Source: Pedobacter sp. SYSU D00535 (GTDB lineage: Bacteria > Bacteroidota > Bacteroidia > Sphingobacteriales > Sphingobacteriaceae). Taken from it: DNA of 64,000 nucleotides. The DNA lies in assembly GCF_017355855.1 (NCBI RefSeq), contig NZ_JAFEWD010000012.1:62001-126000 (forward strand), given 5' to 3'. The position numbers and the translations under genes were made by a program. Within the stretch, counting starts at the first letter, position 1, and each line of letters opens with the position of its first letter. The notes below the pieces were generated by a model. It was given only the letters and a program-made list of their open reading frames with translations, did no database searches and had not been told where the DNA came from. Positions 1 through 64,000 of this stretch are shown here, in pieces.

Positions 1-1007
1 GTTTTGTTCAAATCTTCGCGAACACAGAACTCTAGCAGACTTACATCGATAATATTTTCGCGCTTCGCTACACCGATCCGGTCGCAAAAATCACGGATGG
101 AGGCTGGGGTAAAGCCCCTCCTTCTTAAGCCGCTGATCGTAGGCATCCGCGGATCATCCCATCCAGTTACAAAGCCCTCATTCACCAACTGAAGCAACTT
201 CCGCTTACTCATCACGGTGTAAGTCATGTTAAGACGGGCAAACTCATACTGACGGGAAGGGAAAATTTCCAGCTGGTCTATGAACCAGTCATAAAGAGCC
301 CTGTGCGGAATGAATTCGAGGGTACAGATCGAGTGAGTTATCCCTTCAATGGAATCTGACTGGCCATGGGCGAAATCGTACATCGGGTAGATGCACCACT
401 TGTTCCCTGTACGATGGTGCTTAGCGTGGCGGATACGATACATAATCGGATCGCGCATGTGCATGTTAGGTGAAGCAAGATCAATTTTAGCACGAAGTAC
501 TTTCGCTCCATCGGGATACTTTCCTTCACGCATTTCAGCAAACAAGCTCAAATTCTCCTCAATACTTCTTTCGCGATAAGGAGATGGCGTTCCCGGTTCG
601 GTGGGAGTACCTTTTTGAGCTGCTATTTCATCGGGAGAACTGTCATCCACATAAGCCAAACCCTTTTTAATCAAGTTAGTGGCAAACTCATAAAGCTGAT
701 CAAAGTAATTAGAAGCGTATAGCTCGTTATCCCAATTGAAACCAAGCCATTTTACATCCTCTTTGATACTTTCCACGTACTCCGTCTCCTCCGTCTCGGG
801 ATTCGTATCGTCAAACCTTAGATTAGTTTTACCATTATATTTTAATGCCAGACCGAAGTTCAGGCAGATGGATTTAGCATGACCAATATGAAGATAGCCA
901 TTAGGTTCGGGCGGAAAACGAGTATGGACGCGTCCACCATTTTTCCCGTTTCGGATATCCTCCTCAACAATTTCTTCTATAAAATTTAATGATCTTTCTT
1001 CGCTCAT
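1..1007 (-). CDS. glnS: Glutaminyl-tRNA synthetase, N-terminal part (cut by left edge)
   Basis: Class I aminoacyl-tRNA synthetase that charges tRNA-Gln with glutamine in the cytosol. About 335 N-terminal residues are present and the frame is still open at base 1, so the anticodon-binding barrels lie outside the window (the family is usually about 550 residues). Seen: the ATP-binding signature [15 protein letters not shown] near residue 40, followed by [12 protein letters not shown], the catalytic-domain stretch [18 protein letters not shown], and an MSKRKL form of the KMSKS loop near residue 265. The ATG at 1005-1007 lies 16 bases downstream of a good Bacteroidota -7 element. The gene faces left with no upstream partner. 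Identification is firm; only the C-terminus is unseen. Confidence 0.96.
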
Positions 1008-1023
1008 AACAGTTTAAAAGGCT

Positions 1024-1032
1024 ACAAAAGTA
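1024..1032 (-). promoter_or_regulatory. Bacteroidota-type -7 element upstream of glnS
   Basis: Read on the minus strand the sequence is TACTTTTGT, a full match to the Bacteroidota sigma-ABfr -7 consensus TAnnTTTG. It sits 16 bases before the glnS ATG, giving a short leader. No convincing -33 TTTG was found. Assignment is from consensus only. Confidence 0.5.
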
Positions 1033-1266
1033 GTAAAATTAGCTTTGTGAAGATTAGATAGTTTTAATAACGAGCCTGATCCTTTTTAAGTTTATAAGGC
1101 AGTAGAAAACTGTGTTTTGGCCTCCTTCTCACTTACCGCTTCCTATGAAAAATTTCAAACCACGACTTTCACCGAAACTAAAAATGGGTTGAATGGCTCT
1201 AAATTGTAGAAAAAATTTCCCATCGAAGGCAAAAAAATTATCTTTATAGATCGATAAACTTAGCTT

Positions 1267-2679
1267 ATGAAGAGAATCTTAATTGTTGATGATGAAGTTA
1301 ATATCGGATTACTGCTCTCCAGGTTTCTTACCCGAAACGGCTTTGAAGTAGCTACCGCCACGAACGGCGGCGCAGCGATGGAAATGCTTGGTAAAGAAAA
1401 ATACAATTTAGTACTCTGCGACTTCCGTCTGGAGGATACGGATGGAAGGGAGATGCTTAAAAAAATAAAAGTCTCTTATCCTGCTACCGGTGTAATTATC
1501 ATAACGGGTTATTCCGACATCAAGTTAGCCGTCGAGCTTATTAAAATGGGGGCTTATGATTATATCACGAAGCCCTTGTATCCGGATGAAATTTTAAACA
1601 CCATCAACAAAGCTCTTGAAACACAGGAAGCTTTATCGAAGGATTTTGCGGAGGAGAGTACTTCTCAAAGCTCGAAAAAGGAAAAGTCGTCGGACAGCAA
1701 TCTCGCTTTCCCGGATCAATTTATAACGGGCCAAAGTAACGCCTCACGCGAGCTTCTGAAACAGATCGAGTTAATTGCTCCCACCAACTATAGTGTTATC
1801 CTAACCGGCGAGAGTGGAACAGGGAAAGAGTCTGTTGCGAAGTCGATCCATTTGAAAAGCAATCGAAGTGATAAGCCCTTTATCGCTATGGACTGTGGCT
1901 CATTAACGAAGGAACTGGCCGGAAGCGAGTTCTTTGGCCATGAAAAAGGCTCTTTCACCGGAGCTTTGTATACTAAGATAGGCCATTTTGAAATGGCTAA
2001 TGGAGGTACGCTGTTTTTGGATGAAGTAGGAAATCTTTCCTATGATATCCAGGCGGCGCTTTTAAGAACGGTTCAGGAAAGAAAAGTTAAGCGAATTGGA
2101 AGCACGAAAGAGATCGACTTGGATGTCAGGATCATTGTAGCTACTAACGAAAACTTATCAGACGCGATTCAAAAGGGGAAATTCCGGGAAGATCTCTATC
2201 ACCGCTTCAACGAGTTCAGCATTCATTTACCGCCGCTTCGGAATCGGGAGCAAGATATTATCCTGTTTGCAGAGAGCTTTTTACAGGAAGCTAACGGCGA
2301 GTTAAATCGTAACATTGAAGGCTTTTCGGACGAGGTAATCGAATGTCTGCTAACCTATAACTGGCCAGGCAATGTACGGGAATTAAAGAACGTAATAAGA
2401 AGAGCTTGTCTGCTGACAGAGGGTTCAAAAGTCCCTATAAAAGCGTTGCCCCTCGAAATCTCAACCTTCGCCCGGGTGACCGCTATCGAAAGTGCGGTAG
2501 TAACTATTCAGGCAAAAGAGGCTAAAAAAGGTTTAAAAGATGCCGCGCTGGAAGCAGAATATGAAACAATTTTAAGGGTATTGAAGGAAGTAAACTTTAA
2601 TAAGACTAAGGCAGCTAAAATTTTAAATATCGACAGAAAAACGCTTTACAATAAAATGAAAGCAATCAATCTGGAATAA
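1267..2679 (+). CDS. Sigma-54-dependent response regulator (NtrC family)
   Basis: Cytosolic transcription activator with three domains. A receiver spans residues 1-120 (acid pair D8/D9, phosphoacceptor D52 in LCDFRLED, conserved Lys in ITKPL). A central AAA+ sigma-54 activation domain spans about 155-385 (Walker A GESGTGKE, GSFTGA as the sigma-54 contact loop, Walker B-type GGTLFLDEVGNL, R-finger region). A C-terminal Fis-type helix-turn-helix spans about 425-470 (NKTKAAKILNIDRKTLYNKM). The loop reads GSFTGA rather than GAFTGA, a tolerated variant. It lies 17 bases before a membrane histidine kinase, so the two are probably a cognate pair in one transcript. Targets cannot be read from the sequence. 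Confidence 0.93.
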   Translation: MKRILIVDDEVNIGLLLSRFLTRNGFEVATATNGGAAMEMLGKEKYNLVLCDFRLEDTDGREMLKKIKVSYPATGVIIITGYSDIKLAVELIKMGAYDYITKPLYPDEILNTINKALETQEALSKDFAEESTSQSSKKEKSSDSNLAFPDQFITGQSNASRELLKQIELIAPTNYSVILTGESGTGKESVAKSIHLKSNRSDKPFIAMDCGSLTKELAGSEFFGHEKGSFTGALYTKIGHFEMANGGTLFLDEVGNLSYDIQAALLRTVQERKVKRIGSTKEIDLDVRIIVATNENLSDAIQKGKFREDLYHRFNEFSIHLPPLRNREQDIILFAESFLQEANGELNRNIEGFSDEVIECLLTYNWPGNVRELKNVIRRACLLTEGSKVPIKALPLEISTFARVTAIESAVVTIQAKEAKKGLKDAALEAEYETILRVLKEVNFNKTKAAKILNIDRKTLYNKMKAINLE

Positions 2680-2696
2680 AACCGATAAAAAGATCG

Positions 2697-5456
2697 ATGC
2701 ACAATAGATTCAACATTCCTACTCCTATCTTATGGATTGTACTTATTATCTGCATTGTTCCCTCCATTTTTGTATTCCCCTACCTTAGTGACACCGCATC
2801 GACAGTCCCCTCTACCATCAGTTACAGAGGCTTCATATTCTTCAACATCTGGTTAATTGCGGGGATTGCTGTAGCGCTAATCACAGGGGTGCTTTCTTTT
2901 GTTGATTACCAAGTAAAGAAAGATCTGGCAACTCCGGTAATCGGCACTGCGCTGATCACCGTCGCTTTGTTTCAGGCCATCGTTCTATTGCTTAATGCTG
3001 ATAGTTCAACGCACCTTTTATCTCACAAGCAGAACTATCAAAACTGGTTTACTACCAGAGCGCTTTATCTAACCCTACTCATTCTTAGCTCGGCTTATTT
3101 GATTGGTAAAAGTAGAGCCCGGACAAAAAAGCCGGCGAACAAGAAGCTCATTTTAGCGCTCGTACCCATTCTTTCGGCAGTCTGCCTGGGAGTGGCTATG
3201 TTTGTAAATTCCCAGGACGGTAACTTATTTCCGAAATACGAAGCCAACACTTTTATTACCCACCCCTACGAGGCTATAACTCTTGTAGCCTATATTCTAA
3301 CAGGCTTTCTGTTGCTGCCGCCCTTTCAACGGCATTTCCCTTCACTGTTTTCGCGACTTCTTATATTAACGATTATTCCAGGCGCCTTCGCCGGATTATT
3401 TATGTCTGTCCACAGATCGCCGTTCGATATATTTTTTAATACCGCCTACTTCCTCAACTTCATTCATTATACGATTCCATTACTTGGTATCGCATTAAAT
3501 TATATTGAGACTACTAAAAAAGAGCGCCGGGTGATTAGCCAGTTACATCAGGAAATCAGAGACCGAATTGCCACGCAGCAGAAACTAAAGAAACGGGAAG
3601 CGTTGTTGGCAAAGGCTGAAAAAATAGCTCATTTGGGAAGCTGGGAGTATGACATTGATACGAAAGCGGTAGAGTGGTCGGATGAAATGTACAACATCTT
3701 CGGGGTGTCGTCAGACTATATCCCGAGCACCTATATTCACGATGAAGCAATTGTTGAAGCCTACAGAGAACGGGTAAAAAGGGAAATAGGATCAGCAGTC
3801 AGGAACAAGAGCACCTATCACTTAGAGTTCCAGATCAAGAGGCCCGACGGAACCATCAGGCATTTGCTGTCGCAGGGAGAATACGCTGCTTCCGACAATA
3901 AATTAGTAAACATCCTTCTTGACATCACCGAGCTGAAAGAGGCAACTCAGAAACTTTCGCAAAGCGAATCCCTGCTAAGAGAGGCGGAGGCCATTTCGCA
4001 CAATGGAAGCTGGGAGTGGTCCACAGAAAAAAACAGCTTCTTTTGGTCGGACGAGTTATACCGAATTCACGGACTTTTGCCGAACGACTCGTTCATTGAC
4101 CTTCGACATTATCTCAGTTTCATCCACCCCGAGGACGTTCAACGGTTCGTAAGCTCTCTGGCTGAAACTCAAAAAGGTTTAAAGCCATTCTCCCTCGAGT
4201 ACAGAATCATAAGACCCAATGGCGATATCCGACACCTGCTTCTGAGTGGTAAGTTTAAAACCGACTTTTCCGGAAACGTGGAAAGAATTTTGGGAAATAC
4301 ACAGGACATAACAGAACTAAAGAAAACGACCCTCCTACTCGATCGTAGTGAGAGTCTTTACAGGACGATCGCTAAAAATGCTCCCGACAGCGCTGTTTTC
4401 GTGTTTGATACAACCAAAGAATTATTACTGAAAGAAGGGCCGGCGATTGAAAAGATAGATCCGGAAGGTCTTTTTGCCACCGGTGCCACTTTCGAACTTG
4501 TAGTCTTTAATCAGGATTTTCAAACACATCGTGAGCTTTTAGAGCAGGCACTTGCTGGGAATGCCGGCTTAATCGAGCACAAGATTTCTGGAAAAACTTT
4601 CAAAACTTTCTACACACCAGCCTTCTCATCAGACGGAGAAATATTTGGCGTAATTACGCTGATGCATGACGTCACCGATTTAAAAAAAGCGCAGCAGGAG
4701 CTCGAACAAAAAATTTCCGAATTGAAGCGATCCAACCAGGATTTGGAGCAATTCGCATATGTAGCATCCCATGATCTTCAGGAGCCGCTCCGGAAAATTA
4801 AATCATTTGGAGATCGATTGAAGCGTAACTATGCGGCTACCTTACCAGATGAGGCGCAAGATTTTATCAACCGAATGAGTAATGCGTCTGACCGAATGCA
4901 AACTTTGATAGACGACTTGTTAACCTTATCCCGCGTCAGAAAAACTGAAGACCTTGCGCCAACTAATCTCGCTGAGACGATCAAAGAAGTGCTATACGAC
5001 CTGGAACACCTGATTGAACAAAAGCGGGCTCGCATTGAGGTGCAGGCAAATGTGACCATTCCGGCGATACCTTCGCAAATTCGGCAGCTTTTTCAAAACC
5101 TACTAACTAACTCCCTGAAGTTTAGTAAAGAAGGACAACCTGTACAGATTAAAATCTCAAGCAAGCTGATCTCCGGAAATAGCGTCAGTAACAGCTCTCA
5201 ATGTTTGAATAAAGAATGGACCTACGTACAAGTCGAATTGAGGGATAACGGCATTGGCTTCGATCAACAATATTCTTCCGCCATATTTTCACTATTCCAT
5301 CGACTACACTCCCGGAGCGAGTTTGCAGGAACTGGTATAGGACTTGCAGTATGTAAGAAAATCGTGGAAAACCACGATGGTTTTATTGAAGCTGAAGGTG
5401 AACAAAATGAAGGCGCTTTATTCCGGATTTTCGTTCCTGCGAATAGGGAGTCTTAG
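2697..5456 (+). CDS. Membrane multi-PAS sensor histidine kinase
   Basis: Inner-membrane sensor kinase of 919 residues. The first ~270 residues hold about seven or eight hydrophobic helices with no recognised sensor family. A short coiled coil (about 275-305) leads into two clear PAS/PAC repeats with GSWE-type starts (about 305-420 and 430-545) and a third, more diverged PAS (about 555-670). The HisKA box is YVASHDLQEPLRKI with His692, the type common in Bacteroidota phytochrome-like kinases. The HATPase domain (about 795-915) has the N box (LLTNSLKF), G1 (RDNGIGF) and G2 (GTGIGLAVCKKIV). It follows the sigma-54 activator by 17 bases, its likely partner. A weak terminator-like repeat follows. 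The signal sensed is unknown. Confidence 0.92.
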   Translation: MHNRFNIPTPILWIVLIICIVPSIFVFPYLSDTASTVPSTISYRGFIFFNIWLIAGIAVALITGVLSFVDYQVKKDLATPVIGTALITVALFQAIVLLLNADSSTHLLSHKQNYQNWFTTRALYLTLLILSSAYLIGKSRARTKKPANKKLILALVPILSAVCLGVAMFVNSQDGNLFPKYEANTFITHPYEAITLVAYILTGFLLLPPFQRHFPSLFSRLLILTIIPGAFAGLFMSVHRSPFDIFFNTAYFLNFIHYTIPLLGIALNYIETTKKERRVISQLHQEIRDRIATQQKLKKREALLAKAEKIAHLGSWEYDIDTKAVEWSDEMYNIFGVSSDYIPSTYIHDEAIVEAYRERVKREIGSAVRNKSTYHLEFQIKRPDGTIRHLLSQGEYAASDNKLVNILLDITELKEATQKLSQSESLLREAEAISHNGSWEWSTEKNSFFWSDELYRIHGLLPNDSFIDLRHYLSFIHPEDVQRFVSSLAETQKGLKPFSLEYRIIRPNGDIRHLLLSGKFKTDFSGNVERILGNTQDITELKKTTLLLDRSESLYRTIAKNAPDSAVFVFDTTKELLLKEGPAIEKIDPEGLFATGATFELVVFNQDFQTHRELLEQALAGNAGLIEHKISGKTFKTFYTPAFSSDGEIFGVITLMHDVTDLKKAQQELEQKISELKRSNQDLEQFAYVASHDLQEPLRKIKSFGDRLKRNYAATLPDEAQDFINRMSNASDRMQTLIDDLLTLSRVRKTEDLAPTNLAETIKEVLYDLEHLIEQKRARIEVQANVTIPAIPSQIRQLFQNLLTNSLKFSKEGQPVQIKISSKLISGNSVSNSSQCLNKEWTYVQVELRDNGIGFDQQYSSAIFSLFHRLHSRSEFAGTGIGLAVCKKIVENHDGFIEAEGEQNEGALFRIFVPANRES

Positions 5457-5770
5457 CCTACTGTCCGTGCTACCAATACAGCCAACCAACCAATTATTAC
5501 TGTAGAGAAGCGCCAAAGGCTGCTTTTCATGATGAGTTAAATAAATTAATGTTTAAAGCTCGCCTAAACAGGAGCGAGGGCTATTTAATTGTCACTGCTT
5601 TTCCATCTGGGATATTGCTGCGAAGCAAGCAAAAGCTGGGCAGGGTTGTAGATTACAGAGAAGATTCAAGTCTACAAGATGTGCAGAAAAATCCCCAACC
5701 GTGAAGCTGGCGGTAAGTAGTACCTCTTTAACTGGCAACCAAATAACCTTAAATAATTAGCGCTATTCTT
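5457..5770. other. 314-base gap between two signalling genes, possible structured leader
   Basis: No credible protein-coding frame was seen. The left end has a weak hairpin (AGCGCC AAA GGCTGCTTTT, about 5508-5526) that may end the upstream kinase transcript. A small hairpin built on CTCGC/GCGAG lies at about 5559-5578. A perfect 7-base inverted repeat TTGTAGA (5646-5652) and TCTACAA (5671-5677) encloses an 18-base loop. No cobalamin, TPP, SAM or other riboswitch signature was recognised. The gap could carry a leader or small RNA for the next gene, but nothing here proves transcription. Confidence 0.35.
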
Positions 5771-7207
5771 ATGCGAAAAATTAAGATTCTACTAGTTGAT
5801 GATGATGAAGATGACTTCATCCTAACCCGCGAACTCCTCTCGGATTCACCGAGGAAAGCCACCTATGAATTATCCTGGTGCAATAATTATCGCGAAGCTA
5901 TCACCTTACTGCTGAAGGGTCTTTACGATATCTACCTGGTGGACTACCGTCTTGGAAGCCATTCTGGTATTGATCTTTTAAATGAAGCAGTAAAGTCAAG
6001 TTGTACAAAGCCAATTATTATTTTAACCGGTAAAGGTGATTCCCGAATTGATGAGGAAGCACTACAACTGGGGGCAGCGGATTATCTGGTAAAAGATCAA
6101 ATTGATTGCGCAACGCTGGAAAGAAGTATAAGATACTGTTACGGGCACTCCAAGGCGCTGGAGCAACTGAAAGAAAGTGAGAATAAATTCCGGATCATCT
6201 TTGAACGATCGAAGGACCCTATGTTGATTACGGATCAAAAAGGAAATATTTATGAGGCAAATACGGCTGCCTTACGGTTTTTCGAATATTCGAAAGAAGC
6301 CTTTCTGAGAAAAAACGCTGCCGAACTCTATCGCAACAAGAACAACAGAAAGGTATTCACAAACAGTCTTCAGGGAAATGGCTCCGTAGCCAATCTGGAA
6401 TTCGAATATGTGACAGCAAGCGGAAAAACCCGGGTTTGCAGTATCTCTTCCTTTGTTCAAATATCGAAGCAAAGCGATGTGGAGCTGTATTACTCTATCT
6501 TACACGATATTACCTACCGCAGACAGCAGGAGCAGCAAATTGCTCTTGAAGAAAAGCTCTCTTCCATTGAACGCATCACCCGCAACCTTGCGGACGAAGT
6601 GCTTAATCCCTTATCAAACGTAAACCTTGCCCTCGATGAACTGAGGGGAAGCCTCACCAGGCAAGAAGACCTTCTTCTATATGAAATTATCAGAAAGAAC
6701 TGTGATAGAATCAGCGAGTTAAGCACCCAACTAGTTGAAAGCACCCAGTCAGCACCACTAAGCATTAAGAGAATCGATTTCGTCGAGGTTTTGAACCGAA
6801 CGGCGAAGGAGGCGGAGGGTCTATATGACCTTGAAATTAACATCAACGCGCCTAAAACTACTATTTTCTTTTATGGGGATGAGGCTAAGCTAGCTTTGGC
6901 AATTATGAACATTTTTGAAAACGTTTCAGAATCTCTGGAATTCAAAAAACGAGGCATCCTTGTCAACGTGAGTGAAACTTCGAGGGACGTTTCCTTAGAA
7001 ATCTCTGATAAAGGAATCGTCATCCCGAAACAAGACCTTGACAAAGTGTTTGAACCATACTTTACTAGTAAGGGTAAGAGTTCTGGCTTAGGTCTGGCTC
7101 ATTCTCAACGTATAATTCAGGCTCACGATGGGCAGATCGAAATTAAGAGCGGCCAGCACGAAGGCACTACAGTAAAAATCACCTTGCCAAGAATACGGCA
7201 ACTGTAA
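5771..7207 (+). CDS. REC-PAS-histidine-kinase-like protein lacking the phosphoacceptor His
   Basis: Soluble 478-residue signalling protein. A receiver domain (1-120) has acid residues at 10-12, phosphoacceptor D58 in LVDYRLG and a conserved Lys near 109. A PAS domain (about 135-255) follows. The rest resembles the HisKA/HATPase kinases of Bacteroidota whose H box normally reads as AHE-xxNPL. Here it reads RNLADEVLNPLSNV: the His position is Asp275 (codon GAC at 6593-6595). The ATPase part keeps the N box region (FENVSESL), the F box (FEPYFTSK) and G2 (SSGLGLAHS), but G1 is DKGIVIP, where the second glycine is lost. It may bind ATP yet cannot autophosphorylate in the usual way, suggesting a pseudokinase or a partner-modulating role. 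It follows the kinase/sigma-54 regulator pair. Confidence 0.88.
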   Translation: MRKIKILLVDDDEDDFILTRELLSDSPRKATYELSWCNNYREAITLLLKGLYDIYLVDYRLGSHSGIDLLNEAVKSSCTKPIIILTGKGDSRIDEEALQLGAADYLVKDQIDCATLERSIRYCYGHSKALEQLKESENKFRIIFERSKDPMLITDQKGNIYEANTAALRFFEYSKEAFLRKNAAELYRNKNNRKVFTNSLQGNGSVANLEFEYVTASGKTRVCSISSFVQISKQSDVELYYSILHDITYRRQQEQQIALEEKLSSIERITRNLADEVLNPLSNVNLALDELRGSLTRQEDLLLYEIIRKNCDRISELSTQLVESTQSAPLSIKRIDFVEVLNRTAKEAEGLYDLEININAPKTTIFFYGDEAKLALAIMNIFENVSESLEFKKRGILVNVSETSRDVSLEISDKGIVIPKQDLDKVFEPYFTSKGKSSGLGLAHSQRIIQAHDGQIEIKSGQHEGTTVKITLPRIRQL

Positions 7208-7315
7208 AGTGCTTTCCGAGATCGAACAAATTGGGGAACACCGTTGTTTATAACGCATGCTACTTATATCTACCTGTCCTTGCAAGCAGATGCTTTTTGC
7301 AACCCGCTAACGCCT

Positions 7316-8359
7316 ATGCCCGTTTTTAACTACAAGCAACGCAACAACATTGTACTAATAATTCTGATCATACTGGGGTGCTTTATCCTGTATTCCCTAC
7401 GATTCATTGCAGGATCTTTATTGAGCACCGTGGTTACTTACACCATCCTACGCCCGCTTTACATTCATCTTACGGAAGAGTGGAGATGGAGTAAAACGGT
7501 CGCCTGCATTTCATTAATGCTTAGCTCATTCCTGGTCATTGTACTGCCCTTTTTTATCCTGAGCTTGATGGTAATTAATAAAATCGCGGAGTTTGAGCGT
7601 GACCAGATTAAATTGAAAGTAATGGTAGCCAGGATAGATGACTTTCTGGGAGCTAAACTTCACCAACCAGATCTGCTGGAAAACGGCATTGAACGAGCTA
7701 CAACCTACATCAGCGATCTTTTTCCTTCTATTATAGGTGGCGCCTTTAGTCTCGTACTTGGAATTGCCATCATGTATTTCCTGCTTTACTTCATGTTTAT
7801 TCACCACGAGAAGTTTGAAGCTGAAGCGATCAAATACTCGCCCTTCCGTGAGCAAAATGCATTGAGATTTGGAGAGGAGTTGAAGAACACCACGTATTCA
7901 AACGTACTCGGACAAGGATTGATTGCTGTAGTTCAAGGTGCATTAGTCAGCATCGGCTTTTTTATGTTTGGTATCCGCGATGCTATTTTTTGGGGCGTAA
8001 TATCAACCTTCCTCTCCTTTATGCCCGTTTTAGGAGCACCGATAGTCTTTGTTCCGGCGGCGCTGATTGAGCTGGCTAATGGAGATACAACCGCAGGTTA
8101 CGGCATCCTTATTTGGGGATTTGTTTTAGTGATCAATATAGACAACGTCATCCGCTTTCTGATTGCTAAAAGAGTGGGAAACATTCACCCTATAATAACG
8201 GTGGTAGGAGTGATAATTGGCATACCCGTATTTGGAATTATGGGCCTTGTTTTCGGCCCGCTACTCCTTTCCTATTTCATTCTGACAGTGCGGATTTACG
8301 AAACGAGCCGCCTTGCTACAGAGCAGCTTGAGAAAATCCGGGCGGGCGACGAAGAATAG
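7316..8359 (+). CDS. AI-2E family (PerM/DUF20) transporter-like membrane protein
   Basis: Integral membrane protein of 347 residues with about seven or eight hydrophobic segments. The N-terminus has a pair of helices (IVLIILIILGCFILYSL and the segment after RWSKTVACISL), followed by a soluble, charged stretch and a C-terminal membrane bundle. The stretch WGVISTFLSFMPVLGAPIVFVPAAL and the later IHPIITVVGVIIGIPVFGIMGLVFGPLL are the conserved features of the family. Members have been linked to autoinducer-2 or ion export, but the substrate cannot be told from the sequence. A longer TTG-initiated frame begins at 7244. The ATG at 7316 is preferred because it directly precedes the first charged, membrane-anchoring residues. 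It appears to be a single-gene unit. Confidence 0.85.
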   Translation: MPVFNYKQRNNIVLIILIILGCFILYSLRFIAGSLLSTVVTYTILRPLYIHLTEEWRWSKTVACISLMLSSFLVIVLPFFILSLMVINKIAEFERDQIKLKVMVARIDDFLGAKLHQPDLLENGIERATTYISDLFPSIIGGAFSLVLGIAIMYFLLYFMFIHHEKFEAEAIKYSPFREQNALRFGEELKNTTYSNVLGQGLIAVVQGALVSIGFFMFGIRDAIFWGVISTFLSFMPVLGAPIVFVPAALIELANGDTTAGYGILIWGFVLVINIDNVIRFLIAKRVGNIHPIITVVGVIIGIPVFGIMGLVFGPLLLSYFILTVRIYETSRLATEQLEKIRAGDEE

Positions 8360-8510
8360 ATCAGGAAGCCGAATTTGGCCGCAAATTCAACTTCCCCTTT
8401 TCCTCTGAATAACATTATTCAAGTGAAAATTATTCAAACCGTCCGAGCTGTTTTATTGTATTATACGGTAGTTAATATTTTATCACCCGGAAGGGTTAAA
8501 CTTATACGCC

Positions 8511-8801
8511 ATGAACGACAATACCAAAGTTTTACTAGCTCTTTTGGCCGGCGCAGCTGCAGGTGCTGCCCTGGGCATACTTTTCGCCCCTGAGAAGGGA
8601 TCTGAAACACGCGACAGATTGAACGATGCGTTGAAAAACCTAAGCGACACTATTAAAGATCGCGCAGCGGAAGAAATTGAAAATCTTACCGCTTTTAAAG
8701 ATAAAGTTGTTGATGAGGTTAAAACACGATTTGCCTCTTCAGAGACAGAAGGCTTTGATCAAACGCAACAACAACAGGCACCGGTTGCCGAGCAAATTTA
8801 A
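8511..8801 (+). CDS. YtxH-domain protein (small membrane-anchored stress-type protein)
   Basis: A 96-residue protein with the YtxH layout. An N-terminal glycine/alanine-rich membrane helix (LLALLAGAAAGAALGILFAPEKG, residues 8-30) ends in the typical FAPEKGSETR motif. A charged amphipathic helical tail follows (about 31-80), rich in Asp, Lys and Glu, then a Gln-rich end. Such proteins are usually small, abundant, stress-responsive inner-membrane proteins; the exact role is unknown. It is the first of three closely spaced genes whose products (YtxH, holin-superfamily-III, unknown) recall the E. coli yqjD-yqjE-yqjK set. Confidence 0.88.
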   Translation: MNDNTKVLLALLAGAAAGAALGILFAPEKGSETRDRLNDALKNLSDTIKDRAAEEIENLTAFKDKVVDEVKTRFASSETEGFDQTQQQQAPVAEQI

Positions 8802-8848
8802 ATTACAGGTCCTGGCCTCCCGCCAGGACTTACATTAACATCAATTTT

Positions 8849-9205
8849 ATGGCCGAGACACAAGACAAACAACAGTCGCCGGATTTAGCTGCACTGCTTA
8901 AAGAATATATCGCTACCCGGGTTGAATTAACCAGGTTAACTATTATCGAGCGGTTGACAGTAGTAACAGCAAATTTAATAACGGACACTTTTGTACTGGT
9001 AGCTGGATTACTTACATTCCTGTTTGCATCATTTACACTTGCCTTATGGATCGGGGAGGAAACAGGATCCTACGCGGCAGGTTTTGGAATAGTAGCCTTA
9101 ATCTATCTGGCGCTAGCTCTGATTGTATTTTTTACCAAAGAGCGACTTGTTGACAACTACCTGCAGGATTTCATGGTGAAAAGAATTTTTAAAAAGAAAA
9201 AGTAG
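8849..9205 (+). CDS. Holin-superfamily-III / YqjE-like membrane protein
   Basis: A 118-residue protein with an amphipathic N-terminal helix (LLKEYIATRVELTRLTIIERL) and two strongly hydrophobic segments (about 45-68 and 75-98), followed by a basic tail ending in IFKKKK. This matches the putative phage-holin superfamily III family, to which E. coli YqjE belongs. Most chromosomal members are not in prophages, and no phage gene lies nearby. The stop codon is immediately followed by the next start, so the two are translationally linked. The likely place of action is the inner membrane as part of an envelope-stress group with the YtxH protein upstream. Confidence 0.78.
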   Translation: MAETQDKQQSPDLAALLKEYIATRVELTRLTIIERLTVVTANLITDTFVLVAGLLTFLFASFTLALWIGEETGSYAAGFGIVALIYLALALIVFFTKERLVDNYLQDFMVKRIFKKKK

Positions 9206-9649
9206 ATGGAAAAAAGTTTTAGCAGTTTCGCAGAATTACAGGCTGAAATCCAATTTCTTAAAGTTCAGCAATTCCATCAGGAAGAAAATTTGAAGGAAAA
9301 ATTCAGCAATCCAACAACAATATTCCAAGCGATAACCGGTCTGTTTAAATCCAGTTCTTCGAATAAATCTTTGGTCCACGATTTCATGAACCAGGATATG
9401 ATTACGAATATCTCTCGCGTTATTCTTCCTTTATTTTTGAATGGCGTGATATTCAAAAAATCTGGATTTATAGTTAAAACGCTTGTGACCTTCTTATCGC
9501 AGAAGGCGGCCAAAAAAGTGAACTCTAACGCTATCTCGGGCATCATTGATAAAGTAAGCGGACTATTTAAAAGCAGAACCGCATCTACTGGATCAGGTCA
9601 TCCCAAGATAAAAGACTACGGCATTCCACCAGATAGCGAAACTTACTAG
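9206..9649 (+). CDS. Unknown protein in the YtxH/YqjE-like operon
   Basis: Not recognised. The protein has 147 residues: a charged, probably coiled N-terminal stretch (1-35, ending HQEENLKEKFS), then alternating amphipathic and hydrophobic segments (ISRVILPLFLNGVIFKKSGFIVKTLVTFL, about 65-95) that could lie on or in the membrane. The C-terminus is polar, SGHPKIKDYGIPPDSETY. Its ATG follows the upstream TAG without a gap, so it is co-translated with the YqjE-like gene. It is the position-equivalent of YqjK in the enterobacterial operon, although no sequence similarity was established. A clear terminator follows, closing the operon. Confidence 0.75.
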   Translation: MEKSFSSFAELQAEIQFLKVQQFHQEENLKEKFSNPTTIFQAITGLFKSSSSNKSLVHDFMNQDMITNISRVILPLFLNGVIFKKSGFIVKTLVTFLSQKAAKKVNSNAISGIIDKVSGLFKSRTASTGSGHPKIKDYGIPPDSETY

Positions 9650-9679
9650 AAAATAAGCTTTACACTTGCCCCCGAAATA

Positions 9680-9713
9680 AGCCCTGCCCGCCTGGTGCAG
9701 GGCTCTTCTTTTT
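9680..9713 (+). terminator. Rho-independent terminator after the three-gene stress operon
   Basis: Perfect 8-base stem AGCCCTGC / GCAGGGCT with a nine-base loop, followed by CTTCTTTTT. It lies 30 bases after the last gene of the set. Confidence 0.85.
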
Positions 9714-9792
9714 CCTCGCTTAATTATCTTAAATAACTCTTCTTCCTTTTACAGCCTCCTTTTTGCTAGTGCAGGTTTTGCAGGATAAACCC

Positions 9793-9801
9793 TATTTTTG
9801 C
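9793..9801 (+). promoter_or_regulatory. -7 element of the trmB promoter
   Basis: TATTTTTGC matches TAnnTTTG fully. It ends 13 bases before the trmB ATG, implying a very short leader. No clear -33 element at the expected distance. Confidence 0.5.
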
Positions 9802-9814
9802 CTGAGATTTAAAA

Positions 9815-10465
9815 ATGGGGAAAGATAAATTAAGGCGATTTGCAGAAGTAGCAACATTCGCTAACGTTCATCAGCTGGATGAAGGAAAAGAACTAAAGGG
9901 ACAATGGAGCTTAAAACACTTCAACAACAATCAGCCGGTAATTCTGGAGTTAGCCTGCGGGAAAGGTGAGTACACTGTGAACCTGGCGAGGTTATTTCCT
10001 GAAAAGAATTTTATTGGCGTGGATTACAAGGGGAATAGGATCTGGCGCGGCGCTAAAACAGCACTTGACGAAAACATTAGGAACGTTGCATTCTTACGGA
10101 TCCAGATCGAGAATATCTTAGACTATTTCGACGAGGGTGAGGTATCTGAAATATGGATTACTTTTCCCGACCCGCAACCGCAGATCAGCCGGGAAAAGAA
10201 GCGACTGACACATCCGAGGTTCCTGGAGAAATACAAGTTTATCTTAGTTGAGGAAGGAGTAGTGCATCTAAAAACTGATAATGATGGGCTTCACGCTTTT
10301 ACCGCCGAAAAAATTGAAGAGCTTGGACTGAATTTACATGCTCGTACCGAAGATCTATATAAATCAGAATTGGTAGATGATGTGTTATCCATCAAAACCT
10401 ATTACGAAAAGAAATACCTTGCATCCGATAAAAACATCAACTATCTGAAATTCAGCTTTAAATAG
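9815..10465 (+). CDS. trmB: tRNA (guanine-N7-)-methyltransferase
   Basis: SAM-dependent enzyme that methylates N7 of G46 in the tRNA variable loop. The protein has 216 residues, normal for the family. Seen: motif I ILELACGKGEYTVNLA (about 47-62), the acidic end of motif II (GVDYKGNRIW), and the catalytic region EIWITFPDPQPQ, where the family's usual FPDPWPK is altered to FPDPQPQ. Also present is the LKTDNDGLHAFT motif. It overlaps the next gene by one base (TAGTG), so the alkyltransferase-like gene is translationally coupled to it. Confident family call; the changed FPDP motif is a natural variant in this phylum as far as I recall, not checked. Confidence 0.93.
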   Translation: MGKDKLRRFAEVATFANVHQLDEGKELKGQWSLKHFNNNQPVILELACGKGEYTVNLARLFPEKNFIGVDYKGNRIWRGAKTALDENIRNVAFLRIQIENILDYFDEGEVSEIWITFPDPQPQISREKKRLTHPRFLEKYKFILVEEGVVHLKTDNDGLHAFTAEKIEELGLNLHARTEDLYKSELVDDVLSIKTYYEKKYLASDKNINYLKFSFK

Positions 10466-10797
10466 TGGATAAAGAAAACTTCTTCGATCGTGTGTTTGAA
10501 ACAGCCAGGAGGATTCCTGTAGGAAGGGTAACATCTTACGGAGCAATCGCAGCTTACCTGGGAATGAAAGGTTCATCGAGGATGGTCGGTTATGCCATGA
10601 ATGCCAGCGGTGACGTTTTTCCTCCTGTTCCTGCCCATCGCGTAGTCAATCGTAATGGGATGCTGACAGGTAAACATCATTTTCCCTCACCCGAGCTTAT
10701 GCAGCAAATGCTCGAAAACGAAGGTGTGCAGGTTGAAAATGACAAGGTCGTAGAATTTAAAAAGTTGTTTTGGGATCCCGCCACAGCCGAACTATAG
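10465..10797 (+). CDS. Alkyltransferase-like protein (ATL; MGMT fold without the reactive Cys)
   Basis: A 110-residue DNA-binding protein of the O6-alkylguanine transferase C-terminal fold. It shows the helix-turn-helix region RRIPVGRVTSYGAIAAYLGMKGSSRMVGYAMN, including the arginine-finger context. The position of the active motif PCHRV reads PAHRVV, so the alkyl-accepting cysteine is an alanine. By family knowledge such ATLs flip O6-alkylguanine and hand it to nucleotide excision repair, rather than repairing it. The start is GTG, overlapping the trmB stop by one base. Tag and polA downstream fit a DNA-repair neighbourhood. Confidence 0.9.
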   Translation: MDKENFFDRVFETARRIPVGRVTSYGAIAAYLGMKGSSRMVGYAMNASGDVFPPVPAHRVVNRNGMLTGKHHFPSPELMQQMLENEGVQVENDKVVEFKKLFWDPATAEL

Positions 10798-10845
10798 AGA
10801 TCAAATCCGGGAACCAGAACATCCACCTCTAATCATAGTAACAAT

Positions 10846-11193
10846 ATGGGCAAATTAGTAGAAGAGTTTAACAGCTATCGCACCCGAATGAATGACCGGG
10901 TGATGGAAACTGCGAACACCAATATAAAGCGCTTTTTCGCTTTGGATACGACCTCCTATGCAGAGGGAGCATTGGACGTAAAAACGAAAGAAATGCTCGG
11001 TTTGGTGGCCTCCATGGTCCTTCGTTGCGATGATTGCATCAAATATCACCTGGGAAAATGCCATGAGGCCGGTGTAAATTCCGAAGAATTGAACGAGGTA
11101 TTCATGATTGCTAATTTGGTGGGAGGCTCAATCGTTATCCCCCACTACCGTCGGGCTGTCGAATATTGGGACGAACTAAATCAAGCTGAATAA
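10846..11193 (+). CDS. Carboxymuconolactone decarboxylase / AhpD-like protein
   Basis: A 115-residue all-helical protein of the CMD/AhpD superfamily. Key stretch: MVLRCDDCIKYHLGKCHEAGVNSEEL, which holds the CxxC and downstream His of the AhpD-type redox centre, so it is more probably a peroxide-linked thiol protein than a decarboxylase. The preceding LDVKTKEMLGLVASM and following EVFMIANLVGGSIVIPHYRRAVEY match the family. It sits between the alkyltransferase-like gene and tag, both repair genes, and may belong with them as stress defence; no direct link can be shown. Substrate unknown. Confidence 0.87.
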   Translation: MGKLVEEFNSYRTRMNDRVMETANTNIKRFFALDTTSYAEGALDVKTKEMLGLVASMVLRCDDCIKYHLGKCHEAGVNSEELNEVFMIANLVGGSIVIPHYRRAVEYWDELNQAE

Positions 11194-11251
11194 CAGAGAT
11201 TTGCGGAAGTTGTCGAATACCTGTAAACTCGCTTTTACAAATCGATAAGCT

Positions 11252-11833
11252 ATGAACGTTTCTCGCCCGCAAGTTGATTCCCTGACCAGATGCTCCTGGT
11301 GTGGTACCGATCCCCTCTATGTGAAGTACCACGATGAAGAGTGGGGTAAAGAGGTACATGACGACCGCGTGTTGTTTGAGTTTCTGGTCCTCGAGTCGGC
11401 ACAAGCCGGTTTAAGCTGGCTTACCATCCTAAAGCGGCGGGAGAACTACCGCAGAGCTTTTGCAGATTTTGATCCCGTGAAGGTAGCGCAGTTTACAGAT
11501 GAGAATATCTCCGGCCTAATGCAAGACGCGGGCATCATCCGAAACAAACTGAAAATTGAAGCCGCTATCAACAACGCTAAACTCTTTTTGAAGGTTCAGG
11601 AAGAGTTCGGAAGCTTCGACAAATATCTCTACTCATTCATGCCCGAAGGCAAACCCCTACAAAATACCTTTGCTAATGCAAAAGAAATTCCGGCTCGAAC
11701 CGAACTTTCAGACGCCATTTCAAGGGATATGAAAAAAAGAGGATTTAAGTTCTTCGGGACCACCATCTGTTACGCTCATATGCAAGCCACAGGCATGGTG
11801 AATGATCATATTTTGAGCTGCAGCTTCCGCTAA
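11252..11833 (+). CDS. tag: DNA-3-methyladenine glycosylase I
   Basis: Base-excision-repair glycosylase that removes 3-methyladenine from DNA. The 193-residue protein shows RCSWCGTDPLYVKYHDEEWGKEVHDDRVLFEFLVLESAQAGLSW near the start and a C-terminal MVNDHILSC. Together these supply the zinc-binding Cys/His set of the Tag family (Cys and His in CSWCG...YHDEEWG, His and Cys in DHILSC). The length is normal. It lies downstream of an alkyltransferase-like protein and upstream of polA, which would fill the repair gap. The ATG is preferred; no strong ribosome site is needed in this phylum. Confidence 0.95.
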   Translation: MNVSRPQVDSLTRCSWCGTDPLYVKYHDEEWGKEVHDDRVLFEFLVLESAQAGLSWLTILKRRENYRRAFADFDPVKVAQFTDENISGLMQDAGIIRNKLKIEAAINNAKLFLKVQEEFGSFDKYLYSFMPEGKPLQNTFANAKEIPARTELSDAISRDMKKRGFKFFGTTICYAHMQATGMVNDHILSCSFR

Positions 11834-11972
11834 ATTACAGCTACCCAATCTACATTTTTCTAAATCCATTTTAAGCTCGGGCAAGATGTGACTAAATTGC
11901 ATCTTTGCATAATTTGCAGCCGGAGAGAAATCAACTCCACTGCAGTAAAAAACACCAGTAAAAACATTTTCT

Positions 11973-14783
11973 GTGGAATCAACAACAAAGAAACTTTTCC
12001 TGCTTGATGGGATGGCGCTAATGTACCGGGCTCATTTCGCACTAAGCAAAAATCCCCGGTTCACTTCAACAGGTATTAATACCTCCGCTGTGATGGGCTT
12101 CACCAACACGCTATTGGAAGTACTAAAAAAGGAGAAACCGTCGCATATGGCTGTTGTCTTTGACACCGATGCCCCCACAGAACGACATACTGATTTTACC
12201 GCTTATAAAGCTCATCGAGAGGCGATGCCCGAAGATCTTTCAGCCGCAATGCCTTACGTCATAAAGCTAATTGAAGGTTTTAATATCCCTGTAATAACTT
12301 CGGATGGCTATGAAGCCGACGATATCATCGGCACGTTGGCTAAAAAAGCAGAACAGGTAGGATATACCGTCTACTGTATGACCCCGGATAAAGACTTTGC
12401 TCAGCTCGTTTCCGACAATATCTTCATCTACAAGCCTGCAAGAATGGGTAACGATATGGAAATCCTCGGAGTGAAAGAGGTGTTGTCAAAATGGGAAGTT
12501 GAGCGGGTAGAGCAGGTTATTGATATTCTGGGATTATGGGGGGATGCTGTAGATAATATCCCGGGGATACCTGGTATTGGAGAGAAAACCGCTAAAACGC
12601 TGATCAAGCAATACGGATCTGTAGAGAACATCATCGCAAACAGTCATGAGCTGAAAGGTAAGATGAAGGAAAACGTGGAGAAATTCGCAGAACAGGGTCT
12701 TATTTCAAAGAAGCTCGCCACTATTTTACTCGATGCTCCGGTTGAGTTGGACGAAGAGGCACTACAGATAAATCCTCCGAGCAGAGAAAAACTGGAACCG
12801 TTATTTGTGGAGCTTGAATTCAGAACGATCGGCCGGCGTGTATTTGGCGAGGAACTGAATGTTACCGAAGTCAGACAAGCAAGCTACGGTCAGCAAACCG
12901 ACCTTTTCGGTCAGCCCGTTGAGCGGATTGAAGTAAAAACAGAGACAATTATTGAACCTGTTGCGCCTTCAAAGAACATTAGCAATACGCCCCATGAGTA
13001 TCATCTGGTGGATACAAAAGAGAAAAGAGCAGAACTAATTGGGATGTTGGAAGCTCAACCGGCATTCTGCTTTGACACAGAAACTACCTGCATGGATGCA
13101 AACAACTGCGAGCTGGTAGGTATGTCTTTTTCTGTGAAACCAGGGGAAGGCTGGTATGTGCCGATGCCGGTTCCGCAGGACGAATGTTGCCAGATAGTGT
13201 GTGAGTTTAAAACGTTGATGGAAAATCCATCTATCAAAAAGATCGGCCAGAATTTGAAATACGACATCCTGGTTTTAAACTGGTACGGGATCAATGTACA
13301 GGGCGAACTCTTTGACACGATGCTGGCCCACTATCTGATAGATCCGGACACACGTCATAACATGGACATTCTTGCAGAGAACTTTCTCGGTTATACCCCG
13401 GTTTCTATTACCTCTTTAATAGGTACCAAGGGAAAAGCACAAGGGAACATGCGGGATGTGGAGCTGGAAAAGATAAAAGACTATGCGGCGGAAGATGCTG
13501 ACATCACCCTGCAGTTAAAAGAAGTTTTTGAACCCTTGCTTGTCAAAGCGAGTGTAGATAAACTGGCGTCGGAAATTGAGAACCCCTTGATCTATGTTCT
13601 GGCCGATATGGAACGGGAAGGAGTATTGATTGATCGGGATTCGCTGGGTGAATATTCGTTACAACTGGAGAAAGAAATAAAAACGCTGGAAAACACCATC
13701 TTCGACAAGGCGGGAGTCCGGTTTAACATCGCTTCTCCGAAGCAACTTGGGGAAGTGCTGTTCGAGAAACTGCAGCTGGATCCAAAAGCTAAGAAAACAA
13801 AGACGGGCCAATATCAGACCGGAGAAGACATACTAACAGCTCTTGCGAACAAGAGCGACATTGCTAAAGATATTTTAGACTTCAGACAGCTACAGAAGCT
13901 GAAATCGACCTATGTCGACGCCCTTCCCCTACTGATCAATTCAAAGACTGGGCGTGTGCACACGTCTTACAATCAAGCTGTCGCGGCAACAGGCCGTCTC
14001 AGTTCGAATAATCCCAATCTCCAGAATATTCCCATTCGGACAGACCGGGGGCGGGAGGTGAGAAAGGCTTTTATTCCTAGAGATGCCGACCATATTATTC
14101 TGTCTGCCGATTACTCTCAAATTGAGCTTCGACTGATTGCGGAAATAAGCAAAGATGAAAATATGCTGGACGCTTTCGCTAAAGGACTTGACATCCACAC
14201 GGCAACAGCCTCAAAAGTATACGGAGTAGCTTTAGAGGAAGTAGATTCTACTCAAAGACGGAATGCTAAAGCGGTCAACTTTGGAATCATTTATGGCCAG
14301 TCTGCTTTTGGTCTTTCTCAAAATTTGGGTATCTCCCGAAAGGAAGCTGCCGACATTATTGAAGAATACTTCAGGCAATATGCGGGTATTAAAAGATACA
14401 TGAGCGATACTATGAATTTTGCCCGTGAAAATGGCTATGTTCAAACGCTGATGGGTAGAAGACGATACCTTCGCGACATTAACTCTGCGAATGCTACCGT
14501 CCGCGGCTTTGCTGAACGAAATGCAATTAACGCACCTATTCAGGGATCGGCAGCTGATATGATTAAAATTGCCATGATTAATATCCATCGGGATATGAAG
14601 GAGCAGAAACTAGCCTCAAAAATGACTATGCAGGTTCATGATGAGTTGGTTTTTGACGTATTAGTGCCAGAAGTGGATCAAATGAAAGCGATCATCGAAC
14701 ACCGGATGAAAACAGCTATCAAAACAGATGTTCCCATCATTGTTGAAATTGGGCAAGGGCTTAACTGGCTGGAGGCACATTAA
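11973..14783 (+). CDS. polA: DNA polymerase I
   Basis: Replication and repair polymerase that removes RNA primers and fills gaps. 936 residues in three domains. The 5'-3' exonuclease (about 5-290) opens with KKLFLLDGMALMYRAHFAL and contains the DGYEADD and helix-hairpin-helix GIPGIGEKTA regions. The 3'-5' exonuclease (about 345-530) keeps FDTETT, QNLKYD and YAAEDAD, so proofreading residues appear intact. The polymerase (about 570-936) has motif A DYSQIELRL, motif B RRNAKAVNFGIIYG and motif C VHDEL. The start codon is GTG, since the conserved N-terminus begins right after it. It follows tag, fitting base-excision repair. A hairpin lies just after it. Confidence 0.98.
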   Translation: MESTTKKLFLLDGMALMYRAHFALSKNPRFTSTGINTSAVMGFTNTLLEVLKKEKPSHMAVVFDTDAPTERHTDFTAYKAHREAMPEDLSAAMPYVIKLIEGFNIPVITSDGYEADDIIGTLAKKAEQVGYTVYCMTPDKDFAQLVSDNIFIYKPARMGNDMEILGVKEVLSKWEVERVEQVIDILGLWGDAVDNIPGIPGIGEKTAKTLIKQYGSVENIIANSHELKGKMKENVEKFAEQGLISKKLATILLDAPVELDEEALQINPPSREKLEPLFVELEFRTIGRRVFGEELNVTEVRQASYGQQTDLFGQPVERIEVKTETIIEPVAPSKNISNTPHEYHLVDTKEKRAELIGMLEAQPAFCFDTETTCMDANNCELVGMSFSVKPGEGWYVPMPVPQDECCQIVCEFKTLMENPSIKKIGQNLKYDILVLNWYGINVQGELFDTMLAHYLIDPDTRHNMDILAENFLGYTPVSITSLIGTKGKAQGNMRDVELEKIKDYAAEDADITLQLKEVFEPLLVKASVDKLASEIENPLIYVLADMEREGVLIDRDSLGEYSLQLEKEIKTLENTIFDKAGVRFNIASPKQLGEVLFEKLQLDPKAKKTKTGQYQTGEDILTALANKSDIAKDILDFRQLQKLKSTYVDALPLLINSKTGRVHTSYNQAVAATGRLSSNNPNLQNIPIRTDRGREVRKAFIPRDADHIILSADYSQIELRLIAEISKDENMLDAFAKGLDIHTATASKVYGVALEEVDSTQRRNAKAVNFGIIYGQSAFGLSQNLGISRKEAADIIEEYFRQYAGIKRYMSDTMNFARENGYVQTLMGRRRYLRDINSANATVRGFAERNAINAPIQGSAADMIKIAMINIHRDMKEQKLASKMTMQVHDELVFDVLVPEVDQMKAIIEHRMKTAIKTDVPIIVEIGQGLNWLEAH

Positions 14784-14847
14784 CAGCAGCACGGGTAATT
14801 TATTGCGCTCATAGTCAACCAGAAAATATTTTTTTTGAAAAAATACA

Positions 14848-14884
14848 AAACCTATCTCAAAAAGATGGGTTTCCTTGTTTTCCC
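14848..14884 (+). terminator. Probable terminator between polA and glgA
   Basis: Ten-base stem AAACCTATCT / AGATGGGTTT with one G-U pair and a 5-base loop CAAAA, followed by CCTTGTTTT. The T tract is interrupted, so its strength is uncertain. Confidence 0.6.
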
Positions 14885-14925
14885 GAAATATATTTTCTTA
14901 AATTTCAAACATTCAAACACACAAT

Positions 14926-16347
14926 ATGAATGTCATTCATTTAAGCGCAGAGTGTTACCCTGTTGCTAAGGTCGGTGGGCTTGGCGACGTTGTAAGTGCG
15001 TTGCCTAAATATCAGCAATCCGCAGGAGTTAATGCGATTGTTGTACTACCCTACTATGATCGGAAGTTTGTACAGGAGAACGAATTTGAAGTGATATTCC
15101 GTTCAGAAGTGAGCATGGGTGATTGGTCTAGCCGCTTCGAGGTATTGAAGGAAAAAACAGACAAACTGGGATTTCCGCTTCACCTCATTCGCATTCCCGG
15201 CCTGTTAGATCGTCCCGAAATCTATTCCTATCCCGATGAAACCGAACAATTCGTGGCTTTTCAGCTGGCTTTTCTCGAATGGCTAACTAAGTTCGAGGTT
15301 CGGCCTGATATTATTCACTGCCACGACCATCATACCGGGCTGGTCCCGTTCCTGCTGAACTATTCTTATCGCTATAATCACCTTTCAGATATTCCGACTG
15401 TTCTCACCATCCATAACGCACAGTATCAAGGCTGGATCAGCTGGGACAAGTTCAATTACCTACCTGATGTAGACCCTTCGAAAACCGGGCTACTTGAATG
15501 GAATAATTGTATTAACCCACTCGCAACTGCTGTTAAGTGCTGCTGGCGATATACTACTGTTTCTCCAAGTTATCTAAAGGAGCTATCCTACAATTCCAAT
15601 GGATTGGAAGCTTTATTTGAGATGGAAAAAGCTAAGGGAGTCGGCATCATTAACGGTATCGACACTGATGTTTGGAACCCCGCGACAGATGCAATGATTC
15701 CGGCCACCTATGATACGGATAGCGCAGGTAAAGGAAAAACAGCTAATAAAAAAGCAATTTGCAAGGAGTTTGGACTGACCGCTACTAAACCTTTAATAGC
15801 CTTCATTGGAAGGCTCGTGGGAGAAAAAGGGGCGGATCTGCTTCCCCAAGCCCTCACGACTGCCTTGTCGGCGTTAAAGTTAAAAGGGAAAGCAAACATT
15901 TTGATTTTAGGCTCTGGAGAGCCCGCTATTGAAGATGCCCTATCGGGACTAAGAACCTCCTTTCCTAAAAGCTACAATGTTTTTATTGGCTATAATGAGG
16001 CTTTATCACACCAAATATATGCAGGGGCCGACTTCCTGCTGATGCCATCAAGAGTAGAACCGTGCGGCCTAAACCAACTATACTCTTTGAGATACGGGAC
16101 AATTCCAATTGTAAGAAGTACAGGTGGACTGATAGATACTGTTATAGACATTTCTGAACCTGACGGATACGGCATCTGCTTTCAGGAAGCAACCGCCGAT
16201 GAAATATCGCACGCAATTTTAAGGGCTGTTGAACTATATCAAAACTCGGAACAGGTGAGTTTGTTACGTAGTAGGATGATGTCATTGAACTACTCCTGGC
16301 ATCAATCAGCCAACCAATATATCGAACTATACAATAGTCTAAAATAA
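14926..16347 (+). CDS. glgA: Glycogen synthase (ADP-glucose, GT5 family)
   Basis: Cytosolic glycosyltransferase that extends glycogen from ADP-glucose. 473 residues. The N-terminal GT5 domain begins MNVIHLSAECYPVAKVGGLGDVVSALP, with the KxGGL nucleotide-sugar loop. The C-terminal GT-B domain contains FIGRLVGEKGADLL, and the E(x7)E-type donor site reads MPSRVEPCGLNQLYSLRYGTIPIVRSTGGLIDTV. Seen also: IHCHDHHTGLVPF. It is followed after 10 bases by glgC, so the two form a glycogen operon: GlgC makes the ADP-glucose that GlgA uses. No glycogen-branching gene lies beside them. Confidence 0.96.
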   Translation: MNVIHLSAECYPVAKVGGLGDVVSALPKYQQSAGVNAIVVLPYYDRKFVQENEFEVIFRSEVSMGDWSSRFEVLKEKTDKLGFPLHLIRIPGLLDRPEIYSYPDETEQFVAFQLAFLEWLTKFEVRPDIIHCHDHHTGLVPFLLNYSYRYNHLSDIPTVLTIHNAQYQGWISWDKFNYLPDVDPSKTGLLEWNNCINPLATAVKCCWRYTTVSPSYLKELSYNSNGLEALFEMEKAKGVGIINGIDTDVWNPATDAMIPATYDTDSAGKGKTANKKAICKEFGLTATKPLIAFIGRLVGEKGADLLPQALTTALSALKLKGKANILILGSGEPAIEDALSGLRTSFPKSYNVFIGYNEALSHQIYAGADFLLMPSRVEPCGLNQLYSLRYGTIPIVRSTGGLIDTVIDISEPDGYGICFQEATADEISHAILRAVELYQNSEQVSLLRSRMMSLNYSWHQSANQYIELYNSLK

Positions 16348-16357
16348 ATAAAGTAAA

Positions 16358-17617
16358 ATGTCTCAAGTACTAGCAGTAATACTAGGAGGAGGCCAGGGAA
16401 CCAGGCTTCACCCCCTCACTGCCACAAGGTCTAAACCAGCAGTTCCAATTGCGGGTAAATATCGATTGGTAGATATACCTATTTCAAATTGTCTGAATTC
16501 GGGAATTGACAGAATCTTTGTCCTTACTCAGTTCAACTCGGCTTCGCTGAACAAGCATATCAAAAACACCTATCACTTTAATGTCTTCAGCACAGGTTTT
16601 GTCGACATCCTTGCTGCTGAGCAAACACCTAATAATACAGGTTGGTTCCAGGGAACAGCAGATGCTGTGAGACAAAGTTTACACCATATCTCGCCTTTCG
16701 ATTTCGATTATGTGCTCATTTTATCGGGCGACCAGTTGTATCAGATGGATTTCAACGATATGATTCAAAAGCACATCGAGAAGGCAGCAGAGATTTCCGT
16801 GGCAACAATTCCGGTTATGGCTAAAGAAGTGCCCGGTTTTGGGATCATGAAAACCGATGAACAAAACAACATCACTGCTTTTATTGAGAAGCCGAAGAAA
16901 GATTTTGAGGACTGGGCTTCAGAAGTGAGTCCGGAGATGAAGGCCCAAGGCAGAGTTTACCAGGCCTCGATGGGCATCTACCTCTTTAACAGAAAAGCAC
17001 TGTATGATACACTAACTAATGATCCTCATACGGATTTCGGAAAAGAGATCATCCCGGAAGCTATCTCAAAAAGGAAAGTGGTAAGCTATCAGTACGAAGG
17101 CTACTGGACAGACATCGGAACCATTCCTTCATTCTTTGAAGCGAATATTGGTTTGACAGACGATATTCCACAGTTCAACATGTTTGATAAGAAAAGTATC
17201 TTTTCGCGTCCGCGGATGTTACCTCCTTCCAAAATTCAGGGCACTACTCTGGAGAAGACTGTGATTGCTGATGGCTGTATTATTCAGGCAAGCAGAATCG
17301 AAAGGTCTGTAATTGGTATCCGGACAAGAATTGGCAAGGGCACTACCATTGAGTGTAGCTATATCATGGGTAGTGACTATTATCAAAGTTTGGAACAGCT
17401 GGAAGAAGCAAAGAATACCAACTCTCCAATTATAGGGGTAGGTGAAAGATGTTATATTAAGAATGCGATATTGGACAAAAATTGCCGGATTGGTAATGAT
17501 GTACGCATTAATGGTGGACCCCACCTGGCAGACGGAGACTACGAAAAGTACACCGTAAGCAACGGCATCGTGGTTATTAAGAAATCAGCTATTTTACCGA
17601 ACGGAACGGTAATTTAA
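16358..17617 (+). CDS. glgC: Glucose-1-phosphate adenylyltransferase
   Basis: Rate-limiting enzyme of glycogen synthesis: ATP plus glucose-1-phosphate gives ADP-glucose. 419 residues. The N-terminal nucleotidyltransferase fold opens with AVILGGGQGTRLHPLTATRSKPAVPIAGKYRLVDIPISN (ATP loop and activator-site region). The substrate stretch SGDQLYQMDFNDM and FIEKPK follow, then YWTDIGTI. The C-terminal part has the left-handed beta-helix repeats that carry allosteric contacts (for example IGVGERCYIKNAILDKNCRIGNDVRING). It is co-transcribed with glgA. Its stop overlaps the stop of the opposite-strand UPF0173 gene, with no terminator between. Confidence 0.96.
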   Translation: MSQVLAVILGGGQGTRLHPLTATRSKPAVPIAGKYRLVDIPISNCLNSGIDRIFVLTQFNSASLNKHIKNTYHFNVFSTGFVDILAAEQTPNNTGWFQGTADAVRQSLHHISPFDFDYVLILSGDQLYQMDFNDMIQKHIEKAAEISVATIPVMAKEVPGFGIMKTDEQNNITAFIEKPKKDFEDWASEVSPEMKAQGRVYQASMGIYLFNRKALYDTLTNDPHTDFGKEIIPEAISKRKVVSYQYEGYWTDIGTIPSFFEANIGLTDDIPQFNMFDKKSIFSRPRMLPPSKIQGTTLEKTVIADGCIIQASRIERSVIGIRTRIGKGTTIECSYIMGSDYYQSLEQLEEAKNTNSPIIGVGERCYIKNAILDKNCRIGNDVRINGGPHLADGDYEKYTVSNGIVVIKKSAILPNGTVI

Positions 17618-18294
17618 AGCTCGATACTACTACCGATATCAATCAACTTAAGAGACAGCCCTGCATCATCAAATTTGGTCAGGGCTTCTTTTTTATCAAT
17701 TGCTATATACCCAAAAGTGTCATAGTGCATTCCGATGATTTCATTGCATTTGATAAACTTAGAAGCAACAATAGCATCTTCTATTCCCATGGTAAAATTA
17801 TCGCCAATAGGAAGAAACGCATAGTCCAATTTGTACATATCTCCCGTCAGCTTCATCTCCTGCATCAAAGCTGTGTCTCCTGCGTAGTAAAGTGTCTTTC
17901 CAGAGGTATGCAAAATAAATCCGGCAGCAGTGCCGCCGTAAGTTCCATCAGGCAAGGAATTAGAATGGGCTGCAAAAACCATTTTAACTTTACCAAAATC
18001 GAAGTTACGCTGTCCGCCCAAGTTCATCGGATGGCAGTTGGTAACTCCCTTTCCATTTAGCCAAACCATGATTTCGTATGAACACACCACTAAAGCACCG
18101 GTGCGGGAAGCAATGTTTACTAAATCAGCTGTATGATCCTCATGTCCATGAGACACCAGAATAAAATCAGCCTCAATAGCATCCACATCTATGTGCTTCG
18201 CTAAATCGTTTGGGGTGATGAAAGGGTCAAAAAGTATCTTTTTACCTTCAGTTTCGAGTAGAAAGCAAGATTGGCCGTAGTAAGTAAGTTTCAT
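17614..18294 (-). CDS. UPF0173 metallo-beta-lactamase-fold hydrolase
   Basis: A 226-residue metal-dependent hydrolase with the metallo-beta-lactamase fold (UPF0173). Seen: N-terminal MKLTYYGQSCFLLETEGKKILFDPF, the metal motif HxHxDH as SHGHEDHTADLVN (about residues 51-62), a further GAD-type YYAGDTAL and FLPIGDNFTMG, and a C-terminal GMHYDTF. The substrate is unknown for the family; members of the wider group cut phosphodiesters or lactones. Its TAA overlaps the glgC TAA on the other strand by four bases. A YbaB/EbfC gene lies just upstream on the same strand and may be co-transcribed. Confidence 0.9.
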   Translation of the reverse strand: MKLTYYGQSCFLLETEGKKILFDPFITPNDLAKHIDVDAIEADFILVSHGHEDHTADLVNIASRTGALVVCSYEIMVWLNGKGVTNCHPMNLGGQRNFDFGKVKMVFAAHSNSLPDGTYGGTAAGFILHTSGKTLYYAGDTALMQEMKLTGDMYKLDYAFLPIGDNFTMGIEDAIVASKFIKCNEIIGMHYDTFGYIAIDKKEALTKFDDAGLSLKLIDIGSSIEL

Positions 18295-18309
18295 AGGAAA
18301 AATAGCTGA

Positions 18310-18615
18310 TTAACTACCGAAAAGGTTTCCAAGGCCCCCGAGCATTGACTGGCTCATGGCCTGCATCTCCGTTTGGTGAACGTTCTCTGCTTGCTCCAGC
18401 GCCTTATTTACTGCAACTGCCATCAGCTCCTCCAATTCTTCCTTATCCGCCGACTGCAAGAAGTCGTCATCTATAATGATCGATTTAATTTGCTTATTCC
18501 CTGTCGAAGTAACTTTAATTTTCCCGCCTTCTGCCTCACCTGTCACAGTGATGTTGTCCAGGCGTTTTTTGATCTCTTCGGCCTGCTGCTGAACTTGAAG
18601 TAATTTATCAAACAT
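18310..18615 (-). CDS. YbaB/EbfC-family nucleoid-associated protein
   Basis: A 101-residue DNA-binding protein. It has an N-terminal alpha helix (MFDKLLQVQQQAEEIKKRLDNITVTGEAEGGKIKVTSTGN), the characteristic beta strand GNKQIKSIIIDDDFL, and a C-terminal long helix ELMAVAVNKALEQAENVHQTEMQAMSQSMLGG. The members bind DNA as dimers and help shape the nucleoid, sometimes linked with recR/dnaX, which are not here. The UPF0173 gene follows with a 15-base gap. Upstream is a lone receiver in the same direction after a 45-base gap. Confidence 0.93.
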   Translation of the reverse strand: MFDKLLQVQQQAEEIKKRLDNITVTGEAEGGKIKVTSTGNKQIKSIIIDDDFLQSADKEELEELMAVAVNKALEQAENVHQTEMQAMSQSMLGGLGNLFGS

Positions 18616-18660
18616 GGCAATTGTATTGGTACTGCTATAACAAAAGCTTACTTTAAAAGT

Positions 18661-19041
18661 TTATCGGGTATTTCTGATAATGTCTGGAGAAAGGGGCTTA
18701 GATATAAAGCCGTGAACGTAAGAGTAGGTTTGGGAGCGAAGGATGTCCTTCTCGTCTACAGAAGAACTTACGATATATATTCGAATATTTTTAACAAGCT
18801 TATCGCGAATCATGTCAAATTTGTCGAGAAAATCCCAGCCATCAATAACGGGCATATTCAGGTCGAGCAAGATTACATCAGGCAGATTGTTTTCATTATC
18901 GAGATTCTCCTCCAGATACTCTAAGGCTTTTCCAGCCTCCGTATAGCTACCGTATTCTTCATAGATCTGATGCTTCTGAATCATTATCTGCGCTATTCGC
19001 TGGTGAATCGGATCATCGTCAATAATAATAACCTTGCTCAT
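18661..19041 (-). CDS. Stand-alone response-regulator receiver domain
   Basis: Single-domain receiver of 126 residues. It shows the acid triad D8/D9/D10, phosphoacceptor D60 (ILLDLNMPVIDGWDF), conserved Thr/Ser near 91 (VSSSVDEKD), and Lys in FISKPLSPD. There is no output domain, so it likely works as a phosphate relay or binding partner, like CheY-type or Spo0F-type receivers. No histidine kinase adjoins it, so it is an orphan in this window. The protein ends after IIRNTR with no sign of frameshift. Confidence 0.93.
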   Translation of the reverse strand: MSKVIIIDDDPIHQRIAQIMIQKHQIYEEYGSYTEAGKALEYLEENLDNENNLPDVILLDLNMPVIDGWDFLDKFDMIRDKLVKNIRIYIVSSSVDEKDILRSQTYSYVHGFISKPLSPDIIRNTR

Positions 19042-19208
19042 TGGCTTTAAACCTTACTCTTGTTGGAGAAATTTTTTAAATATAATCTAAACTATTTTAA
19101 ACGCAAGCAAACTCGATACGCTGTGTAAATATAACACTTTGCAAATATGCAGCAATCGTTACTAATTTTCATCATTTTGTAGAATAAAAGGGGAACAAAT
19201 TCCCCGTC

Positions 19209-20429
19209 CTAATCTTCTGATGTTTCCCCACTGCCTGTGTATGCTGATTTTCGAACTACGGGCATGCCTACAATATGAAAGAGTTCGTCTAGTTTCAGGA
19301 GACTGCCATTGGTTAGGTTACTAAGGAGGACGATTGTTACATCTGCCGTCAAATCCCGCAAATAGATGTGTCTAAAACCATGCCACCAGCCAGTATGATA
19401 TACGACGTGGTGACCATCTCCCTGAAAGGTCCGCCAACCGTATCCGTAATTAAAGTGCCCTCTGGACATTTCATTGTGACCTGTATAAGCGGAGTCTTGC
19501 CATGCCTTACTTAATAGCTTTTGCTCTTTCAATGCATGATCAAACAGATAGAGATCATGAATGGTACTGTAAATTCCCTTGTCGCCGACCGGGCCATCCA
19601 GGAAGTTTTGTACAACGGAGTATCTCCAGGTTCGATCATGTCCAACCACGTCTACCGGGATCTTTTCATACAAGGCTTTTGAATAAACAGCAGTATTTTT
19701 CATACCGGCCGGCTCAAATACGTTTTCCTTCATGAATTCGGTAAAACTCTTTCCAGACACTTTTTCTACTATGGCGGCTAACACCATGTAGTTGGAGTTA
19801 TTATAATGGAATTTGCGATTGGGTTGCGTATACGGAGCAGGCTTATGCTGTGCGATTAATTCCATCACGTCCTGATTCGAGATCCCTTTCCGCTCGTCCT
19901 TCTTTGCCTTCTTCCAAAGGTTGTCGACAAAATATACATAGTTCATCATGCCTGATCTGTGGCTGAGCAACATGCGGATGGTGATTCCCTCGTAAGGGAA
20001 GTTTGGATAAAACTCTTTCACTGTCTGATCGAGTTTAAGTTTACCCTGTTCAACCAACATCAATACTGCGGTGGCCGTCATGGGCTTAGTTACAGAGGCC
20101 AACTCAAACTTCGAATGAATGTCTAAACTATCCTTGTGAAGATAATCTGCCCAACCAATAGCGTTTTGATAGATTATCTTACCTTTTTTTGCAACCAGCA
20201 CATTTCCATTAAATCCTCGGGTACGATGGAGGTTTTTCATAAATGCATCTATCCTGGGTTCTTCATTTTTAGGGTCATACACCAGGAGGAGACTGTCCGC
20301 CCGGTCATCCTCAACCGTTCTGACCACCTTTTTATTTTTAGAAGAGCATGAAATAAACATTAAAAGAATGAAGGGAACAGGAATAAAGCTTCTGAAAAAT
20401 CTAACCATACACAAAAAACTATACCTCAT
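19209..20429 (-). CDS. Beta-lactamase-family serine hydrolase, lipoprotein
   Basis: Secreted, lipid-anchored 406-residue hydrolase of the beta-lactamase/DD-peptidase (class C) family. A hydrophobic signal ends in a lipobox LMFISC (Cys about residue 28) with charged SSKNKK after it. Active motifs: SxxK as SVTK in LASVTKPMTA, Y-x-N as YNNSNY, and a final HTG in YHTGWWHGF. The fold fits D-Ala-D-Ala carboxypeptidases, esterases and beta-lactamases, so antibiotic resistance cannot be inferred. An internal ATG at residue 8 is an alternative start. No operon partner. Confidence 0.9.
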   Translation of the reverse strand: MRYSFLCMVRFFRSFIPVPFILLMFISCSSKNKKVVRTVEDDRADSLLLVYDPKNEEPRIDAFMKNLHRTRGFNGNVLVAKKGKIIYQNAIGWADYLHKDSLDIHSKFELASVTKPMTATAVLMLVEQGKLKLDQTVKEFYPNFPYEGITIRMLLSHRSGMMNYVYFVDNLWKKAKKDERKGISNQDVMELIAQHKPAPYTQPNRKFHYNNSNYMVLAAIVEKVSGKSFTEFMKENVFEPAGMKNTAVYSKALYEKIPVDVVGHDRTWRYSVVQNFLDGPVGDKGIYSTIHDLYLFDHALKEQKLLSKAWQDSAYTGHNEMSRGHFNYGYGWRTFQGDGHHVVYHTGWWHGFRHIYLRDLTADVTIVLLSNLTNGSLLKLDELFHIVGMPVVRKSAYTGSGETSED

Positions 20430-20609
20430 AAAAAGGCGAAAATTAGAAATTATTACACGAAGTGTCTGAAAAGAGTTTTAAACAAATACGCTTTAAAGCA
20501 GATTATTTTAGGAAGTCAGTGAACGGAGGGAAAACGGCTCAAGTTGCAGAATGATAGATTTTTTACATTATGGGGCCTCAAAAATTTAAGGCGCACGGAA
20601 AATTTTATC

Positions 20610-20618
20610 TAAGTTTGC
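20610..20618 (+). promoter_or_regulatory. -7 element of the fumC promoter
   Basis: TAAGTTTGC is a full match to TAnnTTTG, 21 bases before the fumC ATG. No clear -33 TTTG at normal spacing. Confidence 0.5.
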
Positions 20619-20639
20619 GCCGACAAAATTCCTAAAACA

Positions 20640-22037
20640 ATGACTTTCAGAATAGAACGCGATACGATGGGCGACGTGCAGGTTCCTGCAGACAAATATT
20701 GGGGCGCCCAGACTGAACGATCAAGAAACAATTTCAAAATTGGACCTGAAGCTTCTATGCCTCAGGAAATAATTGAGGCCTTTGCCTACCTTAAAAAGGC
20801 GGCTGCTTATACTAACACTGACTGCGGCGTGTTACCAGCAGAAAAAAGAGATCTGATTGCACAGGTTTGTGACGAAATTTTAGCGGGTAAGCTAAGAGAC
20901 GAATTTCCTCTGGTGATATGGCAAACGGGATCAGGCACCCAGTCGAACATGAACGTGAACGAGGTAGTTGCTAACCGCGCGCATGTGCTGCAGGGAAACA
21001 AGTTGGGAGAAGGCAAGACCTTTGTCCACCCGAATGACGACGTGAACAAATCACAGTCATCTAACGACACTTACCCTACTGCAATGCACATTGCGGCATA
21101 CAAAATGGTGATGGAAGTGACTATCCCAGGCATTGAAAAGCTAAGAGATACACTGCAGGCTAAAGCAGAGCAATTCAAAGATATTGTTAAGATAGGCCGG
21201 ACTCACCTGATGGACGCCACTCCCCTAACCTTAGGACAGGAGTTTTCGGGATATGTTTCTCAGCTAAATCACGGTTTGAAAGCTCTAAGAAACACCTTAG
21301 ATCACCTGGCTGAATTAGCCCTGGGAGGAACTGCAGTTGGTACTGGAATTAACACACCAAAAGGTTACGATGTCAAGGTGGCCGAGTATATCGCTCAATT
21401 CACTGGTCTTCCCTTCCGTACGGCGGAAAATAAATTCGAGGCGCTGGCTGCTCACGATGCAATGGTAGAGACCCATGGCGCTTTGAAGCAAATAGCTGTA
21501 TCATTGATGAAAATAGCGAACGATATTCGTATGCTGGCTTCTGGTCCCCGCTCTGGTATTGGTGAATTATTTATTCCGGAAAATGAGCCGGGTTCTTCAA
21601 TCATGCCTGGAAAGGTAAATCCTACCCAAAACGAGGCAATGACGATGGTAGCAACCCAGGTAATGGGGAACGATGTTGCGATCTCGATTGGCGGCTCTAA
21701 TGGTCATTACGAGCTAAATGTCTTTAAGCCGGTTATTGCAGCGAACTTCCTACAGTCAGCGCGGTTAATTGGAGACGTTTGTGTTTCCTTCAATGATCAC
21801 TGCGCAGTTGGCATCGAGCCAAATTATGAGGGAATCAAAAAACACGTGGAGAACTCGCTTATGCTAGTTACAGCCCTGAACCCCCATATTGGTTACGAGA
21901 ACGCAGCCAAAATTGCCAAAAAGGCACATAAAGAAAACAAATCACTTCGTGAAGCTGCCCTTGAACTTGGATTGCTCACTAACGAGCAGTTTGACGAGTG
22001 GGTACGCCCAGAAGATATGATTGGTGGTTTAAAATAA
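20640..22037 (+). CDS. fumC: Fumarate hydratase class II
   Basis: Tricarboxylic-acid-cycle enzyme that converts fumarate to malate, iron-free class II. 465 residues, normal length. Markers: N-terminal [87 protein letters not shown], and the signature [16 protein letters not shown] (active-site serine loop). It is a tetramer in the cytosol in known cases. Its terminator-like hairpin begins 14 bases after the stop and runs up to the next gene's start (see hairpin entry). Confidence 0.97.
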
Positions 22038-22050
22038 CCGCAAAGCTAAC

Positions 22051-22082
22051 ACCCCCCTTCGACTCGGAGGGGGGTACTTTTT
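22051..22082 (+). terminator. G/C-rich hairpin ending fumC and covering the next ribosome site
   Basis: Ten-base stem ACCCCCCTTC / GGAGGGGGGT (one G-U pair) with loop GACTC, followed by a T run (ACTTTTTAT). It is a good terminator for fumC. The right arm contains a GGAGG-like purine run only about 10-14 bases before the ATG of the following lipoprotein gene, so the hairpin could also hide that site. Confidence 0.8.
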
Positions 22083-22084
22083 AT

Positions 22085-22579
22085 ATGAGAAGTTGTTGTT
22101 TCCTGATACTTTTTAATTGTCTCTTTTTGTTGTCCTGCAAATTCAAGCCGAACTACCAGGAGCGGGGGACGGATTTTTTACAAGGCCTTTGGGAAGAAGA
22201 ACCGGTCGACTTCGCAGACAGTCTTTTGGTTTATACCAAACATCATATAAAATTCACCTGCGACTCTTTCTACGTGACGCTGAATACCCGAGCTAAGGTA
22301 AATTATTACGCTGATAGCTGCTTTAACGAAGGCGAGTGGAGCGAGTATGCCAAGGGAAATTACCTGGTTAGTAACGATACTCTTTACTTGCTGGGGACGT
22401 TTACTAAGTCAAATTACAAGCAAAAGCTGTCTGGTTGCTACCGGATTGGCCAGTATTTACCGGTTTTTTTAATAAAAAATACTTCTTCAGGTAAAATTGA
22501 GTTACAACATTTGCAGCAAAACATGCCTGTTACGCTAAAATTGAAAAAAAGGATTAACTGCGTACCACAACCTCTTTAG
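22085..22579 (+). CDS. Small lipoprotein of unknown function
   Basis: Not recognised. A 164-residue secreted lipoprotein: an N-terminal hydrophobic signal ends in a lipobox LFLLSC with Cys about residue 18, followed by KFKPNYQERGTDFLQGLWEEEPV. The rest is beta-rich with Tyr and Ser (for example YAKGNYLVSNDTLYLLGTF), and may fold as a small lipocalin-like sensor, but this is only suggestive. The in-frame extension upstream of 22085 runs into the fumC hairpin and has no signal, so the ATG at 22085 is preferred. It lies 5 bases before an S1/P1 nuclease and may be co-expressed with it. Confidence 0.78.
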   Translation: MRSCCFLILFNCLFLLSCKFKPNYQERGTDFLQGLWEEEPVDFADSLLVYTKHHIKFTCDSFYVTLNTRAKVNYYADSCFNEGEWSEYAKGNYLVSNDTLYLLGTFTKSNYKQKLSGCYRIGQYLPVFLIKNTSSGKIELQHLQQNMPVTLKLKKRINCVPQPL

Positions 22580-22584
22580 AAGAC

Positions 22585-23379
22585 ATGAAAAATATTCTTA
22601 AAAAATCCCTGGCGCTCGCATTACTTATATATGTCCCATTCAACAGCATGGCTTGGGGAATGTTAGGGCACCGAATTGTAGGACAAGTTGCAGAAACGCA
22701 TTTGAACGCAAAAACGAGAAAGGAAATCGCGAAAATACTTGGTTCCTCTTCGTTGGCGATGGAAGCTAACTGGATGGATTTCATTAAATCTGATCCTAGT
22801 TTCAGGTACTTAAACAACTGGCACTATATCAATTTTGCTCAAAATTTAAGTTACCCTCAAGTGCAGGAATATTTGAAGAAGGACACGACAACGAATGTGT
22901 ATACAAAGATTAACTTTGTTAGCAGCGAGCTTAAGAAAAAGGCAACTCCGCCAGAACTAAAGCTGATGTACCTTCGCATCCTGGTCCATTTGGTTGGAGA
23001 CCTCCATCAACCTATGCATGTGGGAAGAGCTGAAGATCAGGGTGGTAATGAGATCAGGGTGACCTGGTTCAACAAACAGATGAATCTCCACAGCCTTTGG
23101 GATTCAGACCTGATCGAATTTCAGCAGTTGAGTTATACCGAATACGCTAATGCGATTAATCATCCCAGCAAACAGCAGGTAAAAACCTGGCAGAGCGACG
23201 ATATGAGTAAATGGGTGTTCGAATCGTATGTGCTGGCGGATGAACTTTACAAGGAAGCAGAAAAGAATCAAAAATACAGTTTCCGTTATAACTTCGATCA
23301 TATCAAAACTGTTGATCAGCAGCTTTTGAAAGGTGGGGTAAGGTTAGCCGGATTACTGAACAACATTTTTGGCAGCTAG
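22585..23379 (+). CDS. S1/P1-family nuclease, secreted
   Basis: Zinc-dependent nuclease that cuts single-stranded nucleic acid (S1/P1 family), exported. The N-terminal signal ends at NSMA, giving mature protein that begins with Trp24 (WGMLGHRIVG), where the family uses the N-terminal Trp as a zinc ligand. Further zinc residues are in YLNNWHYINF, VHLVGDLHQPMHVGRAEDQGGNEI and LHSLWDSDL. 264 residues, typical. It might help take up phosphorus or nucleotides from outside nucleic acid, an inference only. The stop TAG is next to the ATG of the following phosphatase. Confidence 0.93.
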   Translation: MKNILKKSLALALLIYVPFNSMAWGMLGHRIVGQVAETHLNAKTRKEIAKILGSSSLAMEANWMDFIKSDPSFRYLNNWHYINFAQNLSYPQVQEYLKKDTTTNVYTKINFVSSELKKKATPPELKLMYLRILVHLVGDLHQPMHVGRAEDQGGNEIRVTWFNKQMNLHSLWDSDLIEFQQLSYTEYANAINHPSKQQVKTWQSDDMSKWVFESYVLADELYKEAEKNQKYSFRYNFDHIKTVDQQLLKGGVRLAGLLNNIFGS

Positions 23380-23380
23380 T

Positions 23381-23821
23381 ATGAAGATCTTAATGGTTTG
23401 CTTAGGCAACATTTGCCGGTCTCCCCTTGCTCATGGAATTATGGAGCATGTGGTAAAGGAAAAAGGGCTGAACTGGGATGTGGATTCTGCAGGTACTGGA
23501 GATTGGCATATCGGATCACCTCCTGATCGTCGTTCCATCGCGATAGCAAAAAAATATGGAATAGACATCTCCTCCCAATGCTGCCGACAGTTTTCCGCAA
23601 GCGACTTTGACGAGTTCGACCGGATCTATGTGATGGACAAGATGAACTTGCGAGATGTGCTGGCTCAGGCACGGTCAGAAGAAGACAAACAAAAAGTAAG
23701 GCTTCTACTGAACAAAGAAGTGGTTCCTGATCCCTACTACGAGGATGATCAATTCGACGCAGTTTTTCAGATGATCGAGAAAGGATGCAGAGAAATCATT
23801 AATGAAGAACTGTCTAAATAA
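23381..23821 (+). CDS. Low-molecular-weight protein-tyrosine phosphatase
   Basis: Cytosolic phosphatase of 146 residues. P-loop VCLGNICRSPLAHGIM with Cys7, Cys12 and Arg13 (CX5R), and the catalytic Asp loop VPDPYYEDDQFDAVF. Length and fold match the family; roles include dephosphorylating bacterial tyrosine kinases and arsenate reduction. The ATG at 23381 is chosen because the conserved MKILMVCLGN starts there; a TTG four codons earlier exists but lies inside the preceding gene. It begins one base after the nuclease stop, so the two are one transcript. Confidence 0.95.
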   Translation: MKILMVCLGNICRSPLAHGIMEHVVKEKGLNWDVDSAGTGDWHIGSPPDRRSIAIAKKYGIDISSQCCRQFSASDFDEFDRIYVMDKMNLRDVLAQARSEEDKQKVRLLLNKEVVPDPYYEDDQFDAVFQMIEKGCREIINEELSK

Positions 23822-23930
23822 ACCACAAATAAAAACAAACCGTTTCTAAACTTAAAGCAAGAGAAATTTGAAACTTTCTCGAATACAACCTCTTTCGGGG
23901 GAGAAAAGCGGGGCTTGGTTAAGGCCTGGG

Positions 23931-23960
23931 AACAAAAAAGCCCCTGGATACCCAGAGGCC
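23931..23960 (-). terminator. Terminator of the tandem secreted-protein genes (minus strand)
   Basis: On the minus strand the stem GGCCTCTGG / CCAGGGGC encloses a short GTAT loop and is followed by TTTTTTGTT. The stem has one mismatch. It lies about 20 bases after the last codon of the gene on the minus strand. Confidence 0.7.
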
Positions 23961-23980
23961 GCGTTTATTTAGATGAAAGA

Positions 23981-24571
23981 TTATTGCAGGGCTTTTACCA
24001 ACTGGGCAACCGGTACGCCAGCCGCAAACTTCTTTATCTCCTCTTCAGTAACGCCATCGGCCTTAAGCGTTAACAAAGAAGAGTTGAGAGGCAATTTAAT
24101 TTCATAGGATTCTTTGTTCGTTTCAGAATCAACGCTCTTTTCCAGCAATGCTTTATAGCCTTCCAGCTTGATAACTTTCTGATTGCCTCCGGCACCAACA
24201 AAAGGCAAGGCAAGGATAGCGTTTACTGAGGCCATAAGGGGCGAGTTGCCGATGATGTCGATAGACGCTTTTTTCTCTCCTGCTCCGTACTCCCGGTGGA
24301 TAACGATTCCGGCGAAGCCGGATGCTCCACTAACGTTATCGTTGCTTGTAACAGAATTAAGTGCTTCTAATTTAGCGGGAAGTAGTTTTAGGATTTCTTT
24401 TCCAGCCATAATATCTAACTCTTGCAGCATTTGCTGCATGGCGAACCTTGCTTCACTCAACTTGTTCGAACTGTATGACGTCCGTGCTGTTGAGAGGTGT
24501 TTATTGAAATCCTGAGCCTTAGCAGTAGTCAGGGCTAAAAAGCAACCGATCAGTAGAAATGTCTTTTTCAT
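23981..24571 (-). CDS. Secreted protein of unknown function, paralogue of upstream gene
   Basis: Not recognised. 196 residues with an N-terminal signal (MKKTFLLIGCFLALTTAKA, cleavage near residue 19). It is a shortened paralogue of the neighbouring upstream protein: LSTARTSYSSNKLSEARFAMQQ, LKLLPAKLEALN, and GIVIHREYGAGEKKASIDIIGNSPLMASVNAIL match stretches of the neighbour in the same order. It is predicted periplasmic or outer-membrane associated. No catalytic motif was seen. The two genes are separated by 9 bases and share a transcript; this one lacks the Ser/Gly-rich linker of its paralogue. Confidence 0.8.
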   Translation of the reverse strand: MKKTFLLIGCFLALTTAKAQDFNKHLSTARTSYSSNKLSEARFAMQQMLQELDIMAGKEILKLLPAKLEALNSVTSNDNVSGASGFAGIVIHREYGAGEKKASIDIIGNSPLMASVNAILALPFVGAGGNQKVIKLEGYKALLEKSVDSETNKESYEIKLPLNSSLLTLKADGVTEEEIKKFAAGVPVAQLVKALQ

Positions 24572-24580
24572 ATGCAGTGA

Positions 24581-25426
24581 TTATTGTTCTCCCAAAGTTT
24601 TTTTAATTCTGTCAATATCGAATTGTGAAGCGGCCGTCATCACTTCCTGCTCGGTTGAAAAGTTGATTCCCTCGAACACGATTAATGAGGATTGACCCAT
24701 TGGTACTGTCAATTTATAGCCCGAGCTTTCATCAAATTCAATCACTGCCCGGTGCCCTTTCAACTTAGTTTGCTTCCACTTCTGATCGCCTCCTGTCGTT
24801 TGAGCATAAGCTCCATTAGTTAGAAATAAATTAATAGCCGACATCATTACTGAATTATTGGCTATCGTAAGACTCAATTGCTTGTCGTCCTTCATATATT
24901 CACGATGGATAGTAAGACCAGCCCAGCCCCAACCATTACTTGTTACCTGGTCCTTTTCTGTTTGCTTAGGTAATCCTGATACTGCTTCAGGTAATGATTT
25001 CAAAAGATCTTGTCCGATTTCCATTTCTACGCCAAGCATAGCCTGTTGCAGTGCGTAGCGGGCTTCCCCAAAGCTGGAGGACTTGAACGCCGACTCTGCT
25101 GCGTTCAAATTTTCTTTTACATCCGGAGGGGTTGTTACCAGTCCCGCACCTCCTCTATTACGCGGCGACCCACTACCACTAGAATTCCCAGTGCTTCCGA
25201 ACGCTCCAGAACCTGATCCAGACGTCCCGTTTCCGTTCCCCTGATTAGAACCAGAACTCTCGCTTTCTTTTTCCTTCTTCTTCCCATTTAGAAGGTCGTC
25301 CACCTTTTTTTCGGCAGCGTCAGAGGCTTTTTGCTTGATACGCTGCATAAGTCCCTGACCATTCGCCTGAAGGCTGATCGCTCCGATCAGTAACAGACAA
25401 GGGAAAATGGTTTTCAATTTCAACAT
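24581..25426 (-). CDS. Secreted protein of unknown function with Ser/Gly-rich linker
   Basis: Not recognised. 281 residues. The signal peptide MLKLKTIFPCLLLIGAISLQANG is followed by a basic helix (MQRIKQKASDAAEKKVDDLL) and a long low-complexity Gly/Ser/Asn linker (about 50-95). The C-terminal ~190 residues are the domain shared with the downstream paralogue: ESAFKSSSFGEARYALQQAML, LLKSLPEAVSGLPK and GLTIHREYMKDDKQLSLTIANNSVMMSAINLFL. Copies in tandem suggest gene duplication. No charged active site was seen. It is first in a two-gene unit. The promoter is not clear. Confidence 0.8.
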   Translation of the reverse strand: MLKLKTIFPCLLLIGAISLQANGQGLMQRIKQKASDAAEKKVDDLLNGKKKEKESESSGSNQGNGNGTSGSGSGAFGSTGNSSGSGSPRNRGGAGLVTTPPDVKENLNAAESAFKSSSFGEARYALQQAMLGVEMEIGQDLLKSLPEAVSGLPKQTEKDQVTSNGWGWAGLTIHREYMKDDKQLSLTIANNSVMMSAINLFLTNGAYAQTTGGDQKWKQTKLKGHRAVIEFDESSGYKLTVPMGQSSLIVFEGINFSTEQEVMTAASQFDIDRIKKTLGEQ

Positions 25427-25579
25427 AAGTTTTAAGTTTAACGTTAGTGATTCAAAGGCATTGATGCTTGTGTAAGACGAGGGGCATACCCTATGTGCTA
25501 CAAGAAAAAGAAGAAAAAAATTTTAGCGGCTTGAAATACGGTGCTATGTAGATAATTTTCGGCAACAGCCCAGCTTTTG

Positions 25580-25588
25580 TACTTTTGC
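25580..25588 (+). promoter_or_regulatory. -7 element very close to the hisS start
   Basis: TACTTTTGC matches TAnnTTTG exactly. The G is only 5 bases before the A of the hisS ATG, so if this is the promoter the transcript would start at or beside the start codon. A leaderless or near-leaderless transcript is an inference. Confidence 0.5.
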
Positions 25589-25591
25589 GGC

Positions 25592-26974
25592 ATGGCAAAC
25601 ATCAGACCCTCTGTTCCAAAAGGAACCAGAGATTTTTCACCAGTAGAAATGGTGAAACGTAACTACATCTTCGACACAATTAAAGCAGTTTTTAGAAAAT
25701 ACGGATATCAGGAAATTCAAACTCCTTCCATGGAGAATCTGGAGACGCTGATGGGGAAGTACGGAGATGAGGGCGACAAGCTGATTTTCAAGATACTTAA
25801 CTCAGGTGATTTTTTGAAAGACGTAAACCTGGGCGCTACGGGCCTAGATGCGAAATCAGTCACACCCAAAATTTCAGAAAAAGCGCTCCGTTACGATCTT
25901 ACTGTACCTTTTGCCCGCTATGTGGTGATGCACCACAACGAAATTTCCTTTCCGTTCAAACGTTTTCAGGTACAACCAGTGTGGCGGGCAGACCGGCCGC
26001 AGAAAGGCCGTTACCGGGAGTTTTATCAGTGCGATGCGGACGTGGTGGGCTCCGAAAGCCTACTTAATGAAGCGGAGTTTATCCTAATCTACAATGAGGC
26101 TTTAACTAAGCTCGGCCTGAAAGACTTCACTATTAAGATCAACAACCGGAAAATCTTATCAGGAATTGCCGAAATAATTGGAAAGCCAGAGCTGATTGTG
26201 GAAATGACCGTTGCGATCGACAAACTGGATAAGATTGGATTGGAAGGTGTAACCAAAGAACTACTTGAACGAGGATTTACACCGGCAGATATAGACAAAC
26301 TTAAACCGGTTATTCTTCTACAGGGAAGCAATGAAGAAAAACTTGAAAGCCTCAAAGAAGTATTATCAAGCTCGGCGACCGGTTTGAAAGGAATCGAAGA
26401 GATCGAGTCGATTTTTTATTATTTGAAAAAGCTAGTTAGTGCTGACCAGTTGCTTACGGCGGTTGAATTGGACATTACGCTAGCCCGGGGACTCAACTAT
26501 TACACAGGTGCTATTTTCGAAGTGAAAACCAACGAGGTCGCTATGGGAAGTATCGGGGGCGGCGGACGATACGACGACTTGACAGGTGTTTTTGGCTCAA
26601 GGGAGAAATTAACGGGTGTGGGGATTTCTTTTGGTGCCGACCGTATTTACGATGTGTTAGAAGAACTGCAACTCTTTCCGGAGAATACCGCAGAAACCAC
26701 CAAAGTCCTTATAACTAATTTCGATCCGGAAGCAGAGGTTTATGCCCTGCCGCTTCTTCAGCAGCTGAGGACCAAAGGCATTGCTGCAGAGCTCTACCCA
26801 ACAGCTGCAAAAATCAAAAAACAGATGAGCTATGCAGATAATAAACAGATTCCGTTCGTAATTCTAATCGGCAGCGATGAGATGCAATCGGGACAGCTCA
26901 CGCTGAAAAACATGCGAAGTGGCGAACAGGAAAAATTGCCGATTGACCAGATAATCAGAAAACTAGTTGACTAA
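25592..26974 (+). CDS. hisS: Histidyl-tRNA synthetase
   Basis: Class II synthetase that charges tRNA-His. 460 residues. Motif 1 region [25 protein letters not shown], motif 2 [13 protein letters not shown]...[29 protein letters not shown], the His-specific block [19 protein letters not shown], and motif 3 region [12 protein letters not shown]. The C-terminal anticodon domain ends with [23 protein letters not shown]. The ATG at 25592 is favoured over a TTG five codons upstream, since [11 protein letters not shown] is the usual start and the TTG lies in the promoter element. The gene stands alone and converges on a methyltransferase gene. Confidence 0.97.
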
Positions 26975-26992
26975 CTATCAATAAGGGGAGCT

Positions 26993-28183
26993 TTAAAACT
27001 GATAAGGCTCCTCTTTCTTATCCTGCCTTTTAGTTCCTTCATACAGTTCATATTCGAGCAAGCGGCAGTCCAGCTTTCCATTGTAAAACTCAATTCTTCT
27101 GGCAGCCTTCAAACCTATTTTCTTCGCGAGGTCCGGATTGCCTGTGAAAATATAACCACTGTATCCTTTACACTCCTGCTTCATGTAGTCACCCATTCTC
27201 TTATAGGTAGCCTCCAGCTTAGAATGCACCCCAAGTCTTTCGCCATATTCCGGATTAAACATGATAACGCCTTGTTCTCCCTGAGGAACCGGGGTTTCGG
27301 CAAAATCACACACATGGAATTCGATCAGCTGATCCACCCCTGCGGTTTTAGCGTTGCGTTGAGCAACATCGACAGCGTCTGCAGAAATATCTGAGGCGAT
27401 TATCTTAAAATCGACCTGCTTTTTAGCCTTGTCTTTAAGTTTCCTTCTTTCCGCAAAAAACACCTGCTCGTCATACCCAATGATGTGCATAAAAGCGTAA
27501 TTCATACGGAACAGGCCTGGACTTTTATCAGTAGCAAGTAATGCTGCTTCAATAGCAAGGGTACCAGAACCGCACATAGGATTAATAAAAGGGCTCTTTT
27601 GATCCCACTTAGTGGCCATAATGGTCGATGCAGCAAGAGCTTCAAGCATTGGCGCCTTACCAGGGATTTTTCGGTACCCGTGCTTTGAAAGCGTCTCTCC
27701 CGAAGTATCCAAAAAGATCTCTGCCTTATCGCCCTGCCAATACAGGTTAACCACCGTTTTATTAAGCTCCGGTCCCGAATTCGGTCTTACCCCCTTTTTC
27801 TCTTTGATTCGATCTACAATAGCATCTTTTACCTTTACGTTAGCAAAAAGGGGAGTAGAAATATGTTCGTTATTTACAACTGAGGTAACAGAAAAGTATC
27901 CCATTACGTCGATTAGCTCTTCCCATTCAATTTGTACAAGTTCGTTGTACAGATGAGTAGGAGTTGGTGCAGTAAAAGTCCCTAATGAATAAAGCACCTG
28001 GCTGGCACAGCGCAGATTCAGATTAAGTGGTATACAGTCGTTTACGCTACCTTCCAGCTCCACGCCTGTTGCAAAAACCCTTACCGGTTTATACCCTAAT
28101 TCTTCAATTTCTTTAACAAGATAAGGCGATAAGCGCTTATTGCACGTTACTATAATCCTACTGTTGGTGTTGAAAACTTGCAT
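26993..28183 (-). CDS. THUMP-domain SAM-dependent RNA methyltransferase (RlmL/Trm-G10-like)
   Basis: Cytosolic RNA methyltransferase of 396 residues. The N-terminal THUMP domain (about 40-165) includes LFANVKVKDAIVDRIKEKKGVRP. The Rossmann methyltransferase part has motif I as INPMCGSGTLAIEAALLATD and the catalytic motif IMFNPEYGERLGVH, where the usual NPPYG reads NPEYG. The family methylates N2 of guanine in 23S rRNA (RlmL/YcbY N-half) or tRNA. The target cannot be chosen from the sequence. The gene faces hisS and ends 18 bases after it. A DUF3127 gene diverges from it across a 65-base gap. Confidence 0.9.
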   Translation of the reverse strand: MQVFNTNSRIIVTCNKRLSPYLVKEIEELGYKPVRVFATGVELEGSVNDCIPLNLNLRCASQVLYSLGTFTAPTPTHLYNELVQIEWEELIDVMGYFSVTSVVNNEHISTPLFANVKVKDAIVDRIKEKKGVRPNSGPELNKTVVNLYWQGDKAEIFLDTSGETLSKHGYRKIPGKAPMLEALAASTIMATKWDQKSPFINPMCGSGTLAIEAALLATDKSPGLFRMNYAFMHIIGYDEQVFFAERRKLKDKAKKQVDFKIIASDISADAVDVAQRNAKTAGVDQLIEFHVCDFAETPVPQGEQGVIMFNPEYGERLGVHSKLEATYKRMGDYMKQECKGYSGYIFTGNPDLAKKIGLKAARRIEFYNGKLDCRLLEYELYEGTKRQDKKEEPYQF

Positions 28184-28248
28184 AATATTGTGCGAAGTTA
28201 ATCAATTAAAATTGCCAGCTTTGGTTTTGATTTTTTAGAATTATTGAA

Positions 28249-28611
28249 ATGGATATTAAAGGAAAAGTTCACGAGGTATCTCCGGTTATGAACGTAACCG
28301 ATACTTTTAAGAAAAGAGAAGTGGTTATAGAGTATGCGGAAAACCCTCAATACCCTGAATACATAAAGTTCGAGGCTTTACAAGATAAAGTGAACCTGTT
28401 TGACAATTTAAAAGTTGGTGATCAGGTAGAGGTATTTTTCAACCTGCGCGGCCGCCCATGGACAGACCGTAACGGAAAAACTGCCTATTTCAACACACTT
28501 GTAGTTTGGAGAATTAACGTGCTAAGTGGTCAACAACCTGCGGGAGCTCCTGAGTATGTTCCTCCAATGGACATCAGCTCTGCGCCAGGCGACGATGATC
28601 TTCCTTTCTAA
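28249..28611 (+). CDS. DUF3127 protein with SSB-like acidic C-terminal tip
   Basis: A 120-residue protein of the DUF3127 family, found mainly in Bacteroidota. The fold predicted from the family is an OB-type beta barrel (MDIKGKVHEVSPVMNVTDTFKKREVVIEY, GRPWTDRNGKTAYFNTLVVWRI). The C-terminus ends SAPGDDDLPF, which strongly resembles the DDDIPF tip by which single-stranded-DNA-binding protein (SSB) recruits repair enzymes. Together this suggests nucleic-acid binding and partner recruitment. Function is unproven. It is divergent from an RNA methyltransferase, and is closed by a strong bidirectional terminator. Confidence 0.85.
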   Translation: MDIKGKVHEVSPVMNVTDTFKKREVVIEYAENPQYPEYIKFEALQDKVNLFDNLKVGDQVEVFFNLRGRPWTDRNGKTAYFNTLVVWRINVLSGQQPAGAPEYVPPMDISSAPGDDDLPF

Positions 28612-28627
28612 GATAAATTTGACCTAA

Positions 28628-28664
28628 TAAAAAAGCTCCATCCCTCGCGGTTGGAGCTTTTTCT
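28628..28664. terminator. Bidirectional terminator between the DUF3127 gene and the type IX-like protein
   Basis: Ten-base perfect stem AAAAGCTCCA / TGGAGCTTTT with an 11-base loop, T runs on both strands. It serves both converging transcripts. Confidence 0.88.
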
Positions 28665-28686
28665 ATTTATCCCTCAGGCGAAACAA

Positions 28687-29616
28687 TTATTCTTTAACCA
28701 CCCTTTTGACAAACCACTTCCCACTTTGGTTTATAGATATATAATAAATCCCGTTTTTACTCATGTTCACCTTCCCACTAAAAGTAGCAACTGAGCCAGC
28801 TATTTTCTCCGACAGGAGCTGTTTCTTTTCTGAGTCAGTGATTTTTACTACCGCAGCTTTTTTTTCGGGAAGAGCAAAGGAAACGCTCATACTTCCAGAA
28901 GAAAAATTAGGATAGATCACGAAATCCTCAACTGCCAATGAATTAACATTCTGCTCTGAGCCTGTAATCTCTTTCATTTCACTCGCAGACACATCACTTA
29001 ATGTAATATGCATGCGAGTGGTGTAGCCGTTCTTATCCGTATTGCTGTAATCAAAGGATTGCGAGTTCTCCCTTTCCCGGAATGGACGAATGATGGGACG
29101 ATCGGAAAAACCGGTATGTTCTCTGAATGCATTTGGAATTCTTACGCTAATATCGCCACGGGGAAGCAAGGCAATCCTCTTGGAGAGGCTGTCGAGGTCT
29201 TTGAACCGCTTCACAAATTTTTCTCCATCCATTAGCAAAACCGTGTCAGCGTGCAAAGTCAAAACGTCTTGAGGAGCTTTGAATTTGAAAAATCTGGTCC
29301 TAGCGGTGTCTCCGTCCAGATTTAATCTTATCTCAGGGATGTCTTTAAAGCGCTGTATTAAGACGTCTTCTTTGTCCTGCTTTGGTTTCACCACCATCTC
29401 TTGTCTTAACTTTTTATCGAAATCTTTAAACTCCTTTTGCACTCTACTCCTTTCTGCTTTGTCTAGCTGAGTCAGGGACTTCCCATTCACAATAGTGTCG
29501 CCATCCTTAATGATGATCGTCCTGTCCAGGCGTTTTTTATCTTGTCCCTTCACCTCTGGAAGGCCTAGGGCCGATATCAGACTAAAAATCAAAAGATTAA
29601 ATAAAAGCTGTTTCAT
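28687..29616 (-). CDS. Secreted protein with type IX secretion-like C-terminal sorting domain
   Basis: A 309-residue exported protein with N-terminal signal (MKQLLFNLLIFSLISALGLPEVKG). Middle part is charged and of unknown function (repeated short helices, for example QTDKAERSRVQKEF-like stretches). The final ~75 residues match the type IX (Por) sorting domain plan: FVIYPNFSSGSMSVSFAL, then VVKITDSEKKQLLSEKIAGS, and the last GIYYISINQSGKWFVKRVV. The usual YPNP is YPNF here. Such domains direct proteins to the cell surface. It is divergent from the two-component kinase gene. The role of the body is unknown. Confidence 0.83.
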   Translation of the reverse strand: MKQLLFNLLIFSLISALGLPEVKGQDKKRLDRTIIIKDGDTIVNGKSLTQLDKAERSRVQKEFKDFDKKLRQEMVVKPKQDKEDVLIQRFKDIPEIRLNLDGDTARTRFFKFKAPQDVLTLHADTVLLMDGEKFVKRFKDLDSLSKRIALLPRGDISVRIPNAFREHTGFSDRPIIRPFRERENSQSFDYSNTDKNGYTTRMHITLSDVSASEMKEITGSEQNVNSLAVEDFVIYPNFSSGSMSVSFALPEKKAAVVKITDSEKKQLLSEKIAGSVATFSGKVNMSKNGIYYISINQSGKWFVKRVVKE

Positions 29617-29718
29617 GACGTTTAAGTATTTAATACGAATTTACCTGTGGCGAAAACCTTATTTTGTTAAGGCCTTGTTAAAAATTGTTAAAAGCAGGTT
29701 CTGCAACAGGAGCTTACG

Positions 29719-29727
29719 TACTTTTGT
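29719..29727 (+). promoter_or_regulatory. -7 element before the RprX-like kinase
   Basis: TACTTTTGT is a full match to TAnnTTTG, 32 bases before the ATG. Confidence 0.5.
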
Positions 29728-29759
29728 AGGAAGGACCATTCCTTAATCAATTATCCTCG

Positions 29760-31595
29760 ATGAAGAAGAGAAGTATTAGTCTGATTATTGGCTTGATGAG
29801 TGTGGCATTGCTGGGGGTAATGGCTATGCAGCTCTACTATCTAAAGCAATCATATACACTTAAGTCGCAACTGTTTGATCAGTCGGTGAATCAGGCCCTA
29901 TCTAAAGTTGCCGCCAAAATTGAGAAATATGAGGCTTACGATTTTTTGAAAAAACGGGTTCAGGAAGACGATGAGGAAGTTCTCCGGGAAAAGCAACTAT
30001 TCTTAGCGAAGGCGAAAGAAGCTAATAAACCGAGAAAAGAGCGTAAGAACCAGGGAATGTCTCACAAAGACAGATATGCCTATTTACTAAGAAAAGAACA
30101 GCGAATAGCCGACAGCATTTTTGCCGTGAGGGACAGTATCCTTCGCTCTAAGTATCCTTATGTAGTGGCAGTAAATGAGCCGGAGGATGAGGATCAGATT
30201 CAGATTGATGTAAAAATTGATGTCGCCGAATTTGAAGACCAGTTTGGAGGAGTACATCAGCGGGCCATTACACGAGTAGTTCCCCGAGTTAACGCCGAAG
30301 CAAAAGCTGTTAGTGAAAGGATTGATTCGATTAAAAGATACTTGGTGCTTGATCCGGTAAAAGGACCGCAAATAGTAACAAGCGTTAAACCGAAAATCAA
30401 AACACTCAGCGAGAGTGCCATCAGGGAACTGGAACGTAGCAAGAAAGAGCATGCCAGCAAAGTAAAAAAGTATCTTGACTCGGTGCGTTTAGTGAAGAAA
30501 AAAGGAATGCTTGAAGACCTGGCAACTGAAATGCAGGAAGTGAACATCCCGATTCAGAAAAGGATCAACCTCATATTTCTGGACTCCATGCTAAGAGCTG
30601 AATTTCAAAATCAGGGTGTGAATATTGACTATGCTTATCAGGTGACCTCGGCGCGAAAGGATAGCCTCATCTTCATCAAAGCATCCAACAATGCTTACAC
30701 CTTTGAACCCTACAACACCTATAAAACGGTGCTCTTCCCTAATGATATGATCAGGGACGCGGGTATGCTTATGGTGACTTTCCCTCAAAAAAACTCGGTG
30801 ATCATGTCGAATCTTGGAGCCATGATGATCTCCTCCGCCTCTTTGCTGCTGGTGCTGTTATTCTGTTTCGGATTTACAATTCACCTCATTCTGCGGCAGA
30901 AGAAGATCTCCGAAATGAAGACCGACTTCATCAACAACATGACGCACGAGTTTAAAACGCCTGTCGCTACCATTATGATTGCCAGCGAGGCATTGAAAGA
31001 CCCTGAGTTAACAGAAGACAGATCGAGGATAAACCGTTTGGCTGGCATAATCTATGATGAAAATGTCCGCCTGGGCAACCACATCGAGCGGGTTTTGAAT
31101 ATCGCAAAAATCGACAAAGGCGATTTGAAGCTGGACTTCAAACCCGTGGAGATGAATGAGTTGATCGCAGCCATTACCGATAGTATGGAACTGCAGTTTC
31201 AGAAAAAAGAAGCAGTAGTGGATCTGCAACTTGACGCTGCACATGCCTGTGTAAAAGGTGATGAATTACATCTTAGCAATGTAATATTCAACCTTATCGA
31301 TAATGCCTTAAAGTACAGTAACGATCATCCGAAGATCACTATCACCACGCAGAACAGTGGAAAGAATCTGGTGATCAGGGTAAGAGATAAGGGGATAGGA
31401 ATGAGCAAAGACCAGCTCTCAAAAATATTTGAGCAGTTTTACCGCATCCCTACAGGAAATTTACATGATGTTAAAGGATTTGGGCTCGGCCTGAGTTACG
31501 TCAGCAACATTGTAAAAAGACACCATGGCAATATTCGGGTTAAAAGTGAAAAGGATAAAGGTTCAGAATTTGAAATAATTTTCCCGACACAATAG
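29760..31595 (+). CDS. Sensor histidine kinase with a large periplasmic domain (RprX-like)
   Basis: Inner-membrane sensor of 611 residues. The first TM helix is at about 8-28; a long charged, helical and probably coiled periplasmic region of about 310 residues follows (many Lys, Glu, Arg), ending before the second TM helix near 350-375. The HisKA box is NNMTHEFKTPVATI with His396. The HATPase domain shows NLIDNALKYS, RDKGIGMSK, FEQFYRIP and GFGLGLSYVSNIVKRH. It is followed nine bases later (18 to the preferred ATG) by an OmpR-type regulator, so this is a cognate pair. In Bacteroides the comparable RprXY pair has been tied to stress and metal response. Signal unknown here. Confidence 0.92.
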   Translation: MKKRSISLIIGLMSVALLGVMAMQLYYLKQSYTLKSQLFDQSVNQALSKVAAKIEKYEAYDFLKKRVQEDDEEVLREKQLFLAKAKEANKPRKERKNQGMSHKDRYAYLLRKEQRIADSIFAVRDSILRSKYPYVVAVNEPEDEDQIQIDVKIDVAEFEDQFGGVHQRAITRVVPRVNAEAKAVSERIDSIKRYLVLDPVKGPQIVTSVKPKIKTLSESAIRELERSKKEHASKVKKYLDSVRLVKKKGMLEDLATEMQEVNIPIQKRINLIFLDSMLRAEFQNQGVNIDYAYQVTSARKDSLIFIKASNNAYTFEPYNTYKTVLFPNDMIRDAGMLMVTFPQKNSVIMSNLGAMMISSASLLLVLLFCFGFTIHLILRQKKISEMKTDFINNMTHEFKTPVATIMIASEALKDPELTEDRSRINRLAGIIYDENVRLGNHIERVLNIAKIDKGDLKLDFKPVEMNELIAAITDSMELQFQKKEAVVDLQLDAAHACVKGDELHLSNVIFNLIDNALKYSNDHPKITITTQNSGKNLVIRVRDKGIGMSKDQLSKIFEQFYRIPTGNLHDVKGFGLGLSYVSNIVKRHHGNIRVKSEKDKGSEFEIIFPTQ

Positions 31596-31613
31596 ATACT
31601 AGCATTGAATTAT

Positions 31614-32345
31614 ATGTCAGCAACAGCGCATCCTGCGGAGGCAGGAAAAGGTCAGAAGATTTTATTGGTAGAAGACGACCCAAACCTCGGCTTGCTCCTG
31701 CAGGACTACCTGCAACTGAAAGGTAAGTATCAGGTTACCTTGGCGAAAGACGGGGACGAGGGAGCTCGTATGTTCAGCAAGGAAAGCTTTGACCTTTGCA
31801 TTCTTGATGTGATGATGCCGAAGAAAGACGGCTTTACACTGGGAAAAGAGATCCGAAAAGTAAACCCCTTCATTCCCATCATTTTCGCCACAGCGAAAAC
31901 AATGATCGAAGATAAGTCGGAGGCTTTTACTTTAGGAGGTGATGACTACATTACAAAACCCTTCCGCATCGAGGAACTTCTTCTTCGCATAAACGCGCTG
32001 CTAAAACGGGTAGCCAACCAGGAGAAGAACGTCGAACAGGAGCAACAAGATAAATTCGAGATTGGTGACTATCAGTTTGATTACACTGCCCAGGTGATCA
32101 AAAAAGACGAACAACAACAAAAGGTGTCCACGAAAGAGGCTGAGCTCCTACGGTTGTTGTGTTTAAAGAAAAACCACGTGCTTACCCGTGAAGAGGCGCT
32201 GCTTAGCATCTGGCACGACGATAATTACTTTAATGGCCGTAGTATGGATGTTTTCCTCAGCAAATTGCGGAAATACCTTAAAGATGATCCCAAAGTGGAG
32301 ATTATAAACGTACACGGAAAAGGTTATAAGTTGATTGTAAACTGA
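31614..32345 (+). CDS. OmpR/PhoB-family response regulator (RprY-like)
   Basis: DNA-binding regulator of 243 residues. The receiver domain (about 15-130) has EDD, phosphoacceptor Asp in LCILDVMMPKKDG, conserved Thr/Ala in FATAK and Lys in ITKPFR. The winged-helix domain (about 145-240) contains KEAELLRLLCLKKNHVLTREEALLSIW and SMDVFLSKLRKYLKDDPKVEIINVHGKGYKL. The ATG at 31614 is preferred over the TTG nine bases upstream. It is paired with the preceding membrane kinase. Downstream is a cluster of a metal-type TonB receptor, which could be in its regulon, an unproven idea. Confidence 0.93.
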   Translation: MSATAHPAEAGKGQKILLVEDDPNLGLLLQDYLQLKGKYQVTLAKDGDEGARMFSKESFDLCILDVMMPKKDGFTLGKEIRKVNPFIPIIFATAKTMIEDKSEAFTLGGDDYITKPFRIEELLLRINALLKRVANQEKNVEQEQQDKFEIGDYQFDYTAQVIKKDEQQQKVSTKEAELLRLLCLKKNHVLTREEALLSIWHDDNYFNGRSMDVFLSKLRKYLKDDPKVEIINVHGKGYKLIVN

Positions 32346-32366
32346 CATTACGCAACTTTTTTTCTT

Positions 32367-32375
32367 TAATTTTGT
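32367..32375 (+). promoter_or_regulatory. -7 element of the His/Cys-rich small protein
   Basis: TAATTTTGT matches TAnnTTTG fully, 12 bases before the ATG. It suggests the small protein and receptor genes are transcribed apart from the two-component genes. Confidence 0.45.
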
Positions 32376-32387
32376 TCCTCCCGAGAC

Positions 32388-32726
32388 ATGATTAAGAAAA
32401 AGTCAATACGGATACTGCTATCGAGCCTGCTGTTGCTTTGCTTCTCGGCTGTAGCTATCCCTTTTGATCTTTTTCACCATCACACCGAAGAAGCGGTAAG
32501 TTGTTCTGATTCCTCCCAGGGTGTCTGTTCACATAAAGCCCACTTGTCGAAAAAAGCTAGCTCCTGCTGGCTTTGTGCATTTCACATAGACAAAAACTTC
32601 ACCACCGTTACCAAGTCAGACCACGCAGAAGAGCCAATCCTGGTAAGGATACTTACAGAAAACAGAGTTGCCGGATTTTTCTTCGACCGGCTTATCTCCT
32701 ACCTCCGAGGCCCTCCAGCTCACTAA
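32388..32726 (+). CDS. Small exported His/Cys-rich protein upstream of a metal-type TonB receptor
   Basis: A 112-residue protein with a hydrophobic N-terminal helix (KSIRILLSSLLLLCFSAVAIPF), then DLFHHHTEEAVSCSD, GVCSHKAHLSK and a CxxC pair in SSCWLCAFHID. His and Cys clusters point to metal binding in the periplasm. It fits small companion proteins often found before zinc or cobalt receptors in this phylum; I cannot name the family. The receptor gene starts 134 bases later; a small hairpin lies between them. No enzymatic motif. Confidence 0.75.
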   Translation: MIKKKSIRILLSSLLLLCFSAVAIPFDLFHHHTEEAVSCSDSSQGVCSHKAHLSKKASSCWLCAFHIDKNFTTVTKSDHAEEPILVRILTENRVAGFFFDRLISYLRGPPAH

Positions 32727-32786
32727 TATTCTGCTTATTTAACTACTTTATAATCTGTATTTTAACAGATCCCTTTTTTAGTCATA

Positions 32787-32806
32787 GGGCTCATAGCCCA
32801 TATTTT
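32787..32806 (+). other. Small hairpin between the His/Cys-rich gene and the receptor gene
   Basis: Five-base perfect stem GGGCT / AGCCC with loop CAT, followed by ATATTTT. It could partly end the first transcript or limit read-through. Weak on its own. Confidence 0.4.
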
Positions 32807-32859
32807 AACACACACAAAATCATGGGCGCACAACTTAGTCGCCCGAAGTCTCCTATTCA

Positions 32860-35163
32860 ATGAAAATAATTTCATCATTATTCTTTTTGATCATTCTTAC
32901 GATCAACAGCGTCGCAGCCTCGGTGCTGGCTATTAGTGGAAAAGTTACCGATGCAAACACCGGAGCTCCTTTGGCCGGCGCAAGTGTCTCTATCTCCGAA
33001 CTCCGAATTTCTACCTCTACTGATGAAAATGGCGAATATACTTTTGCGAGGATCCCTGCCCGCGGTCGTTTTCTGATTGAAGTCCGGTACGTCGGATACA
33101 AGACAGAAACACAGATGGTAGATCTTAGTACTTCAGCGAACATCAATTTCAGCCTTCAACCAAGCATCATAGAAGTGCACGAAGTGGTGGTTACAGGGAC
33201 ATTATCCAGTGTCGACAACAGGACCAATAGCACCTCGGTCACGTCCCTAAACAAGGAAGAGATGCTGAGCCGTCCGTCCACAAATATTATCGATGCAATT
33301 TCCAGGGTTCCGGGAGTTTCTCAAATTACTACGGGTGCCGCTTCTAAACCTGTAATTAGAGGGTTAAGCTATAACCGTGTCATTACCCTTGCCGACGGGG
33401 TAAAGCAGGAAGGACAACAATGGGGTGATGAGCACGGCATAGAGATAGACCAGTATCAGGCGCAGCGTGTAGAAATTTTAAGGGGAGCTGCAAGTTTGGT
33501 TTATGGGTCTGATGCTATGGGGGGTGTCATCAACATCTTAGATCCTCTTCCAGCGCCTTCGGGGCAAATCCGTGGAGAGGTGATAAGCAATTACGCCAGT
33601 AATAACGGCCTTAGTGGCAATTCTGCCATGATTCAGGGTAATAACAACGGCTTTGTCTGGCTGGCCCGGGGAAGCTACAAAAACGCGTACGATTATAACA
33701 CACCTGGCGGCCGCATAGCAAACAGTGCCTTTAATGAAACTAACTTCTCAGGACAATTAGGGTTGAATAAGAGTTGGGGTTATACTCACCTTAACCTGTC
33801 TAGTTATCAAAGTAAGATAGGAATCCCCGGACACGGGCACCATCATGACGAAGAAGAGCATGAGGAGGAAGAAGAGGAACATCACGAGCCCGAATTTTTC
33901 AACGGCACTACCTCACGGTCGCTCCGCTTGCCCTACCAGGATGTACGACACTACAAGCTGGCCCTGAATAACCACTTCCTGTTCTCCAAAGGCAGACTTC
34001 GTTCCACCCTCGGCTATCAAAACAACGAGCGCCGGGAATTAGAAGAAAGTACAACTGATCCCTCCCTGTTCTTTGACCTCAATACCTACAATTACGATTT
34101 CAAGTATTACTTTGAGGAAAATACGGGATGGGAACCGGTAATAGGTATTTCGGGCTCCTTCCAAAATAGTAGAAACAGAGCGGAAGAATACCTGATTCCG
34201 GACTATAAGAGCGAAGATTACGGCGCTTTTGCCTACATTAGAAAGTCCTGGACAAATACCAGCGCAAATGCGGGCCTGCGGTTCGACTACCGGAATTTTG
34301 AAGGCACAGAGCTTCTCGAAGACGGCGAGCAGCGCTTCGCTAGCTTCACCAACAACTTCTCCAATATCAGCGGTGCAGTGGGGCTGACACATAACTTCGG
34401 GGAAACTTTAAATATTAAGGCTAATATCGGGTCGGCTTTCAGAGCACCCAATATTGCTGAATTAAGCTCAAACGGTGTACACGAAGGCACCTTCCGGTAC
34501 GAGATTGGAAATCCTGCACTGAATTCGGAGCGGAGCTTTTATGCGGATGCAGCCCTGGAATATCACACCAGCCGCGTGGATGCCCACTTCAATCTGTACA
34601 ATAACTATATCGATAACTACATTTATCAGCGACAATTAGCGGGGGAAACCATTGATGGAGTAGAAGGGGGCCTTCCCGTCTATCGATACGTGCAGGACAA
34701 TGCAAATCTTTACGGTCTGGAAGCAGGTTTAACCTTACATCCAAATACGCTGATTCACCTGGAAAACAGCTTTTCAATAACCAGAGGGAAAAACAGGGCT
34801 ACTGGAAACCACCTACCCTTCATGCCGGCACCGGTACTGAGAAACGAACTTCGCATCGAGCCCGAAATCAGGTCTAAAACCTTAAGCAATAGCTGGATGT
34901 CAGTCGGCATTGACAACTTTTTCAGGCAGAATCAATTCGATCCCGAATTTGAAACAGCAACCTCGGGGTATACACTTCTTAATGCCTCTGTTGGAACTAG
35001 CGTGAAATTGGGAGCACAGGCGCTTCGGCTTTATATCACTGCCACTAATATTCTTGACAGACAGTACGTGGATCACCTTAACCGACTGAAACCGCAGGGT
35101 ATATTTAATCAAGGCAGAAACGTAATGGTGGGCCTGCACCTGCCGTTTACATTAACTAAATAA
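32860..35163 (+). CDS. TonB-dependent outer-membrane receptor, probable zinc or other transition metal
   Basis: Outer-membrane active-transport receptor of 767 residues. The signal peptide is followed by a carboxypeptidase-D-like beta domain (about 22-105: ISGKVTDANTGAPLAGASVSISE), a plug (about 110-230, PVIRGLSYNRVITLADGVKQEGQQWGDEHG), then the beta barrel. An extracellular loop near residues 325-347 has a run rich in His, Asp and Glu (PGHGHHHDEEEHE and more acidic/His residues), as in ZnuD-type zinc receptors. The barrel ends in RNVMVGLHLPFTLTK. With the preceding His/Cys-rich protein this looks like metal uptake rather than siderophore uptake. The exact metal cannot be set. Confidence 0.9.
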   Translation: MKIISSLFFLIILTINSVAASVLAISGKVTDANTGAPLAGASVSISELRISTSTDENGEYTFARIPARGRFLIEVRYVGYKTETQMVDLSTSANINFSLQPSIIEVHEVVVTGTLSSVDNRTNSTSVTSLNKEEMLSRPSTNIIDAISRVPGVSQITTGAASKPVIRGLSYNRVITLADGVKQEGQQWGDEHGIEIDQYQAQRVEILRGAASLVYGSDAMGGVINILDPLPAPSGQIRGEVISNYASNNGLSGNSAMIQGNNNGFVWLARGSYKNAYDYNTPGGRIANSAFNETNFSGQLGLNKSWGYTHLNLSSYQSKIGIPGHGHHHDEEEHEEEEEEHHEPEFFNGTTSRSLRLPYQDVRHYKLALNNHFLFSKGRLRSTLGYQNNERRELEESTTDPSLFFDLNTYNYDFKYYFEENTGWEPVIGISGSFQNSRNRAEEYLIPDYKSEDYGAFAYIRKSWTNTSANAGLRFDYRNFEGTELLEDGEQRFASFTNNFSNISGAVGLTHNFGETLNIKANIGSAFRAPNIAELSSNGVHEGTFRYEIGNPALNSERSFYADAALEYHTSRVDAHFNLYNNYIDNYIYQRQLAGETIDGVEGGLPVYRYVQDNANLYGLEAGLTLHPNTLIHLENSFSITRGKNRATGNHLPFMPAPVLRNELRIEPEIRSKTLSNSWMSVGIDNFFRQNQFDPEFETATSGYTLLNASVGTSVKLGAQALRLYITATNILDRQYVDHLNRLKPQGIFNQGRNVMVGLHLPFTLTK

Positions 35164-35360
35164 TTTGTAAAAACAGGGCTGTGCATCTCTATGAAGGCTT
35201 GGCCCTGCTTCCGTTACAAGTCCTTAATCCCTCCTTCCCTTCAGCTACCGCATTTTCTACAACAAAAAAACGCGACCATATCTTTCCACCTTTATATATT
35301 TTTATCAACTATGACGTTTGAGTCGCGTATAACAATCCTTGGAAAAAGAAACCAAAAACA

Positions 35361-36461
35361 ATGAATAGAACAGCTACCAAATTTTTACTCGGCGCTCTGG
35401 CCGTTTCCAGTTTTTTAAATACCTCCTGCTCTGAAAATACAGGTAAAGCTATTGCTTCAAATGATAGCACCGCAGCTGCAATTGCCAGTCTAGTGGACAG
35501 TGCTACCTCTGTAAGCTCCGTAGCTCCACCAGCTAACGCTCAATTTGAAGCGAACGAGCTGGGCAAGGTGATGGTGTTGGAGTACCACCTGATTGGCTAT
35601 CCGGAAGACAGATGGAGACGAACACCTGAGAACTTTCGTAAAGATTTGCAGATGTTATATGACAACGATTTCTACCCGGTATCTGTCTTGGATATTGCAA
35701 AAGGTAATTTGAATGTTCCTGCTGGAAAAACCCCTTTCGCGTTGACGTTTGATGATTCCAGTGCCGGTCAGTTCCGTTATCTGGAGAAGAACGGCCTACT
35801 GGTAATTGACCCCGAATGTGCAGTAGGAATTATGGAAGATTTTAAAAAGAAGCATAAGGACTTTCCTCTTACCGCCAGTTTTTACGTACTGCCCGCTATC
35901 AAACCCACCCTTCGCTTATTTGCCCAGCCAGAATATAAAAAGCAAAAGTTGGAGTGGCTTGTAAAAAATGGCTACGAAATCGGAAGTCATAACTGGTACC
36001 ACTCTATGCTCTCAAAGCTGAGTGATGCAGAGGTACAAAAGCACCTTTCCATGTTCGTAAAAGAGATCCGGGAATTTTTACCGAACTATGAGGTGCGCAC
36101 AATGGCGCTTCCTTTGGGTGCTCATGCAAAGAACCGGGCCCTTGAATCAAAAGGAGAATTTGAAGGCACAAAGTACAACCACGAGGCCGTTCTTTTGGTA
36201 GGCTCTGTCAGCTCAGTTTCTCCTTACTCGAAGGACTTTAATCCCCTGGCCATTCAAAGGGTTCAGGCAGGCGAGCATACAGAAAATCCGGAAACGTTCA
36301 TGAAAAGTCAAATCAAGCATAAAACTCGTTATGTGTCTGATGGAGATCCAAAAACAATCACTGCGCCCGAAAAGCTGAAAGATCAGTTGAAGCCAGGGCT
36401 GGAGAAAAAATATAACGTGCGCTGGGTGAAAGAAGAGCTGCAGACCGCTGAAAACAATTAG
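35361..36461 (+). CDS. NodB-like polysaccharide deacetylase-type lipoprotein
   Basis: Exported, lipid-anchored 366-residue protein. The lipobox is SFLNTSC with Cys at about residue 23. The rest is a NodB-homology domain: metal-binding TFDDSSAGQF, then EIGSHNWYHSML for the HxxxH motif, and a final YEVRTMALPLGAHAKN. Members remove acetyl or other acyl groups from cell-wall or extracellular polysaccharides. The FDDSS start differs from the usual TFDDG, so the substrate is uncertain. It follows the receptor gene with its own leader. A second lipoprotein gene starts 22 bases after its stop. Confidence 0.83.
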   Translation: MNRTATKFLLGALAVSSFLNTSCSENTGKAIASNDSTAAAIASLVDSATSVSSVAPPANAQFEANELGKVMVLEYHLIGYPEDRWRRTPENFRKDLQMLYDNDFYPVSVLDIAKGNLNVPAGKTPFALTFDDSSAGQFRYLEKNGLLVIDPECAVGIMEDFKKKHKDFPLTASFYVLPAIKPTLRLFAQPEYKKQKLEWLVKNGYEIGSHNWYHSMLSKLSDAEVQKHLSMFVKEIREFLPNYEVRTMALPLGAHAKNRALESKGEFEGTKYNHEAVLLVGSVSSVSPYSKDFNPLAIQRVQAGEHTENPETFMKSQIKHKTRYVSDGDPKTITAPEKLKDQLKPGLEKKYNVRWVKEELQTAENN

Positions 36462-36483
36462 TACCTTGACTTTGATAGTAAAT

Positions 36484-37071
36484 ATGAAAGCACTACAATT
36501 CATTGTGATACTTGCGCTTTTCAGCGTTGCCAGCTGTACTAATTCCAAAGTAGAAAATAAGAATACAGCGAAAGTGGACAGCCTGAAGCAACAGAAGTAT
36601 AGGATAGACAGCTTAATGAGCGATGAATCGCTGCTCGTCTTTGCTAAGTTGAAAGGGAAGAAAGAGGTGGTGGAAATTAAAGGGAAACGCTACCCTGCAG
36701 GGATAGAAACAACTTATAATGTATTGAAAGACGGCAGTGGCAAAGTTTTGTACGTCGCAGTTCTTCCTTTTAGTGAAAGCAACAACTGGTTTATTGCTTA
36801 CAAGAACTACTATGACCAACAAGGCAACCTGATCGTCTTCCAGCGGCAGAATAATTTTTTAAAAAGCAAGTGTACCAGCGGAGCCGCTCTTGAATCTTTA
36901 ACTAAGTATTACGACCAGAATTTTGCGGTACTAGATTCTACTTACACATTAACTGATTCAAAAAAGCAAGCGCTGGAAGCAGCGAAGTGCGAGTTCCCTT
37001 ATAACTTTCCCTACAAAATCTATAGCAGTATACAGGAGCTTAAAAGTGCAGAAGGGATAACCAAGTTCTAG
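36484..37071 (+). CDS. Lipoprotein of unknown function
   Basis: Not recognised. A 195-residue exported protein; the signal is ALQFIVILALFSVASC with the lipobox Cys at about residue 18. A Lys-rich linker is followed by a mixed alpha/beta body (KRYPAGIETTYNVLKDGSGKVLYVAVLPFSESNNWF). There are conserved-looking Cys residues (KCTSGAALES and AAKCEFPYN). No enzyme signature. The upstream TTG at 36466 is less likely than the ATG at 36484, since the signal peptide starts at the latter. It ends at a long hairpin and converges on the phosphate operon. Confidence 0.75.
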   Translation: MKALQFIVILALFSVASCTNSKVENKNTAKVDSLKQQKYRIDSLMSDESLLVFAKLKGKKEVVEIKGKRYPAGIETTYNVLKDGSGKVLYVAVLPFSESNNWFIAYKNYYDQQGNLIVFQRQNNFLKSKCTSGAALESLTKYYDQNFAVLDSTYTLTDSKKQALEAAKCEFPYNFPYKIYSSIQELKSAEGITKF

Positions 37072-37095
37072 GTTTGAAAAAACACAGGATAAAAC

Positions 37096-37136
37096 AGGTT
37101 AATCAGTATGGGACGAGACTCCATCCTGATTAACCT
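37096..37136. terminator. Long hairpin between the lipoprotein gene and phoU
   Basis: An 11-base stem AGGTTAATCAG / CTGATTAACCT, one mismatch, then ATGG / CCAT, with loop GACGAGACT: 15 pairs in all. It is followed by a T-rich stretch only on the minus strand (GTTTTATCC), so it more probably ends the phosphate operon. It may also block read-through from the plus strand. Confidence 0.75.
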
Positions 37137-37145
37137 TCCGATATC

Positions 37146-37823
37146 CTATTCCTCTTCTTTTACGGATTTTTTAACGTGTTTCAACACCTTAGCTTCAAGA
37201 TGGAAAATAATTTCTTCAGCGATATTGGTGATGTGATCTCCTACGCGTTCCAATTTCCGAATCACCGTTAGAAGATACAAAGCCTGGTATATGTTCTCAG
37301 GCCTTTTGTTGATGTAAAGGGCGATGTTATCAGTAGCTGCCTTATTTACTTCATCAAGAATCATATCTTGTTTAAAGACAGTGCGGGCAAGTTTCGCGTC
37401 ATTATCGGCGTAAGCTTTTGAAATAGACTGCAACATTTCGTTTACTGTGTCCGCCATTTCAAAGAACCGGCAGTCTTCCAGGAGCTCCTTGTCAAAACAT
37501 TTACCGGCCATAAGCAAGTATTGCGCAATCCCTTCGGCGCTGTCCCCTATACGCTCAAAATTCGTATTGATCTTTAAAGTAGCAAACACGAAGCGCATAT
37601 CAGCGGCAAAAGGATTTAGCAAGGCAAGTATATTTTCACAGTCCTTATCAACAGAGAGCTCGAATGCGTTTACGCGCTTTTCGTTAAAAATCACCTCCCG
37701 GGCCAAGTCAATATCCTCCTCAACCAGGGCTTGCAGGCTTTTCTGAATCTGAGAAGTCACCAGATCTGCCATTTCTATCATCTCATCCCGAAGACGATTT
37801 AGCTCTTCTTCTAAGTGGGTCAT
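37146..37823 (-). CDS. phoU: Phosphate-signalling regulator PhoU
   Basis: A 225-residue all-helical protein with the two PhoU repeats. Seen: LRDEMIEMADLVTSQIQKSLQALVEED, NLLNPFAADMRFVFATLKINTNFERIGDSAEGIAQYL, and in the second half LYLLTVIRKLERVGDHITNIAEEIIF. The repeated E/DRIGD-type motif is the metal-binding signature. Known role: together with the Pst complex it keeps PhoR in the phosphatase state when phosphate is high. It is the last gene of the operon and its C-terminus is acidic, with terminator-like hairpin after it. A PhoR-like kinase lies about 12 kb to the right. Confidence 0.95.
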   Translation of the reverse strand: MTHLEEELNRLRDEMIEMADLVTSQIQKSLQALVEEDIDLAREVIFNEKRVNAFELSVDKDCENILALLNPFAADMRFVFATLKINTNFERIGDSAEGIAQYLLMAGKCFDKELLEDCRFFEMADTVNEMLQSISKAYADNDAKLARTVFKQDMILDEVNKAATDNIALYINKRPENIYQALYLLTVIRKLERVGDHITNIAEEIIFHLEAKVLKHVKKSVKEEE

Positions 37824-37843
37824 AATTAGTTCGTTTAAAATTG

Positions 37844-38596
37844 TTAACCGAAACGTCCGGTAATATAGTTTTGGGTTTGTTCTTTGCTTGGATTCGTAAA
37901 CATGGTTGCAGTTTGGTTGTACTCAATCAGCTCACCAAGGTAGAAGAAAGCTGTTTTATCGCTAATCCGCGCTGCCTGCTGCATATTATGTGTTACAATA
38001 ACGATAGTGTATTTACTCTTCAACTCGTAAATTAAATCTTCAATTTTAGAGGTGGATATCGGATCCAGCGCAGAAGCCGGCTCATCCATTAAAATCACTG
38101 AAGGCTCTACGGCCATCGCCCGAGCAATACAAAGTCGTTGTTGCTGTCCTCCCGACAGAGACAAGGCCGATTTTTTCAAATCATCTTTGACTTCCTCCCA
38201 TAATGCGGCCTGTTTCAGAGAACGTTCTACTGCCTCATCCAAAACTGCCTTATTATTTACACCTTTTATCCGCAGGCCATAAGCTACGTTTTCGTAAATG
38301 TTTTTTGGAAAAGGATTGGGTTTTTGGAACACCATACCAATTTTCTTCCGGTGCTCATCTACGTCGATCTTACTTTTATAAACGTTTCTGCCATCAATCA
38401 AGATATCGCCCGTGATCTTAACATTGTCGATCAGGTCATTCATCCTGTTAAAGCATCTTAAAAAAGTAGATTTTCCGCAACCTGAAGGACCAATAAAGGC
38501 CGTCACTGTATTGGCCTCGATGGCCATACTAATGTTTTTCAGTGCATGTTTTTCTCCGTAGTATAAATTAACGCTTCTAGCCTCGAGCTTATACAT
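37844..38596 (-). CDS. pstB: Phosphate ABC transporter ATP-binding protein
   Basis: Cytosolic ATPase of the high-affinity phosphate importer. 250 residues. Walker [11 protein letters not shown]-loop region [18 protein letters not shown], signature [16 protein letters not shown], Walker [13 protein letters not shown] and the H loop [16 protein letters not shown]. The length is typical. It is co-transcribed between pstA (10 bases) and phoU (20 bases). The protein is a dimer paired with PstA and PstC in the membrane. Confidence 0.97.
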
Positions 38597-38605
38597 TCTA
38601 ATTTC

Positions 38606-39463
38606 TTAAAACTTGGTTTTTTTGTTATATCTGCTTCTGATCAGCACCGCAATACCATTCATCATAAAGGTAAACATTAGAAGAATAATAATAGCTGCTG
38701 CTGCATTGGTTACGAACCCTGCTTGCGGACGTGTAACCCAGTTGAATATTTGAATTGTTAAGACAGTAAATTCGTCCATTGGGCCCTCTGGAACGAAAGG
38801 AACATATACCAAGGCGCCAATAACAATTAGTGGAGCAGTCTCTCCAATCGCTCTTGAGATTGCCAAAATCAGTCCGGTCATGATGCCCCCGAAAGCCGAA
38901 GGAAGAACAACATTACTGATGGTTTGCCACTTAGTTGCTCCTAAACCATAAGAGGCTTCCCGCAGCGACTTTGGTACAGCTTTTATCGCCTCCCGTGTAG
39001 AAACGATGATGATGGGCAGGATCAGGAGCGAGAGCGTAAGAGCTCCCGTCAAAATACTGTTGCCCAGTCCCAGCACCCGGCCGAACAACTCCAAGCCCAG
39101 AATACCGTAAATGATAGAAGGGACTCCAGCGAGGTTGGCGATATTTACTTCAATGAAGTTGGTGAACCAGTTTTTTTTACCGTATTCCTGCAGGTAGATG
39201 CCCGCTGCCATCCCGATAGGAAAGGCAATAATTACAGTAAGCACCAAAATCCAAACCATTCCAAAAAGGGCAGTATAAATTCCTGCACTAGATGCCCGGC
39301 GTGAAGGGAGACTGGTGATGAAGTCCCAGTCTATTCTTGAAAGCCCCTGTGAAAACACCACATAGAGAAGCACCGCAAGCACAACCAGACCGAGAAATGT
39401 GCAGACAATTGCAAAAGACTTAAACCCAAGGTTCTTGATCTTATTGATTTGCGAACTATTCAT
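38606..39463 (-). CDS. pstA: Phosphate ABC transporter permease PstA
   Basis: Inner-membrane permease of 285 residues with about six TM helices. Binding-protein-dependent transport loop near residue 175-200: [53 protein letters not shown], the EAA motif that contacts PstB. Start overlaps the pstC end by 8 bases, a sign of coupled translation. The family pairing with PstC, one gene upstream, is clear. Confidence 0.95.
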
Positions 39464-40334
39464 ACTTCTGCTGGAACTTTTTCTTGATGAAAAAACTGAC
39501 GTTATTTAGGATAAAGGTGAAGATAAACAATGTGATACCTGCCGAGAAAATCGTGCTGTACTCTAAAGAATTCCGGGGTACATCTCCCATACTTACCTGA
39601 ACAATATAAGTGGTAATAGTTTCAATGGAGTGGATGGGATTTAGTGTAAGTCGCGGCTCCTGCCCTGCTGCTACGGCTACAATCATTGTTTCTCCAATAG
39701 CCCGGGAGATAGCAAGAATCACCGACACAATGATCCCAGAGGAAGCTGCGGGCACCATTACCCGAAAAGCCGTCTGCAACCGTGTTGATCCCATTCCGTA
39801 GGCCGCTTCTCTCAATGATTTCGGAACCGCCCGCAATGCATCTTCACTTAGGGAAGAGATATAGGGAATAATCATCACCCCCATTACCAAACCTGCAGAT
39901 AGTGCGTTGAAACCTGAAAGGTTAGGGATGAACGACTGCAGGAGGGGCGTAACAAATGTTAAAGCAAAGAAACCATAAACTACTGTTGGAACGGCTGCAA
40001 GCACCTCTAACGTGGGCTTAACAAACGCCGTGAACTTCGGATGTGCATACTCATTAAGGTAAATTGCTATAGTTAAGCCTAAGGGAAGAGCCACTGCAAT
40101 AGCAATAACTGTTGTTAAAAGCGTACCACAAACAAGGGGCAGTATACCGAACCGTTTTTCAGCAAAAAGAGGAGTCCACTCGGTTCCTGTGAAAAATTCT
40201 ACGATAGATACTTCCTGAAAAAAACGAACCGATTCGGTAGCAAGCACTAAAACAATTCCAAGCGTGGTAAAAACTGTAACCAGACTGCAAAGAATCAAAA
40301 AGCTTTCAATCGCTTTTTCTTTAAATTTTAACAT
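39456..40334 (-). CDS. pstC: Phosphate ABC transporter permease PstC
   Basis: Inner-membrane permease of 292 residues with about six TM helices. Features: [42 protein letters not shown], the EAA loop [52 protein letters not shown]. It is the partner of PstA, with the two genes overlapping by 8 bases. It starts 68 bases after pstS, which shows the normal operon order. A His/Glu-rich metal site is not expected and is not seen. Confidence 0.95.
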
Positions 40335-40402
40335 CGTTCCTGTTTATACAAAAAACTTCCCGATACAAGAACGGGAAGCTTGTCGATATGTTAAAGCGTA
40401 TT

Positions 40403-41419
40403 TTATTTTTCTGCTTTTAAAAGGTCGGCCATGTTTACGCCTACCGTATTTTGTCCGCTGCCGAAAACAGTACCTGTTTTTTTGTTTTGAAACTTTTTCA
40501 ATGCAAGTTCATAAACTTCTGCAGGCAACGCTACCGAACCTACTTCTTTCGCCAATTCACCTGCATTTTTCAAGTAAAATTCTACGAAAGATTTCACTGC
40601 GGGACGATCAGCTGACTTGGCATTTACGTAGATAAACTCAGGGCGGGCAAGCGGCTGATAAGTACCGTTGCTTACTGTTTCAATAGTAGGCAGGATTGGG
40701 CCTTTACCGTTCGAGTCGTCTTTATCATCGATCGGGATCAACTTCAATTTGTCCGCATTATTTTGATAGTAAGCTAAGCCAAAATATCCCAAAGCATTTT
40801 TGTCGGAAGATACACCTTTTACAAGTACATTGTCGTCTTCACTAGCGTTATAATCTCCTCTGGATGATTTAGCTTTTCCAACAATTGCCTCGGTGAAATA
40901 ATCATAAGTACCTGAAGCAGTTCCAGCTCCATAAAGATTGATAGGTTGATTAGGGAAAGAGGCGCGCACCTGATTCCAGGTTTTGATTTTACCCTGTGCT
41001 GCTGGTTCCCATAATTTCTTAAGCTCTTCTACTGTCAGGTAATCTACGAAATCATTCTCTTTATTTACTACTACTGCCAAACCATCATATGCTACAGGCA
41101 GCTCGATAAAATCGATTCCTGACTGTTTCATTGCTTCTACTTCCTCTGATGAGATCGGACGGGAAGCATCGTTAATATCAATTTCTCCCCGGGAGAACTT
41201 TTTGAAACCTCCACCGGTACCCGACTCTCCTACAGTAACCCTTACATCGGGTGCTTCGTTTCTGAACTCTTCGGCCACAGCTTCCGACAGCGGATATACC
41301 GTACTTGATCCATCTATTTTAACTTCTCCGGATTCACCTCCGGAAGTAGTCTTATTATTTTTGCCACCGCAAGCAGCAAGGACAATAAGAATGTTCAACA
41401 TTAAAATTAGTTTCTTCAT
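40403..41419 (-). CDS. pstS: Phosphate-binding lipoprotein PstS
   Basis: Periplasmic phosphate-binding protein of the Pst ABC importer, about 338 residues. The ATG at 41419 begins [19 protein letters not shown], whose lipobox LAAC supplies the lipid anchor. A TTG seven codons upstream is in frame but would add a non-signal extension. Binding motifs: [46 protein letters not shown] and [13 protein letters not shown]. It follows the porin gene by a 62-base AT-rich gap carrying Pho-box-like repeats (see regulatory entry), so it has its own probable promoter. Confidence 0.95.
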
Positions 41420-41458
41420 CTCTGTTTTTTGATTTTGCAAATTACTTTGATTGTTATT

Positions 41459-41498
41459 ACAAGTATATTACCTCAATATTAAATTAAAGTTAAGTTAA
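41459..41498 (-). promoter_or_regulatory. Candidate Pho-box-like repeat and -7 element before pstS
   Basis: On the minus strand TTAACTT and TTAATTT start 11 bases apart (41498-41481), the spacing of PhoB direct repeats. A near-consensus -7 element TATACTTG (one change from TAnnTTTG) lies 13 bases further on. Both sit in the 62-base gap before pstS. It is weaker than the copy before the DUF47 gene. Confidence 0.4.
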
Positions 41499-41502
41499 CA
41501 TA

Positions 41503-42687
41503 CTAAAAACCGATTTCTACCTGGAATCTATACATCCACTCCGAGGACCGATCATCTTCCTCCAAAAGACTAACATCGCTCTGTACTTTTAGCGTGTGTC
41601 CGGCAAGATATTTTGAGACACCAAGTGTATATTGTTTTTCGGTACTGTTTTCTGTTATATCAATAGGATCTATAGAAGAATATCGTGCGGCTAGCTCGAA
41701 GTTATTTTTAAATAAATATCCCGCCTGCAAGTTAAATCCCGTTCCCGTAAAAAAACTGTTCTCCACATCTCCGTCATTAGTCAGGGAGACTATCGGAGAT
41801 CCGTTTGTCCTTTTATCTGCGTATTCGGCCATGGCGGAAAGACCCCTATACTTGAACATAGCGTCTACAAACAACGTTTTCAGATCCCTTTGTGCGCTAA
41901 GGAACTCGCCCAGTTGTCCCCTTTCTCTGCTTGCCCGGCTGTTAAAATCATACGTTGCCCCGATACTTAGTTTCGGTGTTTTTTCCCTGGCGAGGTCGGC
42001 ACCAAAGTAATCACCCTCATCTTCAAAGTCGCCGAAAGGCAATACTTCTACCCGTCCGGTAAAATCATAACCTCCTCTGTTATCTTCCGTTATGTTTCTT
42101 CCTTCACCCATAGAAATCGCTGCCACCTCACGAAATATAGCTTCTCCTGTCTTGAATTGATGATGAAGTTGAAAACCTAAATCCCGGTCAATGTTATAGC
42201 GGGAGTTCAATAGACTCCGATCGACAAACTGCAATCGCTGGCTAGAAATAACGCGTTCCCTGTTTCCCGGCAATTTAGTCTGACCAAACCACAAACTGAA
42301 ACCAGGCGAAAAATTCCATTTTGCTACGGCATCTAATACAATATTAGAGGTATTTGAATTCTGGGGCGCCGCACCTGCAATGTCGGCATTACTTAGAGCA
42401 AGTTCAATTTTATATTCAAAATCAGGATTAAAGGCAAACCCCTCAAATTTCAACCGAGCTCTTCTAACCTGTATGTTATCCGAGTACTGATCATTAGCAA
42501 GACTATGAGTCCCAGAATAAAGCGTCTGGACCCGTCCATTTATCCTGGTGTAGAAGGACGAGTCTGCTGCCATTATCCGAATACCCTTGCCTACTTTTTC
42601 TTTAACAACTATTTGGGCGTTGGCGGCCAAAGCGAATAAAAACACAGAACACCCCAAAAAACCTTTTTTCATTCTGACACTTATCAT
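41503..42687 (-). CDS. Phosphate-selective porin (OprO/OprP family)
   Basis: Outer-membrane channel for phosphate or other anions. 394 residues with an N-terminal signal (KKGFLGCSVFLFALAANAQ) and a beta-barrel body. Family-typical stretches: IRIMAADSSFYTRINGRVQTLYSG, DNIQVRRARLKFEGFAFNPDFEYKIELALS, FSLWFGQTKLPGNRERVISSQRLQFVDRS and a C-terminal aromatic end WMYRFQVEIGF. It is the first gene of the phosphate uptake operon, ahead of pstS. The start could also be the ATG five codons in (MKKGF); both keep the signal. A 145-base divergent region separates it from an alpha/beta hydrolase. Confidence 0.92.
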   Translation of the reverse strand: MISVRMKKGFLGCSVFLFALAANAQIVVKEKVGKGIRIMAADSSFYTRINGRVQTLYSGTHSLANDQYSDNIQVRRARLKFEGFAFNPDFEYKIELALSNADIAGAAPQNSNTSNIVLDAVAKWNFSPGFSLWFGQTKLPGNRERVISSQRLQFVDRSLLNSRYNIDRDLGFQLHHQFKTGEAIFREVAAISMGEGRNITEDNRGGYDFTGRVEVLPFGDFEDEGDYFGADLAREKTPKLSIGATYDFNSRASRERGQLGEFLSAQRDLKTLFVDAMFKYRGLSAMAEYADKRTNGSPIVSLTNDGDVENSFFTGTGFNLQAGYLFKNNFELAARYSSIDPIDITENSTEKQYTLGVSKYLAGHTLKVQSDVSLLEEDDRSSEWMYRFQVEIGF

Positions 42688-42803
42688 TGTGTAGCTGTTA
42701 GTATGTTCAAATCAGCAATTAACTGGCCGAAATTGTTTGTTAAATCGCTGTTCCAAAATTATTAACAGCAGATTAAGCAAAGGCAAATCCAATGTTAAAT
42801 TAT

Positions 42804-42818
42804 TATTAACTGTTAATA
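42804..42818. promoter_or_regulatory. 15-base palindrome in the porin/hydrolase divergent region
   Basis: Perfect inverted repeat TATTAAC-T-GTTAATA, 14 bases before the hydrolase ATG. It shares the TTAAC core with the Pho-box-like repeats near pstS and the DUF47 gene. It could be an operator for either gene, but no protein can be assigned. Confidence 0.4.
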
Positions 42819-42832
42819 TTAAAGTAATACAA

Positions 42833-43810
42833 ATGAAACCTCTACTGTTTCTGCATTTCCTATTTATCTGTGTCGTTGCTAGTGCTCAGCCAGACACCTT
42901 GTCCATTTCCTTAGAATCAGTTAAATACGCCTATCCGGTAAAGTACCTGAACGTAGCCTCTGAAGGGCAAGATTTACGGATGGCTTATATGGATGTCCGC
43001 GCTTCCCGCCCTAATGGAAAGACAGTTATGTTATTTCATGGAAAAAACTTTGCCGGCTATTACTGGACAGAAGTAATTAAAGCCTTAAACCGGGAGGGTT
43101 ACCGAGTTGTGGTCCCCGATCAAATCGGTTTTGGCAAGTCATCAAAACCCTATATCCACTATAGCTTTCACTTGCTTTCACGATTCAACAAACAGTTGCT
43201 TGATACACTGCGAATTCAGAAAGTTGCTATTTTAGGACATTCTATGGGTGGAATGCTTGCTACCCGCTTCGCTTTAATGTATCCGGACCGTACAGAAAAA
43301 CTGCTACTTGAAAATCCAATTGGATTAGAAGACTACCGAGCCTTCGTGCCTTATATAAGTACAGAAGAGCAATATAAAGCCGAACTGAAATCTTCAGCAG
43401 AAAGCATCAAAAACTACTACCAAAGCTCCTACTTTCCCCAATGGAAAAGTGAATACAACTATTTGGTAGATGTTGCAGCCGGAACGACAAAAAGCGCAGA
43501 ATTTCCACGGTCTGCAAAGGTCTCGGCGATGACCTTTACTATGATATATGAACAACCAGTGGTGCATGAATTTCCCAACCTTAAAGTTCCTACTGTACTT
43601 TTCATAGGCCTTGAAGATAAGACCATCGTAGGAAAAGGGCTTCTCTCCAAAGAGGAGCAGGCTTCGCACGGCAGGTACAAAATACTGGGAAAGCAGATCG
43701 CAGGAAAAATCCCCAATGCCAAATTGATAGAATTTGAGGGAGTAGGGCATATTCCGCATATCCAAATATCAGAACAGTTTATCAATTCATTACTTAAAAA
43801 CCTTAACTAA
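42833..43810 (+). CDS. Secreted alpha/beta-hydrolase
   Basis: Exported hydrolase of 325 residues. Signal MKPLLFLHFLFICVVASAQ marks the start at the ATG 42833; an in-frame extension upstream would hide the signal and covers the palindrome. The alpha/beta-hydrolase fold: MLFHGKNFAGYYWTEVIKAL (oxyanion strand), nucleophile elbow LGHSMGGMLATRF with Ser, acid in ENPIGL or FIGLEDKTIV, and catalytic His in EGVGHIPHIQISE. Substrate unknown; epoxide hydrolase/haloalkane-type relatives exist. It is divergent from the phosphate porin and followed by a rhomboid gene 5 bases later. Confidence 0.88.
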   Translation: MKPLLFLHFLFICVVASAQPDTLSISLESVKYAYPVKYLNVASEGQDLRMAYMDVRASRPNGKTVMLFHGKNFAGYYWTEVIKALNREGYRVVVPDQIGFGKSSKPYIHYSFHLLSRFNKQLLDTLRIQKVAILGHSMGGMLATRFALMYPDRTEKLLLENPIGLEDYRAFVPYISTEEQYKAELKSSAESIKNYYQSSYFPQWKSEYNYLVDVAAGTTKSAEFPRSAKVSAMTFTMIYEQPVVHEFPNLKVPTVLFIGLEDKTIVGKGLLSKEEQASHGRYKILGKQIAGKIPNAKLIEFEGVGHIPHIQISEQFINSLLKNLN

Positions 43811-43815
43811 ACTAT

Positions 43816-44490
43816 ATGCTTTTTCCTATCGGGGATGACAATGTAAGAGGGAAACACAAGCCGGTATTCACCTATCTTCTAATTATTCTGAATTGCTATT
43901 TTTTCTGGCAGGAACTGCAATTGAACGAACAGCAACTGGGGCAGCTATTTTACACCTACGGCGCTGTTCCGTCTGAAGTAACAAGCGGCAGAAGCTTGCA
44001 TACCCTCTTTACCAGCATGTTTCTGCACGGTGGATGGATGCATCTAATAGGCAATATGCTCTTTCTGTGGATCTTTGCCGATAATATCGAAATATCAATC
44101 GGGAACATCCGATTCATTCTCTTCTACCTGGCCGGGGGCGTTTTTGCAGCTCTCGTTCACTGCCTGGTGCTACCTGGCAGCACCATTCCTTGCATTGGAG
44201 CTTCGGGAGCCATTGCCGCTACGCTCGGGGCTTACCTGGTTATGTTCCCTTCTTCCCGTATTAAAATCCTGTTTTTCTTTTTTGTGTTCCGGGTCTCGGC
44301 CTTCGCATTTCTTTTATTCTGGATAGCTCAACAACTGTTTGAAGGTTATGCTACCCTGGGACTCCAAACTGCTGATACCGCTGGCATTGGTTATTGGGCG
44401 CACATTGGGGGCTTTGGCTATGGCTTTGTTAGAGGCTTTTTCTTCAGATCTCGCAAGAAAAAAGGAAAAGAAAGCTACGATTATTACTAA
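43816..44490 (+). CDS. Rhomboid-family intramembrane serine protease
   Basis: Membrane protease of 224 residues with about six TM helices. Catalytic Ser130 in GASGAIAATLGAYLVMFPSSR (GxSG motif) and His196 in YWAHIGGFGYGF; the Asn80 in WMHLIGNML is the supporting residue of the family. The N-terminus (MLFPIGDDNVRGKHKPVFTYLLIILN) is typical for bacterial rhomboids. It cuts transmembrane proteins; no substrate can be inferred. It starts 5 bases after the hydrolase gene and is followed 18 bases later by a phosphohydrolase gene, suggesting one transcript. Confidence 0.93.
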   Translation: MLFPIGDDNVRGKHKPVFTYLLIILNCYFFWQELQLNEQQLGQLFYTYGAVPSEVTSGRSLHTLFTSMFLHGGWMHLIGNMLFLWIFADNIEISIGNIRFILFYLAGGVFAALVHCLVLPGSTIPCIGASGAIAATLGAYLVMFPSSRIKILFFFFVFRVSAFAFLLFWIAQQLFEGYATLGLQTADTAGIGYWAHIGGFGYGFVRGFFFRSRKKKGKESYDYY

Positions 44491-44508
44491 CAGTGCTTTA
44501 TTTGCAGG

Positions 44509-45150
44509 ATGGACTTTATTGCACAAACAGAAGAATTTGTAAAAGAAACATTAGCAGGAGCAGAAGCGGGACATGATTGGTGGCATATATACAGGGTATG
44601 GCAAACAGCAAAGAACATTGCTTCGAAAGAAGAAGTAGACCTGCTAACAGTAGAACTCGCTGCCCTACTGCATGACATTGCCGATTCTAAATTTAATGCA
44701 GGCGATGAAGAAGTAGGTCCGGCAAAAGCAGCGGCCTTTTTAGAAAGCCTGGGCGTGGATAAGGAAAGAATAGCGCATGTTGGACAGATCATACTCAATA
44801 TGTCCTTTAAAGCCAGCCTAGGAGAAGTGACCTATCATTCAAAAGAGTTGGAAGTGGTGCAGGATGCAGATCGGCTGGATGCTATTGGCGCTATCGGCAT
44901 TGCCCGCGCTTTCAGCTTTGGCGGCTATAAACAACGTGAATTCTACAACCCAGCAATTGCACCAAACTTAAACATGAGCAAGGATGAGTACAAAAAAAGC
45001 GCGGCGCCAACTATCAACCATTTTTATGAAAAGCTTCTGCTGCTGAAGGACAAGATGAACACAGCCACTGGCAAAAAACTCGCCGAGAAACGACATCAGT
45101 TTATGGAGTTGTATCTGGAAGAATTCTATCGGGAGTGGAACGGCGGGTAG
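44509..45150 (+). CDS. HD-domain phosphohydrolase
   Basis: A 213-residue predicted metal-dependent phosphohydrolase. HD motif: GHDWWHIYRVWQTAKNIASKEEVD ... ELAALLHDIADSKFN, with the H..HD pairs for metal binding, then KDADRLDAIGAIGIARAFSF-like stretch (VQDADRLDAIGAIGI) which carries the final Asp. Family members (YedJ/YpgQ-like) act on nucleotides. The gene follows the rhomboid gene with an 18-base gap. It converges on the UbiA gene; a weak GC-rich repeat lies between them but has no T tract. Confidence 0.9.
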   Translation: MDFIAQTEEFVKETLAGAEAGHDWWHIYRVWQTAKNIASKEEVDLLTVELAALLHDIADSKFNAGDEEVGPAKAAAFLESLGVDKERIAHVGQIILNMSFKASLGEVTYHSKELEVVQDADRLDAIGAIGIARAFSFGGYKQREFYNPAIAPNLNMSKDEYKKSAAPTINHFYEKLLLLKDKMNTATGKKLAEKRHQFMELYLEEFYREWNGG

Positions 45151-45177
45151 ACCATTCCGCCTGCAGCGGTGGGGCGG

Positions 45178-46059
45178 CTACAATAGTCGCAGGATCAAAA
45201 TGGTAAGAAAGTAGCCGAGCATTGCCAGTCCGCTTACCATAGTCATTTTACTCATAAATTTAAAGTTCGCATTGTGCCTATCCTTCCAGCTTCTGATTAG
45301 CCATTTCAAAAAGACAAACATGACCGGAAGAACAAAAACCAGGAACAACCAAAAGTAGACGGTTGTATGCTGAAGCTCCCAGTAATGAAACATCAGGCCG
45401 CAACCTAGGGCAAACAAACATCCAGCGAACACAAAAGTCCCCTTAACTCCAAGAACTAAGCTGAGCGTGCGGTCTCCCCTTTTTAAGTCTTCTTCATGTT
45501 GGTAGACCTGGGTAAGTGGATAAGATGCCCCTATCAAGCAAGAGCAAGTTAACCCGGCAACAATATTTGGATACGACCAACTTTGAGCCAGGCTTAATTC
45601 TGAGATAGCTGCATAACTTGCCCAATAGATAAAGGCGCCTTGAAAAATAAAAACAACCAGAAAGCTAAGATAGGGATGAGCCTTCAGGCGTACTGACGGA
45701 TGACTGTACATTTTAGACAGGACGCCGTAAAGTACTGCCGCCATTGCAAATTCCAGACTTACCAGCAAAGCGAGTAAAACGCCGATCCCTTCCAATAGAA
45801 GCGAGAAATTGTACAAGGACTTATCTACAGCCGGTGGCTTTTCTATCAAAGCGATGCTGCCTTCATCTTTGTCAAAATAACTATTGTAGCCGTTGCTGGC
45901 TGGATAGACGAAAAAGTGCCAGACAACGAACACTAGAAAGGCGCTCCATGAACTAACTTCTGGCGCTTGGCTCAGGGCGAATACAAAAACTGGCAGCAGG
46001 AACAATGAGAACATGAACCTCAGGTGCAGCAAGGCCGATTTGGTAGGTAGAAGCTTCAT
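45178..46059 (-). CDS. UbiA-family prenyltransferase-like membrane protein
   Basis: Integral membrane aromatic prenyltransferase of 293 residues with about eight TM helices. The two Asp-rich substrate motifs are present: NGYNSYFDKDEGSI (NxxxxxxDxD variant) and QVYQHEEDLKRGDRTLSLVLG. The ATG at 46059 is chosen over a TTG two codons upstream. It is divergent from the type III polyketide synthase gene across 50 bases, so it may prenylate the polyketide or use its product; alternatively it acts in quinone synthesis. The family also includes 4-hydroxybenzoate and chlorophyll prenyltransferases. Sure of family; target not known. Confidence 0.85.
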   Translation of the reverse strand: MKLLPTKSALLHLRFMFSLFLLPVFVFALSQAPEVSSWSAFLVFVVWHFFVYPASNGYNSYFDKDEGSIALIEKPPAVDKSLYNFSLLLEGIGVLLALLVSLEFAMAAVLYGVLSKMYSHPSVRLKAHPYLSFLVVFIFQGAFIYWASYAAISELSLAQSWSYPNIVAGLTCSCLIGASYPLTQVYQHEEDLKRGDRTLSLVLGVKGTFVFAGCLFALGCGLMFHYWELQHTTVYFWLFLVFVLPVMFVFLKWLIRSWKDRHNANFKFMSKMTMVSGLAMLGYFLTILILRLL

Positions 46060-46109
46060 TTGCAAACCTTAGCTGTTGATTTATGTTCTTAAAAATATAA
46101 AAAATTAAG

Positions 46110-47204
46110 ATGGAAAGCATTATATCAGCAATAGGAACAGCAAACCCTGAATATCGTTTTCCTCAGCAGCAAATCCTGAACTTCATGATTGATGCGCACC
46201 AGCTTAGCGAAACTGACGGCGGCCGCCTCAGAAAGTTATATGACGCTTCAGGTATCGCGTTCAGACACTCTGTAATACAGGACTTTGGAGTGCCACGTGG
46301 AACTTTTTCCTTTTTTGGAAATGACAATCATTTAAGCCCTTTTCCCGATACCAAAAAACGAAGTGAACTTTATGAGAAAACAGCAAAAAAAATAGCACTG
46401 GAAGCCTTGCAGCGACTATTTCAGCAACGCCATATCCTACCTACCGAAATAACTCACCTTATTACCGTGAGCTGCACCGGCATGTATGCTCCCGGCCTCG
46501 ATATTGACCTTATTCAGGACGCGGGACTGAACCCTTCAATTGAGCGTACCTGTATCAACTTCATGGGTTGTTACGGCGCCTTTAATGGCTTAAAAACGGC
46601 TGATTACATCTGCAGAGCCGATCACACAGCTAAGGTACTGATGGTCGACGTGGAACTGTGCACGCTCCACTTCCAGCGGGAAAGCACCCTGGATAACTGG
46701 ATTGCAAACTCGCTTTTTGCCGACGGGGCAGCCGCTGTATTAGTTGAATCAACTAAACAAGCATCTATTACCGGTCTGATACTTAAAACCTTTTACAATA
46801 CTATCGTTCCTGAGGCCAAAGACGAGATGGCCTGGAGAATTGGGAACTCCGGATTTGAAATGAGACTATCCTCTCAGATAGCAAAAAACATAGGCAGAAA
46901 AATTAATCATGTAGCTGATCAACTGATTCAAAAGGCAGGATTAGCTGCAGCATCAATAACACAGGTAGCCATACATCCCGGGGGGCGGAGAATCTTGGAA
47001 GTTTGCGAAGAAAATCTTAATCTCCCTGAGGAAGCACTTCAAAGCTCTTATGATGTACTCCGGCAATTTGGAAATATGTCCTCGGTGACTATCCTCTTTG
47101 TACTACAACGTCTCCTGCAAAAAATACAGCCTGGCGAAAAAGCTATGAGCTTCGCCTTTGGTCCCGGCCTAACCGTGGAGAGCATGATCTTAGAAGCGGC
47201 GTAA
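46110..47204 (+). CDS. Type III polyketide synthase (chalcone/stilbene synthase family)
   Basis: Homodimeric condensing enzyme that builds polyketides from CoA starters and malonyl-CoA. 364 residues. The catalytic triad is complete: Cys154 in NFMGCYGAFNGLK, His289 in VAIHPGGRRI, Asn322 in FGNMSSVTI. The family signature CTGMYAPGLDIDLI is also present. Close bacterial relatives make alkylresorcinols, alkylresorcylic acids and alkylpyrones from fatty acyl starters. It overlaps nothing; a methyltransferase starts 3 bases after it. Together with the methyltransferase and the flavin oxidoreductase the gene order resembles the Streptomyces griseus srsA-srsB-srsC set. Product not proven. Confidence 0.94.
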   Translation: MESIISAIGTANPEYRFPQQQILNFMIDAHQLSETDGGRLRKLYDASGIAFRHSVIQDFGVPRGTFSFFGNDNHLSPFPDTKKRSELYEKTAKKIALEALQRLFQQRHILPTEITHLITVSCTGMYAPGLDIDLIQDAGLNPSIERTCINFMGCYGAFNGLKTADYICRADHTAKVLMVDVELCTLHFQRESTLDNWIANSLFADGAAAVLVESTKQASITGLILKTFYNTIVPEAKDEMAWRIGNSGFEMRLSSQIAKNIGRKINHVADQLIQKAGLAAASITQVAIHPGGRRILEVCEENLNLPEEALQSSYDVLRQFGNMSSVTILFVLQRLLQKIQPGEKAMSFAFGPGLTVESMILEAA

Positions 47205-47206
47205 AA

Positions 47207-47920
47207 ATGGCGGATTTCAGCAAGCGAAGCACAGAAGCGGAAATGATGGACGATTTCAACCTCGGTCCTGAAACCATAAATCCAATTATGGACGAGCTCG
47301 AAGTGATCAACCGACTGCTGGGCGGCTATGCTGTTTTCTTCAACGCTTTCAACACGTTGAATCTGAAGAACGACATGATTATAAGCGATTGGGGTTGCGG
47401 GGGTGGCGACTCGCTTAGGGTTCTGGTACGATGGGCTAGAAAAAAGAGATTGAACCTACGGTTTGTAGGGGTAGATGCTACCGCCACTGCTATAGACTAT
47501 GCCCGGAATAAATCCGTAGACTTCCCCGAGATTAGCTATCTCCACGGGGATGTATTCTCCCCAGAGCTCTCGGAAGATCAATTTGACATCGTTTTATCAA
47601 GTCTATTTACCCATCATTTCAAGGATTCGGAATGGATCGCACTTATGCAAAAAATGCTAAAGTGTAGTCGTTACGCGGTAGTTGTCAATGATCTGCACCG
47701 GCATTGGTTTGCTTATCATTCAATTGGAGCACTCACTAAAGCGTTCTCAAAATCAAAAATGGTAAAACACGACTCTCAGCTTTCGGTACTGCGCGGTTTT
47801 AAACGAGCAGAAATTGAGCGAATGCTGGCCGAGGCCGGAATTACAAATTACCGTCTCAAGTGGAAATGGGCCTTCCGCTGGGAGTTGATACTTTTCAAGC
47901 AAGAACATGCAAGCATTTAA
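47207..47920 (+). CDS. SAM-dependent methyltransferase in the polyketide cassette
   Basis: A 237-residue Rossmann-fold methyltransferase. Motif I ISDWGCGGGDSLRVLVR (GxGxG type), acidic residue in FVGVDATATAIDYA, and motif IV-like FDIVLSSLFTHHFKD. In the class of small-molecule O- or C-methyltransferases; it is most likely to methylate the phenolic product of the neighbouring type III synthase, by analogy to SrsB. It overlaps the oxidoreductase gene by 14 bases, so the two are tightly coupled. Substrate inferred from context only. Confidence 0.88.
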   Translation: MADFSKRSTEAEMMDDFNLGPETINPIMDELEVINRLLGGYAVFFNAFNTLNLKNDMIISDWGCGGGDSLRVLVRWARKKRLNLRFVGVDATATAIDYARNKSVDFPEISYLHGDVFSPELSEDQFDIVLSSLFTHHFKDSEWIALMQKMLKCSRYAVVVNDLHRHWFAYHSIGALTKAFSKSKMVKHDSQLSVLRGFKRAEIERMLAEAGITNYRLKWKWAFRWELILFKQEHASI

Positions 47921-49040
47921 ACAGCCCCAGAAGAAAAGGGACAAAACCGTCACCATTGTTGGCGGGGGACTGGCGGGCTTAACCCTTGCGATATTACTAA
48001 ACAGAGGAGGATTTGATGTAACGGTGGTTGAAAAAAAAGTGTATCCATTCCATCGTGTCTGCGGTGAATACATTTCGAACGAGGTCCTGCCGTTGCTTAT
48101 CAAAATTGGTATCCACCCCAGCGACTATGGCGCTTCTAGTATTCAGAAACTTGCCGTTAGCTCCCCTTCTGGAAGAATATTCAGGACTACTTTAGATTTG
48201 GGTGGTTTCGGACTCAGCCGTTTTCATCTGGATCAATTGATGTTTGAGCAGGCGAAGCGGGAGGGTGTACAGTTCCTGCTCGGACTGAAGGCCAACAACA
48301 TTGTATTCTCTGACAACAACTTCACCACCTCCCTATCGAACCACAGCGATCTTATAAGCTCCTATGTCATCTCTGCTCACGGAAAGCGGTCGAACCTGGA
48401 TAAGCACCGAGCCTTTTTCTCCAAACGTAGTCCGTATTTGGGTGTAAAGTACCATATAAAGGCAGATTTACCGAGGGATCTCATTCAGCTGGACAACTTC
48501 GAGGGCGGCTACTGCGGAACTGTAAAAATTGAACAAGATAAATATTGCTTATGCTATCTTACCAAGACGGACAACCTGAAAAGGGCCGGCTCTCTGGAGG
48601 AGATGGAAAAAAACATATTGTCTCGAAACCCTTTTTTAAAGCATTGCTTCACAGAGGCGGAATTTATTTACGATAAACCCGAAGTCATCAATGAAATATC
48701 TTTTGCAGTAAAGTCGCTGATTGAAGACCATGTGCTATTTTGCGGCGATTCGGCTGGGATGATTAGCCCCCTTTGTGGAAACGGCATGGCGATAGCAATT
48801 CATTCAGCCAAAATCCTTGCTGATCTGCTTTGCAAATATCATTTATCTCCCAGATCCCGCCTGGAACAGGCCTATAAACAGGCCTGGAACAATGAATTTC
48901 GAAGGCGGCTTCAGTTCGGTCGGCAGGTTCAAAAACTATTCGGTAAAAATATTCTGTCAGAATTTGCAGTTAGTACACTTAATATATCCCCTTCCCTGGC
49001 CGAAATCATCATAAAAAAAACACATGGCCGGCCTTTTTAG
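47907..49040 (+). CDS. FAD-dependent monooxygenase / geranylgeranyl-reductase-like oxidoreductase
   Basis: Flavoprotein of 377 residues. N-terminal FAD fold TVTIVGGGLAGLTLAILLNRGGFDVTVVEKK (GxGxxG) and the later ribityl site VLFCGDSAGMISPLCGNGMAIAIHSAKILADLL. The family includes aromatic hydroxylases and geranylgeranyl reductases. In the type III PKS cassette it could hydroxylate the aromatic ring, giving a hydroquinone or quinone, as SrsC is known to do. The N-terminus overlaps the end of the methyltransferase gene. Function inferred from context and fold. Confidence 0.87.
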   Translation: MQAFKQPQKKRDKTVTIVGGGLAGLTLAILLNRGGFDVTVVEKKVYPFHRVCGEYISNEVLPLLIKIGIHPSDYGASSIQKLAVSSPSGRIFRTTLDLGGFGLSRFHLDQLMFEQAKREGVQFLLGLKANNIVFSDNNFTTSLSNHSDLISSYVISAHGKRSNLDKHRAFFSKRSPYLGVKYHIKADLPRDLIQLDNFEGGYCGTVKIEQDKYCLCYLTKTDNLKRAGSLEEMEKNILSRNPFLKHCFTEAEFIYDKPEVINEISFAVKSLIEDHVLFCGDSAGMISPLCGNGMAIAIHSAKILADLLCKYHLSPRSRLEQAYKQAWNNEFRRRLQFGRQVQKLFGKNILSEFAVSTLNISPSLAEIIIKKTHGRPF

Positions 49041-49052
49041 TATCATTGTAAT

Positions 49053-50096
49053 ATGAAACTTAGAGTATTAGTTTTTATTAATGCTTTTGTGGTTGCCATG
49101 GCGCTTGCGCTGGTAAACTTTTATTTTCAACAAAGCATTTCTCATTCTGTTCTGGCCTTTGCCATTACGCTTGTTGTCTGTTTTATCGTCTTTTACTACC
49201 TCATTGAGCGCTACGTTTACAGCAAAATCAAGCTCATATACAAACTCATTCACAATCTGAAGCTTGGAAAAGACCTGAAAGATGCTTTGGGAGAATACGT
49301 AAGTAATGACCCGATCAACGACGTGGAGAACGAGGTAAAGGAGTGGGCCAGCGTAAAAAAGATAGAAATAGAGGCACTGAAACAACAGGAGCAATACCGC
49401 CGAGAGTTCCTGGGTAATATCTCACACGAACTAAAGACTCCGCTTTTTGCAATACAGGGTTATCTCGAAAACTTGCAGGAAGACGGCTTTGAGGATCATG
49501 ACATGGCCATGCAGTTTGTGAACAAGGCGGCGAAAAATGCCGAGCGGCTCAATCTTCTAATCAAAGACATCGATATTATTTCCAAGCTCGAAAGCGGCGA
49601 CCTTCCTATCAACTTTGAAAAGTTCGACATTACTGTATTGATCAAAGAGGTGCTGGAGCAAATGGAAGGAAAAGCGAGGAAGCATAAAATAGAATTCATC
49701 TTTAAAGACAAGTACGATATTGCGACTTGGGTAAACGCTGACAGGGACAAAATTTGTCAGGTGCTTGTAAACCTTGTAGAGAACTCCATTAAGTATGGGA
49801 AGGAGAACGGAAGTACGTCTATCAAATTATTTGAGCTTCACGATCAGATTTTGGTGGAAGTAACAGACGATGGCATTGGCATCGAGGAAAAGTGCCTGCC
49901 AAGGCTATTTGAGCGGTTCTTCAGGACTGACAAAAGTAGATCAAGACAAATCGGAGGCTCCGGCCTGGGTTTGGCTATCGTAAAACATATCCTGGAAGCA
50001 CATCAACAGACCATTACTGTCAGGAGTACCGAAGGCGTGGGCACAACCTTTGCTTTTACGCTCGAACGTGTAAAACAACCATTTATAAGTGTTTAA
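49053..50096 (+). CDS. phoR: PhoR-like sensor histidine kinase
   Basis: Membrane kinase of 347 residues with two TM helices close together (about 5-22 and 28-49) and almost no periplasmic loop, as in PhoR. A linker leads to HisKA NISHELKTPLFAIQGYLENLQED with His125. The HATPase shows NLVENSIKYG, TDDGIGIEE, FERFFRTDKSRSRQIGGSGLGLAIVKHI. It has no PhoB-type regulator beside it, though a PhoU-like and a Pit gene follow. The name phoR rests on architecture and neighbours; another kinase of this family remains possible. It lies 12 bases after the flavin gene. Confidence 0.85.
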   Translation: MKLRVLVFINAFVVAMALALVNFYFQQSISHSVLAFAITLVVCFIVFYYLIERYVYSKIKLIYKLIHNLKLGKDLKDALGEYVSNDPINDVENEVKEWASVKKIEIEALKQQEQYRREFLGNISHELKTPLFAIQGYLENLQEDGFEDHDMAMQFVNKAAKNAERLNLLIKDIDIISKLESGDLPINFEKFDITVLIKEVLEQMEGKARKHKIEFIFKDKYDIATWVNADRDKICQVLVNLVENSIKYGKENGSTSIKLFELHDQILVEVTDDGIGIEEKCLPRLFERFFRTDKSRSRQIGGSGLGLAIVKHILEAHQQTITVRSTEGVGTTFAFTLERVKQPFISV

Positions 50097-50104
50097 GCAA
50101 AGTG

Positions 50105-50139
50105 TTAACATTAACTTAACATACGGTTAATACCTTTGT
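50105..50139 (+). promoter_or_regulatory. Pho-box-like direct repeat and -7 element before the DUF47 gene
   Basis: TTAACAT occurs twice (50105-50111 and 50116-50122), starting exactly 11 bases apart, with AT-rich spacer TAAC. This is the geometry of the PhoB box. A full -7 match TACCTTTGT (50131-50139) follows 8 bases later, so the repeats cover the -33 area where an activator would sit. The element is in the 62-base gap between the PhoR-like and DUF47 genes. Confidence 0.6.
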
Positions 50140-50158
50140 AACACTTATAGATAACTAA

Positions 50159-50806
50159 ATGTCATTAAACAGTATTCTCCAGTATTTCGTTCCGAAGGAC
50201 CGAAAATTCTTTCCGTTGTTTGAGCAGGGAAGCGCAAATCTAATCTCTTTAGGTGAGGCACTACAAGAACTGGTCAACACCAACGATCTTCAAAAAAAAC
50301 AGGAATTAACGAAGCGAATCGAAGATTTAGAACACCGGGGAGACGAAATCACCCATCAAATTTTCCTGGAGCTTGGTAAAAACTTCATCACCCCCTTCGA
50401 TAGGGAAGACATTCACTTATTGGCTTCTGCTATTGATGATATTGCCGATTTCATCCATGGATCCTCTACCCGCATGCAACTGTACAAAGTAACAGAAGCT
50501 ACTCCGGCAATTAAGAAATTGGCTGATTTGATTCTGCAAGGATGCCAGGATGTTGATAAAGCGGTGAGAGTGCTTAAAGACCTTAAAAACATCCGCACTA
50601 TCACCGACTCTTGCGTGCGCATTAACAGCATGGAAAACCAGGCTGACTACGTTTTTGATACCGCGGTAGCAGAGCTTTTCGAACATGAGAAGGACGCAAT
50701 TGCACTTATCAAGTACAAGGAAGTACTCTCAGCGTTAGAAACAGCAACAGACAAGTGTGAAGATGCTGCCAACGTACTTGAGTCTATTTTGGTTAAACAC
50801 GCCTAA
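50159..50806 (+). CDS. DUF47 PhoU-like protein
   Basis: A 215-residue helical protein of the DUF47 (YkaA-type) family, a PhoU relative that pairs with Pit transporters. Seen: MSLNSILQYFVPKDRKFFPLFEQGSANLISLGEALQEL, IEDLEHRGDEITHQIFLELGKNFITPFDREDIHLLASAIDDIADFIHGSS, and a C-terminal TATDKCEDAANVLESILVKHA. The E-HRGDEI and DREDIH motifs match the metal-binding helices. It is likely to control the transporter 16 bases downstream. The gene has its own promoter with Pho-like repeats. Confidence 0.93.
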   Translation: MSLNSILQYFVPKDRKFFPLFEQGSANLISLGEALQELVNTNDLQKKQELTKRIEDLEHRGDEITHQIFLELGKNFITPFDREDIHLLASAIDDIADFIHGSSTRMQLYKVTEATPAIKKLADLILQGCQDVDKAVRVLKDLKNIRTITDSCVRINSMENQADYVFDTAVAELFEHEKDAIALIKYKEVLSALETATDKCEDAANVLESILVKHA

Positions 50807-50821
50807 TCGGAAAAGGAATAA

Positions 50822-51811
50822 ATGGTCACAACACTTCTTATTGCGGTCATTGCACTCGCAATAATTTTCGATTTTATAAATGGTTTCCACGATGCCGCAA
50901 ACTCCATTGCAACCATTGTGTCTACCAAAGTGCTTTCACCACTATCGGCGGTTATCTGGGCAGCATTCTTTAACTTCATTGCGCTCTTTATTTTTCCACT
51001 ACATGTAGCAGATACAATAGCAAAAACAGTGGATGCAACCGCTATCAGTCTTACGGTGGTTGCTGCAGGACTTTTAGCTGCTATCACCTGGAACCTGTTT
51101 ACTTGGTTCTTTGGAATCCCTTCCAGCTCCTCGCATACCCTTATTGGTGGTTTTGCGGGTGCTGCGATCGCGCATGCTGGTTTTGACGTAGTTCGTTACT
51201 CTAAAGTGATGCCAACAGTGTATTTTATTGTACTAGCACCACTTATCGGAATGATTGTGTCTTATGCGATATCAATTATCACTATGCACTTATGTAAGCG
51301 ATCCAATCCATCTAAAGTAGATAAGATCTTCCGGAGGCTGCAGCTCGTTTCGGCGGCGGCCTACAGTCTTGGCCACGGCGGTAACGATGCTCAAAAAGTA
51401 ATGGGTATTATCGGGGCTGCCCTGATTGCCCAGCAAGTAATCCCAAGCATGGAAGAACTGCCTTTATGGGTTCCTGTAGCCTGTCACGCAGCGATTGCTA
51501 TTGGAACTATGTTCGGCGGTTGGAAGATTGTAAAGACAATGGGCCAGAAAGTAACGAAACTTTCTCCCTTTGAAGGATTTGCTGCAGAAAGTGCGGGAGC
51601 GTTGACCTTATTCGCTACTGCCAACCTGGGAATTCCAGTATCAACAACCCATACAATTACCGGATCCATCATGGGAGCTGGAATCACCAAGCGGATCTCT
51701 GCAGTACGTTGGGGAGTGACAATCAATATTATCTGGGCGTGGGTGTTAACTATCCCCGTTTCGGCCTTACTTGCTGCCCTCTTCTACTGGGTAATGTCGC
51801 TATTCGCATAA
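50822..51811 (+). CDS. Pit-family inorganic phosphate transporter
   Basis: Low-affinity phosphate symporter, 329 residues, with about ten hydrophobic segments. The two conserved PiT signatures are present: GFHDAANSIATIVSTKVLSPLSAVIWAAFFNF near the N-terminus and GHGGNDAQKVMGIIGAAL in the middle; the C-terminal half repeats the fold with PVSTTHTITGSIMGAG. The DUF47 partner lies just upstream. A strong terminator follows. This is the second phosphate uptake route in the window besides Pst. Confidence 0.95.
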   Translation: MVTTLLIAVIALAIIFDFINGFHDAANSIATIVSTKVLSPLSAVIWAAFFNFIALFIFPLHVADTIAKTVDATAISLTVVAAGLLAAITWNLFTWFFGIPSSSSHTLIGGFAGAAIAHAGFDVVRYSKVMPTVYFIVLAPLIGMIVSYAISIITMHLCKRSNPSKVDKIFRRLQLVSAAAYSLGHGGNDAQKVMGIIGAALIAQQVIPSMEELPLWVPVACHAAIAIGTMFGGWKIVKTMGQKVTKLSPFEGFAAESAGALTLFATANLGIPVSTTHTITGSIMGAGITKRISAVRWGVTINIIWAWVLTIPVSALLAALFYWVMSLFA

Positions 51812-51831
51812 CGTCACATTCATAAAACTTA

Positions 51832-51863
51832 GGAGCCGCCACTCTATTGGGCGGCTTTTTTTA
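51832..51863 (+). terminator. Terminator after the phosphate transporter gene
   Basis: Seven-base stem AGCCGCC / GGCGGCT with loop ACTCTATTG, followed by TTTTTTT. It ends the PhoU-like/Pit transcript just before the anmK stop on the other strand. Confidence 0.85.
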
Positions 51864-51865
51864 TA

Positions 51866-53047
51866 TCAGCCCGGCAAAGAAATCTTTCCCATCATCAGCT
51901 GAGGGCCAGCGCCAGTAGCGATAGCCGATCCGCAAAGGGTCTCGTTTGCTAAAATAGCAAAGAGGACGGCCTCCTTCGCATCTCCTCCCAGGCCAAGAAC
52001 TTCCGTTTTTCTAACTTCCAGTCCCAAGCTTTCGCTCAACCTTTTTAATAGGAACCGGTTATGCGCTCCTCCTCCGCTCGCATACAGTCCATATTGCTGC
52101 CCCGGTATGCCTTGTCTTAAAGTCCTCACAATTCCCTGAACAGTAAATTCCGTGACTGTGGCAATGAGATCAGTTGGAGACGCATTAGAGCCCCTCGCCT
52201 TTAACTGCGCTGCTTCGAGATACTGCAAATTAAAAAGCTCTGGCCCGGTAGTTTTTGGCAAGGGCTCAGAGAAAAAGCGATGGTCCATCAGGGCCTGCAA
52301 AAGTTCGACGATGACCGTTCCTGACGATGCGATCGTTCCATCCGCATCATAAGGTTTATCAAACAATTTCTTAGTCAGGGCGTCAATGAGCGTATTACCG
52401 GGACCAGCATCAGTGCAAATAATAGGGCCCTTCTGTTGGGTTCGGGGTAAATAAGTAAAGTTGGAAATGCCACCTATATTCAACAACACCCTATCTTCCT
52501 CATCAGATGAAAACAAGATCGTATCGCCATATAAAGCTAGCGGAGCTCCTTCCCCACCTGCTGCTACATGCTTTTGCCGGAAATCGCTAAGCACAGGTAT
52601 CCCTGTCGATACCGAAAGATGGTCGCCGTCTCCAATTTGCAAAGTGGCATCGGGATAACCAGCTTGTCGGTGGATTCGTTGTGGAGCGTGGTATACTGTC
52701 TGTCCATGACTGGCAATACAGGTGACGCTGCTTGGGACAACTCTCCAGCGACTAAGGCACGTCAGCACAAGTTCTCCGTGCATTCTTCCAACGTAGGCAT
52801 TCAGCAGAGTGAGCTTCTCGAGATCGATTTCCCGCTTAGAAAATACCTGACGAACGTCGTCTTTGAACTTTTCCTCGTAGGGCAAGGTTTCGAAGCCTAA
52901 AAGTTCCAGATGGGTAGCAAGCCCGGATCCCTTTATCCGACAGAGGGCCACGTCGAGTCCATCAAGTGAGGTGCCGGACATCAACCCAACTATCAGACGG
53001 CTGTCCAGTTCCGCCGCTTTACTTAAACGCGTCAACCATGAATTCAT
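51866..53047 (-). CDS. anmK: Anhydro-N-acetylmuramic acid kinase
   Basis: Cytosolic sugar kinase that converts 1,6-anhydro-MurNAc to MurNAc-6-phosphate in peptidoglycan recycling. 393 residues. Seen: GLMSGTSLDGLDVALC, CIASHGQTVYHAP, YPDATLQIGDGDHLSVSTGIPVLSDFR, VLLNIGGISNFTYLP, and GLYASGGGAHNRFLLKRL. The ATG at 53047 is chosen over a TTG five codons upstream. It is divergent from an HGSNAT-like acyltransferase, both fitting amino-sugar recovery. It closes at the terminator of the phosphate transporter. Confidence 0.95.
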   Translation of the reverse strand: MNSWLTRLSKAAELDSRLIVGLMSGTSLDGLDVALCRIKGSGLATHLELLGFETLPYEEKFKDDVRQVFSKREIDLEKLTLLNAYVGRMHGELVLTCLSRWRVVPSSVTCIASHGQTVYHAPQRIHRQAGYPDATLQIGDGDHLSVSTGIPVLSDFRQKHVAAGGEGAPLALYGDTILFSSDEEDRVLLNIGGISNFTYLPRTQQKGPIICTDAGPGNTLIDALTKKLFDKPYDADGTIASSGTVIVELLQALMDHRFFSEPLPKTTGPELFNLQYLEAAQLKARGSNASPTDLIATVTEFTVQGIVRTLRQGIPGQQYGLYASGGGAHNRFLLKRLSESLGLEVRKTEVLGLGGDAKEAVLFAILANETLCGSAIATGAGPQLMMGKISLPG

Positions 53048-53127
53048 AAATAAAAGTAGCAATTGCTACGAAAGAATTGCTTTTAGAAATGATAAGCATT
53101 AGCTTTAATAGCTATAGAGTTTAAATT

Positions 53128-54264
53128 GTGAATACCACGAAAAGGCTTGTGTCACTCGACACCTTCAGAGGGCTGACCGTTGCAGCTATGATTCTAGTAA
53201 ATAATCCAGGAAATTGGGGCGCCCTTTATCCACCTTTAAGACATGCAAATTGGCATGGATGTACCCCTACCGACCTTATTTTTCCCTTTTTCCTGTTTAT
53301 CGTTGGCGTGGCCATTACCTTTTCTCTAGGATCAAGGAAAAGAGAAATTTCAAATCATAAAAGCCTGGTAGGCTCCATCATCAAAAGAACAGTGATACTG
53401 TTTGCACTCGGCCTCATACTTGCCCTATTTCCCCTTGTACTGACAGATCCTCTCGAAGCACTAAAAACGGTTAGGATACCGGGAGTATTGCAACGAATAG
53501 CGCTCGTTTTCTTCGCTACTGCCATTATTTTCCTAAAAATGGGATGGAAAGCACAGGCGGGAATCTTCGCAGGATTGTTAGGCCTTTACTGGATACTGCT
53601 TACTCAGGTACCCGTCCCCGGCATTGGGCCTGCAAACTTTGATCCGGATACAAATTTGGGTGCATGGCTTGATAGGGTAGTATTTGGGGAATCGCACCTC
53701 TGGCAGCAGTCAAAAACCTGGGACCCGGAAGGACTACTTGGAACGCTGCCAGCAATTGCAACCTGCCTGTCGGGAGTATTAACCGGACAGCTGGTCAAGA
53801 GCAAGCGCATTGCCAACGGCTCAAAACTAATGTCCATGTTTGGGGCTGGAATCGTCTTCCTTTCTGCCGCTATCTGGTGGGACGACTCCTTCCCAATAAA
53901 CAAAGCTTTATGGACTAGCTCCTATGTATTATATACCTCGGGATTTGCGATGCTACTATTTGCAATACTTTACGGAGTTATAGATCTCAAAGGCTATGAA
54001 ACGTGGACAAAACCCTTCGTTTTTTATGGAGTCAATGCTATTACCGTATTTTTCCTATCCAGTATAATGGCGAAATCGATGAATGCAATAAAGATAACTG
54101 CAGCGGGCGAGGAAGTGAGCTTGAAAACCTGGATCTATACCAGTGTTTACACCCCTTACCTGTCGCCATTGAATGCTTCATTGGCCTGGGCCTTTACCTT
54201 TGTATTCATCTGGATGTTGATCCTCTGGTGGATGTATAGCAAGAAAATAATAATTAAAGTCTGA
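53128..54264 (+). CDS. NagX/HGSNAT-like membrane acyltransferase (DUF5009/heparan-alpha-glucosaminide N-acetyltransferase family)
   Basis: Membrane protein of 378 residues with about ten TM helices. The N-terminus RLVSLDTFRGLTVAAMILVNNPGNWGALYPPLRHANWHGCTPTDLIFPFFLFIVGVAI is the family hallmark, with the His/Asp stretch (HANWHGCTPTD) that takes part in acetyl transfer. Family members transfer an acetyl group to amino sugars or move amino sugars inward. GTG start. It is divergent from anmK, so the two probably serve sugar recycling. Exact substrate unknown. Confidence 0.9.
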   Translation: MNTTKRLVSLDTFRGLTVAAMILVNNPGNWGALYPPLRHANWHGCTPTDLIFPFFLFIVGVAITFSLGSRKREISNHKSLVGSIIKRTVILFALGLILALFPLVLTDPLEALKTVRIPGVLQRIALVFFATAIIFLKMGWKAQAGIFAGLLGLYWILLTQVPVPGIGPANFDPDTNLGAWLDRVVFGESHLWQQSKTWDPEGLLGTLPAIATCLSGVLTGQLVKSKRIANGSKLMSMFGAGIVFLSAAIWWDDSFPINKALWTSSYVLYTSGFAMLLFAILYGVIDLKGYETWTKPFVFYGVNAITVFFLSSIMAKSMNAIKITAAGEEVSLKTWIYTSVYTPYLSPLNASLAWAFTFVFIWMLILWWMYSKKIIIKV

Positions 54265-54305
54265 CGTACTATACTTGATATCCTAATAAACGTAATCCAA
54301 TTACT

Positions 54306-57152
54306 ATGAAAAAAATTCTAACTAAAAACCTTGTCCCCATTTGGATAGTGACTGCATTTACTGTCGCGGCTTGCAGCGTGAACAGGCAGACCAACACCAC
54401 GCCAACGATTGCGGTAACACCGAAAGCAGATACGTTGCCTACGGATACGGCTGTACTTATTGGGAAACTAGACAACGGATTCACCTATTACATCAGAAGG
54501 AATATCGAACCCAGAAACCGGGCTCAGTTATATTTGGCAGTAAAGGCAGGTTCTATCCTCGAAAACGAAAACCAGTTGGGCCTGGCCCATTTTATGGAGC
54601 ACATGAGCTTTAACGGCACTAAAAACTTTCCTAAAAATGCTCTTGTAGATTACTTACAAAAGTCCGGCATCCGCTTCGGCGCCGACTTGAACGCCTACAC
54701 AAGCTTCGATGAAACTGTTTATCAGCTCCCTATCCCAACAGACGACCCTGAACTATTAAAAAATGGCATCCAAATCATGCGAGACTGGGCCCAGGACGCA
54801 TCGCTTGACTCGGCCGAAATAGAAAAAGAAAGAGGGGTAATTCTTGAAGAAAAACGACTTGGAAAAGGTGCACAGGAAAGAATGAGAAATAAATATCTCC
54901 CCTTACTTTTGAACAATTCCCGCTACTCTAATCGCTTACCAATAGGAACAGAAGAGGTACTAAAAAGCTTCAATCATGAGGCGCTTCGGCAGTTTTACAA
55001 AGATTGGTACAGACCAGACCTCCAGGCTTTGATAGTGGTAGGAGACATCGATGTGCAAAAGGTGGAACAAATGATTAAAAGCACCTTTTCGGATCTTAAA
55101 AAGCCGACAAATTCAAAAGCACGGACTGACTACGAAATTCCCTTACTTAATAAAAACCAATTTATTGCTGTTACCGATCCGGAAATGCCCTACACCGTAG
55201 CTCAAGTGCTGGTAAAGCATCCTGCGGCGGTGGTAAAAACAACGGCTGATTTAAGAAACGGCATTGTAAGATCCTTGTACAACCAAATGTTGGCTGCGCG
55301 CTTCTCCGAGCTGATGAAGCAGGCGAATCCTCCTTTTCTCCAGGCTGGAAGCAGTATAAGCGGTCTTTTGGCTGATCTTGATGTGGCCTCAACCGTGATA
55401 GTGGCCAAGCCAGGAGACCTTGAAAAAGGATTTAAAGCAGCCTTGACAGAAACTGAACGGGTTGAAAAGTTTGGCTTTACCGCGACAGAATTAGAACGAG
55501 CGAAGCAGTCGTATATGACTTCGATGGAGGCTGCTTACAATGAGCGCAGCAAGACCAATTCGCAAAACTACGTTCAGGAGTACTTAAGAATGTTCCTGGA
55601 AGGAGAAGCCAGTCCGGGCATCGAATACGAATACAATTTCGCCAAAAATACCCTCGGACAGATTTCGCTAAGCGATGTGAACGGCTTAGCAAAGCAGTAC
55701 CTGGTCGATGTAAACCGAGATGTGATCATCATGGCTCCGGAAAAGGAGTCAGCAACTATTCCAAATGAAGCGACCATAAACACCTGGATACAGTCGGTGG
55801 AGCAGCAAAACCTAAGTGCTTATGTCGACCAGGTATCGAACGAACCACTGATCAGCGCAAAACTAAACGGAGGAAAAGTCGTAGCTGAAAAAAAACTAGA
55901 AGCAATCGGGGTGACAGAACTGACCCTCAGCAATGGGGTGAAGGTGGTACTTAAACCCACCGATTTCAAAAATGATGAAATTATTTTTAGCGCTTCAAGT
56001 CCTGGTGGAACATCCTTATACCCTGATGCCAGCTATCAGTCTGCAGCTAACGCGGCCAGCATTATAGGCAGAAGCGGTGTCGGGAACTTCAATTCCATCC
56101 AGTTGCCCAAAATGCTTGCCGGTAAACGGGTGTCGGTAAGCCCTTACATTTCTGAACGTACCGAGGGCATCAGCGGCTACGCTTCACCCAAGGACTTGGA
56201 AACGGCCTTACAGCTCACCTATCTGTTTTTTACGCAACCGCGTAAGGATGAGGAAATCTTCCAAGCGCATGTTGCACAACAGAAAGGAGCCATTGCCAAC
56301 CGCGCCAGCGATCCTTCCAGCGTCTTTTCAGATACCATAGCAGCCGTTCTGGGGAACTACAATATTCGTCGTACCGGTCCAACCCTAAGTAAAATAGAGC
56401 AGATCAACCTGGATCAGGCCTATCAGATTTACAAAGAACGCTTTGCCGATGCAAGCGACTTTGCGTTCACGTTTGTTGGTACGTTTGATAATGAAAAGAT
56501 CAAGCCACTCTTGGAGCAGTACCTGGGATCGCTCCCCACGCTAAAACGAAATGAACAGGCCCGAGACCTCGGGATACAGATTCCTGCAGGAAAAATAACG
56601 AAAGAAGTTCGGAAGGGCCAGGAAGATCAAGCAAGCGTGCGCTTAGTATTCAGCGGTGACTACAGCTACAACGAGGAAAACAATAACCTGCTTGACGCTT
56701 TGGCTGAAGTGCTGCAGATTAAGTTAATTGAACGCTTACGCGAAGAAGAAAGCGGAGTCTACAGTCCGGGAGCATATGTGAGCTATTCGAAGTACCCAAA
56801 AAACCGCTACGCCTTTACTATCGTGTTTGGTTCGGCTCCTGAAAACGTGGATAAGCTGACTAACGCTGCCTTAGATGAGATTAGCAAAATCAGGAAGAAC
56901 GGCGCGGCTGCCACAGATATCGCTAAGTTTGTAGCCGAGGAAACAAGAACTACCGAAACCCAGCTGAAACAAAATAGCTTTTGGGCGAGCTATATCAGTA
57001 GCCAATATCAACTTAATGAAGACCCAACCGACGTGCTTGGGTATGTTGCGAGTTTGAAAAAGATCACCCCGGCTGCCCTTAAAACTGCAGCCAACAAATA
57101 CTTGAGCGGCGCTAATTATATAAAATTCGTCTTGCTGCCAGAGAAAAAGTAA
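54306..57152 (+). CDS. M16-family zinc metallopeptidase, lipoprotein
   Basis: Exported peptidase of 948 residues, two tandem M16 (insulinase-like) halves. The signal ends with lipobox TVAAC (Cys about 23), so it is lipid anchored. The first half has the inverted zinc motif HxxEH: H95-F-M-E98-H99, with the downstream Glu in GVILEEKRLGKG. The second half (about 510-940) lacks it and supports substrate binding. The end LRNGIVRSLYNQ-like stretches match the family. Substrate unknown; the family cleaves peptides in the periplasm. A strong bidirectional terminator follows, shared with the M14 gene. Confidence 0.94.
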   Translation: MKKILTKNLVPIWIVTAFTVAACSVNRQTNTTPTIAVTPKADTLPTDTAVLIGKLDNGFTYYIRRNIEPRNRAQLYLAVKAGSILENENQLGLAHFMEHMSFNGTKNFPKNALVDYLQKSGIRFGADLNAYTSFDETVYQLPIPTDDPELLKNGIQIMRDWAQDASLDSAEIEKERGVILEEKRLGKGAQERMRNKYLPLLLNNSRYSNRLPIGTEEVLKSFNHEALRQFYKDWYRPDLQALIVVGDIDVQKVEQMIKSTFSDLKKPTNSKARTDYEIPLLNKNQFIAVTDPEMPYTVAQVLVKHPAAVVKTTADLRNGIVRSLYNQMLAARFSELMKQANPPFLQAGSSISGLLADLDVASTVIVAKPGDLEKGFKAALTETERVEKFGFTATELERAKQSYMTSMEAAYNERSKTNSQNYVQEYLRMFLEGEASPGIEYEYNFAKNTLGQISLSDVNGLAKQYLVDVNRDVIIMAPEKESATIPNEATINTWIQSVEQQNLSAYVDQVSNEPLISAKLNGGKVVAEKKLEAIGVTELTLSNGVKVVLKPTDFKNDEIIFSASSPGGTSLYPDASYQSAANAASIIGRSGVGNFNSIQLPKMLAGKRVSVSPYISERTEGISGYASPKDLETALQLTYLFFTQPRKDEEIFQAHVAQQKGAIANRASDPSSVFSDTIAAVLGNYNIRRTGPTLSKIEQINLDQAYQIYKERFADASDFAFTFVGTFDNEKIKPLLEQYLGSLPTLKRNEQARDLGIQIPAGKITKEVRKGQEDQASVRLVFSGDYSYNEENNNLLDALAEVLQIKLIERLREEESGVYSPGAYVSYSKYPKNRYAFTIVFGSAPENVDKLTNAALDEISKIRKNGAAATDIAKFVAEETRTTETQLKQNSFWASYISSQYQLNEDPTDVLGYVASLKKITPAALKTAANKYLSGANYIKFVLLPEKK

Positions 57153-57160
57153 ACCTCACA

Positions 57161-57192
57161 AAAAAGCCGTCCCTCGAAGGACGGCTTTTTTC
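57161..57192. terminator. Bidirectional terminator between the M16 and M14 peptidase genes
   Basis: Twelve-base perfect stem AAAAAGCCGTCC / GGACGGCTTTTT with loop CTCGAA. T runs exist on both strands, so both converging genes are ended. Confidence 0.92.
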
Positions 57193-57196
57193 CTAA

Positions 57197-59704
57197 CTAC
57201 TGCCCTACCATGAAAATAGCGTTGCTGAATAACAGCTTCCCATTTTCCCAAAACCCTCTAAATAAAGGATCTTCGGCCATGTAAACGATAGAACCTGCGC
57301 CGCTTTCTTGCACCCCGAATAATAAGCCACCTGTCAACTTTCTTTTTGTTTCTGCGCCCGCGAACCCTGTTACGTAACTTCCCTTCTCTAGTATGCCAAC
57401 GTTCCAACCTTCACTTATATAATTGTAAACTTTGTCGTCCAATTTCAGTGTGAAGTAGTAATCAGGAAAACCAAACGCCAAAGGGTGGGTATTATCAAGC
57501 CGAAGTTTAAAAATTGCCCCGGGAATATTGTTTTTCACAGACTCCCTTTCCCGATTTGCATAGGGTTTCAGAATATCGACAAGTTCCGGTTCATGATCTT
57601 TTAAACCTTCCTTGTTTTCCCCTTTAAGGCTGATATTAAACCCTCTTTTCCCGGCAAGACTATTCAAGGCACTCTGCATGGATACTACTTTTCCTCCATC
57701 GTTCACCCATGCTAGCAATTTTTCACTTGCTATACCTGGATAATCTCCGTCGGGGAAAATAAGCACATTGAACTTTGTCAAATCGGCCTGGTTAAAATCT
57801 ACTGCCCGGATGATAGACAGCGGGTAGCTAAGTTCCTGTTCGAAATGGTGCCACACTTCACCCACAGCAAGTGGCGACGACTCTTCGCCCGCAATCAGTG
57901 CAACTCGAGGAGGTTTAATATACCGAACTTTCTCCGAGCCGAGGTCGGGCCCTCTCTCCGCCATGCCAGAACTAAGCGGCTGGAGACTAACCCCTGCAGC
58001 AGAAGCGATAGACTCAACAGTAGATTCAAAGGATTCTCCTAAAAATTCATTTCCCGTTTTAGTAACAAGAAGCGACCCCGCATTGAACAACCTACCGTTC
58101 GCCTCAAAAGGCACTTCCGAGTAACGCACCCGTAGGTTTCGTTTTAGCAAAGCCGACAAAAATCTGGCATCGGCTATAGAGTTCCAGTTGGCCGCAAAAG
58201 CGACCGGATTCTCAACTTTCGCCCTAACCAAACTCAAGCTGGGAGCTGATGCACTTAATGGCTTCAATGCCTCCTTCGTCGCATAAGCTTTTAGTCCGTA
58301 GGCATATGGCAAAGCCCAGGCAGTAATGTCATAGGTGACAGAATCTGAAACGAAGGTGCGAGGCTCGAACAAAACCTTTAGAAGCACTGACCTTGGTTGA
58401 TAAGCGCTAATCACCATATCTTGTGGTGTTATACTCAGAGATTCCACCTTCCCGGTGACATAATTCAAGCCGCGGCTATTCTTCGCCGAACCGTATCCAA
58501 ATACAATCCCATTTTTAGTAAGCAAGTTGGCCAACTTCTTCAGCTTCTCCTGATTTTCAGCCTTGATTACATACGACTTATATTGTCCGGGTGGCTTACT
58601 ACGACTATTAGAAAAATACTTTTGATATTCTGCAACGAGTTGAGAGGCATTCATTGCAGCAGATTCGACAGTAGAAAGAGCGCTGGTATGATGATGTTCG
58701 ATACGCTGGGCAAGTGTAAGCGTATCTCCTTCCCTGTTGATAACAGCCAAACCAGCCCTTCCAGCGCCACCCTGCTCAAAGGTCATCCCTACCGCCCCGT
58801 TATAAGTTGGATAGGTATCGCCATAAGATGGGTAAAGCAGATCAAAACGCTCCCGCGTAAAATAAAGCCAACCCTTCTCGTCAAAATACCGTGCGTTGTT
58901 TTTTCCTATAACTTTTTGAAATTCCCGTTGCCAGGGAGTGACGTCCTGATGAAACGGCTCAGCCGCCGGGGCAAAGAAGTAAGGAGAATTAAGGTTCTGC
59001 TCATGAAAGTCGACATGAATTTGAGGCAACCAGGAATTGTAGAGCGCCATCCGTTGTTGGGTTTCCAGCTGTGTTTGCCAGGCCCAATCGCGGTTCAGAT
59101 CGAAATAATAGTGATTGGAGCGGCCGCCGGGCCAAGGTTCCATATGCTCTCGGGTGAATGGAAGTGCATCCGGAACGACATTTTTAACCGAATTATAAAA
59201 ATTTACATACCGTTCCCGGCCGTCGGGATTTAGGCAGGGATCAATTACTATTATCGTCTTTTGCAACCAATCTTTTGCCTTCAGATTATCGGGACGCAAC
59301 AAGTCATACAAAGTTTGCATAGAGGCCTCGGTGGAAACCGCCTCATTCCCGTGAACATTGTAGCTTAGCCAAATAATAGCGGGACTATCTGAATCTGAAT
59401 TGCCGGCTTGCCCATGACTCAGCCTCCAATTGTTTTTCCGAATATCCTCTAAATGACCTAGATTTTCAGCCGATCCGAGGAAAGCGACCAGCAACTCACG
59501 TCCTTCATAGGTCTTTCCATATTCCCGAAGTTTTATGTGAGCGGATACAGAAGCAGCATGTCGAAAGTATTCAAGCACGCGGTAATGAGGAGTAAACCTT
59601 TCCCCGGGCTGATATCCTAAAAATTGCGCCGGTGAGTGCAGCTTTTGCGAAAAGCCGGGTTTAAATAATAGCAGAAAGAATATTAGCAATGCCGCTCGTC
59701 TCAT
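57197..59704 (-). CDS. M14-family zinc carboxypeptidase, secreted
   Basis: Exported metallopeptidase of 835 residues with a signal (MRRAALLIFFLLLFKPGFSQ). Zinc residues of the M14 fold: His118 and Glu121 in YNVHGNEAVSTEA, and the third His in PQIHVDFHEQNLNSPYFFAP. The catalytic Glu is in GMTFEQGGAGRAG. The long C-terminal part (about 380-835) contains a DJ-1/glutamine-amidotransferase-like Rossmann stretch (RVALIAGEESSPLAVGEVWHHFEQEL), typical of long M14 relatives in Bacteroidota. It may digest peptides in the periplasm. Its 3' end meets the M16 gene at a terminator. Confidence 0.92.
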   Translation of the reverse strand: MRRAALLIFFLLLFKPGFSQKLHSPAQFLGYQPGERFTPHYRVLEYFRHAASVSAHIKLREYGKTYEGRELLVAFLGSAENLGHLEDIRKNNWRLSHGQAGNSDSDSPAIIWLSYNVHGNEAVSTEASMQTLYDLLRPDNLKAKDWLQKTIIVIDPCLNPDGRERYVNFYNSVKNVVPDALPFTREHMEPWPGGRSNHYYFDLNRDWAWQTQLETQQRMALYNSWLPQIHVDFHEQNLNSPYFFAPAAEPFHQDVTPWQREFQKVIGKNNARYFDEKGWLYFTRERFDLLYPSYGDTYPTYNGAVGMTFEQGGAGRAGLAVINREGDTLTLAQRIEHHHTSALSTVESAAMNASQLVAEYQKYFSNSRSKPPGQYKSYVIKAENQEKLKKLANLLTKNGIVFGYGSAKNSRGLNYVTGKVESLSITPQDMVISAYQPRSVLLKVLFEPRTFVSDSVTYDITAWALPYAYGLKAYATKEALKPLSASAPSLSLVRAKVENPVAFAANWNSIADARFLSALLKRNLRVRYSEVPFEANGRLFNAGSLLVTKTGNEFLGESFESTVESIASAAGVSLQPLSSGMAERGPDLGSEKVRYIKPPRVALIAGEESSPLAVGEVWHHFEQELSYPLSIIRAVDFNQADLTKFNVLIFPDGDYPGIASEKLLAWVNDGGKVVSMQSALNSLAGKRGFNISLKGENKEGLKDHEPELVDILKPYANRERESVKNNIPGAIFKLRLDNTHPLAFGFPDYYFTLKLDDKVYNYISEGWNVGILEKGSYVTGFAGAETKRKLTGGLLFGVQESGAGSIVYMAEDPLFRGFWENGKLLFSNAIFMVGQ

Positions 59705-59793
59705 ATTACTAATCTACCGAAGCAAATGATCATTTGGAAAAAAACTATCATGGATTGCATATTTCATCTTATTATTGCCAAAAAAGGTTTTCT

Positions 59794-61092
59794 ATGTCAA
59801 TTGAAGAACTGTATGAGATCTATCTGAAGCACCCCTCCGTTTCTACCGATACAAGGAAGATCACGAAAGATTGTCTCTTTTTCGCCCTCAAGGGGGATAA
59901 TTTTGATGGGAACGCATTTGCCGAAAAAGCACTTGATGCTGGCGCTGCTTTTGCCATCATCGATAATCCTACATTCAAAAAAAGCGAAAAGTACCTTTTG
60001 TTTGATGATTCACTCCAAATACTACAGCAATTAGCATCTTATCACAGAAAACAGCTTGCTATTCCCGTCGTGGGAATCACAGGCACCAACGGTAAAACAA
60101 CCAGTAAAGAGTTGATCAATTCCGTCCTGTCGCAAAAGTTTAAAACCTTTGCCACACAAGGCAACCTCAATAATCATATCGGAGTACCACTTACGTTACT
60201 GTCTATTGATTCATCCATCGAACTTGCTATTGTTGAAATGGGAGCCAATCATCAGAAAGAAATCGGTTTCTTAAGCAGCATTTCTCAACCTACTCACGGC
60301 TTAATCACTAATGTTGGCAAAGCACACCTGGAAGGATTTGGTGGCTTTGAGGGGGTGAAGAAAGGCAAGGGGGAACTATACGACTATCTCAAGGAACAGA
60401 ACGCCATTGCTTTTATTAATAGGGACAGTAATCATTTGATGGAAATGAGCTTATCGAGGCAGCTCCAACAGGTAATCTATTTCGGCAGCGGTAGTGATTG
60501 TTCCGTTTGTGGAAGAATTATTAAAAATGATCCATTCCTCTCCGTAGAATGGGAGACTAAGAGCGAAAAGCACCAGATACAGTCAAATCTTACCGGAGCC
60601 TACAACCTGGAAAATATATTGGCGGCTATTACCATTGGCCTTCATTTCGGATTAGCCCCAGGACTGATCAACGAAGGAATAGCGTCATACGTCCCCGGGA
60701 ACAACCGCTCCCAGGTAACGAGAACGGCAACGAACACGTTGATCTGCGACTTCTACAATGCCAATCCTAGCAGCATGTCTGTTGCCCTCGACAATTTTGA
60801 CGGCATTTCCGCAGCGCGGAAAGTGTTAATACTGGGAGATATGTTCGAGCTAGGCACCGAAGCAGCTGAAGAGCATCAATTCATTTTGGAGAAAGCACTG
60901 AAAACAGAGGCTGATGAAAGGATCTTTATAGGAAAAGAGTTTTTAAGCTTGAAGAATACCCAAAACGCACATTTTTTCGAGTCGACGGCAGAAGCCTTAA
61001 CCTTTACTAAGGAAGCTGATTTCAAAAACGCCACTATTCTGATCAAAGGGTCAAGAGGCATGAAACTGGAGCAACTACTCGAAGTGCTTTAA
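59794..61092 (+). CDS. murF: UDP-MurNAc-tripeptide--D-Ala-D-Ala ligase
   Basis: Cytosolic ligase that adds D-Ala-D-Ala to the peptidoglycan precursor, the last cytosolic step. 432 residues. P-loop VVGITGTNGKTTSKELINSVL, ThrAsn motif GNLNNHIGVPLTLL, NVGKAHLEGFGG, and YNLENILAAITIGLHFGL, ending in KGSRGMKLEQLLEVL. The ATG at 59794 is preferred; an upstream TTG frame adds 20 unconserved residues. It is not within the dcw cluster. A terminator follows, facing ffh. Confidence 0.94.
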   Translation: MSIEELYEIYLKHPSVSTDTRKITKDCLFFALKGDNFDGNAFAEKALDAGAAFAIIDNPTFKKSEKYLLFDDSLQILQQLASYHRKQLAIPVVGITGTNGKTTSKELINSVLSQKFKTFATQGNLNNHIGVPLTLLSIDSSIELAIVEMGANHQKEIGFLSSISQPTHGLITNVGKAHLEGFGGFEGVKKGKGELYDYLKEQNAIAFINRDSNHLMEMSLSRQLQQVIYFGSGSDCSVCGRIIKNDPFLSVEWETKSEKHQIQSNLTGAYNLENILAAITIGLHFGLAPGLINEGIASYVPGNNRSQVTRTATNTLICDFYNANPSSMSVALDNFDGISAARKVLILGDMFELGTEAAEEHQFILEKALKTEADERIFIGKEFLSLKNTQNAHFFESTAEALTFTKEADFKNATILIKGSRGMKLEQLLEVL

Positions 61093-61109
61093 ATAGCACG
61101 CGACAACAA

Positions 61110-61136
61110 AAAAGCCGGCTTTTAACCGGCTTTTCT
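61110..61136. terminator. Bidirectional terminator between murF and ffh
   Basis: Nine-base stem AAAAGCCGG / CCGGCTTTT with a 7-base loop; T runs on both strands. It serves both converging transcripts. Confidence 0.9.
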
Positions 61137-61140
61137 ATTT

Positions 61141-62484
61141 TTATCTCTTACCAAAAGGCATTTTCGGCATTCCCTTCATCATCTTCGCCATTTGGGCAGG
61201 GTTGCTGAATTGTTTCATCACCTTTCGCATGTCCTCAAACTGCTTAATCAGCTTATTTACCTCCTGAAGCTCAGTACCAGAGCCTTTGGCAATCCTTGCT
61301 CTTCTGCTGGGATTGATCGAGTCTGGATTCTCCCGCTCATAAGGAGTCATAGATTGAATAATCGCTTCAATAGGCTTGAAGGCATTATCGTCGATATCAA
61401 CGTCTTTGATTGCCTTTCCAACCCCCGGAATCATTCCCATCAAGTCCTTCATATTACCCATCTTTTTGATCTGTTGGATCTGACCGAGAAAATCATTGAA
61501 GTCGAACTTATTCTTGCGGATCTTCTTTTGGAGTTCAGCTGCCTCTTTCTCATCAAACTGTTGCTGTGCCCTTTCCACCAGAGACACCACGTCTCCCATC
61601 CCAAGAATACGTGAAGCCATCCGATCCGGATAAAATACATCCAGAGCATCCATTTTCTCACCTGTTCCAATGAATTTAATCGGTTTGTTCACTACCGATT
61701 TAATAGACAGGGCAGCTCCACCACGTGTATCACCATCCAGCTTCGTTAAAACGACACCAGAAAAGTCAAGACGATCGTTGAAAGCTTTAGCCGTATTCAC
61801 AGCGTCCTGACCGGTCATGGAATCTACTACGAACAGAATTTCATGAGGGTTAGTACTTTGCTTTACAGCAGCAATCTCGTTCATCATCTCCTCATCGATG
61901 GCTAAACGACCTGCAGTATCCACAATTACCACGTTGTGCCCATTCTTTTTCGCTTCCGCGATACCCCGCTCTGCGATACCGATCGGATCCTTAGATTCAA
62001 GATCAGCAAAAACAGGAACTCCGATCTGCTCGCCCAATACCTGCAGCTGGTTAATAGCGGCAGGCCTGTACACGTCACCGGCAACCAGTAAAGGCTTCTT
62101 ATTCTTTTTTGTCTTTAAAAAATTAGCCAACTTTCCGGAAAAGGTTGTTTTCCCTGCTCCGTTCAAACCTGCAATTAAAATGACAGTAGGGTTAGCAGTT
62201 AAATCAACTTCTGTTACCGAGCCCCCCATCAGTTCTGTCAGCTCATCGTTCATTATTTTGGTAAGCAATTGACCTGGAGAAATTGCGGTAAGCACATTTT
62301 CACCCAGGGCTTTTTGCTTCACCTCATCAGTGAAAGTTTTGGCAGTTTTATAGTTTACGTCAGCATCAAGAAGGGCCTTTCTGATCTCCTTCATCGTCTC
62401 CGCGACGTTAATTTCTGTTATAGTACCTTGTCCCTTCAGGACTTTAAATGCCCTGTCGAGTTTATCCTGTAAGTTTTCGAACAT
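61141..62484 (-). CDS. ffh: Signal recognition particle protein Ffh
   Basis: GTPase that recognises signal peptides co-translationally and delivers ribosomes to the FtsY receptor. 447 residues. N domain (about 1-90), G domain with P-loop [17 protein letters not shown]3-type [14 protein letters not shown] and [15 protein letters not shown]. The M domain (about 300-447) has a methionine-rich end ([24 protein letters not shown]) that binds SRP RNA and signal peptides. Length typical. An SRP RNA gene was sought in the adjacent gap and not found. Confidence 0.97.
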
Positions 62485-62669
62485 ATTCTAATTTCAACTT
62501 TAGAGGTGCAAATTTAAGGAATAATATAAAACATCTTGTCTATTAATCACATATCCCAGCCACGGAGCACTTCGCTACGCGTTCTTGGAAGCTTGTTTAG
62601 GAAATTGCAAACTAGCAGTGGCCAGCTTTTGTCCTCTCCCCACTACAGATTCTGGAAAAGCAATGTTTG
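62485..62669. other. 185-base gap between ffh and the DUF3078 gene
   Basis: No coding frame fits. On the minus strand, TAAATTTGC (62516-62508) is a full match to the Bacteroidota -7 and would serve ffh with a short leader. Further upstream is a stretch with GC-rich repeats (CGCGTAGCGAAG and nearby) with no clear RNA signature. The SRP RNA tetraloop motif GGAAG with its flanks was not seen. Confidence 0.4.
62508..62516 (-). promoter_or_regulatory. -7 element of the ffh promoter
   Basis: TAAATTTGC on the minus strand, a full match to TAnnTTTG, about 24 bases before the ffh ATG. Confidence 0.5.
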
Positions 62670-63668
62670 CTACCTCACGTTTGGAAATTTATACACTAAG
62701 CCAAGGGCTAATGTTTGGCTGGCCTGGATTTTGTCACTGGCATCGTCGTCGTATACGCCTATACCGGAAATAGTAACGTTCACAACCCTGTTGACCTTTG
62801 CAATAAGAGTGGCGTCCAATCGGTGGTCGATGTTATTTAACCTTTCATAATTGGCAAACATAGCATATCTGGTCTTCAACCTCAAGTTCTCCATGATATC
62901 CTTTTCATAGTTACTCACCAACTGAAAGGCAAGTTCATTACGCACCACTTTTCCGGGCGCAACCCCAAAATTTTTCGGATTAGTACGATAAAGGTCTTTA
63001 TCCAACACAAAGGTCTGACGAGCTGTTCCTGTACCTATACGAAGGTAGTAGTACTTATTTGGCTTATATTCAAATCCAAGCGACTCGGTTAGGTATCCCG
63101 GCGACATAAATCTCGAAATCAGTGTGCGGGTTTCGTTACCTTGCTGATCCTTACCATAAGAATACCCTTGATCAAACTGCGACTCAAAGTTCAACGAGCC
63201 GAAAAAATACCAGCTTTTGGAGAGCTTTAGAGCGACTTTGTTATCCCAAAAAATACGGTCGTTAGTTTTTCGCTGCAGCTGATCCCTGTTTTTTAGCTTC
63301 CCATATTGGAAGATGAGCTCGGAGACGTAGTTCTTTTCATCTTTGGTATAGTCGGTTTTATGATTAAACATCAGCCCGACCGCAATAGAATTCACTCCCC
63401 CTCCACTCCAGTTATCGCTGAATGCTGCCTGGTTCATATTAATTCCAAAAGTAGACCAGTTGCGCCAGTAATTCACCTTCAACTTCAACTCTGACTCCGG
63501 AATTTCGACGGGTTGTAATTGCAATACCGGCTTTCGTACAGGCAAGGTGTTTTTCTTAGGATACTGCTTCAAGCCACTTAATCCGGTAGTGTCGCTTGCT
63601 GTGTTTTGCGCATATACAACTGAAGAACAAACTACTAACAGAAAACTAAACACCCTTTTCAACATCAT
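62670..63668 (-). CDS. DUF3078 outer-membrane-type protein
   Basis: Exported protein of 332 residues with a signal (MLKRVFSFLLVVCSSVVYA) and a proline-rich stretch (VRKPVLQLQPVEIPESEL), then a beta-barrel-like body. The block YWRNWSTFGINMNQAAFSDNWSGGGVNSIAVG is the DUF3078 hallmark, and the rest has alternating aromatic strands (WYFFGSLNFESQF, YYYLRIGTGTA). Known mainly in Bacteroidota; function not established. It lies upstream of ffh, both leftward, but across a 185-base gap with a promoter, so it is probably separate. Confidence 0.85.
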   Translation of the reverse strand: MMLKRVFSFLLVVCSSVVYAQNTASDTTGLSGLKQYPKKNTLPVRKPVLQLQPVEIPESELKLKVNYWRNWSTFGINMNQAAFSDNWSGGGVNSIAVGLMFNHKTDYTKDEKNYVSELIFQYGKLKNRDQLQRKTNDRIFWDNKVALKLSKSWYFFGSLNFESQFDQGYSYGKDQQGNETRTLISRFMSPGYLTESLGFEYKPNKYYYLRIGTGTARQTFVLDKDLYRTNPKNFGVAPGKVVRNELAFQLVSNYEKDIMENLRLKTRYAMFANYERLNNIDHRLDATLIAKVNRVVNVTISGIGVYDDDASDKIQASQTLALGLVYKFPNVR

Positions 63669-63714
63669 CGCAAAGAAACTGAAATTTGAAGAGTATGAAA
63701 AATCTAATTCGTAA

Positions 63715-63999
63715 CTAAAAAGATAGAAAACGCCGCCAGGCCCAAATTTCGCGCCTTTTCAAATAAGAAGTTTCACTTTCGCGACGATAGGCCTCCTTCT
63801 CAAAAACGATATTCAAATAAGCCAGCTCGTGCTTTTTGTATTTTAGGAGATTGATCAGGTAATTCAAGAAATAGAGCAGATAAAATCCAACTAAGAGCAG
63901 CTCCAGCTGCTGTACTATATGAATCCTTTCGTGGTTCAGCAATACCTGATCTCCCTTGTATTCACTCCTTTTTATTAAAATAAAGGGAAAAAGCGCCAT
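63715..63999 (-). CDS. Small HEXXH-motif membrane protein (possibly cut by right edge)
   Basis: A 94-residue product from an ATG at 63997-63999, one base inside the window, so upstream codons may be missing. It has an HEXXH zinc-metallopeptidase-type motif (HERIHIVQQLE) followed by a hydrophobic segment (LLLVGFYLLYFLNYLINLL) and a charged tail with NIVFEKEAYRRESE. Short proteins of this layout recur in Bacteroidota and are mostly unnamed; a relation to M56-type peptidases is possible but unproven. It ends 46 bases before the DUF3078 start on the same strand. Confidence 0.65.
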   Translation of the reverse strand: MALFPFILIKRSEYKGDQVLLNHERIHIVQQLELLLVGFYLLYFLNYLINLLKYKKHELAYLNIVFEKEAYRRESETSYLKRREIWAWRRFLSF

Positions 64000-64000
64000 A

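Follow-up and report, generated by a model that had tools for sequence, protein, structure and literature searches.

A histidine kinase-like protein with a receiver and no phosphoacceptor histidine, encoded beside a sigma-54 activator in Pedobacter

Pseudo-histidine kinases that have been characterized are few, DivL and NifL being the examples at hand. According to the excerpts of the reports used here, DivL works by protein contact and has neither kinase nor phosphatase activity (PMC4211667), and NifL is built of two PAS domains, an H domain, and a GHKL domain, these four domains including no receiver (PMC9866876). LvrB illustrates control by a receiver. As described in the available part of the report, its REC domain is phosphorylated by the partner kinase LvrA, His161 then autophosphorylates, and REC phosphorylation drives the formation of a coiled coil (PMC13269768). 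The available text on CrdS and three other HisKA kinases states that their phosphatase activity requires an Asn or Thr four residues after the His, at H+4 (PMC3510030). Our search of the open-access literature, outside which most subscription papers lie, found no paper on a family of His-less REC-PAS-DHp-CA proteins. Here, we describe such a protein, encoded at positions 5771–7207 of a 64,000-nucleotide stretch of Pedobacter sp. SYSU D00535 (hereafter the window), and its orthologs.

Protein architecture and gene neighborhood

The following features, all on the + strand, are referred to below.

1267..2679, +: NtrC-type response regulator (REC, sigma-54 interaction AAA+ domain, Fis-type HTH)
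2697..5456, +: membrane PAS sensor histidine kinase whose H box (ASHDLQEPL) is intact
5457..5770, +: 314-bp gap, occupied in sister loci by a CheY-like single-receiver gene
5771..7207, +: His-less REC-PAS-DHp-CA protein of 478 aa (intact ORF, Pfam domains, alignment)
5786..6100, +: receiver domain, residues 6–110, with D10, D11, D58, T86, and K108 intact
6182..6514, +: PAS domain, residues 138–248 (Pfam PAS_9, 149–248)
6512..6745, +: DHp two-helix region, residues 248–325 (helices 248–292 and 298–325 in the model)
6593..6595, +: GAC codon for Asp275, where kinases have the phosphoacceptor His
6875..7192, +: HATPase_c (CA) domain, residues 369–474 (Pfam)
7019..7021, +: V417, replacing the second Gly of G1

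The Pfam matches to REC (6–110), PAS_9 (149–248), and HATPase_c (369–474, 68.8 bits) are all above cut-off, and the HisKA match at 267–321 is weak (17.7 bits vs. a cut-off of 26.9). The sequence-only reading had placed an Asp at the phosphoacceptor site of an otherwise well-kept H box, and we confirm it: the box reads RITRNLADEVLNPLSNV, in which the His is replaced and Glu276, Asn279, and Pro280 are retained. With Asp275 at this position, the protein falls outside the HisKA kinases, defined by a phosphoacceptor His in the H box. The G1 box (DKGIVI) is, as had also been read, short of one glycine, V417 standing for the second. Retention of the F box and of G2 had been claimed as well. This is true of the F box (F427) and only partly of G2, whose first Gly is Ser437. 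The N-box Asn384, D413, and G415 are retained in the CA domain. The receiver is normal, as stated in the earlier reading, and has the acid pair, phosphoacceptor Asp, Thr/Ser, and Lys of a functional receiver. An AlphaFold2 model based on a 38-row alignment (mean pLDDT 87.7, pTM 0.57) predicts a helix linking REC to PAS (113–146) and another that leaves PAS and spans the former His site (248–292). Because whole-chain TM-scores are low, the domain arrangement of the model is tentative. Foldseek ranked PAS and LOV histidine kinases first for this model, followed by LvrB and NifL.

The activator, the kinase, and the 5771–7207 gene lie in that order on one strand. In most loci with enough flanking sequence, the activator is found upstream of the gene, with or without the kinase and the CheY-like gene in between; the exceptions, without this pattern of a preceding activator, are G057, G004, G046, L103, and L124. 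In the His-bearing outgroup loci L109 (1829–3268) and L123 (1487–2980), rpoN, identified by its sigma-54 domains, directly precedes the NtrC-type activator and the kinases. An ORF of the size of rpoN, putatively the same gene, precedes the activator in many other loci. The rpoN gene of the source genome is on another contig (C14). A search for sigma-54 promoters gave no signal, either with the exact consensus (two matches genome-wide vs. one in the reversed control) or with up to two mismatches (23 in the 64-kb window vs. 29 expected).

Downstream of the locus, the region 7244–9649 encodes an AI-2E/PerM-type transporter, YtxH-like and holin-like proteins, and a 147-aa protein. The AI-2E/PerM-type set follows in most Sphingobacteriaceae loci read, whatever kinase genes remain. 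The AI-2E/PerM-type gene comes immediately after the activator in G013, G035, G021, and G026; the congener G031 has the order activator, kinase, CheY-like gene, and AI-2E/PerM-type gene. Judged by its absence from these five genomes, the REC-PAS pseudokinase gene is dispensable. Within the genus, the source genome keeps the pseudokinase without the CheY-like gene, and G031 shows the reverse (L186 8438–8848). The CheY-like receiver and that of the pseudokinase may, from these gene contents, be partly interchangeable. A stretch of about 20 residues on the minus strand of the 5457–5770 gap (E 5e-4, gap alone) was considered as a CheY relic and taken as a chance match.

Single loss of the phosphoacceptor histidine

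A search at an E value of 1e-20 gave matches in 66 of the 399 family genomes. From the 73 family match rows, we used 49, one per genome and including the 5771–7207 protein, and set aside 24 scoring 165 bits or less, including the second fragment of G112, whose gene is split. In the named genomes, 265 stretches were confirmed, 80 loci were kept, and 60 of these were aligned. After removal of seven identical rows, the 49 loci of the family and the 60 from named genomes form an alignment of 102 distinct proteins. Six further genomes lie outside it: the four checked all carry Glu at the His site, and the other two are G401 and G412. Among the 20 unaligned named loci, which were spot-checked, the recognizable kinase H boxes carry His; L155, L158, L159, L160, L162, and L166 show none.

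The phosphoacceptor site is occupied by H in 58 of the 102 rows, E in 20, N in 12, D in four, K in two, R in two, and L in one, with a gap in three. The His is thus missing from 44 rows. The congener G006 and Desertivirga xinjiangensis (L090) have identical copies, with L at this position; by this identity, the source genome is probably that of a Desertivirga relative within the Sphingobacteriaceae. K occurs in the near relatives G011 and G034. The sequence-only reading had proposed that homologs be aligned to see whether Asp is fixed, and had named a sequencing error as a possible refutation. Neither a sequencing error nor a lone mutation is compatible with 44 distinct rows without the His. 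Asp as a newly fixed phosphoacceptor was likewise rejected, given its occurrence in four rows only and the L and K of the close relatives. Such varied substitutes are expected if no new phosphoacceptor was selected.

The His-bearing rows come from Taibaiella, Chryseosolibacter, Dyadobacter, Chitinophagaceae MAGs, and other Bacteroidota, and from six genomes of the family itself (G024, G032, G007, G057, G004, and G046). A maximum likelihood tree was built on the REC and PAS columns of 92 rows, omitting ten near-copies. All 42 His-less rows, against 50 with His, fall on one side of one branch (support 97/95), and a single His change was recovered in 98% of bootstraps; the long branches G001, G025, and G041 are placed with less certainty. 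According to this tree, the His disappeared a single time, in a Sphingobacteriaceae ancestor, and is missing from all descendant rows examined, and the sister proteins elsewhere in Bacteroidota retain it. As the His-less rows share one branch, Asp275 is one outcome of this old single loss.

A weak control within the source genome was provided by a regular expression, which matched a His-containing H box in 16 of the 18 further kinase-like ORFs examined; L009 and L018 fall outside this match, and L014 gave no row. Two frames of this genome, L006 (C11) and L007 (C12), have identical scores and lengths (E 4.2e-12, 1450 aa) and are perhaps a duplicated long sensor kinase. A second group of proteins, mostly 315–366 aa long and about 30% identical over REC and PAS (L073 and L076–L085), occurs in other genomes of the family, in many cases close to single-receiver genes.

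Domain constraint and repeated losses in the His-less clade

In the 56 full-length His-bearing proteins, all catalytic residues checked are invariant. The 34 His-less members with a CA domain all keep D10, D11, D58, T86, and K108 in the receiver and N384, D413, G415, and G439 in CA; N380 is kept in 18 of them. The first Gly of G2 is gone in 30 of the 34 versus none of the 56 full-length His-bearing proteins, and V417 in G1 is found in none of the 33 other members. Pairs of His-bearing proteins with REC identities of 0.65–0.75 (n = 226) show mean identities of 0.78 in DHp and 0.67 in CA. For the 5771–7207 protein and its four nearest full-length relatives, the means are 0.69 for REC, 0.54 for DHp, and 0.39 for CA. 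As judged from these identities, DHp has shifted from the best-kept domain to an ordinary one in the His-less clade, where REC is the slowest-changing domain and DHp and CA are under weaker constraint. The shift is uneven: the Glu-type (Pedobacter-like) members have a CA identity of 0.58 at a REC identity of 0.73, and the Asn-type members one of 0.47 at 0.88. Across all four domains, dN/dS is 0.00–0.06 in two close Glu-type pairs; it is about 0.11 for CA in the Asn-type pairs (L026 with L028/L029). By these estimates, which come from close pairs and not from the 5771–7207 copy, purifying selection acts in the subclades.

The 5771–7207 copy might itself be a nonfunctional relic on its way out, as has already happened in G031. 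Its private G1 change, the absence of the gene from a congener, and CA identities of only 0.32–0.38 to the four nearest full-length relatives are what a decaying gene could show. We regard this as most improbable: the frame is open, its codon-position GC resembles that of the neighboring genes, and all the catalytic residues of the receiver are kept although the nearest relatives are only about 50% identical.

The CA domain is wholly gone in eight His-less loci (G084, G065, G075, G041, G001, G025, G020, and G054). In these loci, the next ORF begins 57–167 bp after the gene, and a tblastn scan downstream of each detected no convincing CA remnant. In two others it is broken, G074 ending early and G112 being split. 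L145 and L146, which stop at contig ends, were excluded from this count. Loss or damage of CA needs five changes on the tree. The products of G020 and G054, of about 260 aa, have lost most of DHp too. In G065 and G075, CA was lost though the neighboring kinase is kept, and a contact through CA therefore cannot be the mechanism common to all members.

These losses bear on the alternative raised in the sequence-only reading, a phosphatase. As considered here, its target would be the activator or the protein's own receiver, and its key residue the retained Asn279 of the H box. This residue occupies H+4 in the 5771–7207 protein, and CrdS H371A still had reduced phosphatase activity in the part of the report used (PMC3510030). 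However, H+4 is Asp in 10 of the 19 Glu-type members and in G006, and the same text reports that the N375D substitution abolished the phosphatase activity of CrdS. Moreover, 10 of the 44 His-less rows have no CA or a broken one, and DivL is, in the excerpt cited, not a phosphatase (PMC4211667). We thus consider a phosphatase function very unlikely.

A NifL-like anti-activator is another candidate. The protein would bind the NtrC-type activator directly and keep it from acting, switched by PAS, REC, or nucleotide binding. The gene lies beside the sigma-54 activator in most loci with enough flanking sequence, and the NifL–NifA complex is among the Foldseek matches of the model (PDB 9qq6, rank 22, E 2.2e-18). 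According to the part of the report available, NifL is kinase-like, has no phosphotransferase activity, and uses GHKL/DHp to contact the NifA AAA+ domain (PMC12998174). Ordinary histidine kinases nonetheless outrank NifL, so that the fold match is unspecific; members without CA or most of DHp could not make the NifL contact; and the activator already has a receiver of its own. This mode of action seems to us quite unlikely.

The kinase gene is absent from six His-less loci: G084, G041, G001, G025, G020, and G054. Among the His-less rows of the tree, four of these six have a damaged receiver pocket, compared with none of the 36 kinase-bearing ones (Fisher p 0.00013, uncorrected for the tree), and these cases amount to only three to four independent losses (sign test p 0.5). 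In G084, a stop-bearing relic of the CA region of the sensor kinase lies in the gap between the activator and pseudokinase genes (L069) and the receiver is intact, which fits a recent kinase loss. G041 has no such relic, and its receiver is also intact. The receiver motifs of the activator are retained in all six loci, L065 among them. None of the 58 His-bearing rows shows receiver damage. Five of the corresponding loci have no kinase (L117, L120, L131, L132, and L144), and their intact receivers argue against a simple rule tying receiver damage to kinase loss. In G001 and G025 the gene is still present, but its receiver pocket is destroyed. Some output must therefore be possible without D58, and the PAS domain alone may, from these two sequences, still carry some of it.

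Conservation of the receiver could also be explained by a phosphate sink. The receiver would drain phosphate from the kinase and set the threshold or timing of the activator, PAS and DHp would serve only to hold the dimer, and CA would be a relic. REC is indeed the best-kept part, and the shortest forms (G020 and G054) are reduced to REC-PAS. A single-receiver gene occurs in the same operon of relatives, the source genome and its congener G031 keeping opposite genes. Yet PAS, which a sink does not need, is kept throughout, purifying selection acts on DHp and CA in the Glu-type pairs, and the gene persists in G001 and G025 despite a destroyed pocket. A sink is for these reasons unlikely in our view.

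A receiver-controlled adaptor and its relation to known systems

Taken as features of the sequences, the phosphoacceptor is lost, the receiver is retained, the transmitter is relaxed, and the gene persists beside the activator, usually together with the sensor kinase. The proposal that the protein is a pseudokinase is well supported by one ancestral His loss, relaxed DHp and CA domains, and repeated loss of CA. We take it to be a noncatalytic descendant of a receiver-controlled histidine kinase. The sequence-only reading had gone further and suggested regulation driven by the receiver, in concert with the adjacent kinase and sigma-54 activator. This remains plausible, and the conservation pattern and the confinement of receiver damage to kinase-less loci, in few independent events, favor it.

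We therefore prefer, and give an even chance to, a noncatalytic adaptor controlled by its receiver and serving the adjacent kinase and sigma-54 activator, by a logic like that of DivL or NifL. The reasons are that the receiver is conserved, the transmitter is relaxed, and the receiver is damaged only where the neighboring kinase was lost. In such an adaptor, the neighboring membrane kinase would phosphorylate D58. Phosphorylation would change the dimer through the long REC–PAS helix and the PAS–DHp helix, as in LvrB, and the dimer would then act by contact on the kinase or the activator, with no phosphotransfer of its own, as DivL and NifL do.

On a wider and more tentative view, which we hold at somewhat less than even, one family curtailed a phosphorelay of the Bacteroidota rpoN locus, made up of a sensor kinase, a REC-PAS-kinase, and a sigma-54 activator. 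Deprived of its His, the middle component would have become an adaptor that reads phosphorylation, and present-day lineages would show successive stages of its stripping: a dead kinase, REC-PAS-DHp, REC-PAS, pseudo-REC-PAS, and the activator alone. REC-PAS would be the working part, the signal leaving through the dimer rather than as phosphate. The family forms a natural series in which the losses of the His, CA, the partner kinase, and receiver chemistry can all be placed on the tree, and His-bearing sisters in a similar gene order provide built-in controls. This makes testable what role is left to a receiver-controlled kinase unable to pass on phosphate.

Among known systems, LvrB of Leptospira (REC-DHp-CA) shares the N-terminal receiver joined by a helix to the transmitter, and its structure (PDB 8vc9) was matched by both sequence and fold. 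LvrB has His161, whereas the 5771–7207 protein has no kinase His of its own and carries a PAS domain between REC and DHp. With DivL of Caulobacter it shares PAS-DHp-CA and the replacement of the His by another residue, and by sequence it corresponds to the DivL type of pseudo-histidine kinase, that is, a kinase-homologous transmitter with its His replaced. DivL, as far as the excerpt describes it, has Tyr550 and reads DivK~P; here the receiver is built in, and the substitute is not fixed. Like NifL, which lacks phosphotransferase activity in the text available, it is a histidine kinase-like PAS protein paired with a sigma-54 activator. It departs from the PAS1-PAS2-H-GHKL arrangement in having REC and one PAS instead of two PAS, and the NifL contact, described there as made through GHKL/DHp, involves parts lost in several family members. 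Finally, a ChrS variant of Corynebacterium without a working CA still alters the signaling of a paralogous kinase, with formation of heterodimers, according to the part of the report cited (PMC9491836). That variant is a laboratory-selected frameshift, whereas the proteins described here form a natural, old lineage in which the His itself was lost.
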